Below are positions 1 to 64,000 of a stretch of DNA of 64,000 bases, piece after piece. Origin of the DNA: Chryseobacterium gambrini (lineage in GTDB: Bacteria > Bacteroidota > Bacteroidia > Flavobacteriales > Weeksellaceae); assembly GCF_900156825.1 (NCBI RefSeq), contig NZ_FTOV01000003.1, positions 310,001-374,000 of the forward strand, given 5' to 3'. Each line of letters starts with the position of its first letter. Positions within the stretch are counted from its first letter, which is position 1. A program made the position numbers and the translations under genes. The notes under the pieces were generated by a model, which saw only the letters and a program-made list of their open reading frames with translations, had not been told where the DNA came from and made no database searches.

Positions 1-597
1 GTAAATGCTCTGAAAAGACTGGAAGATTTCGATACCATTTCGCCAAGAGAGCTGAAAGTGGAAACTTACAAAAAATACTTTAACCTTCCCAAACAGGAAT
101 TTAAAGACAAATGGCTTAAAAAAGAAGATTTTTCTCTGTATAATTACAATCATTTCAAGGAAAAGCTGAATAAAGATTCTCTGAGATCGCATCCTGAAAT
201 GGTTTTAAGAATCAATAACCTCAAAAAATTGTTTCCTGAACTTAAAAATGATGTTCCGGATGAACAACCTTCCGATTCTTATTCTACGGTAGAAAAAATC
301 GCAAGAATGGAAACCTTGCCTAATTTTTATCACTCTGAAGATTACGGAGTCGGAATTTATGCGAGTCTTCAGTTTTTGCAGGATAATGAAGAGGAAAAGT
401 ATTACAAAAACTGGCTCGGAAAATGTTTCGCCAAGATTTATGAAGCGAGAAAAAACTACAATTTAAATCGATATTTAGATCGTGTAGATCCCAAAAATCA
501 AAGTGAAAGTTATCAGCAGTTCCTGAACTTTATGTGGAACCTGAGTCTTGATGAAATTAAAAATATTGCAGATTATTATCAAACGACAGAATCCTGA
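1..597 (+). CDS. Hypothetical protein, C-terminal part (5' end outside window)
   Basis: The reading frame is already open at base 1, so this is the tail of a longer gene. The GTG at 58 is an internal codon, not a credible start. About 198 residues are visible, rich in Lys, Glu, Asn and aromatic residues and probably soluble and helical; there is no membrane segment. A short stretch, RSHPEMVLRINNLKKLFPEL, resembles the motif that follows the zinc site in M48 metallopeptidases, so the missing N-terminal part could be such an enzyme. That is a weak guess. The stop codon lies inside a strong hairpin at 590-612. Confidence 0.6.
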   Translation, partial: VNALKRLEDFDTISPRELKVETYKKYFNLPKQEFKDKWLKKEDFSLYNYNHFKEKLNKDSLRSHPEMVLRINNLKKLFPELKNDVPDEQPSDSYSTVEKIARMETLPNFYHSEDYGVGIYASLQFLQDNEEEKYYKNWLGKCFAKIYEARKNYNLNRYLDRVDPKNQSESYQQFLNFMWNLSLDEIKNIADYYQTTES

Positions 598-612
598 CCG
601 AAGGTCAGGATT
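590..612. terminator. Hairpin between convergent genes
   Basis: Perfect 10 bp stem AATCCTGACC / GGTCAGGATT with a GAA loop. It overlaps the stop codon of the upstream gene and faces the 3' end of the gene at 642. The T tract is short, so terminator function is inferred from position and stem strength. Confidence 0.6.
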
Positions 613-641
613 CTTATTGAGTATAAAATTTAAATCAACGC

Positions 642-2159
642 TTAATAATTCAGTCTTTCCAGACGGATTTTATTGAATTTTTCTTTTTCATTGAATTCAC
701 GAAGCAGAATGTAGCCTTCTTTCGCTACATACGGCGTTACCACATAATTATCTTTTTCTGAAATAGGAACGACTTCCTGTTTGAATTTTCCGTCAATAAT
801 CGTATTGATGAAAAGATTCCACTTCTTTTCTTTGGTTACCTGATCTTTCTGATAATCGCGGAAGAAAAAGACAACGTCTTTTCCGTCATTCAGATATTGA
901 GAAAAAAGATAATCGCTGTTTACCCACTTGGATTTTTCTTTTTCAAAAACCTGTACATCTTTTACCTTAAAATCTTTATCGGTGTTAATGTAAACCAGAT
1001 CGGTTGTTTTCGGAGCATTGTACTGTCCTGCAGGTTTGAATTTCTCCGAAAGAATTCCAACACTGCCGTCGCTCATAAAATACGCATCCTTCGTCTGAAG
1101 ATAATAGCCGTTTTCTACGCCTCCGTCTGCGCTCAGTTTTGGAATGTGGTTGGAAAGATCCGGTTTGTAGCTGATGGTTTTCAGATCTACATTATAATTG
1201 TTTTTATCAAGGATAAATCTTGCAAAGCCTCTGTTCTCTTTGGAAATATAATTTCTTCCCAGCAAAACTACTTTATCATCAAAAGTTTTATCATTATCAA
1301 TTCCGCTTAAAGCATCAATATTATAAATGGTTTCCGGAGAAAGTCCCGTTATCGGTTTGTTGGAAAGTTCTTTTCCTGTCTTCATATCAATCACTACAAG
1401 AGAAAATGTTTTGTCGTCATCATTTACCTTTCTCAGGATTCCGTAGATGCGGTTTTCGTCCTTTTCCAAAATGGAAAGGTCGGAAAATACTTTTTTATCT
1501 CCGTTTGTATTGTAGCTGTATCGCCAGATTTCTTTCTTATTGTCATCAAATTTTATCAGGCTGTTTTTATTGATGTATTTTCCGTAATCGTTGTATTCTA
1601 AAGCCAGATAACCGCCTTCTTTAATTTCTCCGACTACGGAAACATAATTGTATCCTTTCTCTTTCTTCTCGGCGCGGTTTTCTTTTCTTTCTTCTTTAAA
1701 AGTTTTGGGCTGTGAGATTTCTTTAAACGTTCCGTCTTCCTGATAATCGTAATACACTTTGGGCTTTACTGTATTGGTTTTAGGATCAATAACCATGGAA
1801 ACAGGAGCCGCTGCATCTTTGGAAAAAGCCTGAAGATAATTGATGTCCGAAGGCTGAAGAATAATCTGCCCTTTAAAATCCACATATCCGAAATAATTGG
1901 AAACCAGAAGTCCCGCTTCAAATTCTTTATTGGCAACCGGATTCAGGTTTTTATCTAAAATAACGTATTCGAATTTCTGTTTTTTATTGTCTGTTTTTCC
2001 GTAGGAATAGATAGAAACATAGCCGTAAAGATTGTCTTTGGTATCAAACAGCGCATTCATTCCCACATTTTTCCCCGATGCTAGAGAAGCCAGATCCTGA
2101 GTCTGAGAATATGCAATTGTCTGAATAAGACCAAAAACCAAAAGTGTTAATTTTTTCAT
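642..2159 (-). CDS. Secreted protein of unknown function, 505 aa
   Basis: An N-terminal signal peptide (MKKLTLLVFGLIQTIAYSQ) marks the ATG at 2159 as the start; an in-frame ATG further upstream would put 25 residues before the signal. The mature protein is polar and rich in Lys, Asp, Tyr and Phe, with many short strand-like segments and no HExxH, GxSxG or other catalytic motif that I recognise. It might be a beta-rich periplasmic or surface protein, but I cannot name a family. Its first ~37 codons and upstream DNA are duplicated in decayed form at 4707-4897, on the other side of the neighbouring metalloprotease gene. Confidence 0.7.
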   Translation of the reverse strand: MKKLTLLVFGLIQTIAYSQTQDLASLASGKNVGMNALFDTKDNLYGYVSIYSYGKTDNKKQKFEYVILDKNLNPVANKEFEAGLLVSNYFGYVDFKGQIILQPSDINYLQAFSKDAAAPVSMVIDPKTNTVKPKVYYDYQEDGTFKEISQPKTFKEERKENRAEKKEKGYNYVSVVGEIKEGGYLALEYNDYGKYINKNSLIKFDDNKKEIWRYSYNTNGDKKVFSDLSILEKDENRIYGILRKVNDDDKTFSLVVIDMKTGKELSNKPITGLSPETIYNIDALSGIDNDKTFDDKVVLLGRNYISKENRGFARFILDKNNYNVDLKTISYKPDLSNHIPKLSADGGVENGYYLQTKDAYFMSDGSVGILSEKFKPAGQYNAPKTTDLVYINTDKDFKVKDVQVFEKEKSKWVNSDYLFSQYLNDGKDVVFFFRDYQKDQVTKEKKWNLFINTIIDGKFKQEVVPISEKDNYVVTPYVAKEGYILLREFNEKEKFNKIRLERLNY

Positions 2160-2239
2160 GGTTAAAATTTGAATTTCAAAAATAGCAAATTGCGGGGATA
2201 TGTTCTTAAAAAAATACAAGCCCTGATTTCTCAAGGCTT
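2047..2239. repeat. Copy A of a ~190 bp duplicated segment (intact copy)
   Basis: This segment holds the first codons of the secreted-protein gene, its upstream region and a terminator hairpin. It is matched by copy B at 4707-4897 in the same orientation, with scattered substitutions and small indels. The two copies bracket the metalloprotease gene at 2281-4560. Confidence 0.85.
2218..2239 (-). terminator. Terminator of the metalloprotease gene (copy A)
   Basis: Nine bp stem AAGCCCTGA / TCAAGGCTT with one wobble pair and a four-base loop (GAAA on the minus strand). It is followed on the minus strand by a T-rich tract. The hairpin is identical to the one after glyS at 4876-4897. Confidence 0.75.
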
Positions 2240-2280
2240 GTATTCTTAAATTATAAAACTTAACTTAATATTTATTGAGT

Positions 2281-4560
2281 TTATTTTTTTTGAATCAAAA
2301 TTTTCTTTGTATTTAGTTGATTATTAACAACAATACCAAGAGTGTACATTCCATTATCCAAATCTGAAATGTCAATTTTCAATTTTCTATTCTTTGAATA
2401 TAAATTATCCATATTTCTCAGTAATTTGCCAGATGCATCATATACTTTTAATGAAATTTTAGAATTTTCTATTACAGAACTTTCAAACTTAATAGTAAAG
2501 ATTCCATTATTAGGATTAGGATATAATATGGTGTAATCTTTAGTGCTATTGTATTCATTAGTATTTAGAGTACCACTCGTTATAGAAAAATTTGTATTTG
2601 ATATATCAAAAAAGATATTTCCTACAGATTGTACTTTAATTCTAGCTTGTGTTGTATTTATGTTAGGCAAAATTATTGACTCACTACCATCATTTGGAGT
2701 CGAAGCAATAAGTGTTGTAGGAAATGTAAGTCCTCCATCGGATGAAAATAAAATGCTTACATTTGGAGTTGCGATATTTGTTCCATTTACGCTCCATGTA
2801 ATGGTTTGTGAAGTATTACCAATATAAGAACCGGATAAATTTGTTGTTTCTAAAAATGGTCCTATTAATCCATTTACAATAACATCTACATTTGCATTTG
2901 TAATGCCGCCACATCCTGCACGATTATCTCGGACAGTTAAAGAATGAGAGGTTGTGACACTTACAGATGGTAATTTATCGCCTATATCATAATTAGTTCC
3001 GTTTAAAATTTTGCTTAAAATAGGGTATATTCTAGTAGGTGAAGTGCTTGCAAGATAGGTTCTAAAAAAAGGAGGTTGAGAAGTATCTGCCAATGTGCTT
3101 GTTGTAGGAGGAGCAACTGTTCCCGTATTTCCGCCTTCCCAGCAGTAAGACAAAGTGTCTCCATCAGCATCCGTTGCACTTCCTGTTAGTGAAAAAGGAG
3201 TTGATTTTGGTACTGTATATGAGCTAGGCATAGTAATAACTGGAGGGGTATTTCCTGTTGCAGTAATCACAGCACAACTTGTTGCATCTATAGTGCTAAT
3301 TGCCTGATCAAAGTTAACTTTGTGAAACTGTAATATCGGACCTGACGATATTGGAGCTGTTTGATTAGTATAATAATCATCTGTACCACAAGTAAACCCA
3401 TAGCTCATTATGGAAGCTCCCGAACCAGGCTCTACAGAAGTTGCGGCTGCTCTTGTTGTACATACAGGAATATTACTGTTATAGGAGTGACTCATTCCGA
3501 ACTGGTGTCCTATTTCATGAAAAAGTAACTGATCCATGAAAATTTGAGCATATGCATTTAAGTCTCCCTCTGCAGATATCCCGCTGCCTTTATATGAATT
3601 ATCACATATAGAGGCTGCTGAAGCTACACCAGAACCAGAACTTCCGGGAATATCAGTATGTAAAAGGTGTCCTATATCATAATTTGCAGTACCAATTACA
3701 GTATTACAATTAATATGATTTTGGCTAATCATACTAATATCATCACCACTATAGGGGTCTGTACTTGGGTTTGTATAAATTAAATTAGTTCCACTTACTA
3801 AAGTAAATGCAACAGATAGTTCGTTTCTATAAACCGCATTTAATCTATTTAGATATGCTACAATAGTTGCTAATGCTGCAGTAGAACTGCCATACTTGGT
3901 TGTAAACTCTCCTGTTGCTGCGATAGCAATTCTGAAAGTTCTAAGTTGTGTCCCAGATGTCGTAAGTAAATTTTTTGAATAATTCTTATCTGAATTTAAA
4001 TTTGTTTTATACGAATTGTTACCAACAATATCTTCAATATGACAACTTTTATTTATAGGGGAAGTTACTTTTATATTCTTAGTAAAATAACTTGCATATA
4101 TGTTGTTATTATCGGAGGTATATTTTTCTAAATAAACTGTGTCTCCATTTATATTTAAAAAGATAGCATTAAAACCTTCAGATGTGATTGATAGTCTGAT
4201 AATCCTTTTTTTATCTTTTGTGCCATTTCCCGTATAAGTTTTTATTTCAGGATTTTGAAGAGCAATTTCGGGAGATAATATAGGAGATTCTACCATATTA
4301 AATGTCTCTTCAGACCCATCAGGTAAAGGCAGCGTTAGAGGAATAGGAGGATTAATTGAAAACTCAAGTGGGGCATTAGAAAGATAGTTTTCTAAAGATT
4401 TTTCTTTGATCCTGAAAACATTAACATCTTTAATTTTAGAAAAAATAGGCTTTTCTCGGATATCTAATTTTCTTACATCTATTTTTTCCAAGAAAATATT
4501 TTGAGAAAAGACAAAAATGGATTTAACCATTAAGAGAAACAGTAGAATTTTTTTTTTCAT
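2281..4560 (-). CDS. Secreted reprolysin-like zinc metalloprotease with T9SS sorting domain
   Basis: The 759-residue protein starts with a signal peptide (MKKKILLFLLMVKSIFVFSQ) and a propeptide-like region. The metzincin zinc site HEIGHQFGMSH lies at residues 348-358 and the Met-turn SIMSY around residue 385, as in reprolysin-like (M12B-type) peptidases of Bacteroidota. A PKD/cadherin-like stretch (DADGDTLSYCW) follows. From about residue 676 there is a type A sorting domain of the type IX secretion system (YPNPNNGIF, ending in KKILIQKK), so export to the cell surface or medium is expected. The gene is visibly more AT-rich than glyS next to it and lies between duplicated segments, which suggests later acquisition. 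Substrate unknown. Confidence 0.88.
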   Translation of the reverse strand: MKKKILLFLLMVKSIFVFSQNIFLEKIDVRKLDIREKPIFSKIKDVNVFRIKEKSLENYLSNAPLEFSINPPIPLTLPLPDGSEETFNMVESPILSPEIALQNPEIKTYTGNGTKDKKRIIRLSITSEGFNAIFLNINGDTVYLEKYTSDNNNIYASYFTKNIKVTSPINKSCHIEDIVGNNSYKTNLNSDKNYSKNLLTTSGTQLRTFRIAIAATGEFTTKYGSSTAALATIVAYLNRLNAVYRNELSVAFTLVSGTNLIYTNPSTDPYSGDDISMISQNHINCNTVIGTANYDIGHLLHTDIPGSSGSGVASAASICDNSYKGSGISAEGDLNAYAQIFMDQLLFHEIGHQFGMSHSYNSNIPVCTTRAAATSVEPGSGASIMSYGFTCGTDDYYTNQTAPISSGPILQFHKVNFDQAISTIDATSCAVITATGNTPPVITMPSSYTVPKSTPFSLTGSATDADGDTLSYCWEGGNTGTVAPPTTSTLADTSQPPFFRTYLASTSPTRIYPILSKILNGTNYDIGDKLPSVSVTTSHSLTVRDNRAGCGGITNANVDVIVNGLIGPFLETTNLSGSYIGNTSQTITWSVNGTNIATPNVSILFSSDGGLTFPTTLIASTPNDGSESIILPNINTTQARIKVQSVGNIFFDISNTNFSITSGTLNTNEYNSTKDYTILYPNPNNGIFTIKFESSVIENSKISLKVYDASGKLLRNMDNLYSKNRKLKIDISDLDNGMYTLGIVVNNQLNTKKILIQKK

Positions 4561-4706
4561 TTTTTTTAATTTCCCGCAAGTTTAAGGATTCTTTCTTTAA
4601 TAACTTTTACTGTTTTTCAATGGAATTGAACTGTTTGGTGAATTTGATTTAAATGTGGTGTTTTGTCATATTTATGTCTTATCAAAATAGATTGTTTTTG
4701 ACGGTG

Positions 4707-4818
4707 AGCAGCGCACTCATCCCAACATTTTTCCTGATGCTAAAGAAGCCAGATCCTGAGTCTTAGAATATACAATTGTCTGAATAAGACCAAAAACCAA
4801 AAGTGTTAATTTTTTCAT
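4707..4818 (-). pseudogene. Decayed 5' remnant of the 642-2159 secreted-protein gene
   Basis: From the ATG at 4818 the minus strand reads MKKLTLLVFGLIQTIVYS and continues nearly identically to the signal peptide and early mature part of the gene at 642-2159. A one-base deletion then shifts the frame into an early stop, and similarity ends near 4707. It is a fragment left by the duplication around the metalloprotease gene and is not expected to make a functional protein. Confidence 0.85.
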
Positions 4819-4875
4819 GGTTAAAATTTGAATTTCAAAAATAGCAAATTCGGGGATATGTTTTTAAAAAAATAA

Positions 4876-4897
4876 AAGCCCTGATTTCTCAAGGCTT
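4876..4897 (-). terminator. glyS terminator (copy B)
   Basis: Same nine bp stem and four-base loop as at 2218-2239, located just after the glyS stop codon and followed by a T-rich tract on the minus strand. It is probably the ancestral glyS terminator. Confidence 0.8.
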
Positions 4898-4902
4898 TCG
4901 GT

Positions 4903-6444
4903 CTATATTTTAGAAAGTAAATTTCTGAAACTTGTCTTTTCGTCGATAATTCTTCTCAACTCAGAAACCGGAACTCTTTCCTGCTCCATCGTGTCTCTGT
5001 CTCTTATCGTCACCGTGTGATCCGTTAAAGAATCGTGATCGATCGTGATACAATAAGGTGTTCCGATCGCATCCTGTCTTCTGTAACGTTTTCCGATCGC
5101 ATCTTTTTCTTCGTAGAATAAATTGAAATCATATTTCAGATCGTTGAAAATCTGTTCTGCATATTCTGCCAATCCGTCTTTCTTCATTAACGGAAGAATC
5201 GCTGCTTTAATTGGCGCTAAAGCCGGAGGTAAAGATAAAACCGTTCTCTCGGAACCATCTTCCAATACTTCGTCTCTTAAACAATGAGAGAATAAAGCTA
5301 AGAACAATCGGTCTAAACCAACCGAAGTTTCCACCACATACGGAACATAGTTTTCGTTTCTTTCCGGATCGAAGAACTGAAGTTTTCTGCCTGAGAATTC
5401 TTCATGCGCTTTTAAATCGAAATCCGTTCTTGAGTGAATACCTTCCAGTTCTTTGAAACCGAAAGGGAAATTAAATTCAATATCTGCTGCAGCATTTGCG
5501 TAGTGAGCCAGTTTTTCATGATCGTGGAATCTGTAATTTTCGTCACCCAAACCTAAAGCCAAATGCCAGTTCAGACGCTTTTGCTTCCATTGCTCGTAGA
5601 ATTCAAGTTCTGTTCCCGGAGCTACGAAAAACTGCATTTCCATCTGTTCAAATTCACGCATTCTGAAGATAAACTGTCTTGCAACAATCTCGTTTCTGAA
5701 CGCTTTTCCGATCTGTGCAATACCGAAAGGAAGTTTATGACGGGAGGTTTTCTGTACATTCAGGAAATTAACGAAAATTCCCTGCGCAGTTTCCGGTCTT
5801 AAATAAAGATCCATTGCAGAATCTGCGGAAGCCCCTAACTTAGTTCCGAACATCAGGTTGAACTGTCTTACCTCCGTCCAGTTTTTAGAACCGGTATCCG
5901 GATCAGCAATTTCCAGCTCTTCAATTAATGCTTTTACATCAGCAAGATCTTCATTTTCCAGAGATTTTGCCAGTCTGGAAAGGATTGCTTCCCTTTTGGC
6001 TCTGTATTCCAAAACTTTTGGATTTGTTGCCACAAACTGCTCTTTATCAAAAGCCTCACCGAATCTTTTCGCTGCTTTTTCAATCTCCTTGTTCTCCTTA
6101 TCTTCAATTTTAGCACAGTAATCTTCCACCAAAACATCTGCTCTGAAACGTTTCTTAGAATCCTTATTATCAATCAATGGATCGTTGAAAGCGTCTACGT
6201 GCCCCGAAGCCTTCCATGTAGTCGGGTGCATCAGGATCGCCGAATCAATACCCACAATATTTTCGTTAAGCTGTACCATCGCTTTCCACCAGTATTGCTT
6301 GATATTATTTTTTAACTCGGCTCCGTTTTGTCCATAATCATAAACAGCGGATAAACCATCGTAGATCTCACTCGAAGGGAAAATAAAACCATATTCTTTA
6401 GCGTGAGAAATCACTTTCTTGAAAACATCTTCTTGCTTTGCCAT
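4903..6444 (-). CDS. glyS: Glycyl-tRNA synthetase, single-chain homodimeric type
   Basis: Charges tRNA(Gly) with glycine in the cytosol. The 513-residue length and the N-terminus (EDVFKKVISHAKEYGFIFPSSEIYDGLSAVYDYGQNG) are typical of the single-polypeptide alpha2 class II enzyme rather than the two-subunit alpha2beta2 form. Motif 2 is visible (FRNEIVARQFIFRMREFEQMEM). A C-terminal anticodon-binding domain of the His/Gly/Thr/Pro type follows, with the stretch RYRRQDAIGTPYCITIDHDS. The start at 6444 gives the expected N-terminus. The gene has its own terminator at 4876-4897. Confidence 0.97.
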   Translation of the reverse strand: MAKQEDVFKKVISHAKEYGFIFPSSEIYDGLSAVYDYGQNGAELKNNIKQYWWKAMVQLNENIVGIDSAILMHPTTWKASGHVDAFNDPLIDNKDSKKRFRADVLVEDYCAKIEDKENKEIEKAAKRFGEAFDKEQFVATNPKVLEYRAKREAILSRLAKSLENEDLADVKALIEELEIADPDTGSKNWTEVRQFNLMFGTKLGASADSAMDLYLRPETAQGIFVNFLNVQKTSRHKLPFGIAQIGKAFRNEIVARQFIFRMREFEQMEMQFFVAPGTELEFYEQWKQKRLNWHLALGLGDENYRFHDHEKLAHYANAAADIEFNFPFGFKELEGIHSRTDFDLKAHEEFSGRKLQFFDPERNENYVPYVVETSVGLDRLFLALFSHCLRDEVLEDGSERTVLSLPPALAPIKAAILPLMKKDGLAEYAEQIFNDLKYDFNLFYEEKDAIGKRYRRQDAIGTPYCITIDHDSLTDHTVTIRDRDTMEQERVPVSELRRIIDEKTSFRNLLSKI

Positions 6445-6551
6445 AATTTTTTAACGTCTGAAAGTGCAAAAATATGAATTTGAATCCCAATTCCATGAAA
6501 TTCAATAAAAAAAGCCGTCAATAGACAGCAAATATTTACATTTTTAATTTT

Positions 6552-6663
6552 CAGGAGTCGGGAACCTGCTTTCACTACTCGCTTTTTTCTGTTTTCAGCG
6601 CGGCGGAGCCGCCGCGCTGAAAACAGAAAAAGAGCTCAGACATGCCGTTCAATCAGGACTACT
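6552..6663. repeat. REP-like palindromic element, copy 1
   Basis: The core is a perfect 23 bp inverted repeat at 6584-6606 / 6609-6631 with a 2 bp centre. The outer flanks carry the tags GCTTTC-ACTACTCGCT on the left and GAGCTCAGACA ... CAATCAGGACTA on the right, which recur in copies at 51695-51796 and, on the other strand, 9204-9280. It lies between glyS and the gene at 6710. The hairpin would be extremely stable in RNA or single-stranded DNA. Confidence 0.8.
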
Positions 6664-6680
6664 AAGAACAGCATAAAAAA

Positions 6681-6699
6681 AGCAGTTGTAAAAACTGCT
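6681..6699 (-). terminator. Terminator of the 6710 gene
   Basis: Seven bp stem AGCAGTT / AACTGCT with a five-base loop. On the minus strand it is followed by a T7 tract. Confidence 0.75.
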
Positions 6700-6709
6700 C
6701 TTGTATATT

Positions 6710-7222
6710 TTAGAAATTGTAGGATAATCCGATGCTGTTTCCTGTGATGTCTAACCTGTAAGAAGCGGTTTTTGCTTCTCCGCCTTCTGGGTTCTGGTTT
6801 TGCGTATCCACAGCTTTCTTCAGATTTTTTCCGGAACTGATCGCAAAAGGAATCCCGATTCCCACAAATCCTGCTCCGATTCCTACCAATCCCCAACCGC
6901 TTTTATCTTTTACTTTGTAGGCTACACCATTGTGATAAGCCGTTTTGGTACGTAATATCTGTTTTGCTAATCCGAAACCGATAAAACCACCGCCAATTGC
7001 TCCGAAAATCTGAGAAACCGTACTGTTCGTGTTCGCTTTCTTCATGTAGTTCAGTGCTTCAGGATTGGTGAACACTTTTTTATACTCGGAAAATTTAAAT
7101 TTCTGATCTCCTTTGATAAAAAACTCTCTGTTGGATTTCCCCAACTTCAGTGAATCTGAATTCTGGGCAAAAGAAATTAATGGAAAAATACTAAGCAGTA
7201 AAGTAAATAATAGCTTTTTCAT
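6710..7222 (-). CDS. Small secreted or membrane protein of unknown function, 170 aa
   Basis: A clear signal peptide (MKKLLFTLLLSIFPLISFAQ) is followed by a polar region and two Gly-rich hydrophobic segments, near residues 70-85 (SQIFGAIGGGFIGFGLA) and 110-130 (GWGLVGIGAGFVGIGIPFA). These could be membrane hairpins. The C-terminus ends in SIGLSYNF, with a terminal Phe like that of outer-membrane beta strands. No family recognised. It is a single-gene unit with its own terminator. Confidence 0.65.
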   Translation of the reverse strand: MKKLLFTLLLSIFPLISFAQNSDSLKLGKSNREFFIKGDQKFKFSEYKKVFTNPEALNYMKKANTNSTVSQIFGAIGGGFIGFGLAKQILRTKTAYHNGVAYKVKDKSGWGLVGIGAGFVGIGIPFAISSGKNLKKAVDTQNQNPEGGEAKTASYRLDITGNSIGLSYNF

Positions 7223-7375
7223 AGTTAAAAATTTGCGCGAAAATAAAAATTCTCTCTTTTATCAAAAGAATTTAAAATGTTAATTTTTTTCAATATCAGA
7301 GGTATGAAATCATTTTAATTATTATTGTCTTAATTTGAGACAATTTATCGTAATTTGCTTTATCAAAATTGAATC

Positions 7376-8431
7376 ATGAAAAAATCAGGATTATTAATTG
7401 TCGTTTTTCTTTTGGTAAGTCATTTGTTTTTTGCGCAGAAAATTTCTGGGGGAAAGATCGTTACAACCTATATTACCGCTAAAACATTACAGAATAGCGC
7501 CGGAGAAAATCCTAAGCGAAGAGTAACCGTTTATCTTCCGCCGGATTATGAAAAATCCTCCAAAAGATATCCCGTTATTTATTTTTTACACGGTTTTTTC
7601 TGGAGCGACAGTTTGCTGGTGAGCAACGATAAGATCAATCATATTTTTGATCGGGCGATTTATTCAAAAAAGATAAAACCCGTTATCGTTGTCATGCCCG
7701 ATGAAAGCACCGTTTTCAAAGGAAGTTTTTACGCCAATTCAAAATCTTCAGGAAACTGGTCAGATTTCACTTCTGTTGAGCTGGTCGATTTTATTGATAA
7801 AAATTACAGAACAATAGCAAATAAAGACAGCCGCGGAATTTCAGGGCATTCCATGGGTGGAAACGGAGCGCTGAGAAATGCCATACTTCATCCCGAAGTT
7901 TTTTCTTCTGTGTATGCACTGTCACCCGGAATTTTAGACGCCCGTTTCTTTGCACTTTCAGAAATGGAACTCTATAAAAATGCTGATCAAATTAAAAACA
8001 TTCAGGATGTATCCAAACCTGAAAATGCAAGGTTAAATATTGTCTTTGCCATCGCAAGAGCTTACAACGGAAATAAAAATAAAGCTCCCTTTTTTGCAGA
8101 TCTTCCATTTTCTTTTGAAGGTGAAAATGTAAGGATTAATTCAGCCATTTTAGACGAAATGAACAGAAATTCCACTTCAGAACTGCCTTTTTCACAGTAT
8201 GAAAATCTGAAAAAATTAAAAGCTATAAAATTCGACTGGGGTAGAAACGACGAGCTGAAACACATTCCGCCAAGCTGCCTGAATTTCAGCAAAACACTGG
8301 AGATGCTCGGTATAAAACATGAAGCTGAGGAATACATAGGAACGCACGGAAGCGAAGTAAGCAAAGAAAACGGAAGAATTGAAAATCAGATGCTGCCGTT
8401 TTTTAATACACATCTTAAGTTTGAAGAATAA
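7376..8431 (+). CDS. Exported alpha/beta-hydrolase esterase (esterase D / putative esterase family)
   Basis: Probably hydrolyses ester bonds in the periplasm or outside the cell; the substrate cannot be told. Signal peptide (MKKSGLLIVVFLLVSHLFFAQ). The fold is indicated by RRVTVYLPPDYEKSSKRYPV, YFLHGFFW (oxyanion region) and the nucleophile elbow GHSMGG with Ser159. FDWGRNDELKHIP and the later HGSEV supply likely acid and base residues. At 351 aa it fits exported esterases of this family. The stop is 23 bp upstream of truC, but truC has its own promoter inside the end of this gene. Confidence 0.85.
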   Translation: MKKSGLLIVVFLLVSHLFFAQKISGGKIVTTYITAKTLQNSAGENPKRRVTVYLPPDYEKSSKRYPVIYFLHGFFWSDSLLVSNDKINHIFDRAIYSKKIKPVIVVMPDESTVFKGSFYANSKSSGNWSDFTSVELVDFIDKNYRTIANKDSRGISGHSMGGNGALRNAILHPEVFSSVYALSPGILDARFFALSEMELYKNADQIKNIQDVSKPENARLNIVFAIARAYNGNKNKAPFFADLPFSFEGENVRINSAILDEMNRNSTSELPFSQYENLKKLKAIKFDWGRNDELKHIPPSCLNFSKTLEMLGIKHEAEEYIGTHGSEVSKENGRIENQMLPFFNTHLKFEE

Positions 8432-8450
8432 TATAAAACTTCTACTTTTG
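8420..8450 (+). promoter_or_regulatory. Promoter of truC giving an almost leaderless mRNA
   Basis: TTTG at 8420-8423, 19 bp spacer, TACTTTTG at 8443-8450: a full match to the Bacteroidota sigma consensus. The expected transcription start is within a base or two of the ATG at 8455. The -33 box lies inside the end of the esterase gene. Confidence 0.75.
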
Positions 8451-8454
8451 CCGG

Positions 8455-9150
8455 ATGTTAGAAATTCTTTATCGCGACGAACATCTTATCGCCATCAACA
8501 AACCCAGCGGATTGTTGGTTCATAAATCTTTTTATTCGGGAGAAGCGGATACGTATGCGATTCAGGAACTGAGAAAGCAGATCGGGCAAAAAGTGTATCC
8601 TGTCCATCGTTTAGACCGGAAAACTTCGGGTGTTTTGCTGTTTACTTTAGATAAAGAAACGCTGAGAATGATGAGTACCCAATTTGAGAATAAACTGGTT
8701 GAAAAGAAATACATTGCCATTTTACGAGGCTGGACAAAGGAAGAGGAAACAATTGATTATGATCTGGTTAACGAAAACGAAATTACGCAAAATGCAGTAA
8801 CATACTATCGCCGTCTGCAGACTTCAGAGATCGATCTGCCTTTTTTAAAACATCAGACTTCCAGATATTGTCTGGTAGAAGCTATCCCCGAAACGGGAAG
8901 ATTTCATCAGTTGAGAAAACATTTTAAACACATTTTACACCCCATTTTAGGCTGTCGGAAACATGGCTGTAATAAACAGAATAAATTATGGCTTCAGACA
9001 TTTGACATCAATAAAATGACACTTCACGCTCATCAACTGACATTTAATCATCCTTTTTCCAACGAAAGAATTACTGTAAATGCTACAATAGATGAGGATT
9101 TCAAAAAAGTAGGGGATATTTTGAAACTGGATTTGAGCGCATATTCTTAA
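8455..9150 (+). CDS. truC: Pseudouridine synthase of the RluA family, TruC type
   Basis: Isomerises uridine to pseudouridine in RNA; by resemblance to TruC the target would be U65 of tRNA. The N-terminus (MLEILYRDEHLIAINKPSGLLVHKS) and the catalytic motif HRLDRKTSGVLLF with Asp54 are the RluA-family hallmarks. There is no S4 domain, and the 231 aa length matches TruC rather than RluC/D. A later EAIPETGRFHQLRKHFKHI motif also fits. The exact RNA target is inferred. Confidence 0.85.
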   Translation: MLEILYRDEHLIAINKPSGLLVHKSFYSGEADTYAIQELRKQIGQKVYPVHRLDRKTSGVLLFTLDKETLRMMSTQFENKLVEKKYIAILRGWTKEEETIDYDLVNENEITQNAVTYYRRLQTSEIDLPFLKHQTSRYCLVEAIPETGRFHQLRKHFKHILHPILGCRKHGCNKQNKLWLQTFDINKMTLHAHQLTFNHPFSNERITVNATIDEDFKKVGDILKLDLSAYS

Positions 9151-9203
9151 TTTCTTAAACTTCCATCAACTTTGTGAAGACTTCTCACATTTAAATTAAT
9201 GAC

Positions 9204-9280
9204 CGAGGTTTAGCCCCGATTGTAATAAAAATCCTTTTTTGCAAAAAAAGATTGTAATGGAAAGCGGGAAATAGCTCCTG
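9204..9280 (-). repeat. REP-like palindromic element, copy 2
   Basis: Read on the minus strand it begins CAGGAGCTATTTCCCGCTTT and ends CAATCGGGGCTA, the same outer tags as the elements at 6552 and 51695. The centre is a short perfect palindrome, TTTTTTGCAAAAAA (9235-9248). It fills most of the 277 bp gap between truC and pyrD. Confidence 0.75.
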
Positions 9281-9427
9281 AAAGCAATATAACAAACGAT
9301 CGTAGCTTTAGCACATTACACAGATCTTATGTTTTATAGATATCATTTATAATACATTTTCTATAAAATATCATACGTTAACCGGACATTAATTTTAAAA
9401 TGAGTATTTTTGTAAAACTTTTTTTCA

Positions 9428-10465
9428 ATGTACAAATCGCTCATTCGTCCGATTCTTTTCAAATTCGATCCTGAAGAAGTGCACCATTTTACTTTTTCAA
9501 TCTTAAAAAATTTCGGATTTCTTACCAAATTATTTTTTCCAAAACCTATTGAAGACAAACGTCTGGAAAGAGAAGTTTTTGGCTTGAAATTTAAAAATCC
9601 TGTAGGTTTAGCGGCCGGTTTCGATAAAAATGCAGTTTTGTTCAATGAATTGGGAGATCTTGGTTTTGGATTTGTAGAAATTGGAACCGTAACGCCGAAA
9701 GCTCAGGCGGGAAATCCTAAGAAAAGACTGTTTCGTTTAATTGAAGATGGCGGAATTATCAACCGAATGGGCTTCAACAACGACGGTCTGGAAGCAGCGA
9801 TTGAAAAACTGAAAGGCAATAAAGGAAAAATCATCATCGGTGGAAACATCGGAAAAAATACGAATACTTCTCCCGAAAATTACACGCAGGATTATCTGGA
9901 ATGTTTTGAAGGGCTTCATCCTTACGTAGATTATTTTGTGCTGAATGTAAGCTGTCCGAATGTAGGAAGCCACGCCAAACTGGAAGATGTAGAATACCTT
10001 CGTGAACTGATTACGGAAGTGAAAAAAATCAACCAGTCGAAATCTGTACAGAAACCAATTCTGCTGAAAATTGCTCCGGATCTGAATACCAATCAACTAG
10101 ATGAAATCATTGAACTGATTGCAGAAACAAAGATCGACGGAATCGTGGTTTCCAATACTTCCGTGAACCGGGAAGATCTGAAAACGTCACCTGAAGTTTT
10201 AGCGGAAATCGGAAACGGCGGTCTTAGCGGAAAACCGATTCGTGAAAGAAGTACAAAAATGATCAAATATCTGTCTGATAAAAGCAACAGAGCATTCCCG
10301 ATCATCGGAGTTGGCGGAATTCATTCTGCAAAAGATGCGCTCGAAAAACTGGATGCAGGAGCAACGTTGGTTCAGTTGTACACAGGTTTCATCTATGAAG
10401 GTCCGGAATTGATTCAAGATATTAATAAGGAAATTTTGACGAGAGCGGGTCGCCTCTCTGTATAA
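9428..10465 (+). CDS. pyrD: Dihydroorotate dehydrogenase (quinone), class 2
   Basis: Oxidises dihydroorotate to orotate in pyrimidine synthesis and passes electrons to membrane quinone. The N-terminal extension ([27 protein letters not shown]) is the membrane-association helix of class 2 enzymes. [14 protein letters not shown] binds [14 protein letters not shown] carries the class 2 catalytic Ser, and [28 protein letters not shown] is the phosphate-binding end of the barrel. At 345 aa it is of normal size. A TATTTTTG -7-like box lies at 9405-9412, but no good -33 box. Confidence 0.96.
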
Positions 10466-10487
10466 TTTGTTGAAATTTCTGAAAAAC

Positions 10488-10515
10488 AAAAAAGAGTTCG
10501 CCTGAGCTCTTTTTT
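10488..10515. terminator. Bidirectional terminator between pyrD and the DUF445 gene
   Basis: Nine bp stem AAAAAAGAG / CTCTTTTTT with a ten-base loop. It sits between convergent stop codons, with A/T tracts on both sides. Confidence 0.85.
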
Positions 10516-10521
10516 ATGATT

Positions 10522-11766
10522 TTAAAGAAAAAAATGCGCAATTGTATAAATAATCAGCCCTACCAAACCACCGACGATCGTTCCGTTCACACGGATGAAC
10601 TGAAGATCTTTCCCTACTTCCAGTTCCAGCTTTTCGCTTAATTCTTTTCCCTGCCAATTTCCGACGGTCGAGCTGATGAGGTTTCCGAATTGATGGGTAT
10701 TTTTTAGAATATATTTGTAAGCGGTAACACGAACCCAGTCGTCGATTTTTTTCTGAAAATTTTCGTCGTTTTTTAAATTCTGTGAAAATTCATTCAGATT
10801 TTTAGATAAATATTTCTTTAATGAAGATTCATCGTCCTGAAGTTCTTTCGTTAACGTATTTTTAATGGAAATCCAGATGTCGTTGGAATATTCATTCAGC
10901 TTGTCGTTTTTAAGAAGATCATTTTTAATATTTTTGAATTCCTCTTCCCATTTCGGATCTTGTTTGAGTTCATTGGAGAAATCATAGATTTTCTGGGTGA
11001 TCAGATTTCGTATTTCGTGGTTCGGATCTTGTTCAATCTCTTTGAAAAAATCTGAAAGTCCGGAGGTAATTTTATCAGCAATTTTATTATCCACAAAAGC
11101 AGGGATAAAAGTATAGCTTCCTTTTTTCACGCGGTCTTTAATCATTTCATCATTTTCAGCGATATAATTTTTAATCTGAGAAGAAAGATTGGTAATAATC
11201 CTCTGATGATCGTTTTTGTCTAAAAGATAGTTGATTCCGTTGCCTAAAATGGCGTTCAGTTTGATAGTATCGGTCATTTCAGACACTTTGTTGCTGATAA
11301 AACGACTTACTTCCGAGTCATCGAGCTTATTTAAAATATCAAGAACAATATCCGAAAGGTTTTTAAGCAAAATATCCTGATTCTTTTCTTTTCCGAGCCA
11401 TTCTCCCACAAAATTCGAGATTTTTAACTTCTGGATATAAGGTCTGATGTTTTCCGGAGAAAGAAAATTCGTTACGACAAAATTTCCCAAATTGTCTCCC
11501 AGTTTCTGTTTGCTGTTTTCAATAAGATTGGTGTGCGGAATCGGCAATCCGAGCGGATGACGGAAAAGGGCTGTTACGGCAAACCAGTCTGCCAAAGCTC
11601 CCACCATTGCCGCCTCGGAAAAGGCACGAACGTAACCTATCCAGTGCGAGTCTATGGTTTTTTGCAATAGGGTAGTCCCGATAAACAGAACCGCCATCAA
11701 CACAAATAATCCTGTGGCAAATGCTTTATATTTTCTGAGCTGTTTTCTTTTGGCTTCATCATTCAT
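10522..11766 (-). CDS. DUF445 family membrane protein
   Basis: The 414-residue protein has a hydrophobic N-terminal segment (residues ~15-32) followed by the signature region SEAAMVGALADWFAVTALFRHPLGLPIPHTNLI. A long charged, mostly helical middle comes next, with a C-terminal hydrophobic hairpin (GGLVGLIIYTIAHFFL). This is the architecture of DUF445 proteins, which are inner-membrane anchored and of unknown function. It is a single-gene unit. Confidence 0.88.
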   Translation of the reverse strand: MNDEAKRKQLRKYKAFATGLFVLMAVLFIGTTLLQKTIDSHWIGYVRAFSEAAMVGALADWFAVTALFRHPLGLPIPHTNLIENSKQKLGDNLGNFVVTNFLSPENIRPYIQKLKISNFVGEWLGKEKNQDILLKNLSDIVLDILNKLDDSEVSRFISNKVSEMTDTIKLNAILGNGINYLLDKNDHQRIITNLSSQIKNYIAENDEMIKDRVKKGSYTFIPAFVDNKIADKITSGLSDFFKEIEQDPNHEIRNLITQKIYDFSNELKQDPKWEEEFKNIKNDLLKNDKLNEYSNDIWISIKNTLTKELQDDESSLKKYLSKNLNEFSQNLKNDENFQKKIDDWVRVTAYKYILKNTHQFGNLISSTVGNWQGKELSEKLELEVGKDLQFIRVNGTIVGGLVGLIIYTIAHFFL

Positions 11767-11907
11767 ATGCTCAAATTTAGTAAATTTGGTTGTGAAATTT
11801 CACCTGTTAATATTGTTGTAAAAATTTTTAATTCGTTATTTTCATTTCTCAAAGGCACCGGTTTTGATGCTTACATTTTGTCTTTGATAAAAAATATTTA
11901 AAATTCT

Positions 11908-12351
11908 ATGGAAAACCAAGCAAAAAACAATCCATACTACTCCAGAACAGATACTTCAAAACTCGATATTTCCAATGAAGAATGGAGAAAAATCCTGCCT
12001 CCGGATTTATATGCCATTGCCAGAGAAGTCTCAACGGAAAGACCATTTACCGGAAAATACAATGAATTTGATGAATTGGGAGAATATTACTGTGCGGTGT
12101 GCGGAAACCATTTATTCCGATCCACTTCAAAATTTTCGAGCAGTTGTGGCTGGCCAAGTTTTTTTGAAGCAGATAAAGAAGGAGTGTATTACAAAAGAGA
12201 TACGACCTACGGAATGGAAAGGGTAGAAGTACTCTGCAAAAGATGCGATTCCCACTTAGGACACGTTTTCGATGATGGTCCTCAACCAACAGGATTACGC
12301 TACTGTATGAATTCCATAAGTCTGGAATTTGTTGCAGATTCTGAAAAATAA
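11908..12351 (+). CDS. msrB: Peptide-methionine (R)-S-oxide reductase
   Basis: Repairs oxidised methionine (R epimer) in proteins. Zinc-binding pairs CAVCG and CKRCD, the SSCGWPSFF motif, HLGHVFDDGP and the catalytic Cys133 in RYCMNS are all present. At 147 aa it is a stand-alone MsrB with no MsrA fusion and no signal peptide, so it is cytosolic. The next gene starts 14 bp downstream and may be cotranscribed. Confidence 0.96.
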   Translation: MENQAKNNPYYSRTDTSKLDISNEEWRKILPPDLYAIAREVSTERPFTGKYNEFDELGEYYCAVCGNHLFRSTSKFSSSCGWPSFFEADKEGVYYKRDTTYGMERVEVLCKRCDSHLGHVFDDGPQPTGLRYCMNSISLEFVADSEK

Positions 12352-12365
12352 TATTATGATGAGCT

Positions 12366-12764
12366 ATGAAAGAAGTTATTAATTTTGATGAACGGAAACC
12401 TATTTGGATTGCATTATCTGATCTGTATTTGGATACGGAATTAAAACAGGATTTTCATTTAAAATATATAGCTACCACAATATTCCAAAGCTCGTATACT
12501 TTTGATGAGGTGAAAAAAATTAATAAGTATGAAGTTTTTCCTGTACTTTTTTCAAATTTGCTGCAGCCTGCAGGCGAATGGTTTGCGTTTGATGAAAAGA
12601 TAACTATAAATAGTATTATAGAGTGGATAGAATCAAAAAAACCTTTAGATTTATTGGCTGTTGAATGGGTTTATATGGTATATAAAGACATCAATGAAGA
12701 ATATTGGGATGAAATTGAATATCTTTATAATAAAATAAGAAGTAGCTCATTATCTGGTAGTTAA
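12366..12764 (+). CDS. Small conserved hypothetical protein (DUF7079-like)
   Basis: 132 residues, acidic, soluble. The opening ERKPIWIALSDLYLDTELKQD and the later LLQPAGEWFAFDEK resemble a family I know as DUF7079, which is found in varied Gram-negative bacteria, often near toxin-immunity or polymorphic loci. Here there is no such neighbour. It follows msrB by 14 bp. Function unknown and family assignment moderate. Confidence 0.6.
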   Translation: MKEVINFDERKPIWIALSDLYLDTELKQDFHLKYIATTIFQSSYTFDEVKKINKYEVFPVLFSNLLQPAGEWFAFDEKITINSIIEWIESKKPLDLLAVEWVYMVYKDINEEYWDEIEYLYNKIRSSSLSGS

Positions 12765-12869
12765 AATTTCTTAAATTGCGTTAAACTTTGTGGAGTTATT
12801 GCGCTTACCCTAATTATGTTTTATACATTTGCTGACTCAATTGGATTTAACATAATAGTGAAATAGTGA

Positions 12870-13628
12870 ATGAAAGCATTGTATAGCTTATTAGGTGCAG
12901 CTTACATCGTTACTACTTCATTCTATTTGTCTCCAAAAAAGGCAGTCGAAAAGAATGAAATCAGTACAAAAAAAATTGTAAGATTAGCCGACACGAAATC
13001 TGAGAAACCTGCGGCAACAGCAGTAAGTTCATCAGAAGAATTATACAGATCTATTGTTTTCGAGCAGGGACACGAACTTAATGAGGAAGTTTTTTTCAAA
13101 GCGGTAACAGGTTTTGAAAATATGAAGAAAGCAGGTTTGCTTAACGGGGATTCGCATTTACTTACGGTATGCGATTTTTCTATGTCTTCGAACACAAAAA
13201 GACTTTGGGTAATTGACATGAATGAGAAAAAGGTATTGTTTAATTCATTAGTGGCGCACGGAAAAAATACAGGCGAAGAATTTGCTACGAATTTTTCTAA
13301 CACGGAAAGTTCGTTGCAGAGCAGCTTAGGATTTTATATCACGGATGCAACGTACGACGGCGACAACGGCTATTCTCTTAGACTACTTGGAATGGATAAA
13401 GGCTTTAATGATGCAGCCTACAGAAGAGCCATCGTTATGCACGGCGCAGATTATGTAAGCGAAGAATTTGCCGCCATGCACAAAAGGATCGGCAGAAGCT
13501 GGGGTTGTCCCGCAGTTCCGAGGGATTTAACAAAACCGATCATTAATACCATAAAAGGAAGAAATCTTCTTTTTATTTATTATCCGGATCAGAATTACCT
13601 TTCCAAATCGGAGTGGTTGAAAGCATAA
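12870..13628 (+). CDS. Exported murein L,D-transpeptidase catalytic domain protein (YkuD_2 type)
   Basis: Likely acts on peptidoglycan in the periplasm. The 252 aa protein has a weakly hydrophobic N-terminus (residues 1-20). The conserved core is LWVIDMNEKKVLFNSLVAHGKNTG, then SSLGFYIT, then IVMHGADYVSEEFA, ending with RSWGCPAVP where Cys213 is the catalytic residue. His in the VMHGAD motif is its expected partner. The start at 12870 precedes the only hydrophobic segment. Whether it makes cross-links or attaches proteins cannot be told. Confidence 0.85.
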   Translation: MKALYSLLGAAYIVTTSFYLSPKKAVEKNEISTKKIVRLADTKSEKPAATAVSSSEELYRSIVFEQGHELNEEVFFKAVTGFENMKKAGLLNGDSHLLTVCDFSMSSNTKRLWVIDMNEKKVLFNSLVAHGKNTGEEFATNFSNTESSLQSSLGFYITDATYDGDNGYSLRLLGMDKGFNDAAYRRAIVMHGADYVSEEFAAMHKRIGRSWGCPAVPRDLTKPIINTIKGRNLLFIYYPDQNYLSKSEWLKA

Positions 13629-13631
13629 CAG

Positions 13632-13660
13632 AAAAGCAGTCAATCCGACTGCTTTTTTTT
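13632..13660 (+). terminator. Terminator of the L,D-transpeptidase-like gene
   Basis: Ten bp stem AAAAGCAGTC / GACTGCTTTT with a five-base loop, followed by a T tract. The rest of the gap to 13801 shows nothing I can name. Confidence 0.85.
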
Positions 13661-13801
13661 TGTATTAAATTTTCCCATTATAGTTGTCATTCTGACGAAG
13701 AAAGAATCTACAAAATAGTATTTTCTCTCAGTTAATACAGCCTTTTTATACGCCAATATCAGCTCAATCAGTAAGATCTGCTAGAGATTTATTCAAAAAG
13801 C

Positions 13802-15043
13802 TTAAGAAAACTTCTTAAAAATCAACGTGGCATTGTGTCCTCCGAAACCAAAAGCATTGCTTAGCGAATAATTGATATTCTTTTCTTTCGCTTCTCCAAA
13901 AACAATATTCAGGTCTTTCGGGATGTTTTCATCAATCCTGTGAAGATTAATCGTCGGCGGAATAATTCCTTTTTCAATCGCTTTGATTGAAAGAATGGCT
14001 TCCGCAGCTCCGGCAGCTCCCAACAAATGTCCCGTCATGGATTTTGTAGCACTGATGTCAAGATTTTTACTTCCTTTAAATAATTTATTGATTCCGTTTA
14101 ATTCAACCAAATCTCCCATTGGAGTAGAAGTGGCATGAGGATTAATATAATCAATATCTTCGGTGTTGATTCCTGCTTCCTGTAAAGCCAGTTGCATCGC
14201 TTTAATGGCTCCGACTCCATCGGGATGAGGTGCTGTCATGTGATACGCATCGGCTGTCATTGCTGCTCCCACCAATTCTGCGTAAATTTTTGCGCCTCTT
14301 GCTTTAGCGTGTTCGTATTCCTCAAGAATTAAGGCTCCTGCGCCTTCTCCCATCACAAAGCCATCTCGTTCTGCATCATAAGGGCGGCTTGCGGTGGCAA
14401 AATCATCATTTCTTGTAGACATGGCTTTCATAATCGAGAAACCTCCAATGGAAGCGGGGGTGATCGCAGCTTCAGAACCGCCGCTCACGATTACTTTGGC
14501 TTTTCCTAACCTGATGTAGTTAAAAGCATCCATCAGTGCGGTATTTCCTGTAGCACATGCAGAAATCGTTGTGTAATTGATTCCCTGAAGTCCGAATTTC
14601 ATTGAAATCATTCCCGAAGCCATATTCGCAATGAATTTTGGAACAAAGAAAGGATTGAATCTTGGTGTTCCGTCTCCTTTGGTAAATTCCATCACTTCAC
14701 TCTCGAAAGTCCACATTCCGCCCTGTCCGGTTCCCCAGATTACTCCGGTGTCGTACGGATCCATTTTTTCAAGCTCTAATCCGGAATCTTTTAAAGCTTC
14801 CGCTGTGGAATACATCGCGTATTGGGAAAAAAGATCACTTCTTTTGATTTCGTTATGTGTTAAATGAACTTTCGGATCAAAATTTTTAACCTCACAGGCA
14901 AAATGAACTTTAAATTTTTCTGTATCGAAGTGGGTGATTTTGTTGGCTCCGCTCACACCGTTGATGCTGTTGTTCCAGAATTCTTCAACATTATTTCCTA
15001 AAGGCGTTACTGCGCCAAGTCCTGTAATGACAACTCTTTTCAT
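13802..15043 (-). CDS. fabF: Beta-ketoacyl-ACP synthase II (KAS II)
   Basis: Condenses acyl chains with malonyl-ACP in fatty acid elongation. Full length at 413 aa, with catalytic Cys163 in TISACATG and the downstream His motifs PHATSTP and KSMTGHLLGAAG; the C-terminal NAFGFGGHNATLIF is also present. The start codon abuts the stop of the thioesterase gene without a gap, in an operon headed by a TetR regulator. There is no acpP or rnc nearby, which are common partners of housekeeping fabF. It could be a second, regulated KAS copy rather than the only one; the rest of the genome would decide. Confidence 0.93.
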   Translation of the reverse strand: MKRVVITGLGAVTPLGNNVEEFWNNSINGVSGANKITHFDTEKFKVHFACEVKNFDPKVHLTHNEIKRSDLFSQYAMYSTAEALKDSGLELEKMDPYDTGVIWGTGQGGMWTFESEVMEFTKGDGTPRFNPFFVPKFIANMASGMISMKFGLQGINYTTISACATGNTALMDAFNYIRLGKAKVIVSGGSEAAITPASIGGFSIMKAMSTRNDDFATASRPYDAERDGFVMGEGAGALILEEYEHAKARGAKIYAELVGAAMTADAYHMTAPHPDGVGAIKAMQLALQEAGINTEDIDYINPHATSTPMGDLVELNGINKLFKGSKNLDISATKSMTGHLLGAAGAAEAILSIKAIEKGIIPPTINLHRIDENIPKDLNIVFGEAKEKNINYSLSNAFGFGGHNATLIFKKFS

Positions 15044-15469
15044 TTAATTGCTGATTTTGAATAAATTAGAGGTTCCTCTTGCAATTAAGCGCGTTTTATC
15101 TGCATTCCAGATTTCGCACTCTGCGTTTACAAACTGCTTTCCTCTTTTGATGATTTTCGTTTCAGCTACAATATTATCATTTTCTTTTGCTGTTGAAAAA
15201 TAATCGATGCTGTTATTTATGGTTACGATAAAGTTTTTTTCGTTTAACGAGAACATTGTGGCTCCGATAACATCATCAAAAATGGCTGCGGTAACCCCAC
15301 CATGAAGATTTCCCATTGGGTTCAGCCATTCCTGCCTTACTTTATATTGGAACTCCAATTGTCCTTCTTCTGCCGAAAGAACAACGGGATTCAGCCATTT
15401 CATAAATGGGGAAGGAGATGCTGTAAACTCTTTTCCGATGAATGATTTTATGATTTGTAATTTATCCAT
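15044..15469 (-). CDS. PaaI-type hotdog-fold thioesterase
   Basis: 141 residues with the hotdog signature NPMGNLHGGVTAAIFDDVIGATMF, in which the HGG motif and the following acidic residue mark PaaI-like acyl-CoA thioesterases. It probably hydrolyses an acyl or aryl thioester in the cytosol. It lies between the TetR gene (5 bp gap) and fabF (0 bp gap), so it belongs to one regulated lipid operon. Substrate unknown. Confidence 0.88.
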   Translation of the reverse strand: MDKLQIIKSFIGKEFTASPSPFMKWLNPVVLSAEEGQLEFQYKVRQEWLNPMGNLHGGVTAAIFDDVIGATMFSLNEKNFIVTINNSIDYFSTAKENDNIVAETKIIKRGKQFVNAECEIWNADKTRLIARGTSNLFKISN

Positions 15470-15474
15470 ATGAA

Positions 15475-16080
15475 TTATGAGATATTTTGTTTAATTTCTT
15501 TGTCGATAAGCTCTAAAATCCTGTCTAAAGCGAGATTGAGATATTTTTCGTCTTCTGTGGTTTTGGATAAAAGAATTCCGCCTTCAATCATCATTACCAA
15601 TAATGAGGCAAATTCTTCAGCGTTAATTTCAGGCTTGAATTCTCCGCTTTTTTGCCCTTCAATGATAATATTTGAGATGGTTTTTATCCAGTCCTCAAAA
15701 GAATGCCGTACTTTCTTTCTAAGTTCCGGAAAGGAGTCATTACATTCTGTCGCTGCATTCATTAGCGGACAGCCGCCGTTTTGGAAGACAATTTTCCAGT
15801 TTTTTCTGTAAAATGCAATAAAAGCATACAGTTTGGCAGACATCGTAGGATATTCTTCACCAAAAGATCTCTGCATATTTTTCTTCAGCATTCCTGCGTT
15901 GAACTGATATACTTCAAGAGCTACTTTATCTCTGTTTTCAAAGTTTCCGTAAATACTTCCTTTGGTTAAACCCGTCGCTTTTGTAATGTCCGAAAGAGAT
16001 GTAGAGGTATAGCCTTTGGTATTAAACAAAGAGGCGGTTTTCTCAATGATGAATTGTTTTGTCTTTTCTGCTTTTGACAT
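15475..16080 (-). CDS. TetR/AcrR family transcriptional repressor
   Basis: N-terminal helix-turn-helix: KAEKTKQFIIEKTASLFNTKGYTSTSLSDITKATGLTKGSIYGNFENRDKVALEV. The C-terminal ligand domain is typical in length (201 aa in all). I choose the ATG at 16080 (MSKAEKT). The ATG at 16101 lies across the predicted -7 box (16099-16106) and so would precede the transcription start. The first gene of an operon with a thioesterase and KAS II, it probably represses them and itself through the operator at 16111-16130. The ligand may be an acyl-CoA or another hydrophobic compound; this is inference. Confidence 0.9.
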   Translation of the reverse strand: MSKAEKTKQFIIEKTASLFNTKGYTSTSLSDITKATGLTKGSIYGNFENRDKVALEVYQFNAGMLKKNMQRSFGEEYPTMSAKLYAFIAFYRKNWKIVFQNGGCPLMNAATECNDSFPELRKKVRHSFEDWIKTISNIIIEGQKSGEFKPEINAEEFASLLVMMIEGGILLSKTTEDEKYLNLALDRILELIDKEIKQNIS

Positions 16081-16098
16081 TTTTCTGCTGAATTCATG

Positions 16099-16130
16099 CA
16101 AAGATACAAAAATATACCAATCGGTATATT
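16099..16130 (-). promoter_or_regulatory. TetR operon promoter with overlapping operator
   Basis: On the minus strand the -7 box TATCTTTG occupies 16106-16099. Immediately upstream, 16111-16130 is the dyad AATATACCAATCGGTATATT (arms of eight around a four-base centre), in the form of TetR/AcrR operators. A dimer bound there would sit on the promoter spacer and block initiation. No good -33 box is seen, so an altered promoter is possible. Confidence 0.8.
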
Positions 16131-16165
16131 TTATAATAAGATTAAATGTATCCGTCTATATTAAA

Positions 16166-16364
16166 CCATTAAGATTTTATTTAAGAAGTTTAGATTAATT
16201 AAGTTGAATATTTTATTTTTTAAATTTTGGCTAAAGCCTTATGGTTTATTTTTTGAATGAAAAAACGGGCTGAAGCCCGTTCCTATTCATGTTGATATTA
16301 AGATTTTAAATAATTTACGTGAAGAGCTTAATTAATCTAAACTTCTTAAATAAAATCTTAATGG
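16166..16364. repeat. Inverted-repeat unit A, no gene inside
   Basis: Two perfect 38 bp inverted arms (16166-16203 and 16327-16364) begin CCATTAAGATTTTATTTAAG at both outer ends. The 123 bp interior has no gene. It holds a smaller hairpin AACGGGCT-GA-AGCCCGTT (16265-16282) and GGCTAAAGCC (16229-16238). The outer ends match those of the units at 17841-17962 and 62161-62666. The right arm ends 10 bp from the osmC stop codon, so it could also act as a transcription end point. Confidence 0.85.
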
Positions 16365-16373
16365 CTCAAATTC

Positions 16374-16793
16374 TTAGTTAGCCAAAGTAGCTTCTAAAGT
16401 AATTTCGAAATTGAAAGCTGCACTTACAGGACAACCTTCTTCCGCGATTTTTGCATATTTCTGGAATTCTTCTTCTGAAATTCCGGGAACTTTAGCCGTT
16501 AACGTTAATTCAGATTTTGTAATTTTTCCTGCGCTTGGATCTAAAGTAATAACAGATTTTGTCGTTAATTCTTCCGGAGTATAGCCTGCCTGAGAAAGTT
16601 CTGCACTTAATTTCATGGTGAAACATCCTGCGTGAGCCGCCGCCAGTAATTCTTCAGGATTTGTTCCCACTCCGTCTTCAAATCGGCTGTTAAAAGAATA
16701 CTGAGTCTGGTTTAAAGTGGTGCTTTGTGTGGTAAGATGTCCTTTTCCTTCTTTAATAGTTCCGTTCCAAACGGCTGTTGCGTTACGTCTCAT
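16374..16793 (-). CDS. OsmC family peroxiredoxin-like protein
   Basis: Probably reduces organic hydroperoxides in the cytosol. Both redox Cys motifs are present, HAGCFTM and EEGCPVSAAF, with GTNPEELLAAAHAGC as the OsmC signature. I choose the ATG at 16793 (MRRNATAVWNG), which gives the usual length of 139 aa; an upstream in-frame ATG would add an atypical tail. It lies 78 bp downstream of an AraC regulator on the same strand, a plausible controller. OsmC rather than Ohr is suggested by the sequence but not certain. Confidence 0.9.
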   Translation of the reverse strand: MRRNATAVWNGTIKEGKGHLTTQSTTLNQTQYSFNSRFEDGVGTNPEELLAAAHAGCFTMKLSAELSQAGYTPEELTTKSVITLDPSAGKITKSELTLTAKVPGISEEEFQKYAKIAEEGCPVSAAFNFEITLEATLAN

Positions 16794-16871
16794 AATGTTT
16801 TGTTTTAATATTGTTATTTTGATGTGACAAAGGTATTGCAGATTTCGTTCCAGATAAATACACAAAAAGAA

Positions 16872-17738
16872 CTAACTATTGTACTTTTTTCCCGAATTGT
16901 AATTTTTTTTGAAATTTGCAGGGGTACTTCCGATTTTTTGCGTGAAAAGACGGTTGAAATAAGCCGGATCTTCATAGCCCAGATCGTAAGCGATTTCTTT
17001 CACCGGTTTATCGGTATAAAATAAAAGTCTTTTGGCTTCCAGTAAAATTCTGCCGATGATAAACTGGTTAGGAGATTCCAGATTTAAATTCTTGAATTTA
17101 TGTGTGAGTGTCTTTGGAGAAATATGAAGCAGTTCTGCGTAATCAGCCACATTATGTTTTTCCCGGAAATGAATTTCAAGCAAACGGCTGAAATCCCGAA
17201 AGATATCCAGTTCGTGCGCCGGAATTTTTATTTCATCATTATTCAGATTCTGCTTTTTCCATTTTCTTGTGGCGCGGATGATAATTTGTTTAACGTAGGT
17301 TCGGATCATTTCTTCTGCGGAAGAATCTTTCCATTCCAGTTCGTTTCTGATGTTTTGAAATAAATGTTGGATTGCAGAATTTTCTTCGGCATCGAGTTCA
17401 ACAAAAGGAATTTCAAACACATTATGAAAAAGCAGTCCGTCGCAGGCGACTTCCTTATCATGAATCTGAATACAGTAAAAATCGCGGTTGTAATAGATCA
17501 GATGCGATTCGTCGCTTCCTTTTTCAATTTGCAGATGCTGATTCGTCAGAAAAAATAAGGAAGGACTTTCTGTTTTATAATTCCTGAAATCTACAGACAG
17601 GTCGTATCCTGCAGGAATATAGAAAATTTTAATTTCAGATTTGTACTTGTTGTCTTTAAAATCGTGCAGATTGTTTTCGGAAAAAGTTTCGAATCCCAGT
17701 TTCTTGTACTGGTCTTCAAAGATAAGTGTTTGCGACAT
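16872..17738 (-). CDS. AraC family transcriptional regulator
   Basis: 288 residues. The N-terminal ~150 residues look like a cupin-type sensing domain. The C-terminal ~100 residues form the two helix-turn-helix AraC domain: HNVADYAELLHISPKTLTHKFK and then VKEIAYDLGYEDPAYFNRLFTQKIGSTPANFKK. It is the upstream neighbour of osmC on the same strand, which makes osmC its likely target. The signal it senses is unknown. Confidence 0.9.
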   Translation of the reverse strand: MSQTLIFEDQYKKLGFETFSENNLHDFKDNKYKSEIKIFYIPAGYDLSVDFRNYKTESPSLFFLTNQHLQIEKGSDESHLIYYNRDFYCIQIHDKEVACDGLLFHNVFEIPFVELDAEENSAIQHLFQNIRNELEWKDSSAEEMIRTYVKQIIIRATRKWKKQNLNNDEIKIPAHELDIFRDFSRLLEIHFREKHNVADYAELLHISPKTLTHKFKNLNLESPNQFIIGRILLEAKRLLFYTDKPVKEIAYDLGYEDPAYFNRLFTQKIGSTPANFKKNYNSGKKYNS

Positions 17739-17840
17739 CCTTTTGCTTTCCTATAAATGTACAAAAAAGCATGATTTCAACACTATTAAATTATTGAAAC
17801 CATGCTTAATAATATAAATTTAATTGCTGAATTTTCTGAA

Positions 17841-17962
17841 CCATTAAGAGGATTTAAGTGGTTAAGTTTAGTTTAGAAAATCAAATTGATTTTAATAAGG
17901 ATAAAACTAAAAAAGCGAAGCTCATCTTAATATTCTAAACTTCTTAACAGAAATCTTAATGG
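17841..17962. repeat. Inverted-repeat unit B, degenerate, no gene inside
   Basis: Imperfect inverted arms at 17841-17871 and 17935-17962, both starting CCATTAAGA at the outer end and ending TAAGTTTAG or GAAGTTTAG inside. They match the termini of unit A (16166) and unit C (62161). This accounts for most of the 309 bp gap before the TonB receptor; the rest shows no gene. Confidence 0.7.
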
Positions 17963-18047
17963 TTTAAACTAAGTGCAAATAATATTAATTCTGATTTTTA
18001 GCTCACGACTCCAACCCACTAACGCTAGAACCCTCCAACTCTAAAAC

Positions 18048-20735
18048 TTAAAAAGTAACATCCAGTCCCACATAAAAATTAGCTTTCATGATCGGAGCAT
18101 ACACCATTCCGCCGTCAAAATAATTTCCGAAAGGATTTTTAACATCAACAATGGCATTTTTCTGATAATAGGAAGTTAAATTTTCTCCTCCAAGATACGC
18201 CCTGATTTTCTTATTGAAATTCCTTGAAATCTGTGCATTTAAAACCGCATAGGATTCGGAATAGGAAGGAAGCTGAAATTCCGCAGGATTTGATGAAGTA
18301 TTGGGAATCCTCTGTTTTCCGACTGCATTCAGTGTGGTGTCGAAACTCCAGAATCCACCTTTGCTGTTTTTGTTGGTAGAATAGGCAAAATTCACAAAAC
18401 CTCTGTGTTTCGCCATGAAAGGAACTTCACGTCTTCCATCCAGATAATCTGCCTGAACATCGTAATATTTGTAAGCCAGTCTCACCTCAAAATTTCTGAA
18501 AGGAATGAAATCCCACTGAGTCTGGAAAGAATTGGCAAAAGATTTTCCGTTAAGATTATAGAAAGTCAATTGTTGAGGAGACCTGTCCAGATCCACCATC
18601 ACCTGATCCTGAAAATCCGTTCTGAAAAAATCGGCTACCACAGTAGATTTTCTTCCGAAAAGTTTAAATTCCTGCTGTAAACTGGCTCCATAATTCCATG
18701 CAATTTCAGGTCTTAAACCGTAAATATCACCTCCGTTCTGTAAAATCTGAATCGATCGGTTAGATGCAAAATACTGCTGACTTTCGGCAAAAATGTTTGC
18801 CGTTCTGAACCCTCTTCCTGCGGAAAGTCTCAAAATCGTCTGCGGTGTAAAATCATATTTAAAATTCAGTCTCGGAGTGAACTGCGTTCCGGCAAGATTA
18901 TGAAAGTCTACTCTTGCTCCGGCAACTAAGGTGTATTTTAAACCTGTTAAAGTATATTCCGCAAAAGCTCCCGGAACAATCTCGTTTCTTTTGATCGTTG
19001 AGGTTAAGTATGTTTCGTCATATCCATCATACATGAAGCTTGCTCCGGCTTTGTATTTATGATTGGTATTTCCCAAAATACTTTCAAAAATTAAATTGGA
19101 ATAATACGTGTGCTGCTTTCCGGAATAATTTCTCAGTCCGAAAAAGCTGTCCTGCTGATGAAAAGTATATTGGTTCATCCAGCCCAGACTCTGGTAAGGT
19201 TTTCCTTTAAAAACATAGCCTGTTTTATTCCAAACCTGAAATCTGGAGATGTCAATTCCAACTCCGTACAGCGACTGCTTTTCCTGCGGCATTTTTTTGT
19301 CAAATCCAATCTGTCCCGAAGTTCTTTCGTCTTTGATGAAATTAATTCCAAAATGCGAACCCAATCCTGAATTCTCCAAATCGTTGTAATTCAATAAATA
19401 AGCTGCGTTTAACTGAGTTCCTTTCGGTCTGTCCAGAAATCCATCATCATTCATATCCGTATCTCCGAAAGTTCCGTTTCCGTGCAGTAAAAATGTTTGC
19501 GACCATTTTTTATTGATGGGTGAAACACTGGTGATATTGGCTTCTGCTCTTCCGTTAAAATCTGAAAATAAATTCAGTGAAGTCTCCGGCTTTTCTGCAT
19601 TTTTCAGCAATTCTGTATTAATTTGTCCTGTAATGCTTTCATAACCATTCGTTACGGTACTTCCGCCTTTGGTAAGCTGAATGCTTTCAATCCATCGTCC
19701 GGGAATGAAATTCAGTCCGTAAGCAGAAGCCAATCCGCGGATTTCGGGCAGTAGTTCTTTTGTCAGGCTCGTGTATTTCTGATCTAGACCTAACATTTTC
19801 AGTTGCTTTGTTCCTGTAACCGCATTGCTGAAAGAAACATCAACCGTTGCGTTAGTTTCAAAACTTTCAGAAAGGTTACAGCAGGCAGCTTTCAGGAGTT
19901 CTTTTTTATCAATATTAAAAATAAGTCCTGCTTCTTTTTTGTTTAAAGACGTTGCCGCTTTTGATGCGGTTACCGTAACGCCTTCAATATTTTTTTCATG
20001 ACTGCTGTGATTTTCACCCGCTTCATGATGATCACTGTGGTCGGTGTGTTCTGAAGAATTGCCTTCTTCCGTATGAACTTTTGGATTTGCTTCTCCAAAT
20101 GGAATTTCTCTGTCATACAGACAACAGGAAGGCAGGTTTTTATAGGTATTATCGCTGGATTTATACTTCTCGTTATCATGCCCAACTTCCGCAATTTTCT
20201 TTAAAATTTTGTCTGATGATGTTTTCTTCGAATCAAAATTCAGCGTTATAATTTGTCTTTCGGCATTCCATTCTGCGGAATCTGCTCCGGCATCTTTGGC
20301 GGCTTTTTCAATTCTTACTTTGCAGGATTCGCAATTGCCTTTTACATAAAATTCATTCTCTTTTTTAGCATGATTTTCATGACTATCAATTGTTTGCGGC
20401 TGTAAATTTCTGTCGTAATGACAACATCCCGGAAGATCTTCATACGTTTCGGCAGAGGCTTTGAATTTTTCATTGTCATGACCTGCCTCGGCGATTTTTT
20501 TTAATATTTCTTCAGAAGAAGCATTGTTGTCTGTTTCAATAATTAATGTCTGTGAATCAATTGAATAGGTTGCTGTTTTTGCGCCTGCTTTTTTAGCAGT
20601 ATTTTCGATTCTTTCTTTGCACATCTCACAGTTTCCTTTTACTTTGAACTGGTTTTCAGAAAGATTCTGGGCAAAAATACATTGTACGGATAATAAGAAT
20701 ACACCAAGAATAATCCTGGAAATATATAATTTCAT
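18048..20735 (-). CDS. TonB-dependent receptor with two N-terminal heavy-metal-associated domains
   Basis: 895-residue outer-membrane receptor. After the signal peptide come two HMA-like repeats, each with a CxxC (Cys36/39 and Cys135/138) and each ending in a CC-x-YDR motif (LPGCCHYDR, LPSCCLYDR). A His-rich linker follows (about residues 215-250, HTDHSDHHEAGENHSSH). The plug domain has ITLTKGG-like and GYESITGQI motifs, and the barrel ends in a terminal Phe. The metal-binding N-terminus replaces the usual carboxypeptidase-like domain and should face the periplasm. Copper or another soft metal is the likely cargo or signal. The Cys-rich HYC_CC_PP gene upstream supports this. Confidence 0.9.
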   Translation of the reverse strand: MKLYISRIILGVFLLSVQCIFAQNLSENQFKVKGNCEMCKERIENTAKKAGAKTATYSIDSQTLIIETDNNASSEEILKKIAEAGHDNEKFKASAETYEDLPGCCHYDRNLQPQTIDSHENHAKKENEFYVKGNCESCKVRIEKAAKDAGADSAEWNAERQIITLNFDSKKTSSDKILKKIAEVGHDNEKYKSSDNTYKNLPSCCLYDREIPFGEANPKVHTEEGNSSEHTDHSDHHEAGENHSSHEKNIEGVTVTASKAATSLNKKEAGLIFNIDKKELLKAACCNLSESFETNATVDVSFSNAVTGTKQLKMLGLDQKYTSLTKELLPEIRGLASAYGLNFIPGRWIESIQLTKGGSTVTNGYESITGQINTELLKNAEKPETSLNLFSDFNGRAEANITSVSPINKKWSQTFLLHGNGTFGDTDMNDDGFLDRPKGTQLNAAYLLNYNDLENSGLGSHFGINFIKDERTSGQIGFDKKMPQEKQSLYGVGIDISRFQVWNKTGYVFKGKPYQSLGWMNQYTFHQQDSFFGLRNYSGKQHTYYSNLIFESILGNTNHKYKAGASFMYDGYDETYLTSTIKRNEIVPGAFAEYTLTGLKYTLVAGARVDFHNLAGTQFTPRLNFKYDFTPQTILRLSAGRGFRTANIFAESQQYFASNRSIQILQNGGDIYGLRPEIAWNYGASLQQEFKLFGRKSTVVADFFRTDFQDQVMVDLDRSPQQLTFYNLNGKSFANSFQTQWDFIPFRNFEVRLAYKYYDVQADYLDGRREVPFMAKHRGFVNFAYSTNKNSKGGFWSFDTTLNAVGKQRIPNTSSNPAEFQLPSYSESYAVLNAQISRNFNKKIRAYLGGENLTSYYQKNAIVDVKNPFGNYFDGGMVYAPIMKANFYVGLDVTF

Positions 20736-20845
20736 TTTGTTTAAAATTTAGATTAATTAAAGCTTTAATGCTGCAATGTAAACATCAGGTCGATAACCAG
20801 TCATTCTGATGCTGGTAAATCAATGTTTAATAACATTATTTTTAA

Positions 20846-21217
20846 TTAAGCTATTTTTGGCGGCTGCCAGATTTCTTTTAAACGGCTTGAAAGGTATGGA
20901 TCAGAATATTCGAACTGTAAATTTTTATTCGATTTGTAATACGAATATTCTAATTGTAAACTCTTGGAAAAAGGAGTTTCTATAAAAGTATAACAGGCTA
21001 AACACGTTGAACAGCAATCGTCGTTACAATTTGATTTCTGTTCTTTTTTGTGATGATTGTTTTTCGAATTTCGGGAGTGATCTTTTTTACAGCAGCTCAT
21101 TTCAGAATCTTTTTTGCAACAGTTTTCCTGCATATTCTGTGCATAGAAACTGTCTTTAGGAACTAAAAAAATTCCCAGACAAAAGATAATGGATAAAAGT
21201 TGAATAAATTTCACCAT
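20846..21217 (-). CDS. HYC_CC_PP family Cys-rich exported protein
   Basis: 123 residues with an N-terminal hydrophobic segment ending near FYAQ. The mature part has three CC pairs (ENCCKKD, MSCCKKD, DDCCSTCLACY), several His and Lys, and the family's C-terminal motif WQPPKIA. Such proteins commonly accompany metal-related TonB receptors in Bacteroidota. Here it is 110 bp upstream of the HMA-TonB receptor on the same strand, suggesting one operon. It probably binds or senses a soft metal in the periplasm; this is inferred from composition and context. Confidence 0.85.
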   Translation of the reverse strand: MVKFIQLLSIIFCLGIFLVPKDSFYAQNMQENCCKKDSEMSCCKKDHSRNSKNNHHKKEQKSNCNDDCCSTCLACYTFIETPFSKSLQLEYSYYKSNKNLQFEYSDPYLSSRLKEIWQPPKIA

Positions 21218-21248
21218 ACAAAGGTAGGAAAAATGTTAATGATGATGG

Positions 21249-21947
21249 TTATTCTCTAAAATTAATTCGGATTTTGGATAACTTATCTTCAAAATCTTTT
21301 TCTTCATATCCTCCAAAATAGCAGGCGAAAAAAGGTTTTCCCAAATGAATTCTTTTAAACTCTTTCTCGTTTTTTTTCCAATCCATATAGTTTTTTAATT
21401 CAATAATATCTTCGTTTTCGAGTATTAAAGTTGAATTAAATATTTCTACAATATCTTCCAGATCTCTGTTAGCGGGAACCTCATAGAATCCTGTTTCGGA
21501 GCCACGAAAATTTTCAAAACTTCCGTCACCAAATTGAGCAAGAAAGTAATGGGTGGGGTAAAAACTGAATTTTTTCTGAAATTCTTCGGGAAAAGAATAT
21601 TTACACTTTTCGATCTTCTCAATATCTGACAGAGAAACTGTATTGTCTTGAACTATCAAGCCTTCAATAATCCCTTTTTGAACGTAATCCTGAGGTAATT
21701 GGTTTCTGTTGGTTACTCCTGAATAATATGTTTTGTGCAATCTTTCAAACTGTAATTTTATCGCTTTTCCTAGATGTCTTAAAGTCACACAGGGAAGAAA
21801 CGTCTTGTCTCGCAATGTTACGGAGACATGATATTCAAGACCAAAAAAGTTATGATGATGTGGCTTAATAAATCGATCAAGACTATTCATCAGAAAATCT
21901 TCATGAATAGTTTCGCCGGTGTTCTGGCTGACGTCGTAAATAAGCAT
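21249..21947 (-). CDS. Hypothetical protein, 232 aa
   Basis: No signal peptide or membrane segment; charged and aromatic-rich. HHHNFFGLEYHVSVTLRDK and YPTHYFLAQFGDGSFENF are the most distinctive parts, but I do not recognise a family. It starts 5 bp after the stop of a surface-type lipoprotein gene, so the two are almost surely cotranscribed and may work together. Confidence 0.7.
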   Translation of the reverse strand: MLIYDVSQNTGETIHEDFLMNSLDRFIKPHHHNFFGLEYHVSVTLRDKTFLPCVTLRHLGKAIKLQFERLHKTYYSGVTNRNQLPQDYVQKGIIEGLIVQDNTVSLSDIEKIEKCKYSFPEEFQKKFSFYPTHYFLAQFGDGSFENFRGSETGFYEVPANRDLEDIVEIFNSTLILENEDIIELKNYMDWKKNEKEFKRIHLGKPFFACYFGGYEEKDFEDKLSKIRINFRE

Positions 21948-21952
21948 AATTC

Positions 21953-22600
21953 TTACAGGGCTTCTCCAACTTTCTTCGCACAGTCATGCCAAGGCTCTCC
22001 ATGCGGAGGATTTACTGCCGGCTTCGGACCTGTTGGAGCAGGTGTCGGAGCCGGAGCGGGAGTGTTTTGTGCCATATTCTGCTGTACAGGCTGCTGAACC
22101 GGAGCCGGTTTACTGTTCAAAGGTTGTCCTACCGGAATATCGCATCGATGTCCCGGTTCTCCGTGAGGTGGATTCATGCCTTTCGGAGTTTTTACGGTTT
22201 TTGCTTTTCCGCTTTGGTCTACGGCAAATTTTCCGGGTTTCAGAGAATTCGGATCAATCTGAATGGTCTGTCCCTGCGGAGCATTTACCGCAACATTCTG
22301 AGTTCCCTGTTGAGATTGTGCAGGAGCAGAATTTAATGGCTGTCCTACCGGGATATCACATCTGTGGCCGGGTTGGCCATGTGGCGGATTCATTCCCGGA
22401 GAAGTAACGGTGGAAGTTCCCGATCCTGTTGTTGTTTTAATTCCCGCCTGATCCAGAATAGACGCTTTAGGAGCCTGATTAACCGCTACAGGAGCCTGCT
22501 GAACTCCGGTTTCTTCTTTAAGATAAGTTGCTCTCTCATCCTTCTTACACGATACAGTAAATATAGAAATGGCAAGTATGCCTAACAATGTATTTTTCAT
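21953..22600 (-). CDS. Lipoprotein with three NPPHGxPxHxC repeats, probably surface-exposed
   Basis: The start at 22600 gives a lipoprotein signal with lipid-modified Cys18 (SIFTVSCKKDE). The KKDE just after the Cys resembles the lipoprotein export signal of Flavobacteriia, so display on the cell surface is likely. The Pro/Gln/Ala-rich mature part (~215 aa total) contains two nearly identical motifs, MNPPHGQPGHRCDIPVGQPL and the same with E for Q. A degenerate third one, NPPHGEPWHDCAKKVGEAL, lies at the C-terminus. Each holds two His and one Cys. Function unknown. Confidence 0.75.
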   Translation of the reverse strand: MKNTLLGILAISIFTVSCKKDERATYLKEETGVQQAPVAVNQAPKASILDQAGIKTTTGSGTSTVTSPGMNPPHGQPGHRCDIPVGQPLNSAPAQSQQGTQNVAVNAPQGQTIQIDPNSLKPGKFAVDQSGKAKTVKTPKGMNPPHGEPGHRCDIPVGQPLNSKPAPVQQPVQQNMAQNTPAPAPTPAPTGPKPAVNPPHGEPWHDCAKKVGEAL

Positions 22601-22668
22601 ATAAAACAAAATTAGCAAAACATTTTTAAATGCTTTGCCAATTTTATAATAATAGTGATATTTTAGAA

Positions 22669-23355
22669 TTAATTCTTAACCAAAAGTCTGAATCCTTCTC
22701 CGTGTACGTTGATGATTTCCAGTCCTTCGTCGTCTTTCAGAAGTTTACGAAGTTTAGCAATATAAACGTCCATACTTCTTGCCGTAAAATAGTTTTCTTT
22801 CTTCCATATCTTTCTCAACGCTAAGTCTCTCGGCATGAAATCGTTTCTGTGGATGCAAAGAAGCTTCAACAATTCGTTTTCTTTTGGAGAAAGCTTGTAT
22901 TCGTTATCGCCAACTCTCAGTTGTCTCAGCATAGAATCAAAGAAAATATTGCTGATCTTGAACTGTTCCTGCTCTTCATTTTCCAACGTGGAACTTCTCT
23001 GAAGAATTGCTTTAATTTTATATAAAAGAAGTTCGGTATCAAATGGTTTTGTAATGTAATCATCAGCTCCCAATTGATATCCTTTCAATATGTCTTCTCT
23101 CATATTTCTTGCAGTTAAGAAAATGATCGGTGTATTTTTATCTATCTTTTTTACGTCTTCTGCTAATGAAAAACCGTCTTTTTTAGGCATCATCACATCG
23201 AAAATACAGATATCGAATTCGTTTTCCGTAAATTCTTTCAACCCCTGTTCTCCGTCTGTAGCAAGAGTAACTTCGAAGTTATTTATCGTTAAATAATCCT
23301 TCAGCACTGCCCCAAAACTCTGGTCGTCTTCTACTAATAATATTCTGTTGCTCAT
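22669..23355 (-). CDS. OmpR-family response regulator
   Basis: 228 residues. The N-terminal receiver has the acidic pair in LLVEDDQSF, phospho-acceptor Asp54 in FDVMMPKKDGF, the Thr in FLTARN and the Lys in ITKPFD. The C-terminal winged-helix domain follows (LSPKENELLKLLCIHRNDFMPRDLALRKIWKKEN). It is the partner of the histidine kinase immediately upstream (85 bp gap). The pair resembles RprY/RprX of Bacteroides in size and arrangement, a tentative link. Confidence 0.94.
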   Translation of the reverse strand: MSNRILLVEDDQSFGAVLKDYLTINNFEVTLATDGEQGLKEFTENEFDICIFDVMMPKKDGFSLAEDVKKIDKNTPIIFLTARNMREDILKGYQLGADDYITKPFDTELLLYKIKAILQRSSTLENEEQEQFKISNIFFDSMLRQLRVGDNEYKLSPKENELLKLLCIHRNDFMPRDLALRKIWKKENYFTARSMDVYIAKLRKLLKDDEGLEIINVHGEGFRLLVKN

Positions 23356-23440
23356 AGTTTTAACTATTAATCGTTAATAATTTTGAATGAACAAGTCATT
23401 CTCCTCTTTTCTAATATTTGTTTATTGGTTAAATTTTTAT

Positions 23441-24988
23441 CTACGCCATCGGAAGCTTAATCGTAAATGTACTTCCTTTTCCTTTTTGTGAATCCACAAT
23501 AATCTGTCCTTTATGCAGTTCCACAATCTTTTTAACATAGGAAAGTCCTAAACCCTGTCCTTTCACATTATGAATATTTCCTGTTTCTTCCCTGAAGAAT
23601 TTTTCGAAAATTTTTGTTTTATTCTGGGTTTCCATTCCCATTCCTTTATCTGAAATTTCAATTACATAAAAATGTCCTTCATTTCTTGTTTTAATAGAGA
23701 TTTCAGGCGTTTCCGGCGAATATTTATTGGCGTTGTCTAAAAGATTTACCAACATATTCGAGATGTGGAATTCATCAATTTTAAAAGTATAATTCGTTGC
23801 ATTAAATTCCTCCCTCAGCGTGCCGTTTCTCTGCTTTACAATAAGGCTGAAAGATTCTGCCGTTCTTCTGATCAATTCTCTTACGTTGGTTTCCTTCAGG
23901 AATAATTTCACTTCATTACGCTCAAGTTTAGACATATTCAGAACATTTTCCACCTGCTTTTTCATCCTCAGATTTTCCTGCTTAATCAGTTCCGAATAGT
24001 ATTTTACCTTTTCCGGATTGGTTGCAATCTTATCATTCGCCAAAGAATCTGTTGCCACAGAAATTGTTGCCAGAGGAGTTTTAAACTCATGAGACATATT
24101 GTTGATAAAATCCGTTTTCACTTCCGCCATTTTTTTCTGCCTCATCATATAATTAATGGAAATAATATAAATTCCTAAAATTGTAAGCAGAGAAAGAAAA
24201 GTTCCCAAAAGCATCGGCCAGTTGTTCATGGCTAAAGAATAATCTTTCTTTGGAAATACCAGAGCGAGACTGTAAAGTGTTCTTTCTTTCTGATCTGTAA
24301 AAAGCGGATAACTATACGTATTGTTGTCTTTTTTCTCCTTATAATCTTTATTAAAAACTTTGGTAAGATTATTATTCTTATCAATAATTCCGTAACCAAA
24401 TTTCGCGCTGATTCCTCTGATTTTTAATTCTTTGGTAATAACAGAATCTAAAATTTTTGCATCAACTCTTTTGCTGATCGGTAAATTATTTCCTATAATC
24501 TTCGCATATTCCTTCATCGCATAATCTCCATTCTCCAGATCCTGATTAATGTCTGCGGTAAGAATTTCACGATTGGTCGTATCTCTTTTTATTTTATAGG
24601 CGGCTTCATCAGAATACAATTTTGTAAGCTTGATGGAATCTCCCTGTTTGGAAATCGGAAGCTGACTTTTTTCAATAATATTTTTAGAGTAAATGATCTG
24701 TCTCTGCGTTCCGGAATCTTCTACCTGCTGAATCGTCGTTAACGTAGGCTGATCGCTGTTTGCTAAAATATTGTTTCTGAAATCTTTATTGTCAATATTT
24801 AAATATTTATCTACTTCAATTTCTTCCATGTTTTTGGAAGTACTTTCCAATGCGGAATACACTTTATTGGAAAACTCCTGTTCCAGTGCACCGTAATAAT
24901 TTTTCAGCCAATAAAACTGGAGCGTAACAAAGACAATCAGTGAAATCGTCATAAACACCGAAATTATTGGGATGAACTTATTATTCAT
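23441..24988 (-). CDS. Membrane sensor histidine kinase
   Basis: 515 residues. TM helix at about residues 6-28, a ~230-residue periplasmic sensor domain, and TM helix at about 258-282 (MLLGTFLSLLTILGIYIISIN). The HisKA domain has the H-box NNMSHEFKTPLATI (His300). The ATPase domain has the N box (LLDNANKYSP), DKGMGM (G1), EKFFR (F) and KGQGLGLSYV (G2). It phosphorylates the response regulator downstream. The long periplasmic domain without HAMP resembles RprX-type kinases. The signal is unknown. Confidence 0.94.
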   Translation of the reverse strand: MNNKFIPIISVFMTISLIVFVTLQFYWLKNYYGALEQEFSNKVYSALESTSKNMEEIEVDKYLNIDNKDFRNNILANSDQPTLTTIQQVEDSGTQRQIIYSKNIIEKSQLPISKQGDSIKLTKLYSDEAAYKIKRDTTNREILTADINQDLENGDYAMKEYAKIIGNNLPISKRVDAKILDSVITKELKIRGISAKFGYGIIDKNNNLTKVFNKDYKEKKDNNTYSYPLFTDQKERTLYSLALVFPKKDYSLAMNNWPMLLGTFLSLLTILGIYIISINYMMRQKKMAEVKTDFINNMSHEFKTPLATISVATDSLANDKIATNPEKVKYYSELIKQENLRMKKQVENVLNMSKLERNEVKLFLKETNVRELIRRTAESFSLIVKQRNGTLREEFNATNYTFKIDEFHISNMLVNLLDNANKYSPETPEISIKTRNEGHFYVIEISDKGMGMETQNKTKIFEKFFREETGNIHNVKGQGLGLSYVKKIVELHKGQIIVDSQKGKGSTFTIKLPMA

Positions 24989-25152
24989 TTACTTTATTTT
25001 AATCGTTTTTGAAATAATGAGTGTTAAAATTAATTATTTTATGACTTGATAAACAAAAAACGCGCCATAAAATTGTGTAATTTTTCTTAAAAAGGTGTTA
25101 TTTAACATTTTTTTATAAATTTTAACTTAGTTGTACAACAAAAGTCATTGCA

Positions 25153-25190
25153 AAAAAAATGGAAAGTAAAAATTTACTCTCCATTTTTTT
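25153..25190 (-). terminator. Terminator of the S9 peptidase operon
   Basis: A long AT-rich hairpin (AAAATGGA...TCCATTTT outer stem, AGTAAA/TTTACT inner stem) just after the stop of the 25196 gene, with a T tract on the minus strand. The 24989-25152 stretch should hold the histidine kinase promoter; no full consensus was found. Confidence 0.75.
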
Positions 25191-25195
25191 TATTG

Positions 25196-25540
25196 CTAAA
25201 GTATTTCCTCGTCCTGAAAATACTGAATAATTGCTTTCTTCATCAAAAGCTGCTGCTCATTCGGTTTCAGTTCCGGAAGATCTTCCAGCTTATCGAAGTG
25301 AGGATATCCATCGTCGTCGTAATGCGAAAATTTATAATATCCGAAAGGCTCCAGTAATCTGCACACTGCAATGTGGATTAAGTTCACCTTATCATCTTTT
25401 GTATATTTCTGCTGTCCGCTTCCCAGTTCCTGAAGTCCGATCAGGAAAAGGTAGGTTTCTATCGGAGCATTTTTTTCCGTATCGAAATTTTCAATGAAAA
25501 ATTGCTCTACTTTTTGCCATAGTTCCGCTTCGTTCATCAT
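25196..25540 (-). CDS. Conserved hypothetical protein, 114 aa
   Basis: Small acidic soluble protein: AELWQKVEQFFIENFDTEKNAPIE near the start and GYYKFSHYDDDGYPHFDKLEDLPELKP in the C-terminal half. No known domain recognised. Two adjacent ATG codons (25540 and 25537) are possible starts. It is the last gene of a tight operon with a small membrane protein (10 bp gap) and an S9 peptidase. Confidence 0.75.
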   Translation of the reverse strand: MMNEAELWQKVEQFFIENFDTEKNAPIETYLFLIGLQELGSGQQKYTKDDKVNLIHIAVCRLLEPFGYYKFSHYDDDGYPHFDKLEDLPELKPNEQQLLMKKAIIQYFQDEEIL

Positions 25541-25550
25541 AATGTATCAA

Positions 25551-25748
25551 TCAATTCTCCGTGTTATTATTTTTGTCCTGCTCTTCAGATGTTGCCGCAT
25601 CCTGTTTTCTTGCGAGATTCAGAAGCTGTTCGAATTTTTCATTCTTCCTTTCGCGGAGGTATTCCTGTTTTTCAATTCTGTTGATTCTGTTTTTCTGAAA
25701 AAGGTAATACACCACCGCAAGACCAAAGAAAATAATCAGGAGTGTCAT
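25551..25748 (-). CDS. Small single-pass membrane protein, 65 aa
   Basis: One N-terminal membrane helix (MTLLIIFFGLAVVYYLF) and a charged tail rich in Arg, Glu and Gln (RIEKQEYLRERKNEKFEQLL). It is probably anchored in the inner membrane. It lies 9 bp after the S9 peptidase gene and 10 bp before the 25196 gene, in one operon. The tight spacing and coding-like composition support a real gene. Function unknown. Confidence 0.7.
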   Translation of the reverse strand: MTLLIIFFGLAVVYYLFQKNRINRIEKQEYLRERKNEKFEQLLNLARKQDAATSEEQDKNNNTEN

Positions 25749-25757
25749 AAAATCGGT

Positions 25758-27803
25758 TTAATATTTATTTTCTAATTTCATCAGGAAAGCATATTCCAAA
25801 GCATCTTCTTTCAGAGATTCAAATCTTCCGCTCGCTCCGCCGTGTCCTGCACTCATATCTGTTTTGAAAATCAGGATATTGTCATCCGTTTTCAGCTCTC
25901 GGAGTTTTGCCGTCCATTTTGCCGGTTCCCAATACTGTACCTGCGAATCGTGCAATCCGGTGGTAATCAATAGATTTGGGTAATCTTTGGCTTCCACATT
26001 ATCGTACGGCGAATATTCTTTCATATAATGATAATATTCTTCGTCATTCGGATTTCCCCATTCGTCGTATTCTCCTGTCGTTAAAGGGATGGTTTCGTCC
26101 AGCATGGTCGTTACAACGTCCACAAAAGGAACCTGTGCTACAATTCCGTTAAACAGGGAAGGTTCATAATTCATTACTGCTCCCACCAATAGTCCTCCTG
26201 CGCTTCCGCCCATGGCGTACAAGTGCTTTGAAGAAGTATAATTTTCTTTAATTAAAAATTTTCCGGCATCAATAAAATCGAAGAATGTATTTTTCTTGAA
26301 CAGCATTTTTCCGTCTTCATACCATTCTCTTCCCAGATATTCTCCGCCTCGGATGTGGGCAATCGCATAAATGAAACCTCTGTCTAAAATGGAAAGTCTC
26401 ACGTTCGAAAAACTCGCATCAACGGTATGTCCGTAGCTTCCATAACCATATAAAAGTAAAGGCGTATCCGCAGATTTTGGGGTGTCTTTATGGTAAACCA
26501 GAGAAATAGGAACTTTCGCTTCTCCGTCTCTGGAATCTGCCCAGATTCTTTCGGAAATATAATTTTCGGCAAAGAATTTTCCGCCCAAAACTTCCTGTTG
26601 TTTCAGAAGCTTTGTGGTTTTTTCCTTCATATTATATTCGTAGGTGGAACTTGGCTGTGTAAGAGAAGTGTAGCCGTAGCGGAGAACTTCCGTATCAAAT
26701 TCCAGATTTACTCCGATGTAAGCGGTATAAGTAGGATCTGAAAAAGGCAGATAATGCGATTCCTGCGTTTTTTCGTCAATAATTTTAATCTGTAACAGAC
26801 CTTGTTCTCTTTCCTCAAGAACCAGATAGTTTTTAAAGATCTCAAAACCCTCCAGCAGAACTTCCGGACGATGCGGAATGACATCCACCCAGTTTTCAAT
26901 GCCACAGTTATTAATCTTTGTCTTTACAATTTTGAAATTGAAAGCATCGTCTGCGTTGGTAATGATGTAGAATTCATCTTCGTAATGTTCAACCGAATAT
27001 TCCAGATCATCTATTCTGGGCTGAATAATCGTCCAGTCTGCGAAAACATCATCCGAAGGAATAAATCTGTGCTCATCCGAAATGGTACTCGAACTGGCAA
27101 TGAAAATATATTCCAGAGATTTGGTTTTGAAAACATTAACGTCGAATGTATCATCTTTTTCGTGGAAAATAAGCACATCATCCGAAGAATCTGTTCCCAA
27201 TTTATGTCTATACACCTGAAAAGCTCTTAAGCTTTCATCTTTTCTGATGTAGAAAATATGTTCGTTATCATTTGCCCAGACTGCTTTTCCTGTGGTGTTT
27301 TCAATTTCATCAGGAAGAGTTTCGCCGGTCTGTAAATTTTTGAATTTAATGGTGTAAATTCTTCGGCTCACATTATCCGTTGAAAATGAAGCCAATTGGT
27401 TGTTTGGAGAAACAGCAACGCTTCCTACTTCAAAATAATTTTCGCCTTCTGCCAAAACATTAACATCCAGAATAATTTCTTCTTCGTTTTCAAGACTTTG
27501 GTATTTTCTGCAGAAAATAGGATATTCTTTTCCCTCTTCATAACGAACGATATACCAGTATTCGTTAAAGAAATAAGGTAAAGATTCGTCGTCTTTTTTA
27601 TAGCGGGCTTTCATTTCCTCAAAAAGTTCTTCCTGAAAAGGTTCTGTATCTTTCATGATGAAATCTGCATACGCATTTTCTTCTTCAAGATATTGTATCA
27701 CTTCCGGATTTTCTCTTTCGTTGAGCCAGAAATAGGGGTCAATCCTTTTATCACCGTGTGTTTCAAGTATTTTTTCTATTTTTTTTGCCTTTGGAGCTTC
27801 CAT
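25758..27803 (-). CDS. Prolyl oligopeptidase family peptidase (S9A, oligopeptidase B type)
   Basis: 681 residues, cytosolic (no signal peptide). N-terminal beta-propeller, with the family opening GDKRIDPYFWLNERENPEVIQYLEEENAY. The C-terminal alpha/beta-hydrolase catalytic domain has the nucleophile in GGSAGG (Ser534), an Asp in the TGLHDSQV region and the catalytic His in SAGHGGASGR. Oligopeptidase B cuts short peptides after basic residues; that specificity is inferred from the family. First gene of a three-gene operon. Confidence 0.92.
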   Translation of the reverse strand: MEAPKAKKIEKILETHGDKRIDPYFWLNERENPEVIQYLEEENAYADFIMKDTEPFQEELFEEMKARYKKDDESLPYFFNEYWYIVRYEEGKEYPIFCRKYQSLENEEEIILDVNVLAEGENYFEVGSVAVSPNNQLASFSTDNVSRRIYTIKFKNLQTGETLPDEIENTTGKAVWANDNEHIFYIRKDESLRAFQVYRHKLGTDSSDDVLIFHEKDDTFDVNVFKTKSLEYIFIASSSTISDEHRFIPSDDVFADWTIIQPRIDDLEYSVEHYEDEFYIITNADDAFNFKIVKTKINNCGIENWVDVIPHRPEVLLEGFEIFKNYLVLEEREQGLLQIKIIDEKTQESHYLPFSDPTYTAYIGVNLEFDTEVLRYGYTSLTQPSSTYEYNMKEKTTKLLKQQEVLGGKFFAENYISERIWADSRDGEAKVPISLVYHKDTPKSADTPLLLYGYGSYGHTVDASFSNVRLSILDRGFIYAIAHIRGGEYLGREWYEDGKMLFKKNTFFDFIDAGKFLIKENYTSSKHLYAMGGSAGGLLVGAVMNYEPSLFNGIVAQVPFVDVVTTMLDETIPLTTGEYDEWGNPNDEEYYHYMKEYSPYDNVEAKDYPNLLITTGLHDSQVQYWEPAKWTAKLRELKTDDNILIFKTDMSAGHGGASGRFESLKEDALEYAFLMKLENKY

Positions 27804-27839
27804 TCAATATTAATTCTTGTTCAAATTTAGTTAAAAAAA

Positions 27840-27868
27840 AACCATCTTTCCGGTAAGAAAAGACGGTT
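27840..27868 (-). terminator. Terminator of hemD
   Basis: Imperfect stem AACCATCTTTCC / GAAAAGACGGTT with a short loop and an A8 run on the plus strand (T run on the minus strand). Located after the hemD stop. Confidence 0.65.
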
Positions 27869-27891
27869 CCTGTATATTTTTGTATTAAAAC

Positions 27892-28635
27892 TTACTTGTG
27901 TAGCGCTTTAATATACTTTTCCAAAGCCATCGTCATGGACGGAGTTTCCTTTGTAGGAGCCATTAAATCTACTTTCAGCCCTGCTTCTTCTGCTGCTGCT
28001 GAAGTGGTTGCGCCAAAAACGCCGATTTTTGTTTCTTCCTGTTTGAAATCCGGAAAATTCTGCTGTAAAGACTTTATTCCCTGCGGACTGAAGAAGATCA
28101 GCATATCATAATCTTTTACATTAATGTCTGTAAGATCGCTGCAAACCGTTCTGTACATGATGGCTCTTTTCCAGTCTACATTAGAAGCTTCCATTGTTTT
28201 TGTAATATCCGGGCTTAAAACATCTGATGAGGGCAAAAGATATTTTTCGCTCGGGAATTTTTTAAACAGCGGAAGAAGGTCCGAGAAATTCTTTTCCCCG
28301 AAGCTGATCTTTCTTTTTCTGTATACAATATGCTTTTGAAGATAGTTCGCAATGGCTTCCGACTGACAGATGTATCTCATCGTATCAGGAACCGAAAAAC
28401 GAAGCTCTTCAGCTAATCTGAAGTAATGGTCGATCGCATTTTTACTCGTGAAAATAATTCCGGTATATTGTGTAAGATCGATCTTTTGTGTTCTAAGCTC
28501 TTTATTGTCAACTCCTTCGACGTGGATGAAAGGGCGGAAATCAATCTTTATCTTTTCCTTCTTTGCAATTTCCAGGTACGGAGACGACTCACTTGGCGCT
28601 GGTTGAGAAACCAATATAGACTTTATTCTCATCAT
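27892..28635 (-). CDS. hemD: Uroporphyrinogen-III synthase
   Basis: Closes hydroxymethylbilane to uroporphyrinogen III in haem synthesis. HemD sequences are weakly conserved. Here the N-terminus MRIKSILVSQPAPSESSPYLEIAKK, the YTGIIFTSKNAIDHYF motif, the MLIFFSPQGIKSLQQNFPDF segment and the end IGVFGATTSAAAEEAGLKVDLMAPTKETPSMTMAL fit the two-domain family. The start is 28635 or the adjacent ATG at 28632. It follows a DUF4271 gene by 9 bp, an arrangement usual in Flavobacteriia. Confidence 0.88.
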   Translation of the reverse strand: MMRIKSILVSQPAPSESSPYLEIAKKEKIKIDFRPFIHVEGVDNKELRTQKIDLTQYTGIIFTSKNAIDHYFRLAEELRFSVPDTMRYICQSEAIANYLQKHIVYRKRKISFGEKNFSDLLPLFKKFPSEKYLLPSSDVLSPDITKTMEASNVDWKRAIMYRTVCSDLTDINVKDYDMLIFFSPQGIKSLQQNFPDFKQEETKIGVFGATTSAAAEEAGLKVDLMAPTKETPSMTMALEKYIKALHK

Positions 28636-28644
28636 TGACAGTTA

Positions 28645-29313
28645 TTAAAAAAACAATAGTTTCCAAAGCAACAAAACGGGTGCAATTTGGAGCGTGCAAA
28701 TATACAAAAATTTATAATACCATTTCTCGGGTAAAATGTTGTTCTTATGAAATAAATAGAAAAACACCTTGAAAATGAATACAAAAGAGAAAAAGAAAAT
28801 GTAATATAAAAACATTTTATTTCTGTCGATCGGGAAATAATAGTGGGTTACACATAAAATTATTAACAAAAAAGACAGGATAAAATAAAATTTTGTAGAG
28901 GTAAAATAAAAAACAGTCCATTTTTTTCCGTCACCAATGCTTTGGAAAAATAAAAATCCTAAAGTTGATTTTACTGCATAAAAAAGAATAACCGCAATTA
29001 AACAAAAACCGAATTTATTAAGCTGATATCCCAAAACCTGAAGATCGGCAACATATTTGGGAACAACAGGAATATACTGCGAGATCAAAACCGAAAGCGT
29101 AAGTGTAATAACGCAGGAGGTGATTACCCAGCTCGGAAGGTTGTTACTGGCATCAAAATATTTTTGAAGCAGAAAGTCTTTCAGGTTGGCTTCTCTTTCT
29201 ACGACGTTCATCATAAAAAGGTATAAAAAGATACAGCCCAGCAATATAAAGATTACCCAATCGTTATTTTCAGGTATTCTTACATGATTTATAAATGTTT
29301 GTGATAACGGCAA
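28645..29313 (-). CDS. DUF4271 family multi-pass membrane protein
   Basis: 222 residues with about six hydrophobic helices, starting at WVIFILLGCIFLYLFMM and ending LYICTLQIAPVLLLWKLLFF. Short charged loops separate them. This matches the DUF4271 family, found next to hemD in Bacteroidota. Inner-membrane location; function unknown. The 9 bp spacing to hemD indicates one operon. Confidence 0.8.
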   Translation of the reverse strand: MPLSQTFINHVRIPENNDWVIFILLGCIFLYLFMMNVVEREANLKDFLLQKYFDASNNLPSWVITSCVITLTLSVLISQYIPVVPKYVADLQVLGYQLNKFGFCLIAVILFYAVKSTLGFLFFQSIGDGKKWTVFYFTSTKFYFILSFLLIILCVTHYYFPIDRNKMFLYYIFFFSFVFIFKVFFYLFHKNNILPEKWYYKFLYICTLQIAPVLLLWKLLFF

Positions 29314-29388
29314 CGGAATTTTTTTGCAAAATTATAGATTATTTTGTATAAAATAAAAAGGTTAAATAAACTATCTTTGCAAACTGAA

Positions 29389-30105
29389 ATGAAAAAACTG
29401 GTCATAATTCCGACTTACAACGAAAAGGAAAATATTGAAAATATTATTTCCGCAGTTTTTGCATTGGAAGATGACTTTCATATTTTGGTAGTGGATGACT
29501 CGTCTCCTGATGGAACGGCGGATCTGGTGAAGGATTTACAGAAAAAATTCCCGCACTATCTTCATCTTTCGATACGAAAAGTGAAAGATGGTTTGGGAAA
29601 AGCATATATTCATGGTTTTAAATGGGCAATCGAAAACAAGTATGACTATATTTTCGAAATGGATGCCGATTTTTCGCACAACCCGAATGATCTTCCTAAG
29701 CTGTATGAAGCCTGTTTAAATGCAGATATGGCAATCGGTTCCCGGTATTCCAAAGGGGTAAATGTGGTAAACTGGCCAATGGGACGTGTTTTGCTGTCTT
29801 ATTTCGCTTCAAAATATGTGCGGTTTGTTTTAGGACTTCCGATTCATGATACCACGGCAGGTTTTGTCTGCTTTTCAAGAAAGGTGCTGGAAGAAATTGG
29901 TTTGGATAACGTAAAATTAAAAGGATACGGATTTCAGATCGAAATGAAATTCAGGGCTTTTAAAAAAGGATTTAAAATTGTAGAAGTTCCTATTATTTTT
30001 ACAAACAGAATTCTAGGAGAAAGCAAAATGAATGGCGGTATCATTCATGAAGCCGTTTTTGGAGTTTTAAATTTAAAATGGAAATCCATCATCAACAGAT
30101 TATGA
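29389..30105 (+). CDS. Polyprenol monophosphomannose synthase-like glycosyltransferase (GT2)
   Basis: Probably transfers a hexose from a nucleotide sugar to a polyprenyl phosphate at the inner membrane. The sequence opens with LVIIPTYNEKENIENII, followed by DDSSPDGTADL, the donor-site motif FEMDADFSHNP and the acceptor-region RYSKGVNVVNWP. There are no C-terminal membrane helices. I choose the ATG at 29389 (238 aa); the upstream extension is unlike the family, and a TATCTTTG -7 box at 29372-29379 would place the transcription start almost at this ATG. It overlaps the next gene by 4 bp (ATGA). Confidence 0.88.
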   Translation: MKKLVIIPTYNEKENIENIISAVFALEDDFHILVVDDSSPDGTADLVKDLQKKFPHYLHLSIRKVKDGLGKAYIHGFKWAIENKYDYIFEMDADFSHNPNDLPKLYEACLNADMAIGSRYSKGVNVVNWPMGRVLLSYFASKYVRFVLGLPIHDTTAGFVCFSRKVLEEIGLDNVKLKGYGFQIEMKFRAFKKGFKIVEVPIIFTNRILGESKMNGGIIHEAVFGVLNLKWKSIINRL

Positions 30106-30479
30106 AAAAGCTGATCTTCATTTTCGTTCTGATGTGTCTGTTTTCATGCGGAGACTACATCGATAAGCCTAAAAATCTGATCCCGAAAGATCAGATGGCA
30201 GAAATTATGGCTGATCTTTACATTAACGATCAGGCGACTTTCATGTATCCCAACACGAATCTGGAGGCAGGAACAAGATATATCCTGAAAACGCACAACG
30301 TAAAATCTCAGGATTTTGTCGAAAGCTTCAAATATTATGTAGTAAAGGAACAGATGAGCAGTATCGCAGATGATGCCCAGAAAATAATATTAGAGAAAGA
30401 TCCGAAAGCGGATCAGTATGTAAAGGATAAAAAAAATAAAACAGGAAATCTTCAGAATCCTCCTGCTTTATCGAGATAA
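30102..30479 (+). CDS. DUF4296 family lipoprotein
   Basis: The start at 30102 gives a lipoprotein signal MKKLIFIFVLMCLFSC, with lipid-modified Cys16. The mature protein begins GDYIDKPKNLIPKDQMAEIMADLYINDQA, the core of DUF4296. About 125 aa. No surface-export signal follows the Cys, so a periplasm-facing location is likelier. The ATG overlaps the stop of the glycosyltransferase gene, so translation is probably coupled. Function unknown. Confidence 0.82.
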   Translation: MKKLIFIFVLMCLFSCGDYIDKPKNLIPKDQMAEIMADLYINDQATFMYPNTNLEAGTRYILKTHNVKSQDFVESFKYYVVKEQMSSIADDAQKIILEKDPKADQYVKDKKNKTGNLQNPPALSR

Positions 30480-30485
30480 TTTAAG

Positions 30486-31619
30486 ATGCAAAAGTTTTTT
30501 AATATAGAAAAAACCTCTGAGGGAAAGGCGAGAGCCGGAGAACTTACCACAGATCACGGGACAATTCAGACGCCTATTTTTATGCCTGTAGGAACCGTTG
30601 CAAGTGTAAAAACAGTTCATCAGAGAGAATTAAAAGAAGATATCAAAGCCCAGATTATTCTGGGGAATACCTATCATTTATACCTTCGTCCGGGAATGGA
30701 AGTCATGCAGGAAGCAGGAGGTTTGCATAAATTCATGAACTGGGATCTGCCGATTCTTACGGATTCGGGAGGTTTTCAGGTGTTTTCACTGGCAAGCAGC
30801 AGAAAAATGTCTGAAGAAGGAGCCCGATTCAAATCTCATATCGACGGAAGTTACCATATGTTTTCTCCCGAAAAATCCATGGAGATCCAGAGACAGATCG
30901 GAGCCGATATTTTTATGGCTTTTGATGAATGTGTGGCGTATCCATGCGAATACAATCAGGCAAAAACATCAATGGAACTTACACACCGTTGGTTAAAAAG
31001 ATGTATTGAATGGACGGAAAACAATCCTGAGTTGTACGGTCACAAGCAAAGACTTTTCCCCATTGTTCAGGGATCTACTTTTTCAGATTTAAGAAAAATT
31101 TCCGCAGAAGTCATTGCGGAAGCGGGTGCTGAAGGAAACGCAATCGGCGGTCTTTCCGTAGGCGAACCTGAAGAGGAGATGTACAGAATTACGGATGAGG
31201 TTACCGATATTCTGCCAAAAGAAAAACCGAGATATTTAATGGGAGTGGGAACTCCGTGGAATATTCTGGAATCCATCGGTCTAGGTATTGATATGATGGA
31301 TTGTGTGATGCCGACGAGAAATGCCAGAAACGCAATGCTTTTCACATGGAAAGGGGTAATGAATATGAAAAACGAAAAGTGGAAGAAAGATTTTTCGCCT
31401 CTGGACGAATTTGGAACAAGTTTCGTAGACAGAGAATATTCTAAAGCGTATGTAAGACATTTGTTTGTTTCTAAAGAATATCTGGCAAAACAGATTGCTT
31501 CTATTCATAACTTAGCCTTTTATCTGGATCTGGTAAAAGTGGCAAGAGAACATATTATGGCAGGAGATTTCTATCAGTGGAAAAATTCGGTGGTTCCAAT
31601 TCTTCGTCAGAGATTATAA
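30486..31619 (+). CDS. tgt: tRNA-guanine transglycosylase
   Basis: Swaps guanine-34 for the queuosine precursor in GUN-anticodon tRNAs. At 377 aa it is normal for bacterial Tgt. Key motifs: TPIFMPVGT, GNTYHLYLRPG, the nucleophile region TDSGGFQVFSL, FDECVAYPC, QGSTFSDLR and GGLSVGE. One oddity is the C-terminal zinc site. The expected C-x-C-x2-C cluster is not obvious after MPTRNARNAMLF; instead the region reads DFSPLDEFGTSFVDREYSKAYVRHLF. So the canonical zinc cysteines appear to be missing, as they seem to be in other flavobacterial sequences of this type. Sits 6 bp after the DUF4296 gene. Confidence 0.94.
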   Translation: MQKFFNIEKTSEGKARAGELTTDHGTIQTPIFMPVGTVASVKTVHQRELKEDIKAQIILGNTYHLYLRPGMEVMQEAGGLHKFMNWDLPILTDSGGFQVFSLASSRKMSEEGARFKSHIDGSYHMFSPEKSMEIQRQIGADIFMAFDECVAYPCEYNQAKTSMELTHRWLKRCIEWTENNPELYGHKQRLFPIVQGSTFSDLRKISAEVIAEAGAEGNAIGGLSVGEPEEEMYRITDEVTDILPKEKPRYLMGVGTPWNILESIGLGIDMMDCVMPTRNARNAMLFTWKGVMNMKNEKWKKDFSPLDEFGTSFVDREYSKAYVRHLFVSKEYLAKQIASIHNLAFYLDLVKVAREHIMAGDFYQWKNSVVPILRQRL

Positions 31620-31641
31620 TTAAAAATAAAAACGCAGTAAA

Positions 31642-32754
31642 ATGCTTAAAATAATAGACCGATATATCGTTAGAAAATACCTTGGAACATTCAGTTTCAT
31701 GCTGATATTGCTGTCTATTGTTGTTTTGGTGATCGATGTTCAGCAGAAAATTCCAAGAATTGAAAATGCAACGGCATTAGACCCAAAACTTAACGTTACC
31801 TATTTCCTGATTCACTTTTATCCTTTCTGGATCGTGAATCTGGTGATGACGTTTCTTTCTATTCTCGTCTTTATTTCGGTGATTTATTTCACCTCAAGAA
31901 TGGCAAACAATACAGAGATTGTTGCCGTCATCAGCAGTGGAGCGAGCTTTCACAGATTTGCAAGGCCTTATTTGCTTACGTCGTTGTTTATTGCTGTTTT
32001 GTCATTGGGAATCAATCACTTTCTGCTTCCGTGGGCGAATATTCAGAAAAACCAGCTTGAAGCCTATACCTACAATGCAACCAATAAAGAGAAAGTTTTA
32101 GGGACGGCTCCGGTTTCTGCACAACTAAGCAAAACCGAATATATCTTTATCAATTCCTGGAACAAAAGAGACAAAAGAGGTTCAGGATTCGTCTATCAGA
32201 AGTTCGATAAGGACAGAAGAATGACGTACGAGCTAAAGGCTTCCGATGTTTCGTGGGATAAAGACAAAAAAGAATTTGTCCTAAATTCCTATACGGAAAA
32301 AACCATCAATAAAGACGATACAGAGAAATTATCCAGCGGCTTCGATCTGAAGAAAAAATACGGTCATGATCCTGAAGAACTTTTCCCGAATGAACTTTTA
32401 GGGCAGAATAAAACAACACCGGAACTGATAAAATTCATCAAAAGAGAAACTGAAAAAGGAAACAGCAACTTAAATGCGCACTTAAATGAGCTTCATCAAA
32501 GAACCTCAATGCCTTTTTCCATCGTTATTCTTACCTTTCTGGCGCTCTCACTTTCTTCGCAGAAAAAACGCGGCGGATTGGGAATTAACTTAGCTCTTGG
32601 TATTTCTTTAGCCTTTGTTTTCGTATTTTCCTTTGAAGCTTTAAAAGTGGTTTCGGAAAATAAAAGTATTTCTCCGGCTTTGGCGATGTGGCTTCCCAAT
32701 ATAATCTTTTTACCGCTTGCTGCTTTTCTTTACATTAAAAGAGCCAATCAGTAA
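31642..32754 (+). CDS. LptF/LptG family permease
   Basis: Inner-membrane subunit of the ABC system that moves lipopolysaccharide to the outer membrane. It opens MLKIIDRYIVRKYLGTFSFMLILLSIVVLVIDVQQKI, as in LptF/G. There are three N-terminal helices, a periplasmic beta domain (about residues 130-270), then three C-terminal helices. The 370 aa length fits. Which of LptF or LptG it is cannot be told; the partner is not in the window. It follows tgt by 22 bp. Its 3' end overlaps the convergent birA gene by 7 bp. Confidence 0.87.
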   Translation: MLKIIDRYIVRKYLGTFSFMLILLSIVVLVIDVQQKIPRIENATALDPKLNVTYFLIHFYPFWIVNLVMTFLSILVFISVIYFTSRMANNTEIVAVISSGASFHRFARPYLLTSLFIAVLSLGINHFLLPWANIQKNQLEAYTYNATNKEKVLGTAPVSAQLSKTEYIFINSWNKRDKRGSGFVYQKFDKDRRMTYELKASDVSWDKDKKEFVLNSYTEKTINKDDTEKLSSGFDLKKKYGHDPEELFPNELLGQNKTTPELIKFIKRETEKGNSNLNAHLNELHQRTSMPFSIVILTFLALSLSSQKKRGGLGINLALGISLAFVFVFSFEALKVVSENKSISPALAMWLPNIIFLPLAAFLYIKRANQ

Positions 32755-33461
32755 AGTAATTTTACCTCTTTGTGATAGAAAGACTGTAGTCCGTCATTTT
32801 CAAGATCAATCCAGAGTTCACCTTTTTCGTCAGCCTTTTTGATGATGCCATTTTGGCGTGTTTTTTCAATTTCGAAAACAGATATTTCGTCTTTGCGGAA
32901 CAGGTTTGCATTGAAAAGTTTGAGAATTTCCTCTTCCGAAGGAATATTTTTCAGTTTTTCGGTTAAAAAATCATGAAGTTTTATCGTAAAATCATTCAGG
33001 TTAAAATTTCTTCCGGTCTGCGTTAAAAGCGATCCTGCATTGGAAATTTCAAATTTTTCCTGCAAAATATTGAATCCGGCTCCGATGAGGAAATAATTAT
33101 TCTGGTTGATTTTTTTCTTTTCAATAAGAATTCCGACGATTTTTTTATTTTTAAGAATCATATCATTCGGCCATTTTATTTTCACGTCACAGTCAGTCAA
33201 ATTGGCAAGGAAATCCCGTATTGCAATTGCGGTATAATAATTGAACATAAAATCCGAGACTGTAAAGTGTTCAGCCTTTACAGCAAGAGTATACGCCAAA
33301 TTTTTTTCAGCCGTTGAAGACCATGTATTTCCGTACTGTCCGCGACCTTTCGTCTGATTGAATGTATGAACTGCAATAAAATCTGAATCTCCGTAAAGTA
33401 AAAACTTAGATATTTCGTCATTAGTAGAAGAACATTCTTTCAGATAAAACAGTGCACTCAT
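32748..33461 (-). CDS. birA: Biotin--[acetyl-CoA-carboxylase] ligase
   Basis: Attaches biotin to the carboxyl carrier protein. Motifs: KGRGQYGNTWSS (biotin/ATP loop), VKIKWPNDMILKNKKIVGILIE and YFLIGAGFNI. At 237 aa it has only the catalytic and C-terminal domains and no N-terminal DNA-binding domain, so it is a ligase, not a repressor. It is on the opposite strand between two core operons and overlaps the end of the LptF/G gene tail to tail. Confidence 0.93.
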   Translation of the reverse strand: MSALFYLKECSSTNDEISKFLLYGDSDFIAVHTFNQTKGRGQYGNTWSSTAEKNLAYTLAVKAEHFTVSDFMFNYYTAIAIRDFLANLTDCDVKIKWPNDMILKNKKIVGILIEKKKINQNNYFLIGAGFNILQEKFEISNAGSLLTQTGRNFNLNDFTIKLHDFLTEKLKNIPSEEEILKLFNANLFRKDEISVFEIEKTRQNGIIKKADEKGELWIDLENDGLQSFYHKEVKLLY

Positions 33462-33547
33462 TTAAGAAAACTTTAAGACTTTAAAAGGCTAAAAATAAGG
33501 CTAAAGTAAAAGAAAAACAATAAATTTGCAGATTATAGTATTTTTTA

Positions 33548-33910
33548 ATGAATAAAACAGTAGAAAAACAAGCGCTAATAGATAAAATTGTAGAGGCTAT
33601 CCAGGATGTAAAAGGTGAAGATATCATGATCTTTGATCTTTCCAATATCGAAAATTCAGTAGCAGAAACGTTCATCATTTGTAGCGGAAACTCAAATACG
33701 CAGGTTTCGGCGTTGGCGGGAAGTGTAGAGAAAAAAGTAAGAAACGACCTTAAAGATAGACCTTGGCACGTAGAAGGTACCGAAAACTCCATGTGGGTTT
33801 TGGTAGATTACGTTTCCGTGGTAGTCCACATTTTCCAGAAAGAAGTAAGAGAGTATTATGATATTGAAGAACTTTGGGGAGATGCTGTGATTACGAAAAT
33901 CGAAAATTAA
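33548..33910 (+). CDS. rsfS: Ribosome silencing factor RsfS
   Basis: Binds ribosomal protein L14 and prevents joining of the subunits under starvation. 120 aa. Conserved parts are VKGEDIMIFDLSNIENSVAETFIICSGNSNTQVSALA and DRPWHVEGTENSMWVLVDYVSVVVHIFQKEVREYYDIEELWGDA. A TAAATTTG -7 box lies at 33521-33528. It heads the operon rsfS-ftsH-LUD-cdsA-psd; ftsH starts 22 bp downstream. Confidence 0.95.
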   Translation: MNKTVEKQALIDKIVEAIQDVKGEDIMIFDLSNIENSVAETFIICSGNSNTQVSALAGSVEKKVRNDLKDRPWHVEGTENSMWVLVDYVSVVVHIFQKEVREYYDIEELWGDAVITKIEN

Positions 33911-33932
33911 TTATAAATTTTAAAAAGTATAA

Positions 33933-35945
33933 ATGAACAATAAAGGATTTAACTGGTTTTTTCCTATCATGATTGTAGCACTTGTGCTGTTCTTTGTTGC
34001 CAATTCTATGGGCGACAGCACAGGTAAGACAATTGATGAAGACGGTTTCTTCAGAGAAATGCAGGCAGGAAAAATCCAGAGAGTTTTAATTGACAAACAG
34101 GCTCAGAAAGCTGATGTATTTTTAACGCAGGCTGCCAAAACAGCTACCGTAAAAAAAGACGATAAATCTAATCCTTTTTCGGGGCTTATGATGGCTCCAA
34201 AGGCAGATTACTCGCTTAAATATGGAGATCTTAGACTTTTCCTTGAAAAATTTGATGCCATCAGAATGCAAAATCCGGCGATAAAAACGTCTAAAGATTA
34301 TGCGGAAGGCGAAAGTCCGTTAACGAGCTTTTTAATTCAGGCTTTAATCTGGATTGCGATTTTAGGAGTTTTCTATTTCCTTCTTTTCAGAAAAATGGGA
34401 AGCGGAGGCGGACCGGGCGGACAAATTTTCTCCATCGGAAAGTCTAAAGCAAAACTTTTTGACGAAAAAGAAAGAATTCAGGTAACATTCAAAGATGTTG
34501 CAGGTCTTGAAGGTGCTAAAGAAGAGGTCCAGGAAGTTGTGGATTTCCTTAAAAACTCAGAAAAATATACCAAACTGGGAGGTAAAATTCCGAAAGGAGT
34601 TCTTTTGGTAGGTCCTCCGGGAACCGGTAAAACATTATTGGCAAAAGCAGTAGCCGGAGAGGCGAAAGTTCCTTTCTTCTCGCTTTCAGGTTCAGATTTT
34701 GTGGAAATGTTTGTTGGGGTAGGAGCTTCAAGAGTAAGAGACCTTTTTGCACAGGCAAAAGCAAAATCTCCAGCGATTATCTTTATTGATGAGATCGATG
34801 CCATCGGACGTGCAAGAGGAAAAAATAATTTCTCAGGCGGAAACGACGAAAGAGAAAATACGCTTAACCAGCTTTTAACTGAAATGGATGGTTTCGGAAC
34901 CGATACGAACGTTATTGTAATGGCTGCAACCAACAGAGCGGATATTCTGGATAAAGCTTTAATGAGAGCCGGACGTTTTGACCGTTCCATTTATGTAGAC
35001 CTTCCGGAATTGCACGAAAGAAGACAGATTTTTGATGTTCATTTAAAGAAAATCAAACTTGATGATAATGTAGACAGAGAATTCCTTGCAAAACAAACGC
35101 CGGGATTCAGTGGAGCTGATATTGCGAATGTTTGTAATGAAGCAGCATTAATTGCCGCAAGAAACAACCATACTTCGGTAACGAAACAGGATTTCCTTGA
35201 TGCGGTTGACAGAATTATCGGGGGTCTTGAAAAGAAAAATAAAGCTATTAAGCCTTCTGAAAAAAGAAGAGTTGCTTATCACGAAGCGGGACACGCTACG
35301 ATTTCATGGTTGGTAGAACACGCTTCACCGCTATTGAAAGTAACTATTGTTCCGAGAGGACGTTCTTTGGGAGCAGCTTGGTATCTTCCGGAAGAAAGAC
35401 AGTTGACAACTACAGAGCAAATGCTGGACGAAATGTGTGCAACACTGGGTGGTAGAGCTGCAGAGCAGGTGATATTCAACAATATTTCTACAGGAGCGCT
35501 TTCTGATCTTGAAAGTGTAACGAAAAGAGCTCAGGCAATGGTAACCATCTACGGTTTAAGTCCGAATATCGGGAATATCTCTTACTATGACAGTTCAGGA
35601 CAGTCTGAATATTCTTTCGGAAAACCTTATTCTGAAGAAACAGCGAAGAAAATTGATATTGAGATTAAAGGAATTATCGAAAATCAGTATGACAGAGCAG
35701 TTCAGATTTTAACTGAGAATAAAGACAAGCTTGATGCTTTGGCAAGTAAGCTGTTAGAAAAAGAAGTAATCTTCCGTGAAGATCTTGAAGAAATTTTCGG
35801 AAAGAGAGCATGGGATCCCGAATTAACAGAGAAACCTGTTACCAATACGATTCCGGATGCCAAAGAACCGCAAGAAGAGATTCTTATCAAAGAAAAAGAA
35901 GGAGACAGCGAAATTCAGGCTCCTGAAAGCCCTACACAGCTTTAA
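33933..35945 (+). CDS. ftsH: ATP-dependent zinc metalloprotease FtsH
   Basis: Membrane AAA+ protease for quality control and regulated turnover. 670 aa. TM1 near the N-terminus ([20 protein letters not shown]), a short periplasmic domain, and TM2 around residues 130-150 ([23 protein letters not shown]). Walker A is GPPGTGKT at 227-234 and Walker [11 protein letters not shown]. The second region of homology is in [20 protein letters not shown]. The zinc site HEAGH starts at His450. The acidic C-terminal tail is long. Known in E. coli to control lipopolysaccharide synthesis; here it is grouped with phospholipid genes. Confidence 0.97.
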
Positions 35946-35970
35946 AATTTCTTAGAATTTAAATAACACA

Positions 35971-36000
35971 AAACCTGACAGTTCCAAAATTGTCGGGTTT
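35971..36000 (+). terminator. Terminator-like hairpin after ftsH
   Basis: Ten bp stem AAACCTGACA / TGTCGGGTTT with one wobble pair and a ten-base loop, followed by T7. It may end much of the rsfS-ftsH transcript before the LUD gene, or allow partial read-through. Confidence 0.8.
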
Positions 36001-36081
36001 TTTTATATTTCTCGGTATGTTTTTGGATTTCTATATGATTAATTTATATTTTTGTATAAAGTTGACTAAAAATAGATCAAA

Positions 36082-36663
36082 TTGAATTTATTTAAGAAGA
36101 TTGTAAGCAAACTTACCAACCAGCCTGAGCAGGAAGAAAAGCAGAGTCTGGAAAAGTTAGGAGATTCCCTGAAAAATGCGGATCTCGACTATAAGTTTGC
36201 CCAACTGTTTACGCATTCCGGAGGTTTTTTTAACTACTGTGCTGATGAAGCGGAGGCGTTACAGACTTTGAACCAGATTATTAAAATTGAAGGAATTCAC
36301 AATATATTCTGTTGGGATAAAGACCTTCAGAATTTCCTGAATGTGGTAAAAACACCGTATACTTCCGAACTTCAGAGCAATAATGATGCAAGTTTCATTA
36401 CCTGCGAATATCTTATTGCGTACGATGGAAGAATTATGCTTTCTCACAATAATATCCTTCATTATCATTCTTCCAGACTGCCGGATAAAATTATCATTAT
36501 GGCGAATATTTCACAGATTGTGAACAACCTGAATGATGCCATGGGAAAAATCAAGAGAAACGGGAATATTAAAAATCTTACTTCCATCAGCGGCGGACAG
36601 TCGAAAATGGATACTTCTTCCCATACCAACACAAAACTGTTTTTATTGTTGCTTGAAGATTAA
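36082..36663 (+). CDS. LUD-domain protein (LutC-like)
   Basis: 193 residues, soluble. The core FITCEYLIAYDGRIMLSHNNILHYHSSRLPDKIIIMANISQIVNNLNDAM resembles the LUD domain of lactate-utilisation protein LutC. The protein is isolated from any lutAB genes and instead sits between ftsH and cdsA, an arrangement I associate with Flavobacteriia. A lactate role is therefore doubtful. The start is TTG at 36082 (NLFKKIVSKL follows); no ATG gives a better N-terminus. Confidence 0.75.
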   Translation: MNLFKKIVSKLTNQPEQEEKQSLEKLGDSLKNADLDYKFAQLFTHSGGFFNYCADEAEALQTLNQIIKIEGIHNIFCWDKDLQNFLNVVKTPYTSELQSNNDASFITCEYLIAYDGRIMLSHNNILHYHSSRLPDKIIIMANISQIVNNLNDAMGKIKRNGNIKNLTSISGGQSKMDTSSHTNTKLFLLLLED

Positions 36664-36688
36664 GCATCAGATTTAAAATTTTAACATC

Positions 36689-37561
36689 TTGGACAAAAAT
36701 CTCATTCAAAGAACCTTATCAGGAATTGTTTACGTAGCAGTTATTATTCTTTGTACCACTCCGCTTGGAGCTCATTTAATCAACAGTATTTCGCCGGATC
36801 TCGTGAAGCAGCAATATCTGTACTACGGATTAATCACTCTTTTAATGGGAGTCGGTTCTTGGGAATGTTTTAAAATCATGAAATTCGGGAAAGGCTATGA
36901 ACGGTTTGTTGTTTTTCCTTTGGTAATTTTTATTTTTTATGTATTCTCGAAAAGGTATTTCAATTTTGATTTCTTTTTCGATTTCAGACTGAGTGAAATC
37001 CTTGCAATGGTTCTTATTGTGATTGCTGCCGTTACATTATTTAAATTCCCGAACGAATTATATTTTGACAGCGGAAAGCTTATTTTTACCGTAATTTATG
37101 TCGCACTGCCTTTCAGCTTTGCTTTGGGACTTCCTAAATTTACAAGCTATGACGACAGTTTTTCTTTAGAAGTTCTGTTTCTGTTCATCCTGATCTGGAG
37201 CAGTGATACCTTTGCTTATTTAACCGGAAAATTCTTCGGAAAACATAAAATGGCGCCTAAAATTTCTCCTAAAAAAACATGGGAAGGTTATATTGGCGGT
37301 GTTGTTCTTACTTTAATCCTGTCTTACTTTGTAGAACATTATCATCCGGATCTTCGCGGAAACTGGATGGTGGTAGGTTTTCTGGTGGCTGCCTTCGCGC
37401 CGATCGGGGATTTGGTGGAAAGCCAACTGAAAAGAAATTTCGCCGTGAAAGACAGCGGAAACATCATTCCGGGACATGGAGGTGTATTAGACAGGCTGGA
37501 TAGTTTCGTTATTTGTGTTCCTGTCGTATATTTGTACTTTATTTTAGAAAAATTTATTTAA
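36689..37561 (+). CDS. cdsA: Phosphatidate cytidylyltransferase
   Basis: Makes CDP-diacylglycerol from phosphatidate and CTP in the inner membrane. 290 aa with about seven or eight hydrophobic helices. The C-terminal signature APIGDLVESQLKRNFAVKDSG-x4-PGHGGVLDRLDS is complete. The start appears to be TTG at 36689 (DKNLIQRTLSGIVYV). It is followed 4 bp later by psd, so the two act in sequence in phosphatidylethanolamine synthesis. Confidence 0.94.
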   Translation: MDKNLIQRTLSGIVYVAVIILCTTPLGAHLINSISPDLVKQQYLYYGLITLLMGVGSWECFKIMKFGKGYERFVVFPLVIFIFYVFSKRYFNFDFFFDFRLSEILAMVLIVIAAVTLFKFPNELYFDSGKLIFTVIYVALPFSFALGLPKFTSYDDSFSLEVLFLFILIWSSDTFAYLTGKFFGKHKMAPKISPKKTWEGYIGGVVLTLILSYFVEHYHPDLRGNWMVVGFLVAAFAPIGDLVESQLKRNFAVKDSGNIIPGHGGVLDRLDSFVICVPVVYLYFILEKFI

Positions 37562-37565
37562 TCTC

Positions 37566-38222
37566 ATGAAATTACACAGAGAATCAAAAGGAACCATTAC
37601 CGTTGCCACCATTTTGTTCATCATTTTGGGCGCAGTGGCGATTTATTTTCTTGAAATGTGGTCGTTGGTGATCATTCTGCCATTACTGGTAATCTACAGT
37701 TTAGTATTTTGGTTCTTCAGAGTTCCGAATCGTGAAATTCTCGATCACAAAGAAAATGTGATTGCTCCGGTAGACGGAAAAGTGGTAATGATTAAAGAAG
37801 TTGAAGAGGATGAATTTATCAAAGGGAAAGCGATTCAGGTTTCTATCTTTATGTCTCCGCTGAATGTTCATATCTGCCGATATCCGGTTTCAGGAAATGT
37901 AATTTATAAAAAATACCATCCGGGAAAATATCTGGTAGCTTGGCACGAAAAGTCTTCTACGGAAAACGAAAGAACAACCGTTGCTGTGGAAAGTTTAACG
38001 AATCATAAAGTGGTTTTCAGACAGATTGCGGGATATGTTGCGAGAAGAATCGTTTTCTACTGTAATGAAGGCGATACGGCAAAAGCGGGACATGAGTTCG
38101 GATTCATTAAGTTCGGGTCCAGAATGGACGTTTTTCTACCTTTAGATACGGAAATTGTCTGTAAGATCGGGGACATTACCAAAGGCGGTCTGGATGTGAT
38201 CGCGAGAATGAAGGAAGAATAA
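37566..38222 (+). CDS. psd: Phosphatidylserine decarboxylase (short, archaeal-like type)
   Basis: Converts phosphatidylserine to phosphatidylethanolamine. N-terminal membrane hairpin (residues ~12-52), then VIAPVDGKVVMI and NVHICRYPVSGNV. The self-cleavage site is FGSRMDVF, between Gly184 and Ser185, where Ser becomes the pyruvoyl group. The 218 aa length fits the short PSD-A type. Last gene of the operon, followed by a strong terminator. Confidence 0.94.
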   Translation: MKLHRESKGTITVATILFIILGAVAIYFLEMWSLVIILPLLVIYSLVFWFFRVPNREILDHKENVIAPVDGKVVMIKEVEEDEFIKGKAIQVSIFMSPLNVHICRYPVSGNVIYKKYHPGKYLVAWHEKSSTENERTTVAVESLTNHKVVFRQIAGYVARRIVFYCNEGDTAKAGHEFGFIKFGSRMDVFLPLDTEIVCKIGDITKGGLDVIARMKEE

Positions 38223-38250
38223 AAATTAATACAAAATTATAAAGATACAG

Positions 38251-38272
38251 AGAGAGGTTTTTTAGCCTCTCT
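38251..38272 (+). terminator. Terminator of the rsfS-psd operon
   Basis: Seven bp stem AGAGAGG / CCTCTCT, an eight-base loop, then T5. The remaining ~280 bp to 38552 are AT-rich; they should contain the promoter of the next gene, but no full consensus was found. Confidence 0.85.
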
Positions 38273-38552
38273 TTTTGTTTTTCAAAAATCAAGATTTAAA
38301 AGGGTTTCTAAATTTTTTTGAAGTTTAAAATAAAAAAAGTTTCAATTATTTTAACCTATCAAAAATGATAGGTATTGTTAGAGATTTAAATATGCTATAA
38401 TTTTGCTTCGTAGTAAGAGTAAGACAATCAATGGGATAATGGATTTGGTGTGTTTTGCGTACCCAGTTTTTAATTCCATCACAAGTTATATTTATACAAT
38501 CGGCTGTAAATATTTCTGATAATTTAATAACCCTAACTTAAAACACTACGAA

Positions 38553-40127
38553 ATGAGAAATATTTATATTTTTTACCTGATCGGGCTAAGTTGTTCATCT
38601 TTTGCCCAGGTTGGAATACATACCTCTTCTCCTCAGGCAAGCCTTGATATTAGAGGAAAGAATGATACAGGGACTTTAGGGGTCGCAGTTCCCGGAGTTG
38701 TAGATGCTGCAGACGGGATTCTTGTTCCAAGAGTTACAGCGCTCAATGTAAACGGATCTGTGAATGGACAGTTAGTATATTTAATAGCCAATTCCGGCTC
38801 TTTTAATAAAGGATTTTACTATTGGGATGGAGTGGCTTCGTGGGTAGGTTTGGGGGGAAGCGGGACTGCAGGAGATTTAACAAACGATGCATTCATCAAC
38901 GACAATACCAACCAGATGGTGAAACTTGGAACCCAATCTGATGGATCGACTGCAAGACCTGCCAATAAAGCATTTGTTATAAAAGATAACGGAAATCTGG
39001 GGATTGGAACTGAGACTCCGAATACATCAGCATTATTAGATTTAACAGCCGCAGATAAAGGTATTTTAATTCCCAGAGTTGCTCTTTCAAGTAGCACAGA
39101 TATTGTTACCATCCCTAATCCATTAACCAGTATGTTAGTCTATAATAGCGGATCAGCAGGTTTAGTATATAAAGGATTTGTTTTTTGGAATGGAACAGAA
39201 TGGAGAACAATTAATAATCAATCTACAAAGGCACCCACTGTTACTTCTTTGACCTGTAATGCTGCGACTTTATCTCCTGCAACCTATACCAGCGGGGTAT
39301 CTTACAATGGCATTTTAAAAATCCCCTATACAGAAGGTAACGGCGGTCTTTATCAGGAAGGAACTACAGTTACTGTAAACGGATTAAATATAAAACTTCT
39401 TCCGGGAGAGCTTGCATCAGGCAGTGGTCAGCTTTCTTTCTCAGTGTGGGGAACACCTTCTGTTTCTTCACCTACAGCAATTACTTTTCCTATACAAGGG
39501 AGTTCCGGTAATGGTTTAGTGCCATTTCTTACCAATGGTCAGAATTGTAGTGCTACAGTTGGTGATCAGGTTGCAGCTGAATATACCCAATCGATTACTT
39601 TGGGACCTTTGATTTCAACAAACGATCCTGCTCCCGGATATCACAAATATGTTACCTCTCCCGATGGAAAATTTTCTGTCAGAATATTCATACAAGATGG
39701 TATCACTAATCTATCTTCAGGTGTTAACTTACAAATAAGAAGCAACTCAGGTACGCCAAGTATTTTCTGGAATGGCTCAACCCAACGTACTTCAGCGGGT
39801 TCCTCAGAAACTGTATCTGCTTATAACGATAATCCTTTTCCTCAGGCAGGAAAATGGTATGGAGGTGATGGGACTGCTTTTGGAGGTCCTTTTCAGGAAG
39901 GTGTTACAGCCGCTTGGGGAATTGCGAATCTTTATAATGGAAATAAGCCTGAATTAAGAACCTACACATGGACCACAAATGATGACGCTCAGGTTGCCTA
40001 TGTATTAACGTGTATGTTTTCAAACAATGATGCTGTTGCGATTGGTTTAGATGCCTCTACATGCCCAAATGGCACTTGTCCAACGACAAAGGTATATCTT
40101 AGAATAGAACAGTTCAGGGTTCCTTAA
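38553..40127 (+). CDS. Secreted fibre-like surface protein with two G-I-x-T/LD modules
   Basis: 524 residues. Signal peptide MRNIYIFYLIGLSCSSFAQ, then QVGIHTSSPQASLDIRG and, later, NLGIGTETPNTSALLDLTAADKGILIPRV. These are two copies of the G-I-x-T-x-x-P...LD module common in Bacteroidota secreted fibres and tail-like proteins. YYWDGVASWVGLG and FVFWNGTEWRTI repeat the W-G/NG-x-x-W element after each. The C-terminal 300 residues are Thr/Ser/Gly-rich and beta-like, with a few Cys. No T9SS domain is evident. Function unknown; adhesion or surface structure is plausible. Confidence 0.7.
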   Translation: MRNIYIFYLIGLSCSSFAQVGIHTSSPQASLDIRGKNDTGTLGVAVPGVVDAADGILVPRVTALNVNGSVNGQLVYLIANSGSFNKGFYYWDGVASWVGLGGSGTAGDLTNDAFINDNTNQMVKLGTQSDGSTARPANKAFVIKDNGNLGIGTETPNTSALLDLTAADKGILIPRVALSSSTDIVTIPNPLTSMLVYNSGSAGLVYKGFVFWNGTEWRTINNQSTKAPTVTSLTCNAATLSPATYTSGVSYNGILKIPYTEGNGGLYQEGTTVTVNGLNIKLLPGELASGSGQLSFSVWGTPSVSSPTAITFPIQGSSGNGLVPFLTNGQNCSATVGDQVAAEYTQSITLGPLISTNDPAPGYHKYVTSPDGKFSVRIFIQDGITNLSSGVNLQIRSNSGTPSIFWNGSTQRTSAGSSETVSAYNDNPFPQAGKWYGGDGTAFGGPFQEGVTAAWGIANLYNGNKPELRTYTWTTNDDAQVAYVLTCMFSNNDAVAIGLDASTCPNGTCPTTKVYLRIEQFRVP

Positions 40128-40163
40128 AGATAAAATAAAAACATAAATTTTGAAAAAAAAATG

Positions 40164-40195
40164 AGCTCTTAAAGATTTTTTTAAGGGCTTTTTTA
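40164..40195 (+). terminator. Terminator of the 38553 gene
   Basis: Stem AGCTCTTAA / TTAAGGGCT with one wobble pair, followed by T6. The A-rich left side might also serve the converging HxlR gene. Confidence 0.75.
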
Positions 40196-40222
40196 TTTTT
40201 ATGCTTAAGAAAATGTAAAAGT

Positions 40223-40576
40223 TTATCTGCTATTTTCGTTTTGTTGCTCTAATATAAAACTTCCCCAATGATCCACAGCTTCTAATACCGGAATAAGGGT
40301 TTTACCCAGATCCGTTAAACTGTAAATAACTTTTAACGGAGGTTTCCGTCCGTAAGATTTTCTGGAAATAAGATTATCGTCTCGTAACTGTTTTAAATAT
40401 AAGCTTAATGACATATCGGTAATAAAAGACATCTCATTTTTTAGTTCAGTATAGCGTTTTTCACCATCTTTTAAATGGTATAAAATCACAGCCTTCCATT
40501 TACCTCCCACCAGATCCATTGCTAGACTTATCGTGGAAGGATAGACTTTACCATTTATTTCAATGCTTTTGCTCAT
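40223..40576 (-). CDS. HxlR family transcriptional regulator
   Basis: 117 residues, a single winged-helix domain. The family signature is present: AMDLVGGKWKAVILYHLKDGEKRYTELKNEM, then ITDMSLSLYLKQLRDDNLISRKSYGRKPPLKVIYSLTDLG. Such regulators often respond to aldehydes or redox signals and control an adjacent oxidoreductase gene. Here no such gene is adjacent, and the 914 bp upstream hold only a possible 49-codon ORF. Confidence 0.93.
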   Translation of the reverse strand: MSKSIEINGKVYPSTISLAMDLVGGKWKAVILYHLKDGEKRYTELKNEMSFITDMSLSLYLKQLRDDNLISRKSYGRKPPLKVIYSLTDLGKTLIPVLEAVDHWGSFILEQQNENSR

Positions 40577-41122
40577 TATTCGCGGTCAGTATAAAGTCAG
40601 GTAAATGCTTCAAACGTATTCCGAAGAAAAAATTATGAAGAATACTGACAAATTAATCTAAAATCCTGTTTGTATTCTGTTCCGTAAAATTGATATTCTT
40701 ACATTAAAGACTCAATGAGTATGTTAAAATACGATTGTAGTTTTAACAATATATAGATGTAAGTTGTGATGATTATTCAATGGTAATATTTTACATTAAC
40801 ATTATAAATATATCAGTGTTAATCTTGTTTTCTAAATATTTTTGTAAAATTAAATACAAATAGAAACTAAAAAGTAAAAATAAATATCGTATTGATGTAT
40901 AAGTTTATTTTATTGTTTAATGTGTTGATTAGTAGTGTTTTTTAAGTATCTGCTTTTTGTTATAACAGCATTTTAATTCTGCATTTTTTACTAATTAGCT
41001 TATTTTATCCGGCTGAAAAAAGTTCAATTTTTTGAGATAATCTTAAAACTGTTATTTTTGCTTTAATTATTTTTTAGATATAATTTTTTAAAGCTTATTG
41101 AAACTTTACTCGAAAAACTGTA

Positions 41123-41272
41123 ATGAAAAGAAAGGTGATTCTCCTTATTGTTATATCATTAATATATATTGCCGTCCAAGTAAGTATTAATACTTTTAAT
41201 TCGAAAAACAAAAACGATGTCAATTTTAAAAAGGACTCTGATCGAAATATCACAGATAACAGCAGTTGGTAG
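41123..41272 (+). CDS. Possible small membrane protein, 49 aa
   Basis: An ATG-to-TAG frame in the otherwise empty 914 bp between the HxlR and AraC genes. It would encode MKRKVILLIVISLIYIAVQV, a basic start plus one membrane helix, and then a polar Asn/Lys/Asp-rich tail ending NSSW. This layout is typical of small membrane proteins, but the DNA is very AT-rich and there is no neighbour support. The rest of this gap shows no other gene, RNA or repeat I can support. Confidence 0.35.
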   Translation: MKRKVILLIVISLIYIAVQVSINTFNSKNKNDVNFKKDSDRNITDNSSW

Positions 41273-41490
41273 ATGGGCAGAACTTGCATCGGGAGCTGAT
41301 AAATTTACTCGTAATGATCTGTAGAAAATCATTTGTAAACCAAAGAGGATTGCAGATAAGTTATTGATTCAAAACAGCAGAATAATTACTTTCATCAGTC
41401 ATACTGATAGATATTTTTAAGAACTCCATTTCACGATATTTATGATTAAGTTTTCTGTTTATTTAATAAGGTATAGAGACACTTATAATT

Positions 41491-42495
41491 ATGAATTATA
41501 ATAATGAAATGCTGCATAAAAAACGTAAGGTATTCATCAGACAGTATTTGTGGATTAAATTATTCTTAGATTTAGTAATTATATTGATAAAAATATTAGA
41601 TTATTATTTCTACGGCATTATTACCAGATACAATACGATACTTGCCGTGGTAAGTTTTTTATCATCTTTAATTTTATTGTGGAAAATAGATTTTTTAGAT
41701 AATTTTAAATTTAAGCATCTCGTAAATTTTAATAATTGTGTTCAGTTATTATTAATTGTGTACAATTCGGTATCTAAATTTCCGGATTTCCCGATTACTC
41801 TAATTTATTTAATATTATTCCCCATATCTTTTTCTTATGTAAATAATTTTAAACAAACTTTCCTTTATTCCGCATTTTTTTTCATTATATTTTTATTCGT
41901 TTACAGCGGTTTCGAGTGGAACAGTTTTCCTAGCTGGAAAAGTAAAGATGTTAATACCGTCTTTTTCCTGTGGATCTACAATTTATTTTCCTTATACTTT
42001 CACTTCTTCTTTTTCCTTTTTTTGTTAACGTTTCATATATATTATGCCATAGAATTTAAAAGCGTAAGAATACAGAACAACTTTGAACAGAAAAATGAAA
42101 CCGTAGAGCCAGAACCCTCATTGTTATCCGACACCGAAATAAAAGAAGATAAATTGATGATTTTATACAGACGAATCATCGAGTATACCGAAAAGAATAA
42201 ATTTTATCTTAATTCTAATGCCAGTATTTATGATTTAACCCAATCTTTAAATACAAACAGAACCTATATTTCAGCAGCTTTAAACCAAAAAGGGAAAACC
42301 AATTTTAATGATTTTATAAATTCCTACAGAATAAATTTTGTAATACAGGAATTTCAAAAGGACATTCATAAAAAGTATACCTTAAAGGTCATCTACACAA
42401 GTGCGGGTTTCGTTCATCAATCACAGTTCAACAGAGCTTTCAAAAAAATTATAGGCAAATCTCCCAGAGAATATCTGAAAGATATAAACAGCTGA
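41491..42495 (+). CDS. Membrane-anchored AraC-type regulator
   Basis: 334 residues. The first ~195 residues hold about six hydrophobic helices (from IRQYLWIKLFLDLVIILIKILDYYF to FFFFLFLLTFHIYYAIEF). The last ~110 form an AraC-type DNA-binding domain: ASIYDLTQSLNTNRTYISAALNQ and KVIYTSAGFVHQSQFNRAFKKIIGKSPREYLK. A regulator fixed in the membrane probably senses a lipid or envelope signal directly. Its neighbour at 42879 has the same layout with a different DNA-binding domain. Confidence 0.87.
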   Translation: MNYNNEMLHKKRKVFIRQYLWIKLFLDLVIILIKILDYYFYGIITRYNTILAVVSFLSSLILLWKIDFLDNFKFKHLVNFNNCVQLLLIVYNSVSKFPDFPITLIYLILFPISFSYVNNFKQTFLYSAFFFIIFLFVYSGFEWNSFPSWKSKDVNTVFFLWIYNLFSLYFHFFFFLFLLTFHIYYAIEFKSVRIQNNFEQKNETVEPEPSLLSDTEIKEDKLMILYRRIIEYTEKNKFYLNSNASIYDLTQSLNTNRTYISAALNQKGKTNFNDFINSYRINFVIQEFQKDIHKKYTLKVIYTSAGFVHQSQFNRAFKKIIGKSPREYLKDINS

Positions 42496-42549
42496 AATAT
42501 CAGTAACATAAATTTTAGCCCTCAAAACCCTCAGAAAAGTTCTAAAATA

Positions 42550-42590
42550 GTGCGTTTTACTACTCATGCGTATAATTGAGGGGATGAGTA
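42550..42590. promoter_or_regulatory. Shared regulatory motif with a dyad, upstream of the 42879 gene
   Basis: GTGCGTTTTACTAC followed by CATGCGTA (42550-42574) closely matches the site at 43925-43949. It is joined to an inverted repeat TACTCAT (42561-42567) / ATGAGTA (42584-42590) with a 16 bp spacer. It lies 55 bp after the AraC-type gene and about 290 bp before the next, so it might act on either or be the 3' part of an mRNA. The remaining bases to 42878 include a TATATTTG -7 box at 42812-42819. Confidence 0.5.
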
Positions 42591-42878
42591 TGTGTGAGAA
42601 GAACCCTCATTTGTTAATTTTACCTGAAATTTGTACCGTATAGTTTTAGCTAAATTTGGTTAAATACTATTTTTCCCAATGATGATACATTATGCATAAC
42701 AGCATTTGAAATCATCTTCATCTTGCTTGCCTTAAAATTTATTCTTCCAATCAAAATTCAGGGGTTTAAGATCTATAAGTTAAGATAAAAATAGATTAAT
42801 CAGGTTTTAAGTATATTTGCAATGTCGAATTTAAAAGGATTACTCAGTTAAATTCGATTCTAAAAAAACACACACGCA

Positions 42879-43859
42879 ATGATTTACAAACTTTTCTTCG
42901 ATAAAAAGGAAAGAGGTAATAATAATTTTGAAAATGATTACAATCATTTACTTAATCGTTATTTGCTTTTTCTCTTTTTTATATTCTTATTCTATTCCAT
43001 ATTTATTATTACTTTTTACAGAGATATTATTGCTTCTGTTTTTCTTACATTAATTACCTTATTCTGGATATTGATGATTTCAATAGAAGATAAGGTGAAA
43101 AAGTTTCATAAAAATCTCAAAATAAGCGTAGTAAGTATTCTTGTGATGCTTACTCTCATCGTAAGCTTTTTTAATATCTACACTTCAAAAATGGTGGGGA
43201 TGGAGTATTTTTATTTCAGTATTCTTTTCGCAATTCCTTTTTTCTTCAATTATAGTAAAGACAAGATTGAAATTTATTTTTTAGCTGTGTTCATCAGCTT
43301 TAATTTTATTATCTGTCTTTATTATGATTTTAGCTTTTTACCGAGAAGTAAATTTTTAGAAAACAAAGATTACATTACCATAAAACTCATTAATATTTTA
43401 TTTTCCATCGTTTCTTTTTTAATAGATATGGTATTTATAAGCCAGAAAGATGAACTTATCAACGGTTTAATGAAAAACACAAAAATTAAGGATTCAACAA
43501 TTGAAGACCTTATAAAAACCAATACTCAGCTCATGAAAAACCAGATGTTGGTAAATCATCTTACGGACGAAAATATTGAAGAAATATTCAGACTGGCAGA
43601 GAAAAATTCAGTTTTGTTTTTTGAGAGATTTCAAATCTTTTTTCCGGGTTTCATCCCCGCTATTTTAGAGATTAATCCTAACCTCATTCATTCTGAACTC
43701 TATTTTTGTGCATTAATGAAGCTGGATTTCGATACGAAAAAAATTGCACAGTGTACCAATAACAGCATAAGAGCCGTAGAAAGTAAAAAATACAGAATAC
43801 GAAAAAAACTGAATATTCCTTCCGATATTAATATCAACAGCTTTCTTCTTAAAATATAA
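42879..43859 (+). CDS. Membrane-anchored regulator with LuxR-like C-terminal HTH
   Basis: 326 residues. About six hydrophobic helices in the first ~190 residues, a short helical linker, then a DNA-binding domain of the type found in many Flavobacteriia regulators. It reads FFERFQIFFPGFIPAILEINPNL, then HSELYFCALMKLDFDTKKIAQCTNNSIRAVESKKYRIRKKLNI, with the LuxR-like helix-turn-helix in the last part. Likely a one-component membrane sensor-regulator. It stands directly before a surface-protein gene (44044) whose promoter carries a candidate activator site, which makes that gene a likely target. Confidence 0.8.
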   Translation: MIYKLFFDKKERGNNNFENDYNHLLNRYLLFLFFIFLFYSIFIITFYRDIIASVFLTLITLFWILMISIEDKVKKFHKNLKISVVSILVMLTLIVSFFNIYTSKMVGMEYFYFSILFAIPFFFNYSKDKIEIYFLAVFISFNFIICLYYDFSFLPRSKFLENKDYITIKLINILFSIVSFLIDMVFISQKDELINGLMKNTKIKDSTIEDLIKTNTQLMKNQMLVNHLTDENIEEIFRLAEKNSVLFFERFQIFFPGFIPAILEINPNLIHSELYFCALMKLDFDTKKIAQCTNNSIRAVESKKYRIRKKLNIPSDININSFLLKI

Positions 43860-43924
43860 GACCATGCAGTTTTCAGATTTTTATCATCCGGAATTCTGAA
43901 TTTGTGTTAAAATATTAATAACGT

Positions 43925-43949
43925 GTGAGTTTTACTACGCGTGAGTAAC
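43925..43949 (+). promoter_or_regulatory. Candidate activator site upstream of the 44044 promoter
   Basis: GTGAGTTTTACTACGCGTGA (then GTAAC) shares 19 or 20 of 25 positions with the motif at 42550-42574. It ends 15 bp upstream of the -33 box of the next promoter, where an activator would be expected to bind. Confidence 0.5.
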
Positions 43950-43964
43950 ATTGCGTATCAAAAA

Positions 43965-43998
43965 TTTTGTTACATCATTTTTACAGAGACTAATTTTG
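43965..43998 (+). promoter_or_regulatory. Promoter of the 44044 gene
   Basis: TTTTG at 43965-43969, 21 bp spacer, TAATTTTG at 43991-43998. Predicted leader of about 40 nt. Confidence 0.7.
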
Positions 43999-44043
43999 CA
44001 GAGATTATAATCTTTATTTAAAATTTTAATCTAAAAATAAAAA

Positions 44044-45834
44044 ATGATGAATACAAAAATTACCAGATGTTTAGCAAGAACATTACTGATTGTTCTGTTC
44101 TTTGCTTTTGAAAATTTTTTTTCGCAGTACAACGGAGCAGTAGGGATTAATACTTCTTCGCCCAATACCAATTCTGTTCTGGACATTGTTTCAGGAAATA
44201 GCAATAAGGGAATTCTCATTCCGCGTCTTACAGAAACTCAGCGAAATGCCATAGTCATCAACTCGGCAAATGATGATGGTCTTACGGTTTACAATACCAC
44301 AGAAGACTGCCTGAACTATTGGAGCCTTGCAGATAATGAATGGAAAAGCGTCTGCGGACAGATAGGAAAATCGGTTTTTACAATCGATTGCTCTAACACA
44401 AAAGCTGTGGGAAGTTACGTAAAAGGAAAAGAATTAACCACTTCCAATTACCTTAGTGTGACGGTAAATGTTACTAAAATAGGAAATTATACGATTATGG
44501 GCACCACAACTAACGGTTATAATTTTTATGGAACAGGAGTTTTTTTGAACACAGGTATACAAACAATACAAATTCCGGGACAGGGAACTCCTGCCGCAAT
44601 ACAAACAGACACAATACAGCTTTCTGCCAATGGGGTTGATGTTACGTGTACACCACCAGTTACGATTACTGTTCTAAGCCCTGCAGCAACCTATACAATG
44701 AGTTGTGGAAAAGCAATAGTAAATGGTGTATATAAAGTAGGAACGCCTCTCACAGCTTCAAATACAATAACATTGCCTGTAAATGTTACTTCTCTGGGAA
44801 GTTACACGATTACTACTAATACAGTTGATGGAATTTCTTTTAGTGGTTCCGGAACTTTTACAGCAACTGGAAATCAAAACATTACTTTACAAGGAACGGG
44901 CACGCCTACTTCTACTTCGGTTAAAACAATTACCATAACTTCTGATAGCCAAGGTGGTGTATCTACAACATGTACGGTAAGTGTAGTTGTAGTTATACCA
45001 ATTAAAAGATTACTCGCAGTAGGGACTTCAGAAAATGTATATGGGTATAATTTTTCAGGAACAGCAGCATCTGGACGAATGATTAGTACAGCCTCAAATT
45101 TTGGGACTACAGCAACAAGTATAGTAAAAGCAGAAGGGTTTACAAGAATTAATGGTGGAAATAGTCCTAGTATTGCTCAGTTGCAAGGTTGGCTTTCTGG
45201 TTCAAGTCCTGTTGATATTATGGTTATAGGATATTCATGGGCACCTTCTGATGCTGAAGCAGATATTATTGCAGATTATTTGGTGAAAGGAGGAGTTGTT
45301 TTGGCATTCAGTGAATCCAATGCAGGTATGCAAAGACTTTTTAGGTATGTATTTAATGATAATACCATTACAACAGGTAGTGTAAATGCAGCAGGTGCTT
45401 TGTACAGACTTCCTGTAATTAATGATGAAATTATAAACGGACCTTTTGGTGATGCAAGAGGCAAGACTTGGGGAGAAGATGCTTCAGCAACTACTTATGC
45501 ATCAGGTATTCCTTCCAGCGAAATAGATATATATTCTACAGATTCTGATCTATCACAGGCTTCACCTGGAGGTACAGCGGGAAGAGTCACTGCATTTAAG
45601 CATAAAACACTGAATTTCATATGGATTGGTGATGGTGGTTTTAATTCAAATTGTGGTGCTTCTGATACTATTTGTCCTTTTGAAGTAAACGGAAGTAATT
45701 TGCCGGTTGTTAAAACTTCTTATGGAAGAGGTGGAGATGCGTTAGATCAGGATGTTTATAATTCAATTATCTCTGCGAATGCTTTTGCATGGGCAATAAA
45801 ACAAGCTGAATTTAATGGAATAAATACACAATAA
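44044..45834 (+). CDS. Large secreted surface protein: G-I-N-T module, two beta repeats, C-terminal ThuA/amidotransferase-like domain
   Basis: 596 residues with a signal segment (residues ~8-27). AVGINTSSPNTNSVLDIVSG and GILIPRLTETQR form the same module as in the 38553 protein. Two ~95-residue Thr-rich repeats follow (SYVKGKELTTSNYLSVTVNV and VYKVGTPLTASNTITLPVNV mark equivalent points). The last ~270 residues look like a globular alpha/beta domain: VDIMVIGYSW, DAEADIIADYLVKGGVVLAF and FIWIGDGGF recall class I amidotransferase-like or ThuA-like folds, without a clear catalytic Cys. Two adjacent ATGs could start it. Function unknown. Confidence 0.7.
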   Translation: MMNTKITRCLARTLLIVLFFAFENFFSQYNGAVGINTSSPNTNSVLDIVSGNSNKGILIPRLTETQRNAIVINSANDDGLTVYNTTEDCLNYWSLADNEWKSVCGQIGKSVFTIDCSNTKAVGSYVKGKELTTSNYLSVTVNVTKIGNYTIMGTTTNGYNFYGTGVFLNTGIQTIQIPGQGTPAAIQTDTIQLSANGVDVTCTPPVTITVLSPAATYTMSCGKAIVNGVYKVGTPLTASNTITLPVNVTSLGSYTITTNTVDGISFSGSGTFTATGNQNITLQGTGTPTSTSVKTITITSDSQGGVSTTCTVSVVVVIPIKRLLAVGTSENVYGYNFSGTAASGRMISTASNFGTTATSIVKAEGFTRINGGNSPSIAQLQGWLSGSSPVDIMVIGYSWAPSDAEADIIADYLVKGGVVLAFSESNAGMQRLFRYVFNDNTITTGSVNAAGALYRLPVINDEIINGPFGDARGKTWGEDASATTYASGIPSSEIDIYSTDSDLSQASPGGTAGRVTAFKHKTLNFIWIGDGGFNSNCGASDTICPFEVNGSNLPVVKTSYGRGGDALDQDVYNSIISANAFAWAIKQAEFNGINTQ

Positions 45835-45872
45835 AGAATATAATAGTCACAATTATATAGTTTTTAAAGGCC

Positions 45873-45904
45873 GCTTCTGCATCGTTCATGTTGCAGAAGC
45901 TTTT
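45873..45904 (+). terminator. Terminator of the 44044 gene
   Basis: Perfect nine bp stem GCTTCTGCA / TGCAGAAGC with a ten-base loop, followed by T4GT4. Confidence 0.85.
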
Positions 45905-46016
45905 GTTTTGTAGAAATAATAAGCTTAAATGAAGCCATAATTGGAAATTTGAAAACCTGACTCATAAAGATATTGGTTTTTAATCTTGCATTGAAATTGA
46001 ATCCGTTTAACAAAAA

Positions 46017-46060
46017 AAGAGTATTCCTAAGGTTTTTAAACTCCTTTCGAAATACTCTTT
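46017..46060 (-). terminator. Terminator of the ABC exporter gene
   Basis: Ten bp stem AAAGAGTATT / AATACTCTTT around a 24-base interior, with a T7 tract on the minus strand. Confidence 0.65.
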
Positions 46061-46082
46061 CTTAATTTTATTGTAAACAGAA

Positions 46083-47921
46083 CTAATCGAAATTCTGCAA
46101 TTCTACAAGTTTATGGTAAACTCCTTTTTTCGCAATGAGATCGTGATGGGTTCCCTGTTCTACGATATCTCCTTTTTCCATCACTACAATCCAGTCTGCT
46201 TTCTGAATGGTGGAAAGTCTGTGGGCAATAACCAAAGACGTTCTGTTTTCCATCATTTTTTCCAGTGCATCCTGAACAAATCTTTCCGATTCGGTGTCCA
46301 AAGCAGAAGTCGCTTCATCCAGAATCATAATCGGTGGATTTTTCAGTACGGCTCTCGCAATGGAAACCCTTTGTTTCTGACCCCCTGAAAGCTTTCCTCC
46401 GTCATCTCCGATGTTAGAATCATATCCATCCGGAAGATTTGTGATAAAGTTATCTGCATTGGCAATTTTGGCTGCTGCAATTACCTCTTCTCTTGTGGCT
46501 TCAGGTTTCCCCATGAGAATATTATTGTACACCGTATCATTAAATAATACAGATTCCTGGGTAACCATCCCGAGAAGTTTACGGTACTCTTTTAACCTTA
46601 AATTTTTAATATTTACGCCATCAATCAGAATTTCACCTTCGGAAACATCGTAAAACCTTGCCAGAAGATTCGCGATCGTTGTTTTTCCGCTTCCGCTTTG
46701 TCCGACAAGAGCTACCGTTTTTCCTTTAGGAATACTTAAAGAGAAATTTTTAAGAATGGCGTGTTCTTTATCATAATAAAAACCGATATTTTTAAATTCA
46801 ATGGCTTTATTAAGCGTTGAAATACTTACCGGATTGGCAACTTCCTCAATTTTCACATCAGCTTCAAGGATTTCCAAAACCCTGTGCAAAGAAGCTTCTC
46901 CTTTCTGTACGTTAGAAATCGACTGCGATAAACTTTTTACCGGAGGTAAAATCTGGAAGAACATTCCTAAAAAAACTAAAAAATCCTGTGGCGCAATGCT
47001 GTGTTCCACAACAATCTGCTTTCCGCCATACCATGCAATAATTAAGAACGTAACAGAACCAAGGAATTCACTGATCGGCGATGCCAGTTCTTTTTTTCTT
47101 CCCAATCGTATTGAGCTGTTGATCCACCTTTGCATAGAGCCCATAAAACGGCTGTCCATGATCTTTTCTGCACTGAAAATCTTAATTACTTTTGACGATT
47201 TTAAGGTTTCATCCACAATAGAGAAAATGGTTCCCATTTCGTTCTGGGCTTCGTGAGAATCTTTTTTAAGACTTTTCCCGATTAAGGCGATTAAAGTTCC
47301 CATCACTGGTAAAACCAGAAGAGAAAAAAGCGTTAATTCAGAACTTAGTAGAAACAGACTTATTAAGGTACTCACAAGCATAAACGGAGCGTTAATCAGC
47401 TCCACTAAACTTCCTAAAATACTGCCTTCCACTTCGCCTACGTCATTAGACATACGCGACATCATATCTCCTTTTCTGCTCTCTGTAAAAAATGAAACCG
47501 GCAAAGCTAAAACCTTACGGTACATTTCTCCGCGCAGATCTTTCGTAACGCCTACACGATAATTAATCAACAGGAAAGATCCTAAATATCTGAAAAGGTT
47601 CCTCAGCAAAAACATAAATGCCGTGATGACGCAGAGCCATGCTAAAACATTCAGCGTACCATAATCATCCACCAAAGTCTGGATATAGTAATTGGAATAG
47701 TTTTTCAGATACGGAAATAAATCTGTAAGATTTCCGGAATATACAGGCGGAGATTCAAAATCTTCCCTTTTAATAGTTCCGAAAAGCATTCCCAAAACAG
47801 GAAGAATCGTTCCTAAAGAAGCAATCTGAAATACAGAATATAATAAGTTGAAAAATAAACTTCCGAAAATATATTTCTGGTGTGGTTTGGCGAATTTTAA
47901 TATTTTTTTATATTCGTTCAT
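46083..47921 (-). CDS. ABC exporter, fused permease and ATPase (MsbA-like)
   Basis: 612 residues. Six-helix exporter membrane domain (to about residue 345), then the ATPase domain. The latter has Walker A VGQSGSGKTT (from residue 407), Q-loop VTQESVLFND, signature LSGGQKQRVSIARA, Walker B IMILDEATSALD and the switch His in VIAHRLS. Probably works as a homodimer in the inner membrane; lipid or LPS-core flipping as by MsbA is the family's main role, but drug export is possible. It is a single-gene unit. Confidence 0.9.
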   Translation of the reverse strand: MNEYKKILKFAKPHQKYIFGSLFFNLLYSVFQIASLGTILPVLGMLFGTIKREDFESPPVYSGNLTDLFPYLKNYSNYYIQTLVDDYGTLNVLAWLCVITAFMFLLRNLFRYLGSFLLINYRVGVTKDLRGEMYRKVLALPVSFFTESRKGDMMSRMSNDVGEVEGSILGSLVELINAPFMLVSTLISLFLLSSELTLFSLLVLPVMGTLIALIGKSLKKDSHEAQNEMGTIFSIVDETLKSSKVIKIFSAEKIMDSRFMGSMQRWINSSIRLGRKKELASPISEFLGSVTFLIIAWYGGKQIVVEHSIAPQDFLVFLGMFFQILPPVKSLSQSISNVQKGEASLHRVLEILEADVKIEEVANPVSISTLNKAIEFKNIGFYYDKEHAILKNFSLSIPKGKTVALVGQSGSGKTTIANLLARFYDVSEGEILIDGVNIKNLRLKEYRKLLGMVTQESVLFNDTVYNNILMGKPEATREEVIAAAKIANADNFITNLPDGYDSNIGDDGGKLSGGQKQRVSIARAVLKNPPIMILDEATSALDTESERFVQDALEKMMENRTSLVIAHRLSTIQKADWIVVMEKGDIVEQGTHHDLIAKKGVYHKLVELQNFD

Positions 47922-48055
47922 TCAATGAAAAAATTGGATAGCAAAATTACGTAATTAAAATGATAAGACGTTTTTAATCGACTTTTACTTTATAATAAGT
48001 TGATGCACCACGTATTTTGTTACAGATTTTCGGGCAGATATTTCTCAGAAAAAAC

Positions 48056-48081
48056 AAAGCCACCCGAAGAAAGGTGGCTTT
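48056..48081 (-). terminator. Terminator of the M28 peptidase gene
   Basis: Perfect nine bp stem AAAGCCACC / GGTGGCTTT with an eight-base loop, just after the stop codon; moderately T-rich on the minus strand. Confidence 0.8.
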
Positions 48082-48093
48082 AGATATCGAATT

Positions 48094-49014
48094 TTAAAAT
48101 TTCACTTTATCGTTATACTTCGGTTCAAAATTCTTTGGTGTAAGTTTGTCTAAAGTTTTTCCGAAATTATTGATGATGGTGGTTAAATTCTCGAAATCCA
48201 CAACATTTACATCATCGTTTTCATGATGATAATGCGTCGCTTTCGTCATGTCTACCGTGGAAAAAGAATGGGCAATAATTTTCTTTTTTACAAAGCTTAC
48301 GTTGTCTGATCGGTAGAAAAGCTGTTCCGAAGAATAAGGATCAGGATTTATTTTTAAGCCATTTGCCGCATTTTTATTAAACAATTCATCAAGATCCGAA
48401 AATTCATCACCCGTCATAAACAAAGCATTCTTTCCGAAAGCAGATTCTGTAGCCACCATTTCAAAATTGAAAAGAGCAGCCATATGATCATAAATTTGAT
48501 TTAAATTTTCGTCTTTTGAAATAGCTCTTGAACCGAGCATTCCTTTTTCTTCTCCGTTAAATGCCATGAAAACCAGAGAAAATTCAGGTTTTTTATTTTT
48601 GAAATAATCTGCAATTCCTACCAGAGTGGTAATTCCGCTTGCGTCATCATCGGCTCCGTTGTAAATATTGTCTTTGGGGTTATTGCTGGTTCCGATATGA
48701 TCAAAATGTCCGGAAAAGCCTAAGAATTTATCCGTTTTTCCCTTTTTTACTCCGCAAACATTATAAACGGTTTTTTCTTTGTATATAAAAGGAACCAGAT
48801 AAGAATTTCCGGTGCAGAAATCTAAATTGTTTTCTTTAAAAAGCTTTGCAATATAATTGGCGGCATTATCATTTTCCACAGTTCCGATTTCTCTGCCTTT
48901 CATTTCATCTGAAGCCAGTGTTGAAAGAATATTCCGTACTCTTTCTGAAGAGACTTCCTGCGCAAAAGAAAATATTGAAAACAGCGTAAAGGTAAGATAG
49001 GTGAGTTTTTTCAT
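48094..49014 (-). CDS. Exported M28 family zinc aminopeptidase
   Basis: The ATG at 49014 gives the signal peptide MKKLTYLTFTLFSIFSFAQ (306 aa). The two-zinc site is visible: FSGHFDHIG (His and nearby Asp), NGADDDASGI (bridging Asp), FNGEEKGMLGS (catalytic Glu and zinc Glu) and the later THYHHENDD (zinc His). Probably trims peptides in the periplasm or outside. A TATATTTG -7 box sits at 49073-49066 on the minus strand. It is a single-gene unit. Confidence 0.92.
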   Translation of the reverse strand: MKKLTYLTFTLFSIFSFAQEVSSERVRNILSTLASDEMKGREIGTVENDNAANYIAKLFKENNLDFCTGNSYLVPFIYKEKTVYNVCGVKKGKTDKFLGFSGHFDHIGTSNNPKDNIYNGADDDASGITTLVGIADYFKNKKPEFSLVFMAFNGEEKGMLGSRAISKDENLNQIYDHMAALFNFEMVATESAFGKNALFMTGDEFSDLDELFNKNAANGLKINPDPYSSEQLFYRSDNVSFVKKKIIAHSFSTVDMTKATHYHHENDDVNVVDFENLTTIINNFGKTLDKLTPKNFEPKYNDKVKF

Positions 49015-49141
49015 TTTTAATAATTTATAAACAATCTGTCGCAGTATAAACGGAAATGTTGCATACAAATATATTTAATTGAAAAATAATAGGAAAAACA
49101 TCTCTTAAACACGAATAATTCTGAAAATACACAAAATAAAA

Positions 49142-49164
49142 AACAGCTCCTGAAAGAAGCTGTT
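49142..49164 (-). terminator. Terminator of the DUF4293 gene
   Basis: Seven bp stem AACAGCT / AGCTGTT with a nine-base loop and an A-rich left flank (T-rich on the minus strand). Confidence 0.7.
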
Positions 49165-49188
49165 CTCACTCAAAAAATCGTTGTAAGG

Positions 49189-49578
49189 TTATCGAAGTCT
49201 GTCCACAGATTTTACGAGCCTCTCATCTTTTTTGATGTAAATGTTTGCAATAAGCAGACAGATCACCGCAATTAATGAGAAAACCGGCTCAATACCCTTC
49301 TCAGGAAAATCTATTCCTCCGGATAATTTTAGTAACCAGTACATCAATACACCAATCAACAAAGCGTTTATAATAATGCTGATGTTATTCAGCAATATTT
49401 GTCTTTTTCTGTTTTTAAAGCTGAAAATACTGAGTACTCCCACCAAAACAAGGACGATACATCCGATATTGATCACAGGAAAGCTGTCTGAAATTACAAC
49501 ATCTTCTCCTGTAATGAACAGAAATACAGCAGCCAACACTGCTAAAAAAGTCCATATAGTCTGTATTCTTTGTAGCAT
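49189..49578 (-). CDS. DUF4293 family small membrane protein
   Basis: 129 residues with four hydrophobic helices: IQTIWTFLAVLAAVFLFITG, VINIGCIVLVLVGVLSIFSF, LLNNISIIINALLIGVLMYWLL and PVFSLIAVICLLIANIYI. The opening MLQRIQTIWTFLA is typical of DUF4293. Such genes commonly lie beside rho in Flavobacteriia, as here, in the divergent direction. Function unknown. Confidence 0.85.
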   Translation of the reverse strand: MLQRIQTIWTFLAVLAAVFLFITGEDVVISDSFPVINIGCIVLVLVGVLSIFSFKNRKRQILLNNISIIINALLIGVLMYWLLKLSGGIDFPEKGIEPVFSLIAVICLLIANIYIKKDERLVKSVDRLR

Positions 49579-49596
49579 TGAATATTAAATTCTACG

Positions 49597-49643
49597 CAAA
49601 AGTAATATAAATTTTGCACAATTCAAAAATAAGTGTAGATTTG
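49597..49643. promoter_or_regulatory. Overlapping divergent promoters of DUF4293 and rho
   Basis: Towards rho: TTTTG at 49612-49616, 19 bp spacer, TAGATTTG at 49636-49643, giving a ~75 nt leader before the ATG at 49725. Towards DUF4293 (minus strand): CAAAAA on the plus strand from 49624 (TTTTTG), 19 bp spacer, then TACTTTTG at 49604-49597. The two promoters interlock, so polymerase can use only one at a time. Confidence 0.75.
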
Positions 49644-49724
49644 CATTATACGAATGTACTTGAAAACAACAGTCACCTGACTTACTTTTCTTATTCACAA
49701 TTAATTACATTTTTTACACTAAAT

Positions 49725-51575
49725 ATGTTTAACATTGAAACGTTAAGGTCAAAATCCGTAACGGAACTGACTAAAATCTTAAAGGATTTAGGCGTTAAAG
49801 TTGCAAGAAACAGCACTGAAAATGACAAAATCTTTGCAATTCTTGACTTTCAGGCTTCCAATCCAAAAGTAGCAAAAGAATATTTCAACGCTACTGAACC
49901 CAGTATGAATACTGAGGAAAAACCGGCAGAAAAACCTGCGAAGGCTCCTGCTAGAAAAGCTGCTCCGAAAAAAACGACAGCTAAGACAAAAGCTGAAGCA
50001 AAACCTGCTGAAGAAACAAATCCTAAAGCAGAGGAAAAAGCTGAAGCAGAAGTAAAAGAAACCGTTTCTGAAGAACCTAAACCCGAAGAAACCAAAGCAG
50101 AACCTGCCGCAGCAACGGAAGAACAGACTGCAACAGGACAGGCTAAGAAAAAGAGGAAAAGAGTTTCTCCTGCCAATACAACCAACGCAGAAGCGCCTCA
50201 GGAAAAAACAGAAGCTCCAAAAAACACAGAATCCCAAGAATCTGCTCCAGCAGAAGAAAAGCCGAATAATACCCCTCAACATCAGGCTAGATCCCAAAAA
50301 GGACAAAACAACAATCCGAACAACAACGGAAACCAGCATAGAAATCAAAACCATAACCAAAATCCGAATCAAAACCAAAATCAGCATCAGAATAAGCAGC
50401 AACAGCAGCATTCTGAGAAAACGGAGGAACAGCACGAACAGCCTAAAAAGGAGTTCAGTTTCGACGGAATGGTAAGCATTGAAGGGGTTTTGGAAATTTT
50501 ACCGGACAATTACGGATTTTTACGTTCTTCAGACTTCAGCTATATCTCTTCACCGGATGACGTATACGTTTCTACGGCACAGATCAGAAATTACAGTTTG
50601 AAAACAGGAGATACCGTAAAAGGGATTGTAAGATTACCGAAAGAAGGAGAAAAGTATTTTTCCTTATTAAGACCCACAGAAGTTAACGGACGTGATCTTG
50701 CTTTCATTAAAGACCGTGTGGCTTTTGAATATTTAACCCCGCTTTTCCCACAGGAAAAATTCAATCTTGCCGGAAAAGGCTCTACTATTTCTACCAGAGT
50801 AGTGGATCTTTTCGCACCCATCGGGAAAGGACAGAGAGCAATGATCGTTGCACAGCCGAAAACCGGTAAAACCATGTTGCTGAAAGATATTGCCAATTCT
50901 ATCGCAGCCAATCATCCTGAAGTTTATATGATGGTTCTTCTGATCGACGAACGTCCGGAAGAGGTTACCGATATGGAAAGAAGCGTAAATGCAGAAGTTA
51001 TTGCATCTACTTTTGATGAAGCGGCAGAAAAGCACGTAAAAGTGGCTAACCTTGTTCTGGCGAAAGCACAGAGAATGGTAGAATGTGGTCACGACGTAGT
51101 TATTTTATTAGACTCCATCACAAGATTGGCAAGAGCTTACAATACCGTAACGCCAGCATCAGGAAAAGTTTTATCGGGAGGTGTTGATGCGAATGCGCTT
51201 CACAAACCGAAAAGATTCTTCGGAGCGGCAAGAAAGATTGAAGGAGGAGGGTCTTTAACAATTATCGCAACGGCTCTTATTGACACTGGTTCTAAAATGG
51301 ATGAGGTGATTTTTGAAGAATTTAAAGGAACAGGAAACATGGAACTTCAACTGGACAGAAAAATTGCCAACAGAAGAATTTATCCTGCTATCGATCTCGT
51401 TTCTTCAAGTACCCGTAGAGACGATCTGCTTCTGGATGAGGTAACTTCCCAGAGAATGTGGATCTTAAGAAAATATCTTTCTGAAATGAATCCAATCGAA
51501 GCAATGGAATTTGTAGACAAAAACATCAAAGGAACTTTGAATAACGAAGAATTCCTGATGTCGATGAATAAATAA
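49725..51575 (+). CDS. rho: Transcription termination factor Rho with a large disordered insert
   Basis: Hexameric RNA helicase that ends transcription. I choose the ATG at 49725 ([24 protein letters not shown], the Rho N-terminal helical domain), giving 616 aa. Residues ~60-243 form an insert of low complexity: first Lys/Ala/Glu/Pro-rich, then Asn/Gln/His-rich. The RNA-binding fold resumes at [23 protein letters not shown]. The ATPase part has the P-loop [10 protein letters not shown], then [13 protein letters not shown], the Q-loop [15 protein letters not shown] and the R-loop. E. coli Rho is 419 aa, so the excess is this insert. Confidence 0.96.
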
Positions 51576-51600
51576 ATTGAATTTAATTTGTTAAATAGAA

Positions 51601-51631
51601 AGCACGGACGTTTAATGTTCGTGCTTTTTTA
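51601..51631 (+). terminator. Terminator-type hairpin after rho
   Basis: Nine bp stem AGCACGGAC / GTTCGTGCT (one wobble) followed by T6. Confidence 0.85.
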
Positions 51632-51694
51632 GTTTTTGGTTAGAAGCGGGACGTTTTTAATGGCTGTTTTTTTGAAAATAATTATTCTTTTGAA

Positions 51695-51796
51695 GCTTTA
51701 TCTCGCTTTCCGCACTCGCTATTTTAGGATTTCGGCGGCGAAGCCGCCGCCGAAATCCTAAAATGAGCTCAGACAATTGCTGCAATCGAGGCTAGG
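51695..51796. repeat. REP-like palindromic element, copy 3
   Basis: Perfect 19 bp inverted arms at 51721-51739 and 51746-51764 with a six-base loop. Left tag CTCGCTTTCCGCACTCGCT, right tags GAGCTCAGACA and GCAATCGAGGCTA, as in the element at 6552. The arm sequence itself (ATTTTAGGATTTCGGCGGC) is unrelated to that of the other copies. It lies in the 525 bp between rho and sod; the 51800-52040 part shows no feature. Confidence 0.8.
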
Positions 51797-52043
51797 TTTT
51801 TGTCTGATATTTCAATACTTCATTGGATCCACAAAATTTGTGATCCTGAAAGAGTTCAATATAGCATTAAAATAAAGTCTGAAAAAATTCTTGTTTGAAC
51901 CCTTTGGTTTGTTATCAGCTTTAATTCAAAAATAAATTTTTCAAAATTGATAAGCTTCCGTCATTAGACTTTCTTACCATGAAAATTTAATTCATTCTAA
52001 ATCAATATATCAATGTTAAAGATTTATTAAAGTAATCTCCATT

Positions 52044-52076
52044 TTTTGAATATAGATTAAATAATGGCTAAATTTG
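52044..52076 (+). promoter_or_regulatory. Promoter of the superoxide dismutase gene
   Basis: TTTTG ending at 52048, 20 bp spacer, TAAATTTG at 52069-52076. Predicted transcription start near 52083, with an ~18 nt leader. Confidence 0.8.
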
Positions 52077-52100
52077 GGTAATAACATTAAAAATAAAATT

Positions 52101-52697
52101 ATGTCATTTGAATTACCAAAACTAGGATATGCTTACGACGCATTAGAGCCGACAATAGATGCAAAAACAATGGAAATCCACCATACAAAACATCATCAAG
52201 CATACGTAGACAATTTAAATAATGCGATTAAAGGAACTGATCTTGAAGGAAAAACTATTGAGGAAATCTGCCAGACAGGAACTGATAAACCAGCAGTAAG
52301 AAACAATGGAGGAGGACACTTTAACCATACTTTATTCTGGGAAATTTTAACTCCGGGCGGAAGCAAAGAGCCTGTAGGAAATGTAAAAGCTGCTATCGAA
52401 GCTTACGGAGGTTTTGAAAAATTCAAGACCGATTTTTCTGATGCTGCTAAAACAAGATTCGGTTCAGGATGGGCTTGGTTGGTAAAAAATGCTGACGGTT
52501 CTGTTACCGTTTCTTCAACTCCAAACCAGGATAACCCGTTAATGCCGGTTGCAGACGTAAAAGGAACTCCAGTTTTAGGACTTGACGTTTGGGAGCACGC
52601 TTATTATTTAAATTACCAAAACAGAAGACCTGATTATGTATCAGCATTCTTCGAAGTAGTAAACTGGGATAAAGTAGAAGAATTATTCAACAAATAA
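52101..52697 (+). CDS. Superoxide dismutase, Fe/Mn family
   Basis: Converts superoxide to oxygen and peroxide. 198 aa from the ATG at 52101 ([16 protein letters not shown]). An upstream in-frame GTG/TTG start would lie at the promoter. Metal ligands: His27 in [12 protein letters not shown], His in [10 protein letters not shown], Asp and His in [19 protein letters not shown]. The NNGGGHFNH stretch is more like Mn-type or cambialistic enzymes than classic Fe-SOD (AAQVWNH). No signal peptide, so cytosolic. Confidence 0.96.
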
Positions 52698-52714
52698 TTA
52701 TTCAACTATTTCAT

Positions 52715-52749
52715 AAAAAAAGGTTCAGAGCAATTCTGAACCTTTTTTA
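52715..52749. terminator. Bidirectional terminator between sod and the 52747 gene
   Basis: Nine bp stem AGGTTCAGA / TCTGAACCT with a five-base loop, A7 before and T6 after; serves both convergent genes and reaches the stop codon of the second. Confidence 0.9.
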
Positions 52750-53169
52750 GTATCTTGTGGTATCACTTCCCGAAAGTCCGTTCATTTTTAAACCGTATTT
52801 CCAGTTTACATACGCAAAAACCTGATACAATTTGTATTCGAATTTAATACCGTATTTTTCTTTCGGATCATAGTCAATGAATGATTCTATCACATTTCTG
52901 TATCTTCCGGAACTATAGTAGGAATTCCATTCTGTGACCAGAAAAGTATTTCTGTTCTTCAGATAAGATTCAGAATATTGGCAGATTGGCTTGGCAATGG
53001 CATTCAGAAAATAATCAAACTGAGTATCGATTACCGTAAGATCCCATTCTCCATCATCATTCTTTGATGGTTTTATTTCCGACTTTTCTTTTTCATTCTT
53101 AGGATCGCTTTGCGCAGAGCAATAGACTGAAAATAAAGAAAGTATTAATAGTAAAACTAAATTTTTCAT
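52747..53169 (-). CDS. Small secreted protein of unknown function, 140 aa
   Basis: Signal peptide MKNLVLLLILSLFSVYCSAQ. The Lys/Glu-rich start of the mature part leads into WDLTVIDTQFDYFLNAIAKPICQYSESYLKNRNTFLVTEWNSYYSSGRYRN, then FIDYDPKEKYGIKFEYKLYQVFAYVNWKYGLKM. The family (DUF6146-like) is common in Flavobacteriia as far as I recall; no activity known. Ends in the bidirectional terminator shared with sod. Confidence 0.7.
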   Translation of the reverse strand: MKNLVLLLILSLFSVYCSAQSDPKNEKEKSEIKPSKNDDGEWDLTVIDTQFDYFLNAIAKPICQYSESYLKNRNTFLVTEWNSYYSSGRYRNVIESFIDYDPKEKYGIKFEYKLYQVFAYVNWKYGLKMNGLSGSDTTRY

Positions 53170-53188
53170 CTCATAAAGTTACAAAAAA

Positions 53189-53211
53189 AAGACACTCAAT
53201 CTGAGTGTCTT
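53189..53211 (-). terminator. Terminator of the exported nuclease gene
   Basis: Perfect ten bp stem AAGACACTCA / TGAGTGTCTT with a three-base loop; T8 on the minus strand. Lies between the 53218 stop codon and the next gene. Confidence 0.85.
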
Positions 53212-53217
53212 GTACTT

Positions 53218-54408
53218 TTATGGTTCTTTCTGGAGAACTACAAATGCCGGGAAGTGGTCGCTGTAACCGCCGGTAAACTGGTCGCCGTTCCATGATCGGA
53301 AAGGGTAGCCTTTGTAATTCCCTTCTTTATTCACTAAGTAAGGCGGAGCAAAAATTTCAGCCTTATAAACCGAATAATCTTTTGTTACCTGATCTGAAAC
53401 TAAATTTTTAGAAACAATAATCTGGTCAAATAAGTTTGGTGCATCCTGATACGCTAATGAAGCAACTCCTTTTTTATACAAAGGGTACATTAAGTTAAGA
53501 TAAGGATTGGCATCACTTAAATCTTTCGGGCTTGGCTGTGCTTTCAGGTGATTTTTTAAACTTGCACTTACAGGATCATCATTAAAATCTCCCATTGCAA
53601 ATAACTTTGTTGAAGGATCTGCTGCTCTTACACTGTCCATTTGTTGTTTCAGTAAAGCTGCTGCTGCATTTCTCTTAGGAAGAGAAACGGCTTCACCCCC
53701 TCTTCTTGAAGGCCAGTGATTCATAAAGAATGCTACCTTTTCATTATCAAGGAAACCTGTAACCACCAAGATATCTCTGGTATATTCTCTTTTTCCTTCG
53801 TCACCGAAAACTTTCAGTTCTTTTTTCAGAGAATTGGTAGGGGTAAATCTTCTTTTCTGATAAATCAAAGCCACATCAATTCCTCTGTAATCATAAGAAT
53901 TGTAATGAATAATTCCGTAATCATATTTTTTCAGTGCCGGTTCATTAATAAGATCCTGAATAACCTGTCTGTTTTCCACCTCAATTAAACCTACGACTGC
54001 AGGAGCCGTTTTAGTGTATTGCGCTCCCATTTCAGAAATTACTTTGGCTTCGTTGGCAAGTTTCGCCTTATACACTTTCGTATTGTAGTTTTTAGCACTT
54101 TTTGGAGTAAATTCTTCCGAGCCGCCTTGAAATCTTACTACTTTCTTACCAATTAAAGCGCCATCGCTCCATGGTCCGTCGTATTTTTCAGCTTCTAAAA
54201 ACTTAACGGAATCCAAAGGAATACTTCTGTGGAAAGCCGGATTTTTAATATCTTTAGTCCCGTCGATATAATCTGCTGACTGAATGGTGTCCCAAAGGTT
54301 TTCCACATTCAAAAAACCTACAGTAGCCACCTTTCTCAGTTTTCCCTGCTGTTGTGAAAATGCCATTATTGATAAAACGATGGCAAAAAAACTCAAAAAT
54401 TTCTTCAT
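53218..54408 (-). CDS. Exported endonuclease/exonuclease/phosphatase-fold hydrolase
   Basis: 396 residues. Signal peptide MKKFLSFFAIVLSIMAFSQ. EEP-fold motifs in order: ATVGFLNVENLWDT (metal-binding Asn), VVGLIEVENR (metal Glu), YRGIDVALIY, FFMNHWPSRRGGE (catalytic His), FAMGDFNDDPVS (catalytic Asp/Asn) and YSDHFPAFVVL (final Asp-His). It cleaves phosphodiesters of nucleic acids or a similar substrate outside the cytoplasm. A TAAATTTG -7 box (54450-54443, minus strand) gives a ~30 nt leader. Divergent from a TonB receptor and DUF5689 lipoprotein. Confidence 0.88.
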   Translation of the reverse strand: MKKFLSFFAIVLSIMAFSQQQGKLRKVATVGFLNVENLWDTIQSADYIDGTKDIKNPAFHRSIPLDSVKFLEAEKYDGPWSDGALIGKKVVRFQGGSEEFTPKSAKNYNTKVYKAKLANEAKVISEMGAQYTKTAPAVVGLIEVENRQVIQDLINEPALKKYDYGIIHYNSYDYRGIDVALIYQKRRFTPTNSLKKELKVFGDEGKREYTRDILVVTGFLDNEKVAFFMNHWPSRRGGEAVSLPKRNAAAALLKQQMDSVRAADPSTKLFAMGDFNDDPVSASLKNHLKAQPSPKDLSDANPYLNLMYPLYKKGVASLAYQDAPNLFDQIIVSKNLVSDQVTKDYSVYKAEIFAPPYLVNKEGNYKGYPFRSWNGDQFTGGYSDHFPAFVVLQKEP

Positions 54409-54568
54409 TCTCTTAGAGTTATTATTAATATTATTTAATCTGCAAATTTACTTTTTTTTAACTTCCCGCTATTTTAAATATTTGTAAATTTAAAATGTGG
54501 TATTTACGTTTTTATTTATAATGATTCTTAAAAGCTTGCAATGTTAAGAAAAAATAACGTAAAAAAAG

Positions 54569-54597
54569 TTGTAAATTCTAAATTTTGACTAAATTTG
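54569..54597 (+). promoter_or_regulatory. Promoter of the TonB receptor-DUF5689 operon
   Basis: TTG at 54569-54571, 18 bp spacer, TAAATTTG at 54590-54597. Predicted leader ~55 nt. Confidence 0.65.
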
Positions 54598-54660
54598 CGT
54601 CCCCAACTTTTAAACTGTTGAGAATTAACAAGAAAAGTATTTAAAAAAATAAATATACTC

Positions 54661-57534
54661 ATGATTAAAAAACTATCATTAGTCTCTTTATTTACTTTAC
54701 TTCCAGCATCATACTATTTTGCACAGACTACGGTTTCTGCTTATTTAAAAGATGCTGAAGGAAAGCCCGTTGAAAGGGCAGAAGTAGATCTTAAAGGGAA
54801 TGACAATGATGTAACGGCTGACAAAATCGGATACTTCCAGTTTGTAGACCTGAAGCCGGGGCATTACCAAATTGTGATTACAAAACCGAATTACGAAACC
54901 AAAGTAATGGAGTTTGATGTAATGGACAGTGAGAAGAAAAAGGATTTAGGGACAATCACCCTATATTCTGCACTTACAAGCGCGGATCAAGGTTTAGCAA
55001 TCATTGACAGTGATGGAGACGATGAGGACAGCAACAGCGGACAGGCTTCTACAGTAGGTTTACTGCAGTCATCTCAGGATATTTTCAGCAGAATCGCAGC
55101 GTTTGATTTAGGATTTTATTGGTTCCGTCCAAGAGGAATCGATGGAAGATTTGGAGAAACCATGTTAAATGGTGTTTCCATGATCAAGTCTGATAATGGT
55201 AATGTAGATTTTGGAAACTGGGGAGGACTTAACGAAATTACAAGATACCCTGAAATTTCTGCAAACCATTCACCTTCGGAATATGCTTTTGGTGGAAACA
55301 GCTCGGTAGTTTATAAAAATACTAAAGCGAGTGAATACAGAAAAGGATTTCAGTTTACTCAGTCTTTAACCAACAGAAATTACAGAAACAGAACATCTCT
55401 ACGTTACAGCTCAGGAATGAGCAAAAGCGGATGGGCGTTTACTGCAATGGGAGCAAGAAGATGGGCGGAAGAAGGTATTCAGGAAGGAACCTTCTATGAT
55501 GCTTACGGAGCTTATTTGGGAATTGAAAAGAAATTTAACGATAAGCACACGATGACTTTCAACTTTATCGGTGCGCCTTACAGAAGATCTACCGCGAGTC
55601 CGAGTACTCAGGAAGTGTACAACTACAGAGGAGTTCATTACAATTCTTATTGGGGATATCAGGACGGAGAGCAGAGAAGTGAAAGAGTAAGAAAAGGTTT
55701 CCAGCCGATCTTCCAGATTCAGGATTTCTGGAAAATTAATAAGAATAATACTCTTTGGACATCTGTATCTTACCAGTTCGGAAAAGATAAAGGATCCCGT
55801 TTAGACTGGCAGAATGTACAGAACCCTTCTCCTACATACTACAGAAATTTACCAAGTTATTACGATTCATTAGATCCTAATGCATCTGTAACGCTTCCAA
55901 CGGGAGTAACGGGAACAACGGCTCAACAGGCTTTTCAGGCAGCTATGAACGGATGGACTTCAAACGATCCGAACTTTACACAGCTTAACTGGGACAGATT
56001 GTACCAGAGAAATATGCAGCAGCCTGCAGGAACTTACTATGGACAGACCGGAAAAAGAGCATTATATTATTTAGTAAATGATGTAAGCGACGATAAAATC
56101 TGGAATGCATCTACTCACTTTGTTCACAACTTCAACGATAATACGAAATTCTTATTAAACGTATCTTATCAGAATTACCGTTCTGAGCAGTACAGAGAAG
56201 TAAACGATCTTTTAGGTGCTGATTTTGTACTGAACAGAGACCCGTTTGCAGCAACAAACCAGCCCGGAAAATCAGGATTATACAATCAGGGTGAAGAAAA
56301 TGTAACGAAAAAAGTAGGTGATAAAATGACTTACGACTACATTTTCAGAAGACAGGAAGTAAAAGTAAATCCGGGAGTAAGATTTACAGCAGGAGCTTTT
56401 GATGTATTTGTATCTGCATTGGCGGGATATTCTTCTTCCAACAGAGAAGGTCTTTTCAATCACTATTTATATAAAGATTCCTACGGAAAAGGAATGGATT
56501 ATAACTACTGGAACTATGGTCTGAAAGGGCAAGTCGTTTACAGACTGAACGGTAGAAACTTCTTTGTGTATAACGGAGCATATTATAATCAGGCACCTTA
56601 TTTAGAAGATTTATTCGTAAATCCTAGAGTAAACGGATCTGTAGCACCCAACGTGAAGAGCATGACGGTAAATGCTAATGATCTTAGCTATGTTATTTCT
56701 TCTCCTTTCTTAAAATTAAGATTAACAGGTTATTTAGTTGATACAGACAACGAAACTACGGTTCAGAGATTCTTTGCAGACGGTATTCCATTAAACAGTG
56801 TGGATGCAGACGGTAACCAGACCAATGTTCAGAGTGCTTTCGTATCTCAGGTAATGACGGATGTTAAGAAAAGAAATATGGGAGTTGAACTTGGAGTTGA
56901 TGTTAAGGTTTTACCTACATTATCATTGCAAGGTTTAGCGAGCATTGGACAGTATACTTATAAGAATGATCCGAGAACTTATTTTGCATCAGATGCAGTA
57001 GGCGTTTTTGCAAATGGTCTTCCGTATGTAGATCTTGGAAAATCATACATTAATAATTATCGTCAGGGAGGAACCCCTCAACAGGCTTACTCAGTCGGTT
57101 TCCGTTACAACAATCCTAAATATTGGTGGGTAGGTGCCAACTGGAATTATTTTGATGAAAATTATCTGGATCCTGCTGCGTTGGTAAGAACAGAATCTTT
57201 CGTTCAGAATAATGTTTCCGGAACACCATACTATGGACTTACAGAAAGTGATCTTAGAAAAGTGCTAGAACCAAACAAACTGCCTTCATCATTCTTCCTG
57301 AATGCGAATGCAGGAAAATCTTGGGTAATCGGTAAATATTATGTTTTAATTTCTGCTACGGTAAACAATATTTTAAATAACAGAAAATATATTACAGGAG
57401 GATTTGAACAGACTAGAAATGCGGTTTATCCAAGCTTTTCTGAAGATTTAAGCAGAGAATATACTTTGTTTGCACCAAAATACTGGTACACTCAGGGAAG
57501 ATCATATTTTGTAAATTTACAGTTTAGATTCTAA
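54661..57534 (+). CDS. TonB-dependent receptor with carboxypeptidase-like N-terminal domain
   Basis: 957-residue outer-membrane transporter. Signal peptide (MIKKLSLVSLFTLLPASYYFAQ). Carboxypeptidase-like regulatory domain at residues ~24-100 (VSAYLKDAEGKPVERAEVDLKG). Then an acidic linker (DSDGDDEDSNSG), a plug-like domain with FRPRGIDGRFGETMLNGVSM, and a ~700-residue barrel with many YNYWNY-like aromatic girdle strands, ending in FVNLQFRF. The gene 36 bp downstream encodes a DUF5689 lipoprotein, probably its lid or substrate binder. The divergent exported nuclease suggests uptake of nucleotides or phosphate-containing fragments; this is inferred. Confidence 0.92.
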   Translation: MIKKLSLVSLFTLLPASYYFAQTTVSAYLKDAEGKPVERAEVDLKGNDNDVTADKIGYFQFVDLKPGHYQIVITKPNYETKVMEFDVMDSEKKKDLGTITLYSALTSADQGLAIIDSDGDDEDSNSGQASTVGLLQSSQDIFSRIAAFDLGFYWFRPRGIDGRFGETMLNGVSMIKSDNGNVDFGNWGGLNEITRYPEISANHSPSEYAFGGNSSVVYKNTKASEYRKGFQFTQSLTNRNYRNRTSLRYSSGMSKSGWAFTAMGARRWAEEGIQEGTFYDAYGAYLGIEKKFNDKHTMTFNFIGAPYRRSTASPSTQEVYNYRGVHYNSYWGYQDGEQRSERVRKGFQPIFQIQDFWKINKNNTLWTSVSYQFGKDKGSRLDWQNVQNPSPTYYRNLPSYYDSLDPNASVTLPTGVTGTTAQQAFQAAMNGWTSNDPNFTQLNWDRLYQRNMQQPAGTYYGQTGKRALYYLVNDVSDDKIWNASTHFVHNFNDNTKFLLNVSYQNYRSEQYREVNDLLGADFVLNRDPFAATNQPGKSGLYNQGEENVTKKVGDKMTYDYIFRRQEVKVNPGVRFTAGAFDVFVSALAGYSSSNREGLFNHYLYKDSYGKGMDYNYWNYGLKGQVVYRLNGRNFFVYNGAYYNQAPYLEDLFVNPRVNGSVAPNVKSMTVNANDLSYVISSPFLKLRLTGYLVDTDNETTVQRFFADGIPLNSVDADGNQTNVQSAFVSQVMTDVKKRNMGVELGVDVKVLPTLSLQGLASIGQYTYKNDPRTYFASDAVGVFANGLPYVDLGKSYINNYRQGGTPQQAYSVGFRYNNPKYWWVGANWNYFDENYLDPAALVRTESFVQNNVSGTPYYGLTESDLRKVLEPNKLPSSFFLNANAGKSWVIGKYYVLISATVNNILNNRKYITGGFEQTRNAVYPSFSEDLSREYTLFAPKYWYTQGRSYFVNLQFRF

Positions 57535-57570
57535 TAATCAATTCACTAATTATTCTAAAAAATTAATAAA

Positions 57571-58962
57571 ATGACAATAAAGAAATACTTAAGTTTAGTA
57601 GCAGGAGTTGCATTCGCAGCAATTTCTATTACATCTTGTGTTCAGAAAGACGAGTGGGATACTCCGCCAATTAAGTGCGAGAACAGATTCCCTGCTCCTA
57701 CCATGACTTTGGCAGCATTCAAAGCTCAGGCTCCTTCTACAGGATACGTTTTAATTTCAAACGACCAGATTTTTGACGGTTATGTAGTTTCTTCAGACGA
57801 AAACGGAAACTTCTATAAAACAATTTCTTTCCAGGATAAGCCGGAAAACCCGACTGCAGGTTTGCAGATCGAGGTAGACAGATCTAGCAACTATGCAGAT
57901 TTCCCGGTAGGTGCACACATCAGAATTAACGCGAAAGGTCTTAGATTAGGTTTAGACAGAGGTACGGTGAAAATCGGTTCTGTAGATCCTACTTACGCAA
58001 TCGGAAGAGTGCCTGCTTCTTTGTTAAGCAGATATGTTTCAGGAGTTTGTAACGGAAACGGTCTTGAAGTAGTTACCATCAAGCCTTTGGAATTACCAAA
58101 TCTTGCTGCTGCAAAAAGTGATCAGTACATCAATACTTTGGTAAAAGTTCCTAACACACAGTTTACCATTGCAGATATTTATCCTACAGCAAAAACATTT
58201 ATCGATTATGTTGCAGGTGCAGGAGTAGATACAGACAGAACTTTGGAAGATGCATCTGGAAACAGTGCAGCTTTAAGAAACTCAGGTTTCTTCTCCGAAG
58301 GATCTAAAACATTGCCTACAGGAAACGGAGATGTTACTTTCGTAGTAAGCCGTTATAATTCCACTTGGCAGATGCTGATCAGAAATACCAATGATATTAA
58401 CTTCAAAGGAACAAGAGTAGATGCAACTCCGCCAAAAGGAGGAACTGCAATTACGTATTCAGGATCTTTCCTTGAAAACTTTGAAAGCTATGCTACCACT
58501 CCGGCTAACCTTGAAGTATATCCTAAATATGTAAACGATCCGCTTTTAGGAAACAGATACTGGCAATTAAAGACTTTCAGCGGAAACAAATACATCCAAT
58601 TGGGAGCGAATTCTGGAACAGGGCCTTATGTAACGTATTTCGCAGTACCTGTTGATTTTACAGCAGCAAACACACTGAAATTTGACGTAAACGTAGGATT
58701 TTTTAACGGTAATGCTTTAAAAGTATACTATACTACCAACTATACTCCGCTTGGAGATATTACTCAGGCTACAAAGACAGATATTACTTCTGCGTTTACA
58801 ATTCCGGTAACACCTACAAGTGGATACGGAACAATTGTACCTGCAGGAAGTTATAGTTTCCCTGCTTCTTTAACGGGGAACGGATTTGTATTATTCGAAT
58901 ACACCGGAAACGGAAGTGGTGTTACTACAACAATCCAGTTGGATAACATTCAGGTTCAGTAA
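57571..58962 (+). CDS. DUF5689 surface lipoprotein
   Basis: 463 residues. Lipoprotein signal with Cys23 (FAAISITSC), followed directly by VQKDEWD. The QKDE resembles the flavobacterial lipoprotein surface-export signal, so it should lie on the outside of the cell. The N-terminal half is the OB-like DUF5689 domain (YVLISNDQIFDGYVVSSDENGNFYKTISFQD). From about residue 300 comes a jelly-roll-like domain (FLENFESYA ... FVLFEYTGNGSGVTTTIQLDNIQV). It is probably the binding partner of the TonB receptor upstream (36 bp), like SusD-type partners though unrelated in sequence. Confidence 0.87.
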   Translation: MTIKKYLSLVAGVAFAAISITSCVQKDEWDTPPIKCENRFPAPTMTLAAFKAQAPSTGYVLISNDQIFDGYVVSSDENGNFYKTISFQDKPENPTAGLQIEVDRSSNYADFPVGAHIRINAKGLRLGLDRGTVKIGSVDPTYAIGRVPASLLSRYVSGVCNGNGLEVVTIKPLELPNLAAAKSDQYINTLVKVPNTQFTIADIYPTAKTFIDYVAGAGVDTDRTLEDASGNSAALRNSGFFSEGSKTLPTGNGDVTFVVSRYNSTWQMLIRNTNDINFKGTRVDATPPKGGTAITYSGSFLENFESYATTPANLEVYPKYVNDPLLGNRYWQLKTFSGNKYIQLGANSGTGPYVTYFAVPVDFTAANTLKFDVNVGFFNGNALKVYYTTNYTPLGDITQATKTDITSAFTIPVTPTSGYGTIVPAGSYSFPASLTGNGFVLFEYTGNGSGVTTTIQLDNIQVQ

Positions 58963-58987
58963 GAATTTTGAAAATTTAAATAATAAA

Positions 58988-59013
58988 GGCTGTCTTTTTA
59001 GACAGTCTTTTTA
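58988..59013 (+). terminator. Terminator of the TonB-DUF5689 operon
   Basis: Eight bp stem GGCTGTCT / AGACAGTC (one wobble pair) followed by T5. Confidence 0.8.
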
Positions 59014-59035
59014 TTTTTGCCCAAACCCATAAATC

Positions 59036-59545
59036 ATGCAGTACTTCGTTTACACTTTAGACCACATCTATACAGATCAAACCCACACAGATTCTAAAAG
59101 ATTAGGATATTTTAGCGATTTAAAAGAACTTGAAGAAGTGAAAGCCAAGGCTATCCGATTATCAGGTTTTAAAATGTTTCCGGAAAGTTTTATGATTCGG
59201 AAATATATTTTAGATAAAGTTAACTGTAAGGATGGATTTACCGAAGTTATAGGAGAGATCGGGCGAGATTATCCTGAATCTGGAGATGAGGTTGATGCAA
59301 CAATAGTATCGGTAAAAGAGCTGGGATTAGAATCGGTTTTTTGTCTGAGTCATATTTATACAATTCATACTCATCTGGATGATGAAAGATGTATCGGCCT
59401 ATTTTCAAGCTATGAAAATGCTCATAATGTGATGAATGAATTAAAGGATAAATCGGGTTTTAAAGATTTTCCAGATAATTTTATTCTGGAAGAGGTAGTA
59501 TTGAATGCAATGCATTGGACAACCGGATTTTATTGGGAAGATTAA
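59036..59545 (+). CDS. Hypothetical protein with two tandem copies of a ~65-residue domain (DUF7336-like)
   Basis: 169 residues, soluble. The halves align: FVYTLDHIYT ... KRLGYFSDLKELEEVKAKA ... GFKMFPESFMIRKYILDKVNCKDGF and VFCLSHIYTIHTHLDDERCIGLFSSYENAHNVMNELKDKSGFKDFPDNFILEEVVLNAMHWTTGF. This one-domain family (known to me as DUF7336) is normally present once per protein; here an internal duplication has made a two-domain form. Function unknown. Confidence 0.7.
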   Translation: MQYFVYTLDHIYTDQTHTDSKRLGYFSDLKELEEVKAKAIRLSGFKMFPESFMIRKYILDKVNCKDGFTEVIGEIGRDYPESGDEVDATIVSVKELGLESVFCLSHIYTIHTHLDDERCIGLFSSYENAHNVMNELKDKSGFKDFPDNFILEEVVLNAMHWTTGFYWED

Positions 59546-59567
59546 AATCAGATGCAGCTCCAACAAA

Positions 59568-59591
59568 AAACCACCGCAAAAGCAGTGGTTT
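59568..59591. terminator. Hairpin between convergent genes 59036 and 59612
   Basis: Seven bp outer stem AAACCAC / GTGGTTT with a further CGC/GC pairing inside; A6 before it (T6 for the minus strand), T-rich after it. Confidence 0.7.
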
Positions 59592-59611
59592 CATTATTAA
59601 TTGTATTGTCT

Positions 59612-60082
59612 TTAAAAAGATACTTCGTTTACCTCTTTTCCGCGCTGGAAATTCATTGTTTTCTGGCTTCCTTTATAAGCAATATTCACAAGGTTAATCT
59701 GCTTAGGAAAGGCGCTTAAAAGGATCGTATTTTTTATTCTTAAGGTACTGATGTCGGAAACGCCTCCCGTCTCAAAATATACCCATACAGTTTCTCCGCT
59801 GACCTGACTTCCCGTGAATGTTATTGTTTTCGGTGAGCCATTGACGTACACATCAAAATTATTGTTTACATACTTTTTAACCTCTGCTTCAAATCCTGCC
59901 GTATTAGGGTTGATCTTTATCGCATCAGAAATATGATTTGTATTCATTTTTGTGGTGAACTTCAATGTTTTGCTTCCATCAATATAATCCACTTTAGTCA
60001 TTGAAGAGAAAAAGTCTACATACGTGAAACTCATTAACACAAAAAATGTTAAAATTCCTGATATATATAAAATTTTTTTCAT
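59612..60082 (-). CDS. DUF6702 family-like exported protein
   Basis: The ATG at 60082 gives a signal-type N-terminus, MKKILYISGILTFFVLMSF (156 aa). The mature protein reads KVDYIDGSKTLKFTTKMNTNHISDAIK, then VYVNGSPKTITFTGSQVSGETVWVYFETG and NTILLSAFPKQINLVNIAYKGSQKTMNF, the beta-rich pattern of DUF6702 proteins. Periplasmic or surface location; function unknown. It is usual in Flavobacteriia near M1 or other peptidase genes, though here it stands alone. Confidence 0.75.
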   Translation of the reverse strand: MKKILYISGILTFFVLMSFTYVDFFSSMTKVDYIDGSKTLKFTTKMNTNHISDAIKINPNTAGFEAEVKKYVNNNFDVYVNGSPKTITFTGSQVSGETVWVYFETGGVSDISTLRIKNTILLSAFPKQINLVNIAYKGSQKTMNFQRGKEVNEVSF

Positions 60083-60140
60083 CTTAGATAATAGATTTAC
60101 AATCATGATTGTTAGTTTTAAGTCACAAATAATGTGCCAA

Positions 60141-60893
60141 TTAAAAGTTCACGTTTACGGAATATTTATCATAAAAAGCTTTGATGTGCGCTACCGCTTC
60201 ATTAGCACTGTCTACCACACGGTAAAGCTCAAGATCTTCTTCGTGGATCATCTTTTCTTTCAGCAAAGTGGTTTTAAACCAATCCAGTAATCCGCTCCAG
60301 AACTCCGAACCGACCAGAACAATAGGGAATCTTCCTATTTTATTGGTTTGAATCAGCGTTAAAGCCTCCGTAAGCTCATCCAGTGTTCCAAATCCTCCAG
60401 GCATTACAATAAACCCCTGAGAATATTTCACAAACATTACTTTTCTTACAAAAAAGTAATCGAAATTCATCGAATATGATTTATTGATGTAAGGATTAAA
60501 ATGCTGTTCAAAGGGCAGATCGATATTCAGACCAATTGATTTCCCCTGAGTGTTGAAAGCACCTTTATTTCCGGCTTCCATAATTCCGGGACCACCTCCG
60601 GTAATGATTCCGAAGCCTAATTTTGTAATTTTCTCAGCAATTTCCACCGCCATTTTGTAGTATTTGCTTTGTGGCTTCAGTCTTGCAGATCCGAAAATAG
60701 AAACACACGGACCAATTTTAGCCAATTTTTCATAGCCATCTACAAATTCCGCCATTACTTTAAAAACCATCCAGCTATCTTTCGTGATGGTTTCGTCCCA
60801 TGTTTTTTGTCTGAGACTGTTTTGTAATTTCGTTTCGTTACTGTCAAATTCAGGATTTACCAGACTTTCATCCCTCGTTCCTTCAATTCCCAT
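60141..60893 (-). CDS. LOG family protein (TIGR00730-type Rossmann fold)
   Basis: 250 residues, cytosolic. GGGPGIMEAGNKGAF and MPGGFGTLDELTEALTLIQ are the two hallmark motifs of LOG phosphoribohydrolases, which split nucleotide 5'-monophosphates into base and ribose-5-phosphate. The CVSIFGSARL start of the fold is also present. An N-terminal ~50-residue extension precedes it. It lies 7 bp after the nucleotidyltransferase gene upstream, so the two are cotranscribed. Confidence 0.9.
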   Translation of the reverse strand: MGIEGTRDESLVNPEFDSNETKLQNSLRQKTWDETITKDSWMVFKVMAEFVDGYEKLAKIGPCVSIFGSARLKPQSKYYKMAVEIAEKITKLGFGIITGGGPGIMEAGNKGAFNTQGKSIGLNIDLPFEQHFNPYINKSYSMNFDYFFVRKVMFVKYSQGFIVMPGGFGTLDELTEALTLIQTNKIGRFPIVLVGSEFWSGLLDWFKTTLLKEKMIHEEDLELYRVVDSANEAVAHIKAFYDKYSVNVNF

Positions 60894-60900
60894 TGTACAA

Positions 60901-61614
60901 TTATTTAAAATATTTTTCGGCTTCCGTTACAGATTCCGGTCTTCCGACATCGATCAGAATACTGTCGTGAAGGAAACCATGGATATGCTCGGTCTGCATA
61001 AGATCCAGATATTCTTCCATAACAGAAAATTTGCCTGTCCTTTTTATTTTTTCAAAGATAAGCGGATTGATGCAATGTACCCCACTGAAAGCCAAAGCTT
61101 TGAATCCTTTGTTGAATTCTGCCAGTCTCTGCTCTCCGGACTGTACATTCAGCCATCCTCTTAATACCATATCGTCGTTAAAAAGCAGTTTTCTTGAGCT
61201 TTCTCTGTCCGATACAGCTAAAGTAGCAAAATCTTTTATCTTTTTATGATATTCTACAAATTCTGTAATATTAATGTTGGTAAGAATATCGGCATTCATG
61301 ATGAGGAAATCTTCTCCATGATCGAGAAATTTTCTAGCAAAAACCAAGCCGCCTCCGGTTTCCAGAAGCTCTTCGCTTTCGTCGGAGATTTCTATTTTAC
61401 ATCCGAAATTATCGTTCTGCTTTAAAAAATCAACTATTTGATTTCCAAAATGATGAATGTTTATGACAAAATCGTTTATTCCGAAATTTTTTAAATATTT
61501 AATATTTCTTTCCAGAAGCGGAACTTCATTCACCTTTGCCAAAGCTTTCGGATGATGGTCGGTGAATGGTTTCAGTCGGGTTCCTTTTCCGGCTGCGAAA
61601 ATAAGTGCTTTCAT
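60901..61614 (-). CDS. Sugar-1-phosphate nucleotidyltransferase, MurU-like
   Basis: 237 residues. Nucleotide-binding signature MKALIFAAGKGTRLKPFTDHHPKALAKV, then the metal-binding region DFLIMNADILTN and the end SILIDVGRPESV. Length and neighbours fit MurU, which activates MurNAc-1-phosphate with UTP in the AmgK-MurU cell-wall recycling route. A sugar kinase (62660) and a RapZ-like gene (61711) lie just upstream on the same strand. The sugar cannot be read from the sequence, so the MurU role is an inference. Confidence 0.87.
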   Translation of the reverse strand: MKALIFAAGKGTRLKPFTDHHPKALAKVNEVPLLERNIKYLKNFGINDFVINIHHFGNQIVDFLKQNDNFGCKIEISDESEELLETGGGLVFARKFLDHGEDFLIMNADILTNINITEFVEYHKKIKDFATLAVSDRESSRKLLFNDDMVLRGWLNVQSGEQRLAEFNKGFKALAFSGVHCINPLIFEKIKRTGKFSVMEEYLDLMQTEHIHGFLHDSILIDVGRPESVTEAEKYFK

Positions 61615-61624
61615 TTTTTATGGG

Positions 61625-61717
61625 TAATGAGTAATGGGTAATGAGTAATAGATGAAATACATTTTAAAATGAACAATAAGGTTAAAATATTACTTATTGC
61701 ACATTATTCATTACTTA
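61625..61717. repeat. Imperfect inverted repeat of TAATGAGTAATG type
   Basis: Left arm 61625-61649 and right arm 61689-61717 are near-complementary runs of TAATGAGTAAT-like units around a ~39 bp centre. The right arm covers the stop codon of the RapZ-like gene. Such a structure may act as transcript end or a mobile-repeat remnant. Confidence 0.6.
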
Positions 61718-62121
61718 TGATTAAGTTGATGCTGTTCGTCATGATGAAGGCTGATTTCAACTTTTTCACCATATTTTTCTTCAATAAAATGAGCGATTTT
61801 TATCGCAGAATAAACCGATCTGTGCTGTCCTCCTGTACAGCCGAAGTTGATCTGAAGGTTTTCAAATCCCCTTTCCAGATAATTATCTATATTAATGGAA
61901 ACAAGATTCTTGATTAATTCCAGAAATTTAGGCATTTCGGTTTTGGTTTCCAGATATTCCTGAACACCGATGTCGTTTCCGGTCTGGGTTTTATATTCTT
62001 CCACTCTTCCCGGATTTAAAATTCCGCGGCAGTCAAACGTAAAACCTCCTCCGTTTCCTGTTTCATCTTTCGGAATTCCTCCTTTTTTGTACGAAAAACT
62101 GTGTATATCGATGTGTAGCAT
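61711..62121 (-). CDS. RapZ C-terminal-like protein (stand-alone)
   Basis: 136 residues matching only the C-terminal half of RapZ/YvcJ: the start MLHIDIHSFSYKKGGIPKDETGNGGGFTFDCRGILNPGR, then FGCTGGQHRSVYSA. In E. coli this half binds GlcN6P and RNA. The N-terminal ATPase part is absent. In many Bacteroidota this domain sits with, or is fused to, a sugar kinase of the AmgK type. Here the kinase lies upstream but is separated from it by the inverted-repeat unit with the GxxExxY gene. Its role in amino-sugar recycling is inferred. Confidence 0.85.
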   Translation of the reverse strand: MLHIDIHSFSYKKGGIPKDETGNGGGFTFDCRGILNPGRVEEYKTQTGNDIGVQEYLETKTEMPKFLELIKNLVSINIDNYLERGFENLQINFGCTGGQHRSVYSAIKIAHFIEEKYGEKVEISLHHDEQHQLNHK

Positions 62122-62160
62122 TTTTTTAATTTTATAATTATTTATTTATTTATTCTTAAA

Positions 62161-62666
62161 CCGTTAAGATTTATATTTAAGAAGTTAAGTTTATTTAAGA
62201 TTTTTGATAAATCAAAATTTAGTTTGGAAGCTCTTTAAAATACTCATTAATAAAAGGTTTTAAAGATTTGGTTATGTTATCGGTGAAGAAATTGATTAAC
62301 AGACCTTGAGGCTTTTTCAAAACTTTCATGTAAGTTAATAATTGAGCTTCATGAATAGGCAAAATTTCTTCGATCGCTTTTAATTCTACGACAACAGCAT
62401 CATTTACAAGCAGATCAACAACCAGTTTCGTTTTGATATCAACTCCTTCATAATTAATGGTTGTAAAAAGTTGTTGTTTTACATCATATCCATTGTTAAT
62501 GAGTTCAATTTTTAAACATTCTTCATAAATACTTTCAAGCAAACCAGGTCCAAGTGTTTTGTGAACTTTTATTGCAAAACCGGTAATTTCATAAGATAAT
62601 TGTGTAATTTCTTTTTTCGTCATAACACTTAACTATGCTTAACTTCTTAAATATAAATCTTAATGG
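62161..62666. repeat. Inverted-repeat unit C enclosing the GxxExxY gene
   Basis: 29 bp arms at 62161-62189 (CCGTTAAGATTTATATTTAA...) and 62638-62666 (its inverse, one mismatch). The only gene inside is 62219-62623. The outer ends match the units at 16166 and 17841. No target-site duplication is evident. The right arm overlaps the last codons and stop of the kinase gene at 62660. Confidence 0.85.
62219..62623 (-). CDS. GxxExxY protein (PDDEXK_3, PD-(D/E)XK nuclease fold)
   Basis: 134 residues. The name-giving motif is in KTLGPGLLESIYEECL (G-LL-E-SI-Y). The nuclease-fold core has Asp in KLVVDLLVNDAVVVELKAIE and E-L-K, the D...ExK residues. EAQLLTYMK follows as the helix after the core. The family is of unknown function and often multi-copy in a genome. 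This copy lies alone between inverted repeats inside an otherwise conserved-looking gene set, so it may be mobile or part of a mobile unit. No transposase is seen. Confidence 0.9.
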   Translation of the reverse strand: MTKKEITQLSYEITGFAIKVHKTLGPGLLESIYEECLKIELINNGYDVKQQLFTTINYEGVDIKTKLVVDLLVNDAVVVELKAIEEILPIHEAQLLTYMKVLKKPQGLLINFFTDNITKSLKPFINEYFKELPN

Positions 62667-63676
62667 TTCAATATTTCTTCAATTTTCAATTTTGTTTTAT
62701 CCGCACTCAATTGTTTAATCACTTTTTCCAGTTCGGGATAATCGTTCATATTTTCCCAGTTTTGCGAAAACGCTGTAATGTTTTCTATTCCTTTTTCTAT
62801 GCTTGAAATAAAATGCGGTTTTCTCTGAATTAATCCCCGAAAACCGTAAGCTCCCAAAACCTGAAGAAACCGCATCAGTTGAATTGGTTTTACCGAAAAA
62901 TTTAGTTTGTCTTTAATTTCCTGACTTTCAAACTGATTTATATATATATTCAACATCTCATTTTTGAAATCTTCCGGAAAGTTTGCTTTTGCCTGAAACA
63001 GAAAAGAAATGACATCATACATCAAAGGACCTTTCATTGCCGATTGATAGTCGATAAACGAGACTTCTTTCTGATCATTCACCATGATATTTCTTGCCTG
63101 AAAATCGCGGATCATTAATCCTTTCGGCTCCAGATTTTCGATGAGAGAAACGACGTTCTTAAATTCTTTCAGAAGGGTAGATTTGTGATATTCCAGCTCC
63201 AAAACATCCGCCACGAAATTTTTAAAATAATACAGATCGTGCATTACCGGAAGTTCATCATAGCTTTCATATTCGAAAGTTTTGGTGAAATCTATTTTAT
63301 TCTGCGTTGAAATCTGTAACTGATACAGTTTTTGCAGGGTTTGCTTTACCAAAGATTTTACATTTTCAGACAAACCTTCCTTTGAGATGATTTCAGAAAG
63401 AGTATTGTCTCCTAAAAACTCCTGAATATACATTTTACGGTCATCCGAAACGGCAAAAATTTTAGGTGTATTAAGCTTTAAATCTGAAAATAGATCTGAG
63501 TAATACAGAAAACTTTCATTTTCCGCTATATTTTCGTTGTAGGTAATGATAAACTTTTTATCAGTTTTCGCAATAAAATTTACTCTCGCGGAACCACTTT
63601 GAGCTAAAGAGATCAACTCAGAAGGTTGTTTTCCAGTATAATTTTCAAAAAAAATTTGGGCGTATTCGGAAATCAT
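62660..63676 (-). CDS. AmgK-like sugar kinase (aminoglycoside phosphotransferase fold)
   Basis: 338 residues from the ATG at 63676; a GTG at 63685 is also in frame but lies on the predicted -7 box. Kinase motifs: KKFIITYNE (Lys of the N lobe), MIRDFQARNIMV (catalytic Asp and Asn; the usual first His is Arg) and SFIDYQSAMKGPLMYDVISFL (metal Asp). AmgK phosphorylates MurNAc or GlcNAc at C1; with MurU and RapZ-C genes downstream, a cell-wall sugar recycling role is likely. The last codons (Asn-His-stop) lie within the right arm of the 62638-62666 repeat. Confidence 0.87.
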   Translation of the reverse strand: MISEYAQIFFENYTGKQPSELISLAQSGSARVNFIAKTDKKFIITYNENIAENESFLYYSDLFSDLKLNTPKIFAVSDDRKMYIQEFLGDNTLSEIISKEGLSENVKSLVKQTLQKLYQLQISTQNKIDFTKTFEYESYDELPVMHDLYYFKNFVADVLELEYHKSTLLKEFKNVVSLIENLEPKGLMIRDFQARNIMVNDQKEVSFIDYQSAMKGPLMYDVISFLFQAKANFPEDFKNEMLNIYINQFESQEIKDKLNFSVKPIQLMRFLQVLGAYGFRGLIQRKPHFISSIEKGIENITAFSQNWENMNDYPELEKVIKQLSADKTKLKIEEILNH

Positions 63677-63684
63677 AGATGTCA

Positions 63685-63720
63685 CAAATATAATAATTTA
63701 CAGGCTAATTTCTATATTTG
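63685..63720. promoter_or_regulatory. Back-to-back promoters with almost no mRNA leader
   Basis: Minus strand: TATATTTG at 63692-63685, followed by the kinase ATG at 63676. Plus strand: TATATTTG at 63713-63720, followed by the exosortase ATG at 63725. Both predicted transcription starts fall within a few bases of their ATG. Clear -33 boxes are lacking. Confidence 0.6.
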
Positions 63721-63724
63721 CATT

Positions 63725-64000
63725 ATGCTAAAGGATTTTAAACCTGTTTTGGGCATTCTGCTGCGCTTCATCATCATTTATCTGGTGCTGCTTTTTGCGT
63801 ATCAGTTTTTTCTGAACAGTTTTCAGAAAGAAGGTCTTGATCCCTTTTCGAGAATGATTGCAGAGCAGGTGAGGGATATCCAGAACTTTATGGGTTTTTC
63901 AACACAACTGTATGATGATGTTAAAGGCGAACAGGTGTATTTTTATGTCCGGAACGAATATCCTACAAGAATGGTGGAAGGCTGCAATGCCGTTTCTGTG
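63725..64000 (+). CDS. xrtF: Exosortase family protein XrtF, N-terminal part (cut by window end)
   Basis: 92 codons are visible, open to the end of the window. TM helix at about residues 8-28 (LGILLRFIIIYLVLLFAYQFF). Then a short periplasmic stretch, ending at VEGCNAVSV, where Cys is the expected active-site residue of exosortases (E-G-C-N). The layout matches XrtF of Flavobacteriia, a membrane transpeptidase-like enzyme. It lies divergent from the kinase gene, 48 bp apart. A partner gene such as a small XrtF-associated membrane protein may follow outside the window. Confidence 0.85.
   Translation, partial: MLKDFKPVLGILLRFIIIYLVLLFAYQFFLNSFQKEGLDPFSRMIAEQVRDIQNFMGFSTQLYDDVKGEQVYFYVRNEYPTRMVEGCNAVSV

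Follow-up and report, generated by a model that had tools for sequence, protein, structure and literature searches.

GxxExxY genes and inverted arrays of short repeat units are associated in a real and general way, and this is well supported by comparison of loci within one genus, across its phylum and beyond. Sequence comparisons further lead us to favor, with reasonable though not high confidence, a RAYT/REPIN-like system in which the enzyme would be a lone nuclease of the Cas4/lambda-exonuclease type, acting on dispersed palindromic units. The window analyzed here, a stretch of 64,000 nucleotides from an assembly that totals 4.84 Mb and comprises 51 contigs, contains one such gene-bearing unit (the focal unit) and two gene-free units of the same family (Table 1).

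Table 1. Features of the window, with positions counted from its first nucleotide
Feature	Position	Strand	Remarks
Gene-free palindromic unit, focal family	16161–16369		43-nt arms, 95% complementary
Second gene-free unit, focal family	17835–17965
RapZ C-terminal-domain gene	61711–62121	−	Anchor for site comparison
Left arm of focal unit (core 62161–62189)	62156–62207	+	Repeated TTAAG-type motifs
GxxExxY gene, 134 aa, PD-(D/E)XK nuclease fold	62219–62623	−	TIGR04256, PF13366, alignment, AlphaFold2
Right arm of focal unit (core 62638–62666)	62620–62671	−	Overlaps last codons and stop codon of the kinase gene
APH-fold kinase gene	62660–63685	−	Anchor for site comparison

Anatomy of the focal unit and its nuclease

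The focal unit had been described from the sequence alone as a ∼506-bp segment with near-perfect inverted repeats, one GxxExxY gene and no transposase, and this was confirmed by the coordinates, the scores and the ORF listing. Its setting between a kinase gene and a RapZ-C gene proved correct as well, the neighbors encoding an APH-fold kinase and a RapZ C-terminal-domain protein. The arm cores, CCGTTAAGATTTATATTTAAGAAGTTAAG on the left and, read on the opposite strand, CCATTAAGATTTATATTTAAGAAGTTAAG on the right, are identical in inverted orientation at 28 of 29 positions, and a repeat search extended the pair to 52 nt with an 85% match. The arms have a local score of 63 (the maximum among 3000 order-2 Markov shuffles was 40), and in a scan of the whole 64 kb at a fixed gap of 405 bp the best unrelated window after them scored 28. 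The GxxExxY gene is the sole ORF of at least 60 aa between the arms, so the unit contains no transposase; no Cas1-type integrase was found among the ORFs of this length there either.

The focal protein is a full-length member of the GxxExxY family (TIGR04256, E = 3.4e-39, 133.8 bits against a curated cut-off of 35; PF13366 or PDDEXK_3, E = 3.8e-37), and its match to the Pfam Cas4 profile is weak and lies under the Pfam cut-off. Residues G25, P26, G27, E30, D70, E80, K82, Q94 and Y98 (numbering of the window protein) are invariant in 20 aligned relatives. The nuclease residues are intact: D70 and E80-x-K82 form the D…E-x-K signature of the PD-(D/E)XK core, so that fold and residues both agree with this class, and Q94-x3-Y98 follows the Q-x3-Y pattern which we take to be a mark of RecB/Cas4/lambda-exonuclease relatives. 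Foldseek analysis of the AlphaFold2 model (pLDDT 92.8, pTM 0.86) gave 4ic1 (SSO0001), presumably a Cas4, as the best match (E = 2.3e-4), followed by lambda exonuclease (E = 7e-3); in sequence profile comparison 4ic1 reached merely E = 0.26.

The family looks chromosomal. With one family member as the tblastn query, matches were obtained in 6 of 72,556 plasmid records and in none of 50,697 phage records, and an alignment search confirmed a single locus in viral contigs, numbers that do not support the notion that GxxExxY genes are phage or plasmid cargo. On a Sphingomonas parapaucimobilis plasmid (L381, 1483–1911), a GxxExxY gene lies between fabD and fabG with a unit array upstream. In those parts of the open-licence PMC literature that the listed matches cover, GxxExxY is mentioned in passing and nothing on the present subject came up, and PDDEXK_3 and the repeat unit strings gave no matches in that literature; a report elsewhere is possible.

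Inverted arms across the genus and the phylum

The source genome contains seven GxxExxY genes in total. The expectation of the sequence-only reading that the other copies would share the termini of the focal unit did not hold in its literal form, as the six others lack them, which is the very outcome it had named as counting against it; most of them nevertheless have inverted arms of their own kind, and the wider rule of separate termini for each subfamily stands. Frames were scored for six of the genome's copies: four (L009, L011, L012 and L015) have arm scores of at least 61, L013 has a score of 22 and CACAAAT units whose repetition is visible, and L010 scores 18. Arm sequences vary from copy to copy within this genome, and a single terminus shared by all copies was rejected since the seven differ.

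GxxExxY genes are present in 56 of the 60 genus genomes and absent from four, with 0–9 matches per genome. Flank inverted repeats with a score of at least 26 were found at 44 of 73 genus loci, compared with 9.7% of mismatched flank pairs and 4.6% of shifted windows (77 loci were fetched; those omitted are L014 and L033, which are one locus whose frame is broken, and L043 and L051). By flank similarity the genus loci sort into 12 genomic contexts with essentially one subfamily in each, and 10 of the 12 contain at least one armed locus (score of at least 26), not counting the chance-level one in context 0. That context is a 24-locus orthologous clade which is essentially armless (1 of 24 at this score), and context 9 is also without arms. 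Because each subfamily is confined to essentially one conserved context, the match between subfamily and terminus within the genus was rejected as independent evidence, and protein and arm similarity were therefore compared between genomes instead.

The family occurs in 59 of 118 genomes of the phylum. Scores were obtained for 86 of the 88 phylum loci (no frame was found for L202 and L376); flank inverted repeats reach a score of at least 26 at 55 of the 86 (mismatched pairs, 4.5%; shifted windows, 3.6%) and of at least 30 at 46 (1.5% and 1.3%, respectively), and 31 loci score under 26. The loci of this study were drawn non-randomly (30 and 28 best-scoring ones, 40 and 60 hand-picked among the matches listed). 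When the proteins were clustered by single linkage at 60%, 17 of 22 clusters had a median arm score of at least 26. The arms are arrays of short units of ∼9 bp whose sequence varies by subfamily, for example CCGCAGAGG, CACAGATTT, CACAAAAGT, CGCAAAGGC and ATTAAGAA. Lag analysis of the arms gave a peak at 9 nt (z = 13.4), followed by 10 and 20, and control pieces showed no such peak. Beyond Bacteroidota, armed loci were found in metagenome-assembled genomes (MAGs) of Ignavibacteria (L142), Terriglobia (L147) and Balneola (L149). In one set of 13 loci, six had a score of at least 26 under other start choices; in the scoring used for the phylum loci, in which the wrong frame was picked for L143 and L147, 5 of 12 did (L148 dropped). 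Three of the six plasmid loci also reached this score (L378, L379 and L380), with the Sphingomonas, Treponema and Prevotella loci below it, and the arms of the Gemmatirosa locus L378 surround a frame-broken copy.

Protein similarity correlated with arm similarity (Spearman rho 0.34, p = 0.0005 by permutation, with 0.20 as the highest null value) across 1192 different-genome pairs without homologous flanks, drawn from 50 armed loci (score of at least 30); 28 same-genome pairs and 5 homologous-flank pairs had been left out. The correlation supports co-adaptation of protein and arms and falls short of proving it, because shared genome ancestry may contribute.

Age of the focal unit and dispersal of gene-free units

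The kinase ortholog is present in all 60 genus genomes, and the focal gene (at least 81% identity) in eight of them, always adjoining the kinase gene. Reading of 30 of these sites by eye revealed the full unit at five (G000, G001, G041, G049 and G051), decayed gene tails in G028, G035 and G057, and arm pieces or different repeats at others. The closest relative, G026, which is 92–96% identical over most blocks, keeps a fragment of the left arm, with a different dispersed repeat replacing the remainder. Because eight of the 60 genomes have the gene at this position and decayed relics persist in others, the focal unit is old and decaying, and its recent insertion was rejected. In the comparison with relatives that had been proposed from the sequence, the arrangement is thus not conserved in all of them and is an old resident. 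At the kinase–RapZ site of relatives lacking the unit (L087, L093, L094 and L100), a dispersed repeat of the GTCATCCTGAGC…GTCGAAGGATCT type is found.

The gene-free units are polymorphic. Much or all of the first one in the window is missing in G046 and G058, and it is partial in G024 and G009; the second is absent from G024, G009 and G058, its place being taken in G046 by a unit of the CCACAAAAG type. Further gene-free units are present elsewhere in the source genome (L269, L273–L275 and L277–L279), as are CCACAAAAG- and CCGCAAAAG-type units (L276 and L287). The flanks of six gene-free units were sought in four relatives and five units could be aligned (for unit b275, three relatives lacked one flank); for three of these five, at least one relative shows a clean empty site. 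Both G000 and G026 contain a269 and f278. Unit a269 is cleanly absent from G046 and G024 and replaced by a CACAGATT-family unit in G058, whereas for f278 a different copy is seen in G058 and none in G046; c276 is missing in G024. When units of the source genome are compared with their empty sites, the arm itself forms the border. No clear target-site duplication was seen at the five aligned units, and their junctions are A/T-rich.

Similar palindromes were found in 20 stretches from five other genomes, selected for close array pairs; they span 49–222 bp and mostly have unit arrays at both ends, and in L419 and L421 one repeat family is nested within another. The finding of unrelated families in the same place in different genomes, together with this nesting, indicates that something moves or replaces the units. 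The dispersal of inverted doublets of short repeats in extragenic space agrees with a feature of RAYT/REPIN systems, with a differing orientation of close pairs in G140.

Several other repeat structures were observed. In L274 (about 1500–1880), two nearly identical gene-free units of the focal family form a tandem pair. In G026 (L218–L221), a 236-bp insertion with CCTGATTTCGGGATAAG-type inverted ends and internal CGCAAGG/CTTTGCG motifs lies within the counterpart of the window's gene-free palindrome, at window position 16192. In G105 (even-numbered loci from L386 to L414), unit arrays lie within MITE-like repeats with GAGACCTCTGAAAAAT or GGGTGGTTCTAAAAACTTC ends, several of them at contig ends; as many copies sit in MITEs with unrelated ends, the high copy number in this genome was rejected as proof of activity. 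Perfect or near-perfect G+C-rich hairpins with GGCGG cores occur at window positions 6584–6631 and 51721–51764 and at 1175–1211 of L271, and may be terminators or another repeat family. Finally, ∼2.5 kb of the window (2239–4709) is missing in G026, G024 and G058, whose alignment coordinates overlap by roughly 170–190 bp, as if a direct repeat flanked the insert.

Arrays were counted with the pattern CRCARAKNNCRCARAK in the same 118 phylum genomes, with the pattern read backwards as a control. Genomes with GxxExxY contain a mean of 15.4 arrays (median 6) and those without it a mean of 2.3 (median 2), compared with control means of 0.95 and 0.69, respectively. The difference is significant by the Mann–Whitney test (p = 1.7e-7) and by within-family permutation (p = 0.002), with the reservation that the counts include arrays framing GxxExxY genes and that genome relatedness may add to the count and Mantel statistics. 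At least 10 arrays were found in 25 of 59 genomes with GxxExxY and in 2 of 59 without, as would be expected of a RAYT/REPIN-like system; 34 of the 59 genomes with the gene have fewer than 10. Genomes G103 and G165 contain 23 and 13 arrays without a GxxExxY gene, and G083 has 117 arrays and four genes. An origin of the counts in coding repeats was rejected, since only 2 of 30 own-genome matches checked lie in open frames of at least 250 codons; regular tandem clusters do exist. Among the matches listed, close array pairs in inverted orientation (16 inward, 1 outward) all belong to genomes with the nuclease, and in genomes that lack it both arrays point the same way in each of the six close pairs; the list for G140, with three outward pairs and one inward, runs opposite to the trend of the main list. 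The focal 14-mer weakly tracks the focal gene: away from the gene its mean count is 2.0 in the eight genomes with it and 0.83 in the 52 without (p = 0.04), and G026 and G058 have 7 and 9 copies in the absence of the gene.

Proposed mechanism and comparison with known systems

From the statistics and from the anatomy of the units, we infer that the nuclease causes the dispersal, which would include binding and cutting of the units. On this reading the focal unit belongs to a family of dispersed palindromic elements as the member that contains the gene, and the inverted arrays of ∼9-bp units at its ends are probably binding sites of the encoded GxxExxY nuclease. Gene-free units whose ends match would be its targets in trans: the enzyme is proposed to cut or nick the arrays at both ends of the palindrome, perhaps in hairpin form, and host repair or replication would then copy gene-free units to other places between genes. 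The unit with the gene, by contrast, would mostly stay put, be inherited vertically and be lost by decay from many lineages, a behavior like that of RAYT genes in relation to REPINs. The original proposal that the nuclease-fold protein moves or maintains a repeat-bounded unit is upheld insofar as the gene lies in such a unit and gene-free relatives of the unit are dispersed and polymorphic, but not in the sense of a recent insertion of the focal unit. Its other proposal, that the repeats act as RNA hairpins, would if taken alone leave the dispersed copies with empty sites and the link to the nuclease family unexplained.

A different enzyme, supplied in trans and either a RAYT or a transposase of the DDE type, could move the palindromes, with GxxExxY as a passenger caught in the units. 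This is conceivable but unlikely. It fits the array-bearing palindromes of G105, which ride in MITEs with different terminal repeats, and the composite of this kind by which, in G026, the gene-free unit known from the window is split. However, a passenger is not expected in as many independent units as the 17 armed protein clusters imply, nor is it expected to co-vary with arm sequence or to predict array counts, and the own-genome units have their border with the empty site at the arm. The repeats could also serve the host as terminators or chromosome-structure sites at gene ends, with GxxExxY as a housekeeping nuclease that trims or repairs palindromes. The position of several units directly behind stop codons (the focal unit and f278), their strongly palindromic character and the vertical inheritance of the enzyme at fixed sites are in line with such a role, which we still regard as improbable: the nuclease is absent from half of the phylum genomes and from four genus genomes, and the presence of units varies from species to species, with other families substituted at one spot, which better fits mobile DNA. 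A homing-type cycle, in which the nuclease cuts gene-less alleles or unit sites and gene conversion copies the gene-bearing unit in, would account for the finding of a nuclease gene alone between copies of what is presumed to be its target and for the occurrence of one protein cluster in several contexts (cluster 1 in contexts 2, 3, 5, 6 and 10), but is very improbable given that some genomes, such as G083, have far more gene-free units than genes, that units insert gene-free and that the focal gene was repeatedly lost at its own site.

Dispersal of gene-free units by the GxxExxY nuclease, the reading that we prefer, may extend further. We consider the chances evenly balanced that GxxExxY proteins constitute a separate class of mobile-DNA enzymes, with one subfamily per repeat family, which read tandem 9-bp end units and, in Bacteroidota as well as several other phyla, spread copies without the gene, and that much of the CRCARAK-type intergenic repeat content so far unexplained in these genomes consists of their non-autonomous elements. 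If so, a common multi-copy family of unknown function would gain a role and a large class of Bacteroidota intergenic repeats would gain an enzyme, and a REPIN-like symbiosis of enzyme and palindrome would have arisen a second time, from a nuclease without a transposase domain. Because the arms vary by subfamily, they would also provide a ready-made series in which to study how sequence specificity might be gained by a Cas4-like nuclease.

The predicted fold and catalytic core of the focal protein resemble those of Cas4, lambda exonuclease and RecB-type nucleases. It is much shorter than these (134 aa), and the GxxExxY loci that were read are without CRISPR or recombinase neighbors and are tied to dispersed repeats. 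Casposons have terminal inverted repeats and, in some cases, a Cas4-like nuclease, two properties shared by the focal unit, which differs from them in having one gene in about 0.5 kb and neither a Cas1 integrase nor a polymerase. MITEs of DDE insertion sequences are likewise short, gene-free inverted-repeat units with empty sites, and some arrays lie inside true-looking MITEs; in contrast to MITEs, the units described here have no transposase between the arms, no clear target-site duplication, and ends built as multi-unit arrays that vary by nuclease subfamily.

The closest parallel is with REPINs and RAYTs (REP-associated tyrosine transposases). REPINs are described as short inverted repeat doublets dispersed between genes, with a cognate RAYT beside such repeats, and RAYTs as vertically inherited, chromosomal and rare on plasmids, the repeats being commoner where the enzyme is present (PMC3116915, PMC8049555). 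GxxExxY genes share with RAYTs their position beside inverted doublets, vertical inheritance, rarity on plasmids and the higher number of repeats in genomes with the enzyme. They differ in that several copies may be present per genome (0–9) and that the ends are ∼9-bp unit arrays, whereas a REPIN has a REP hairpin with a tag. The system is not a member of RAYT/REPIN, because its enzyme is a PD-(D/E)XK nuclease (TIGR04256/PF13366) and not an HUH Y1 tyrosine transposase. By analogy, however, it most likely works as RAYT/REPIN does.
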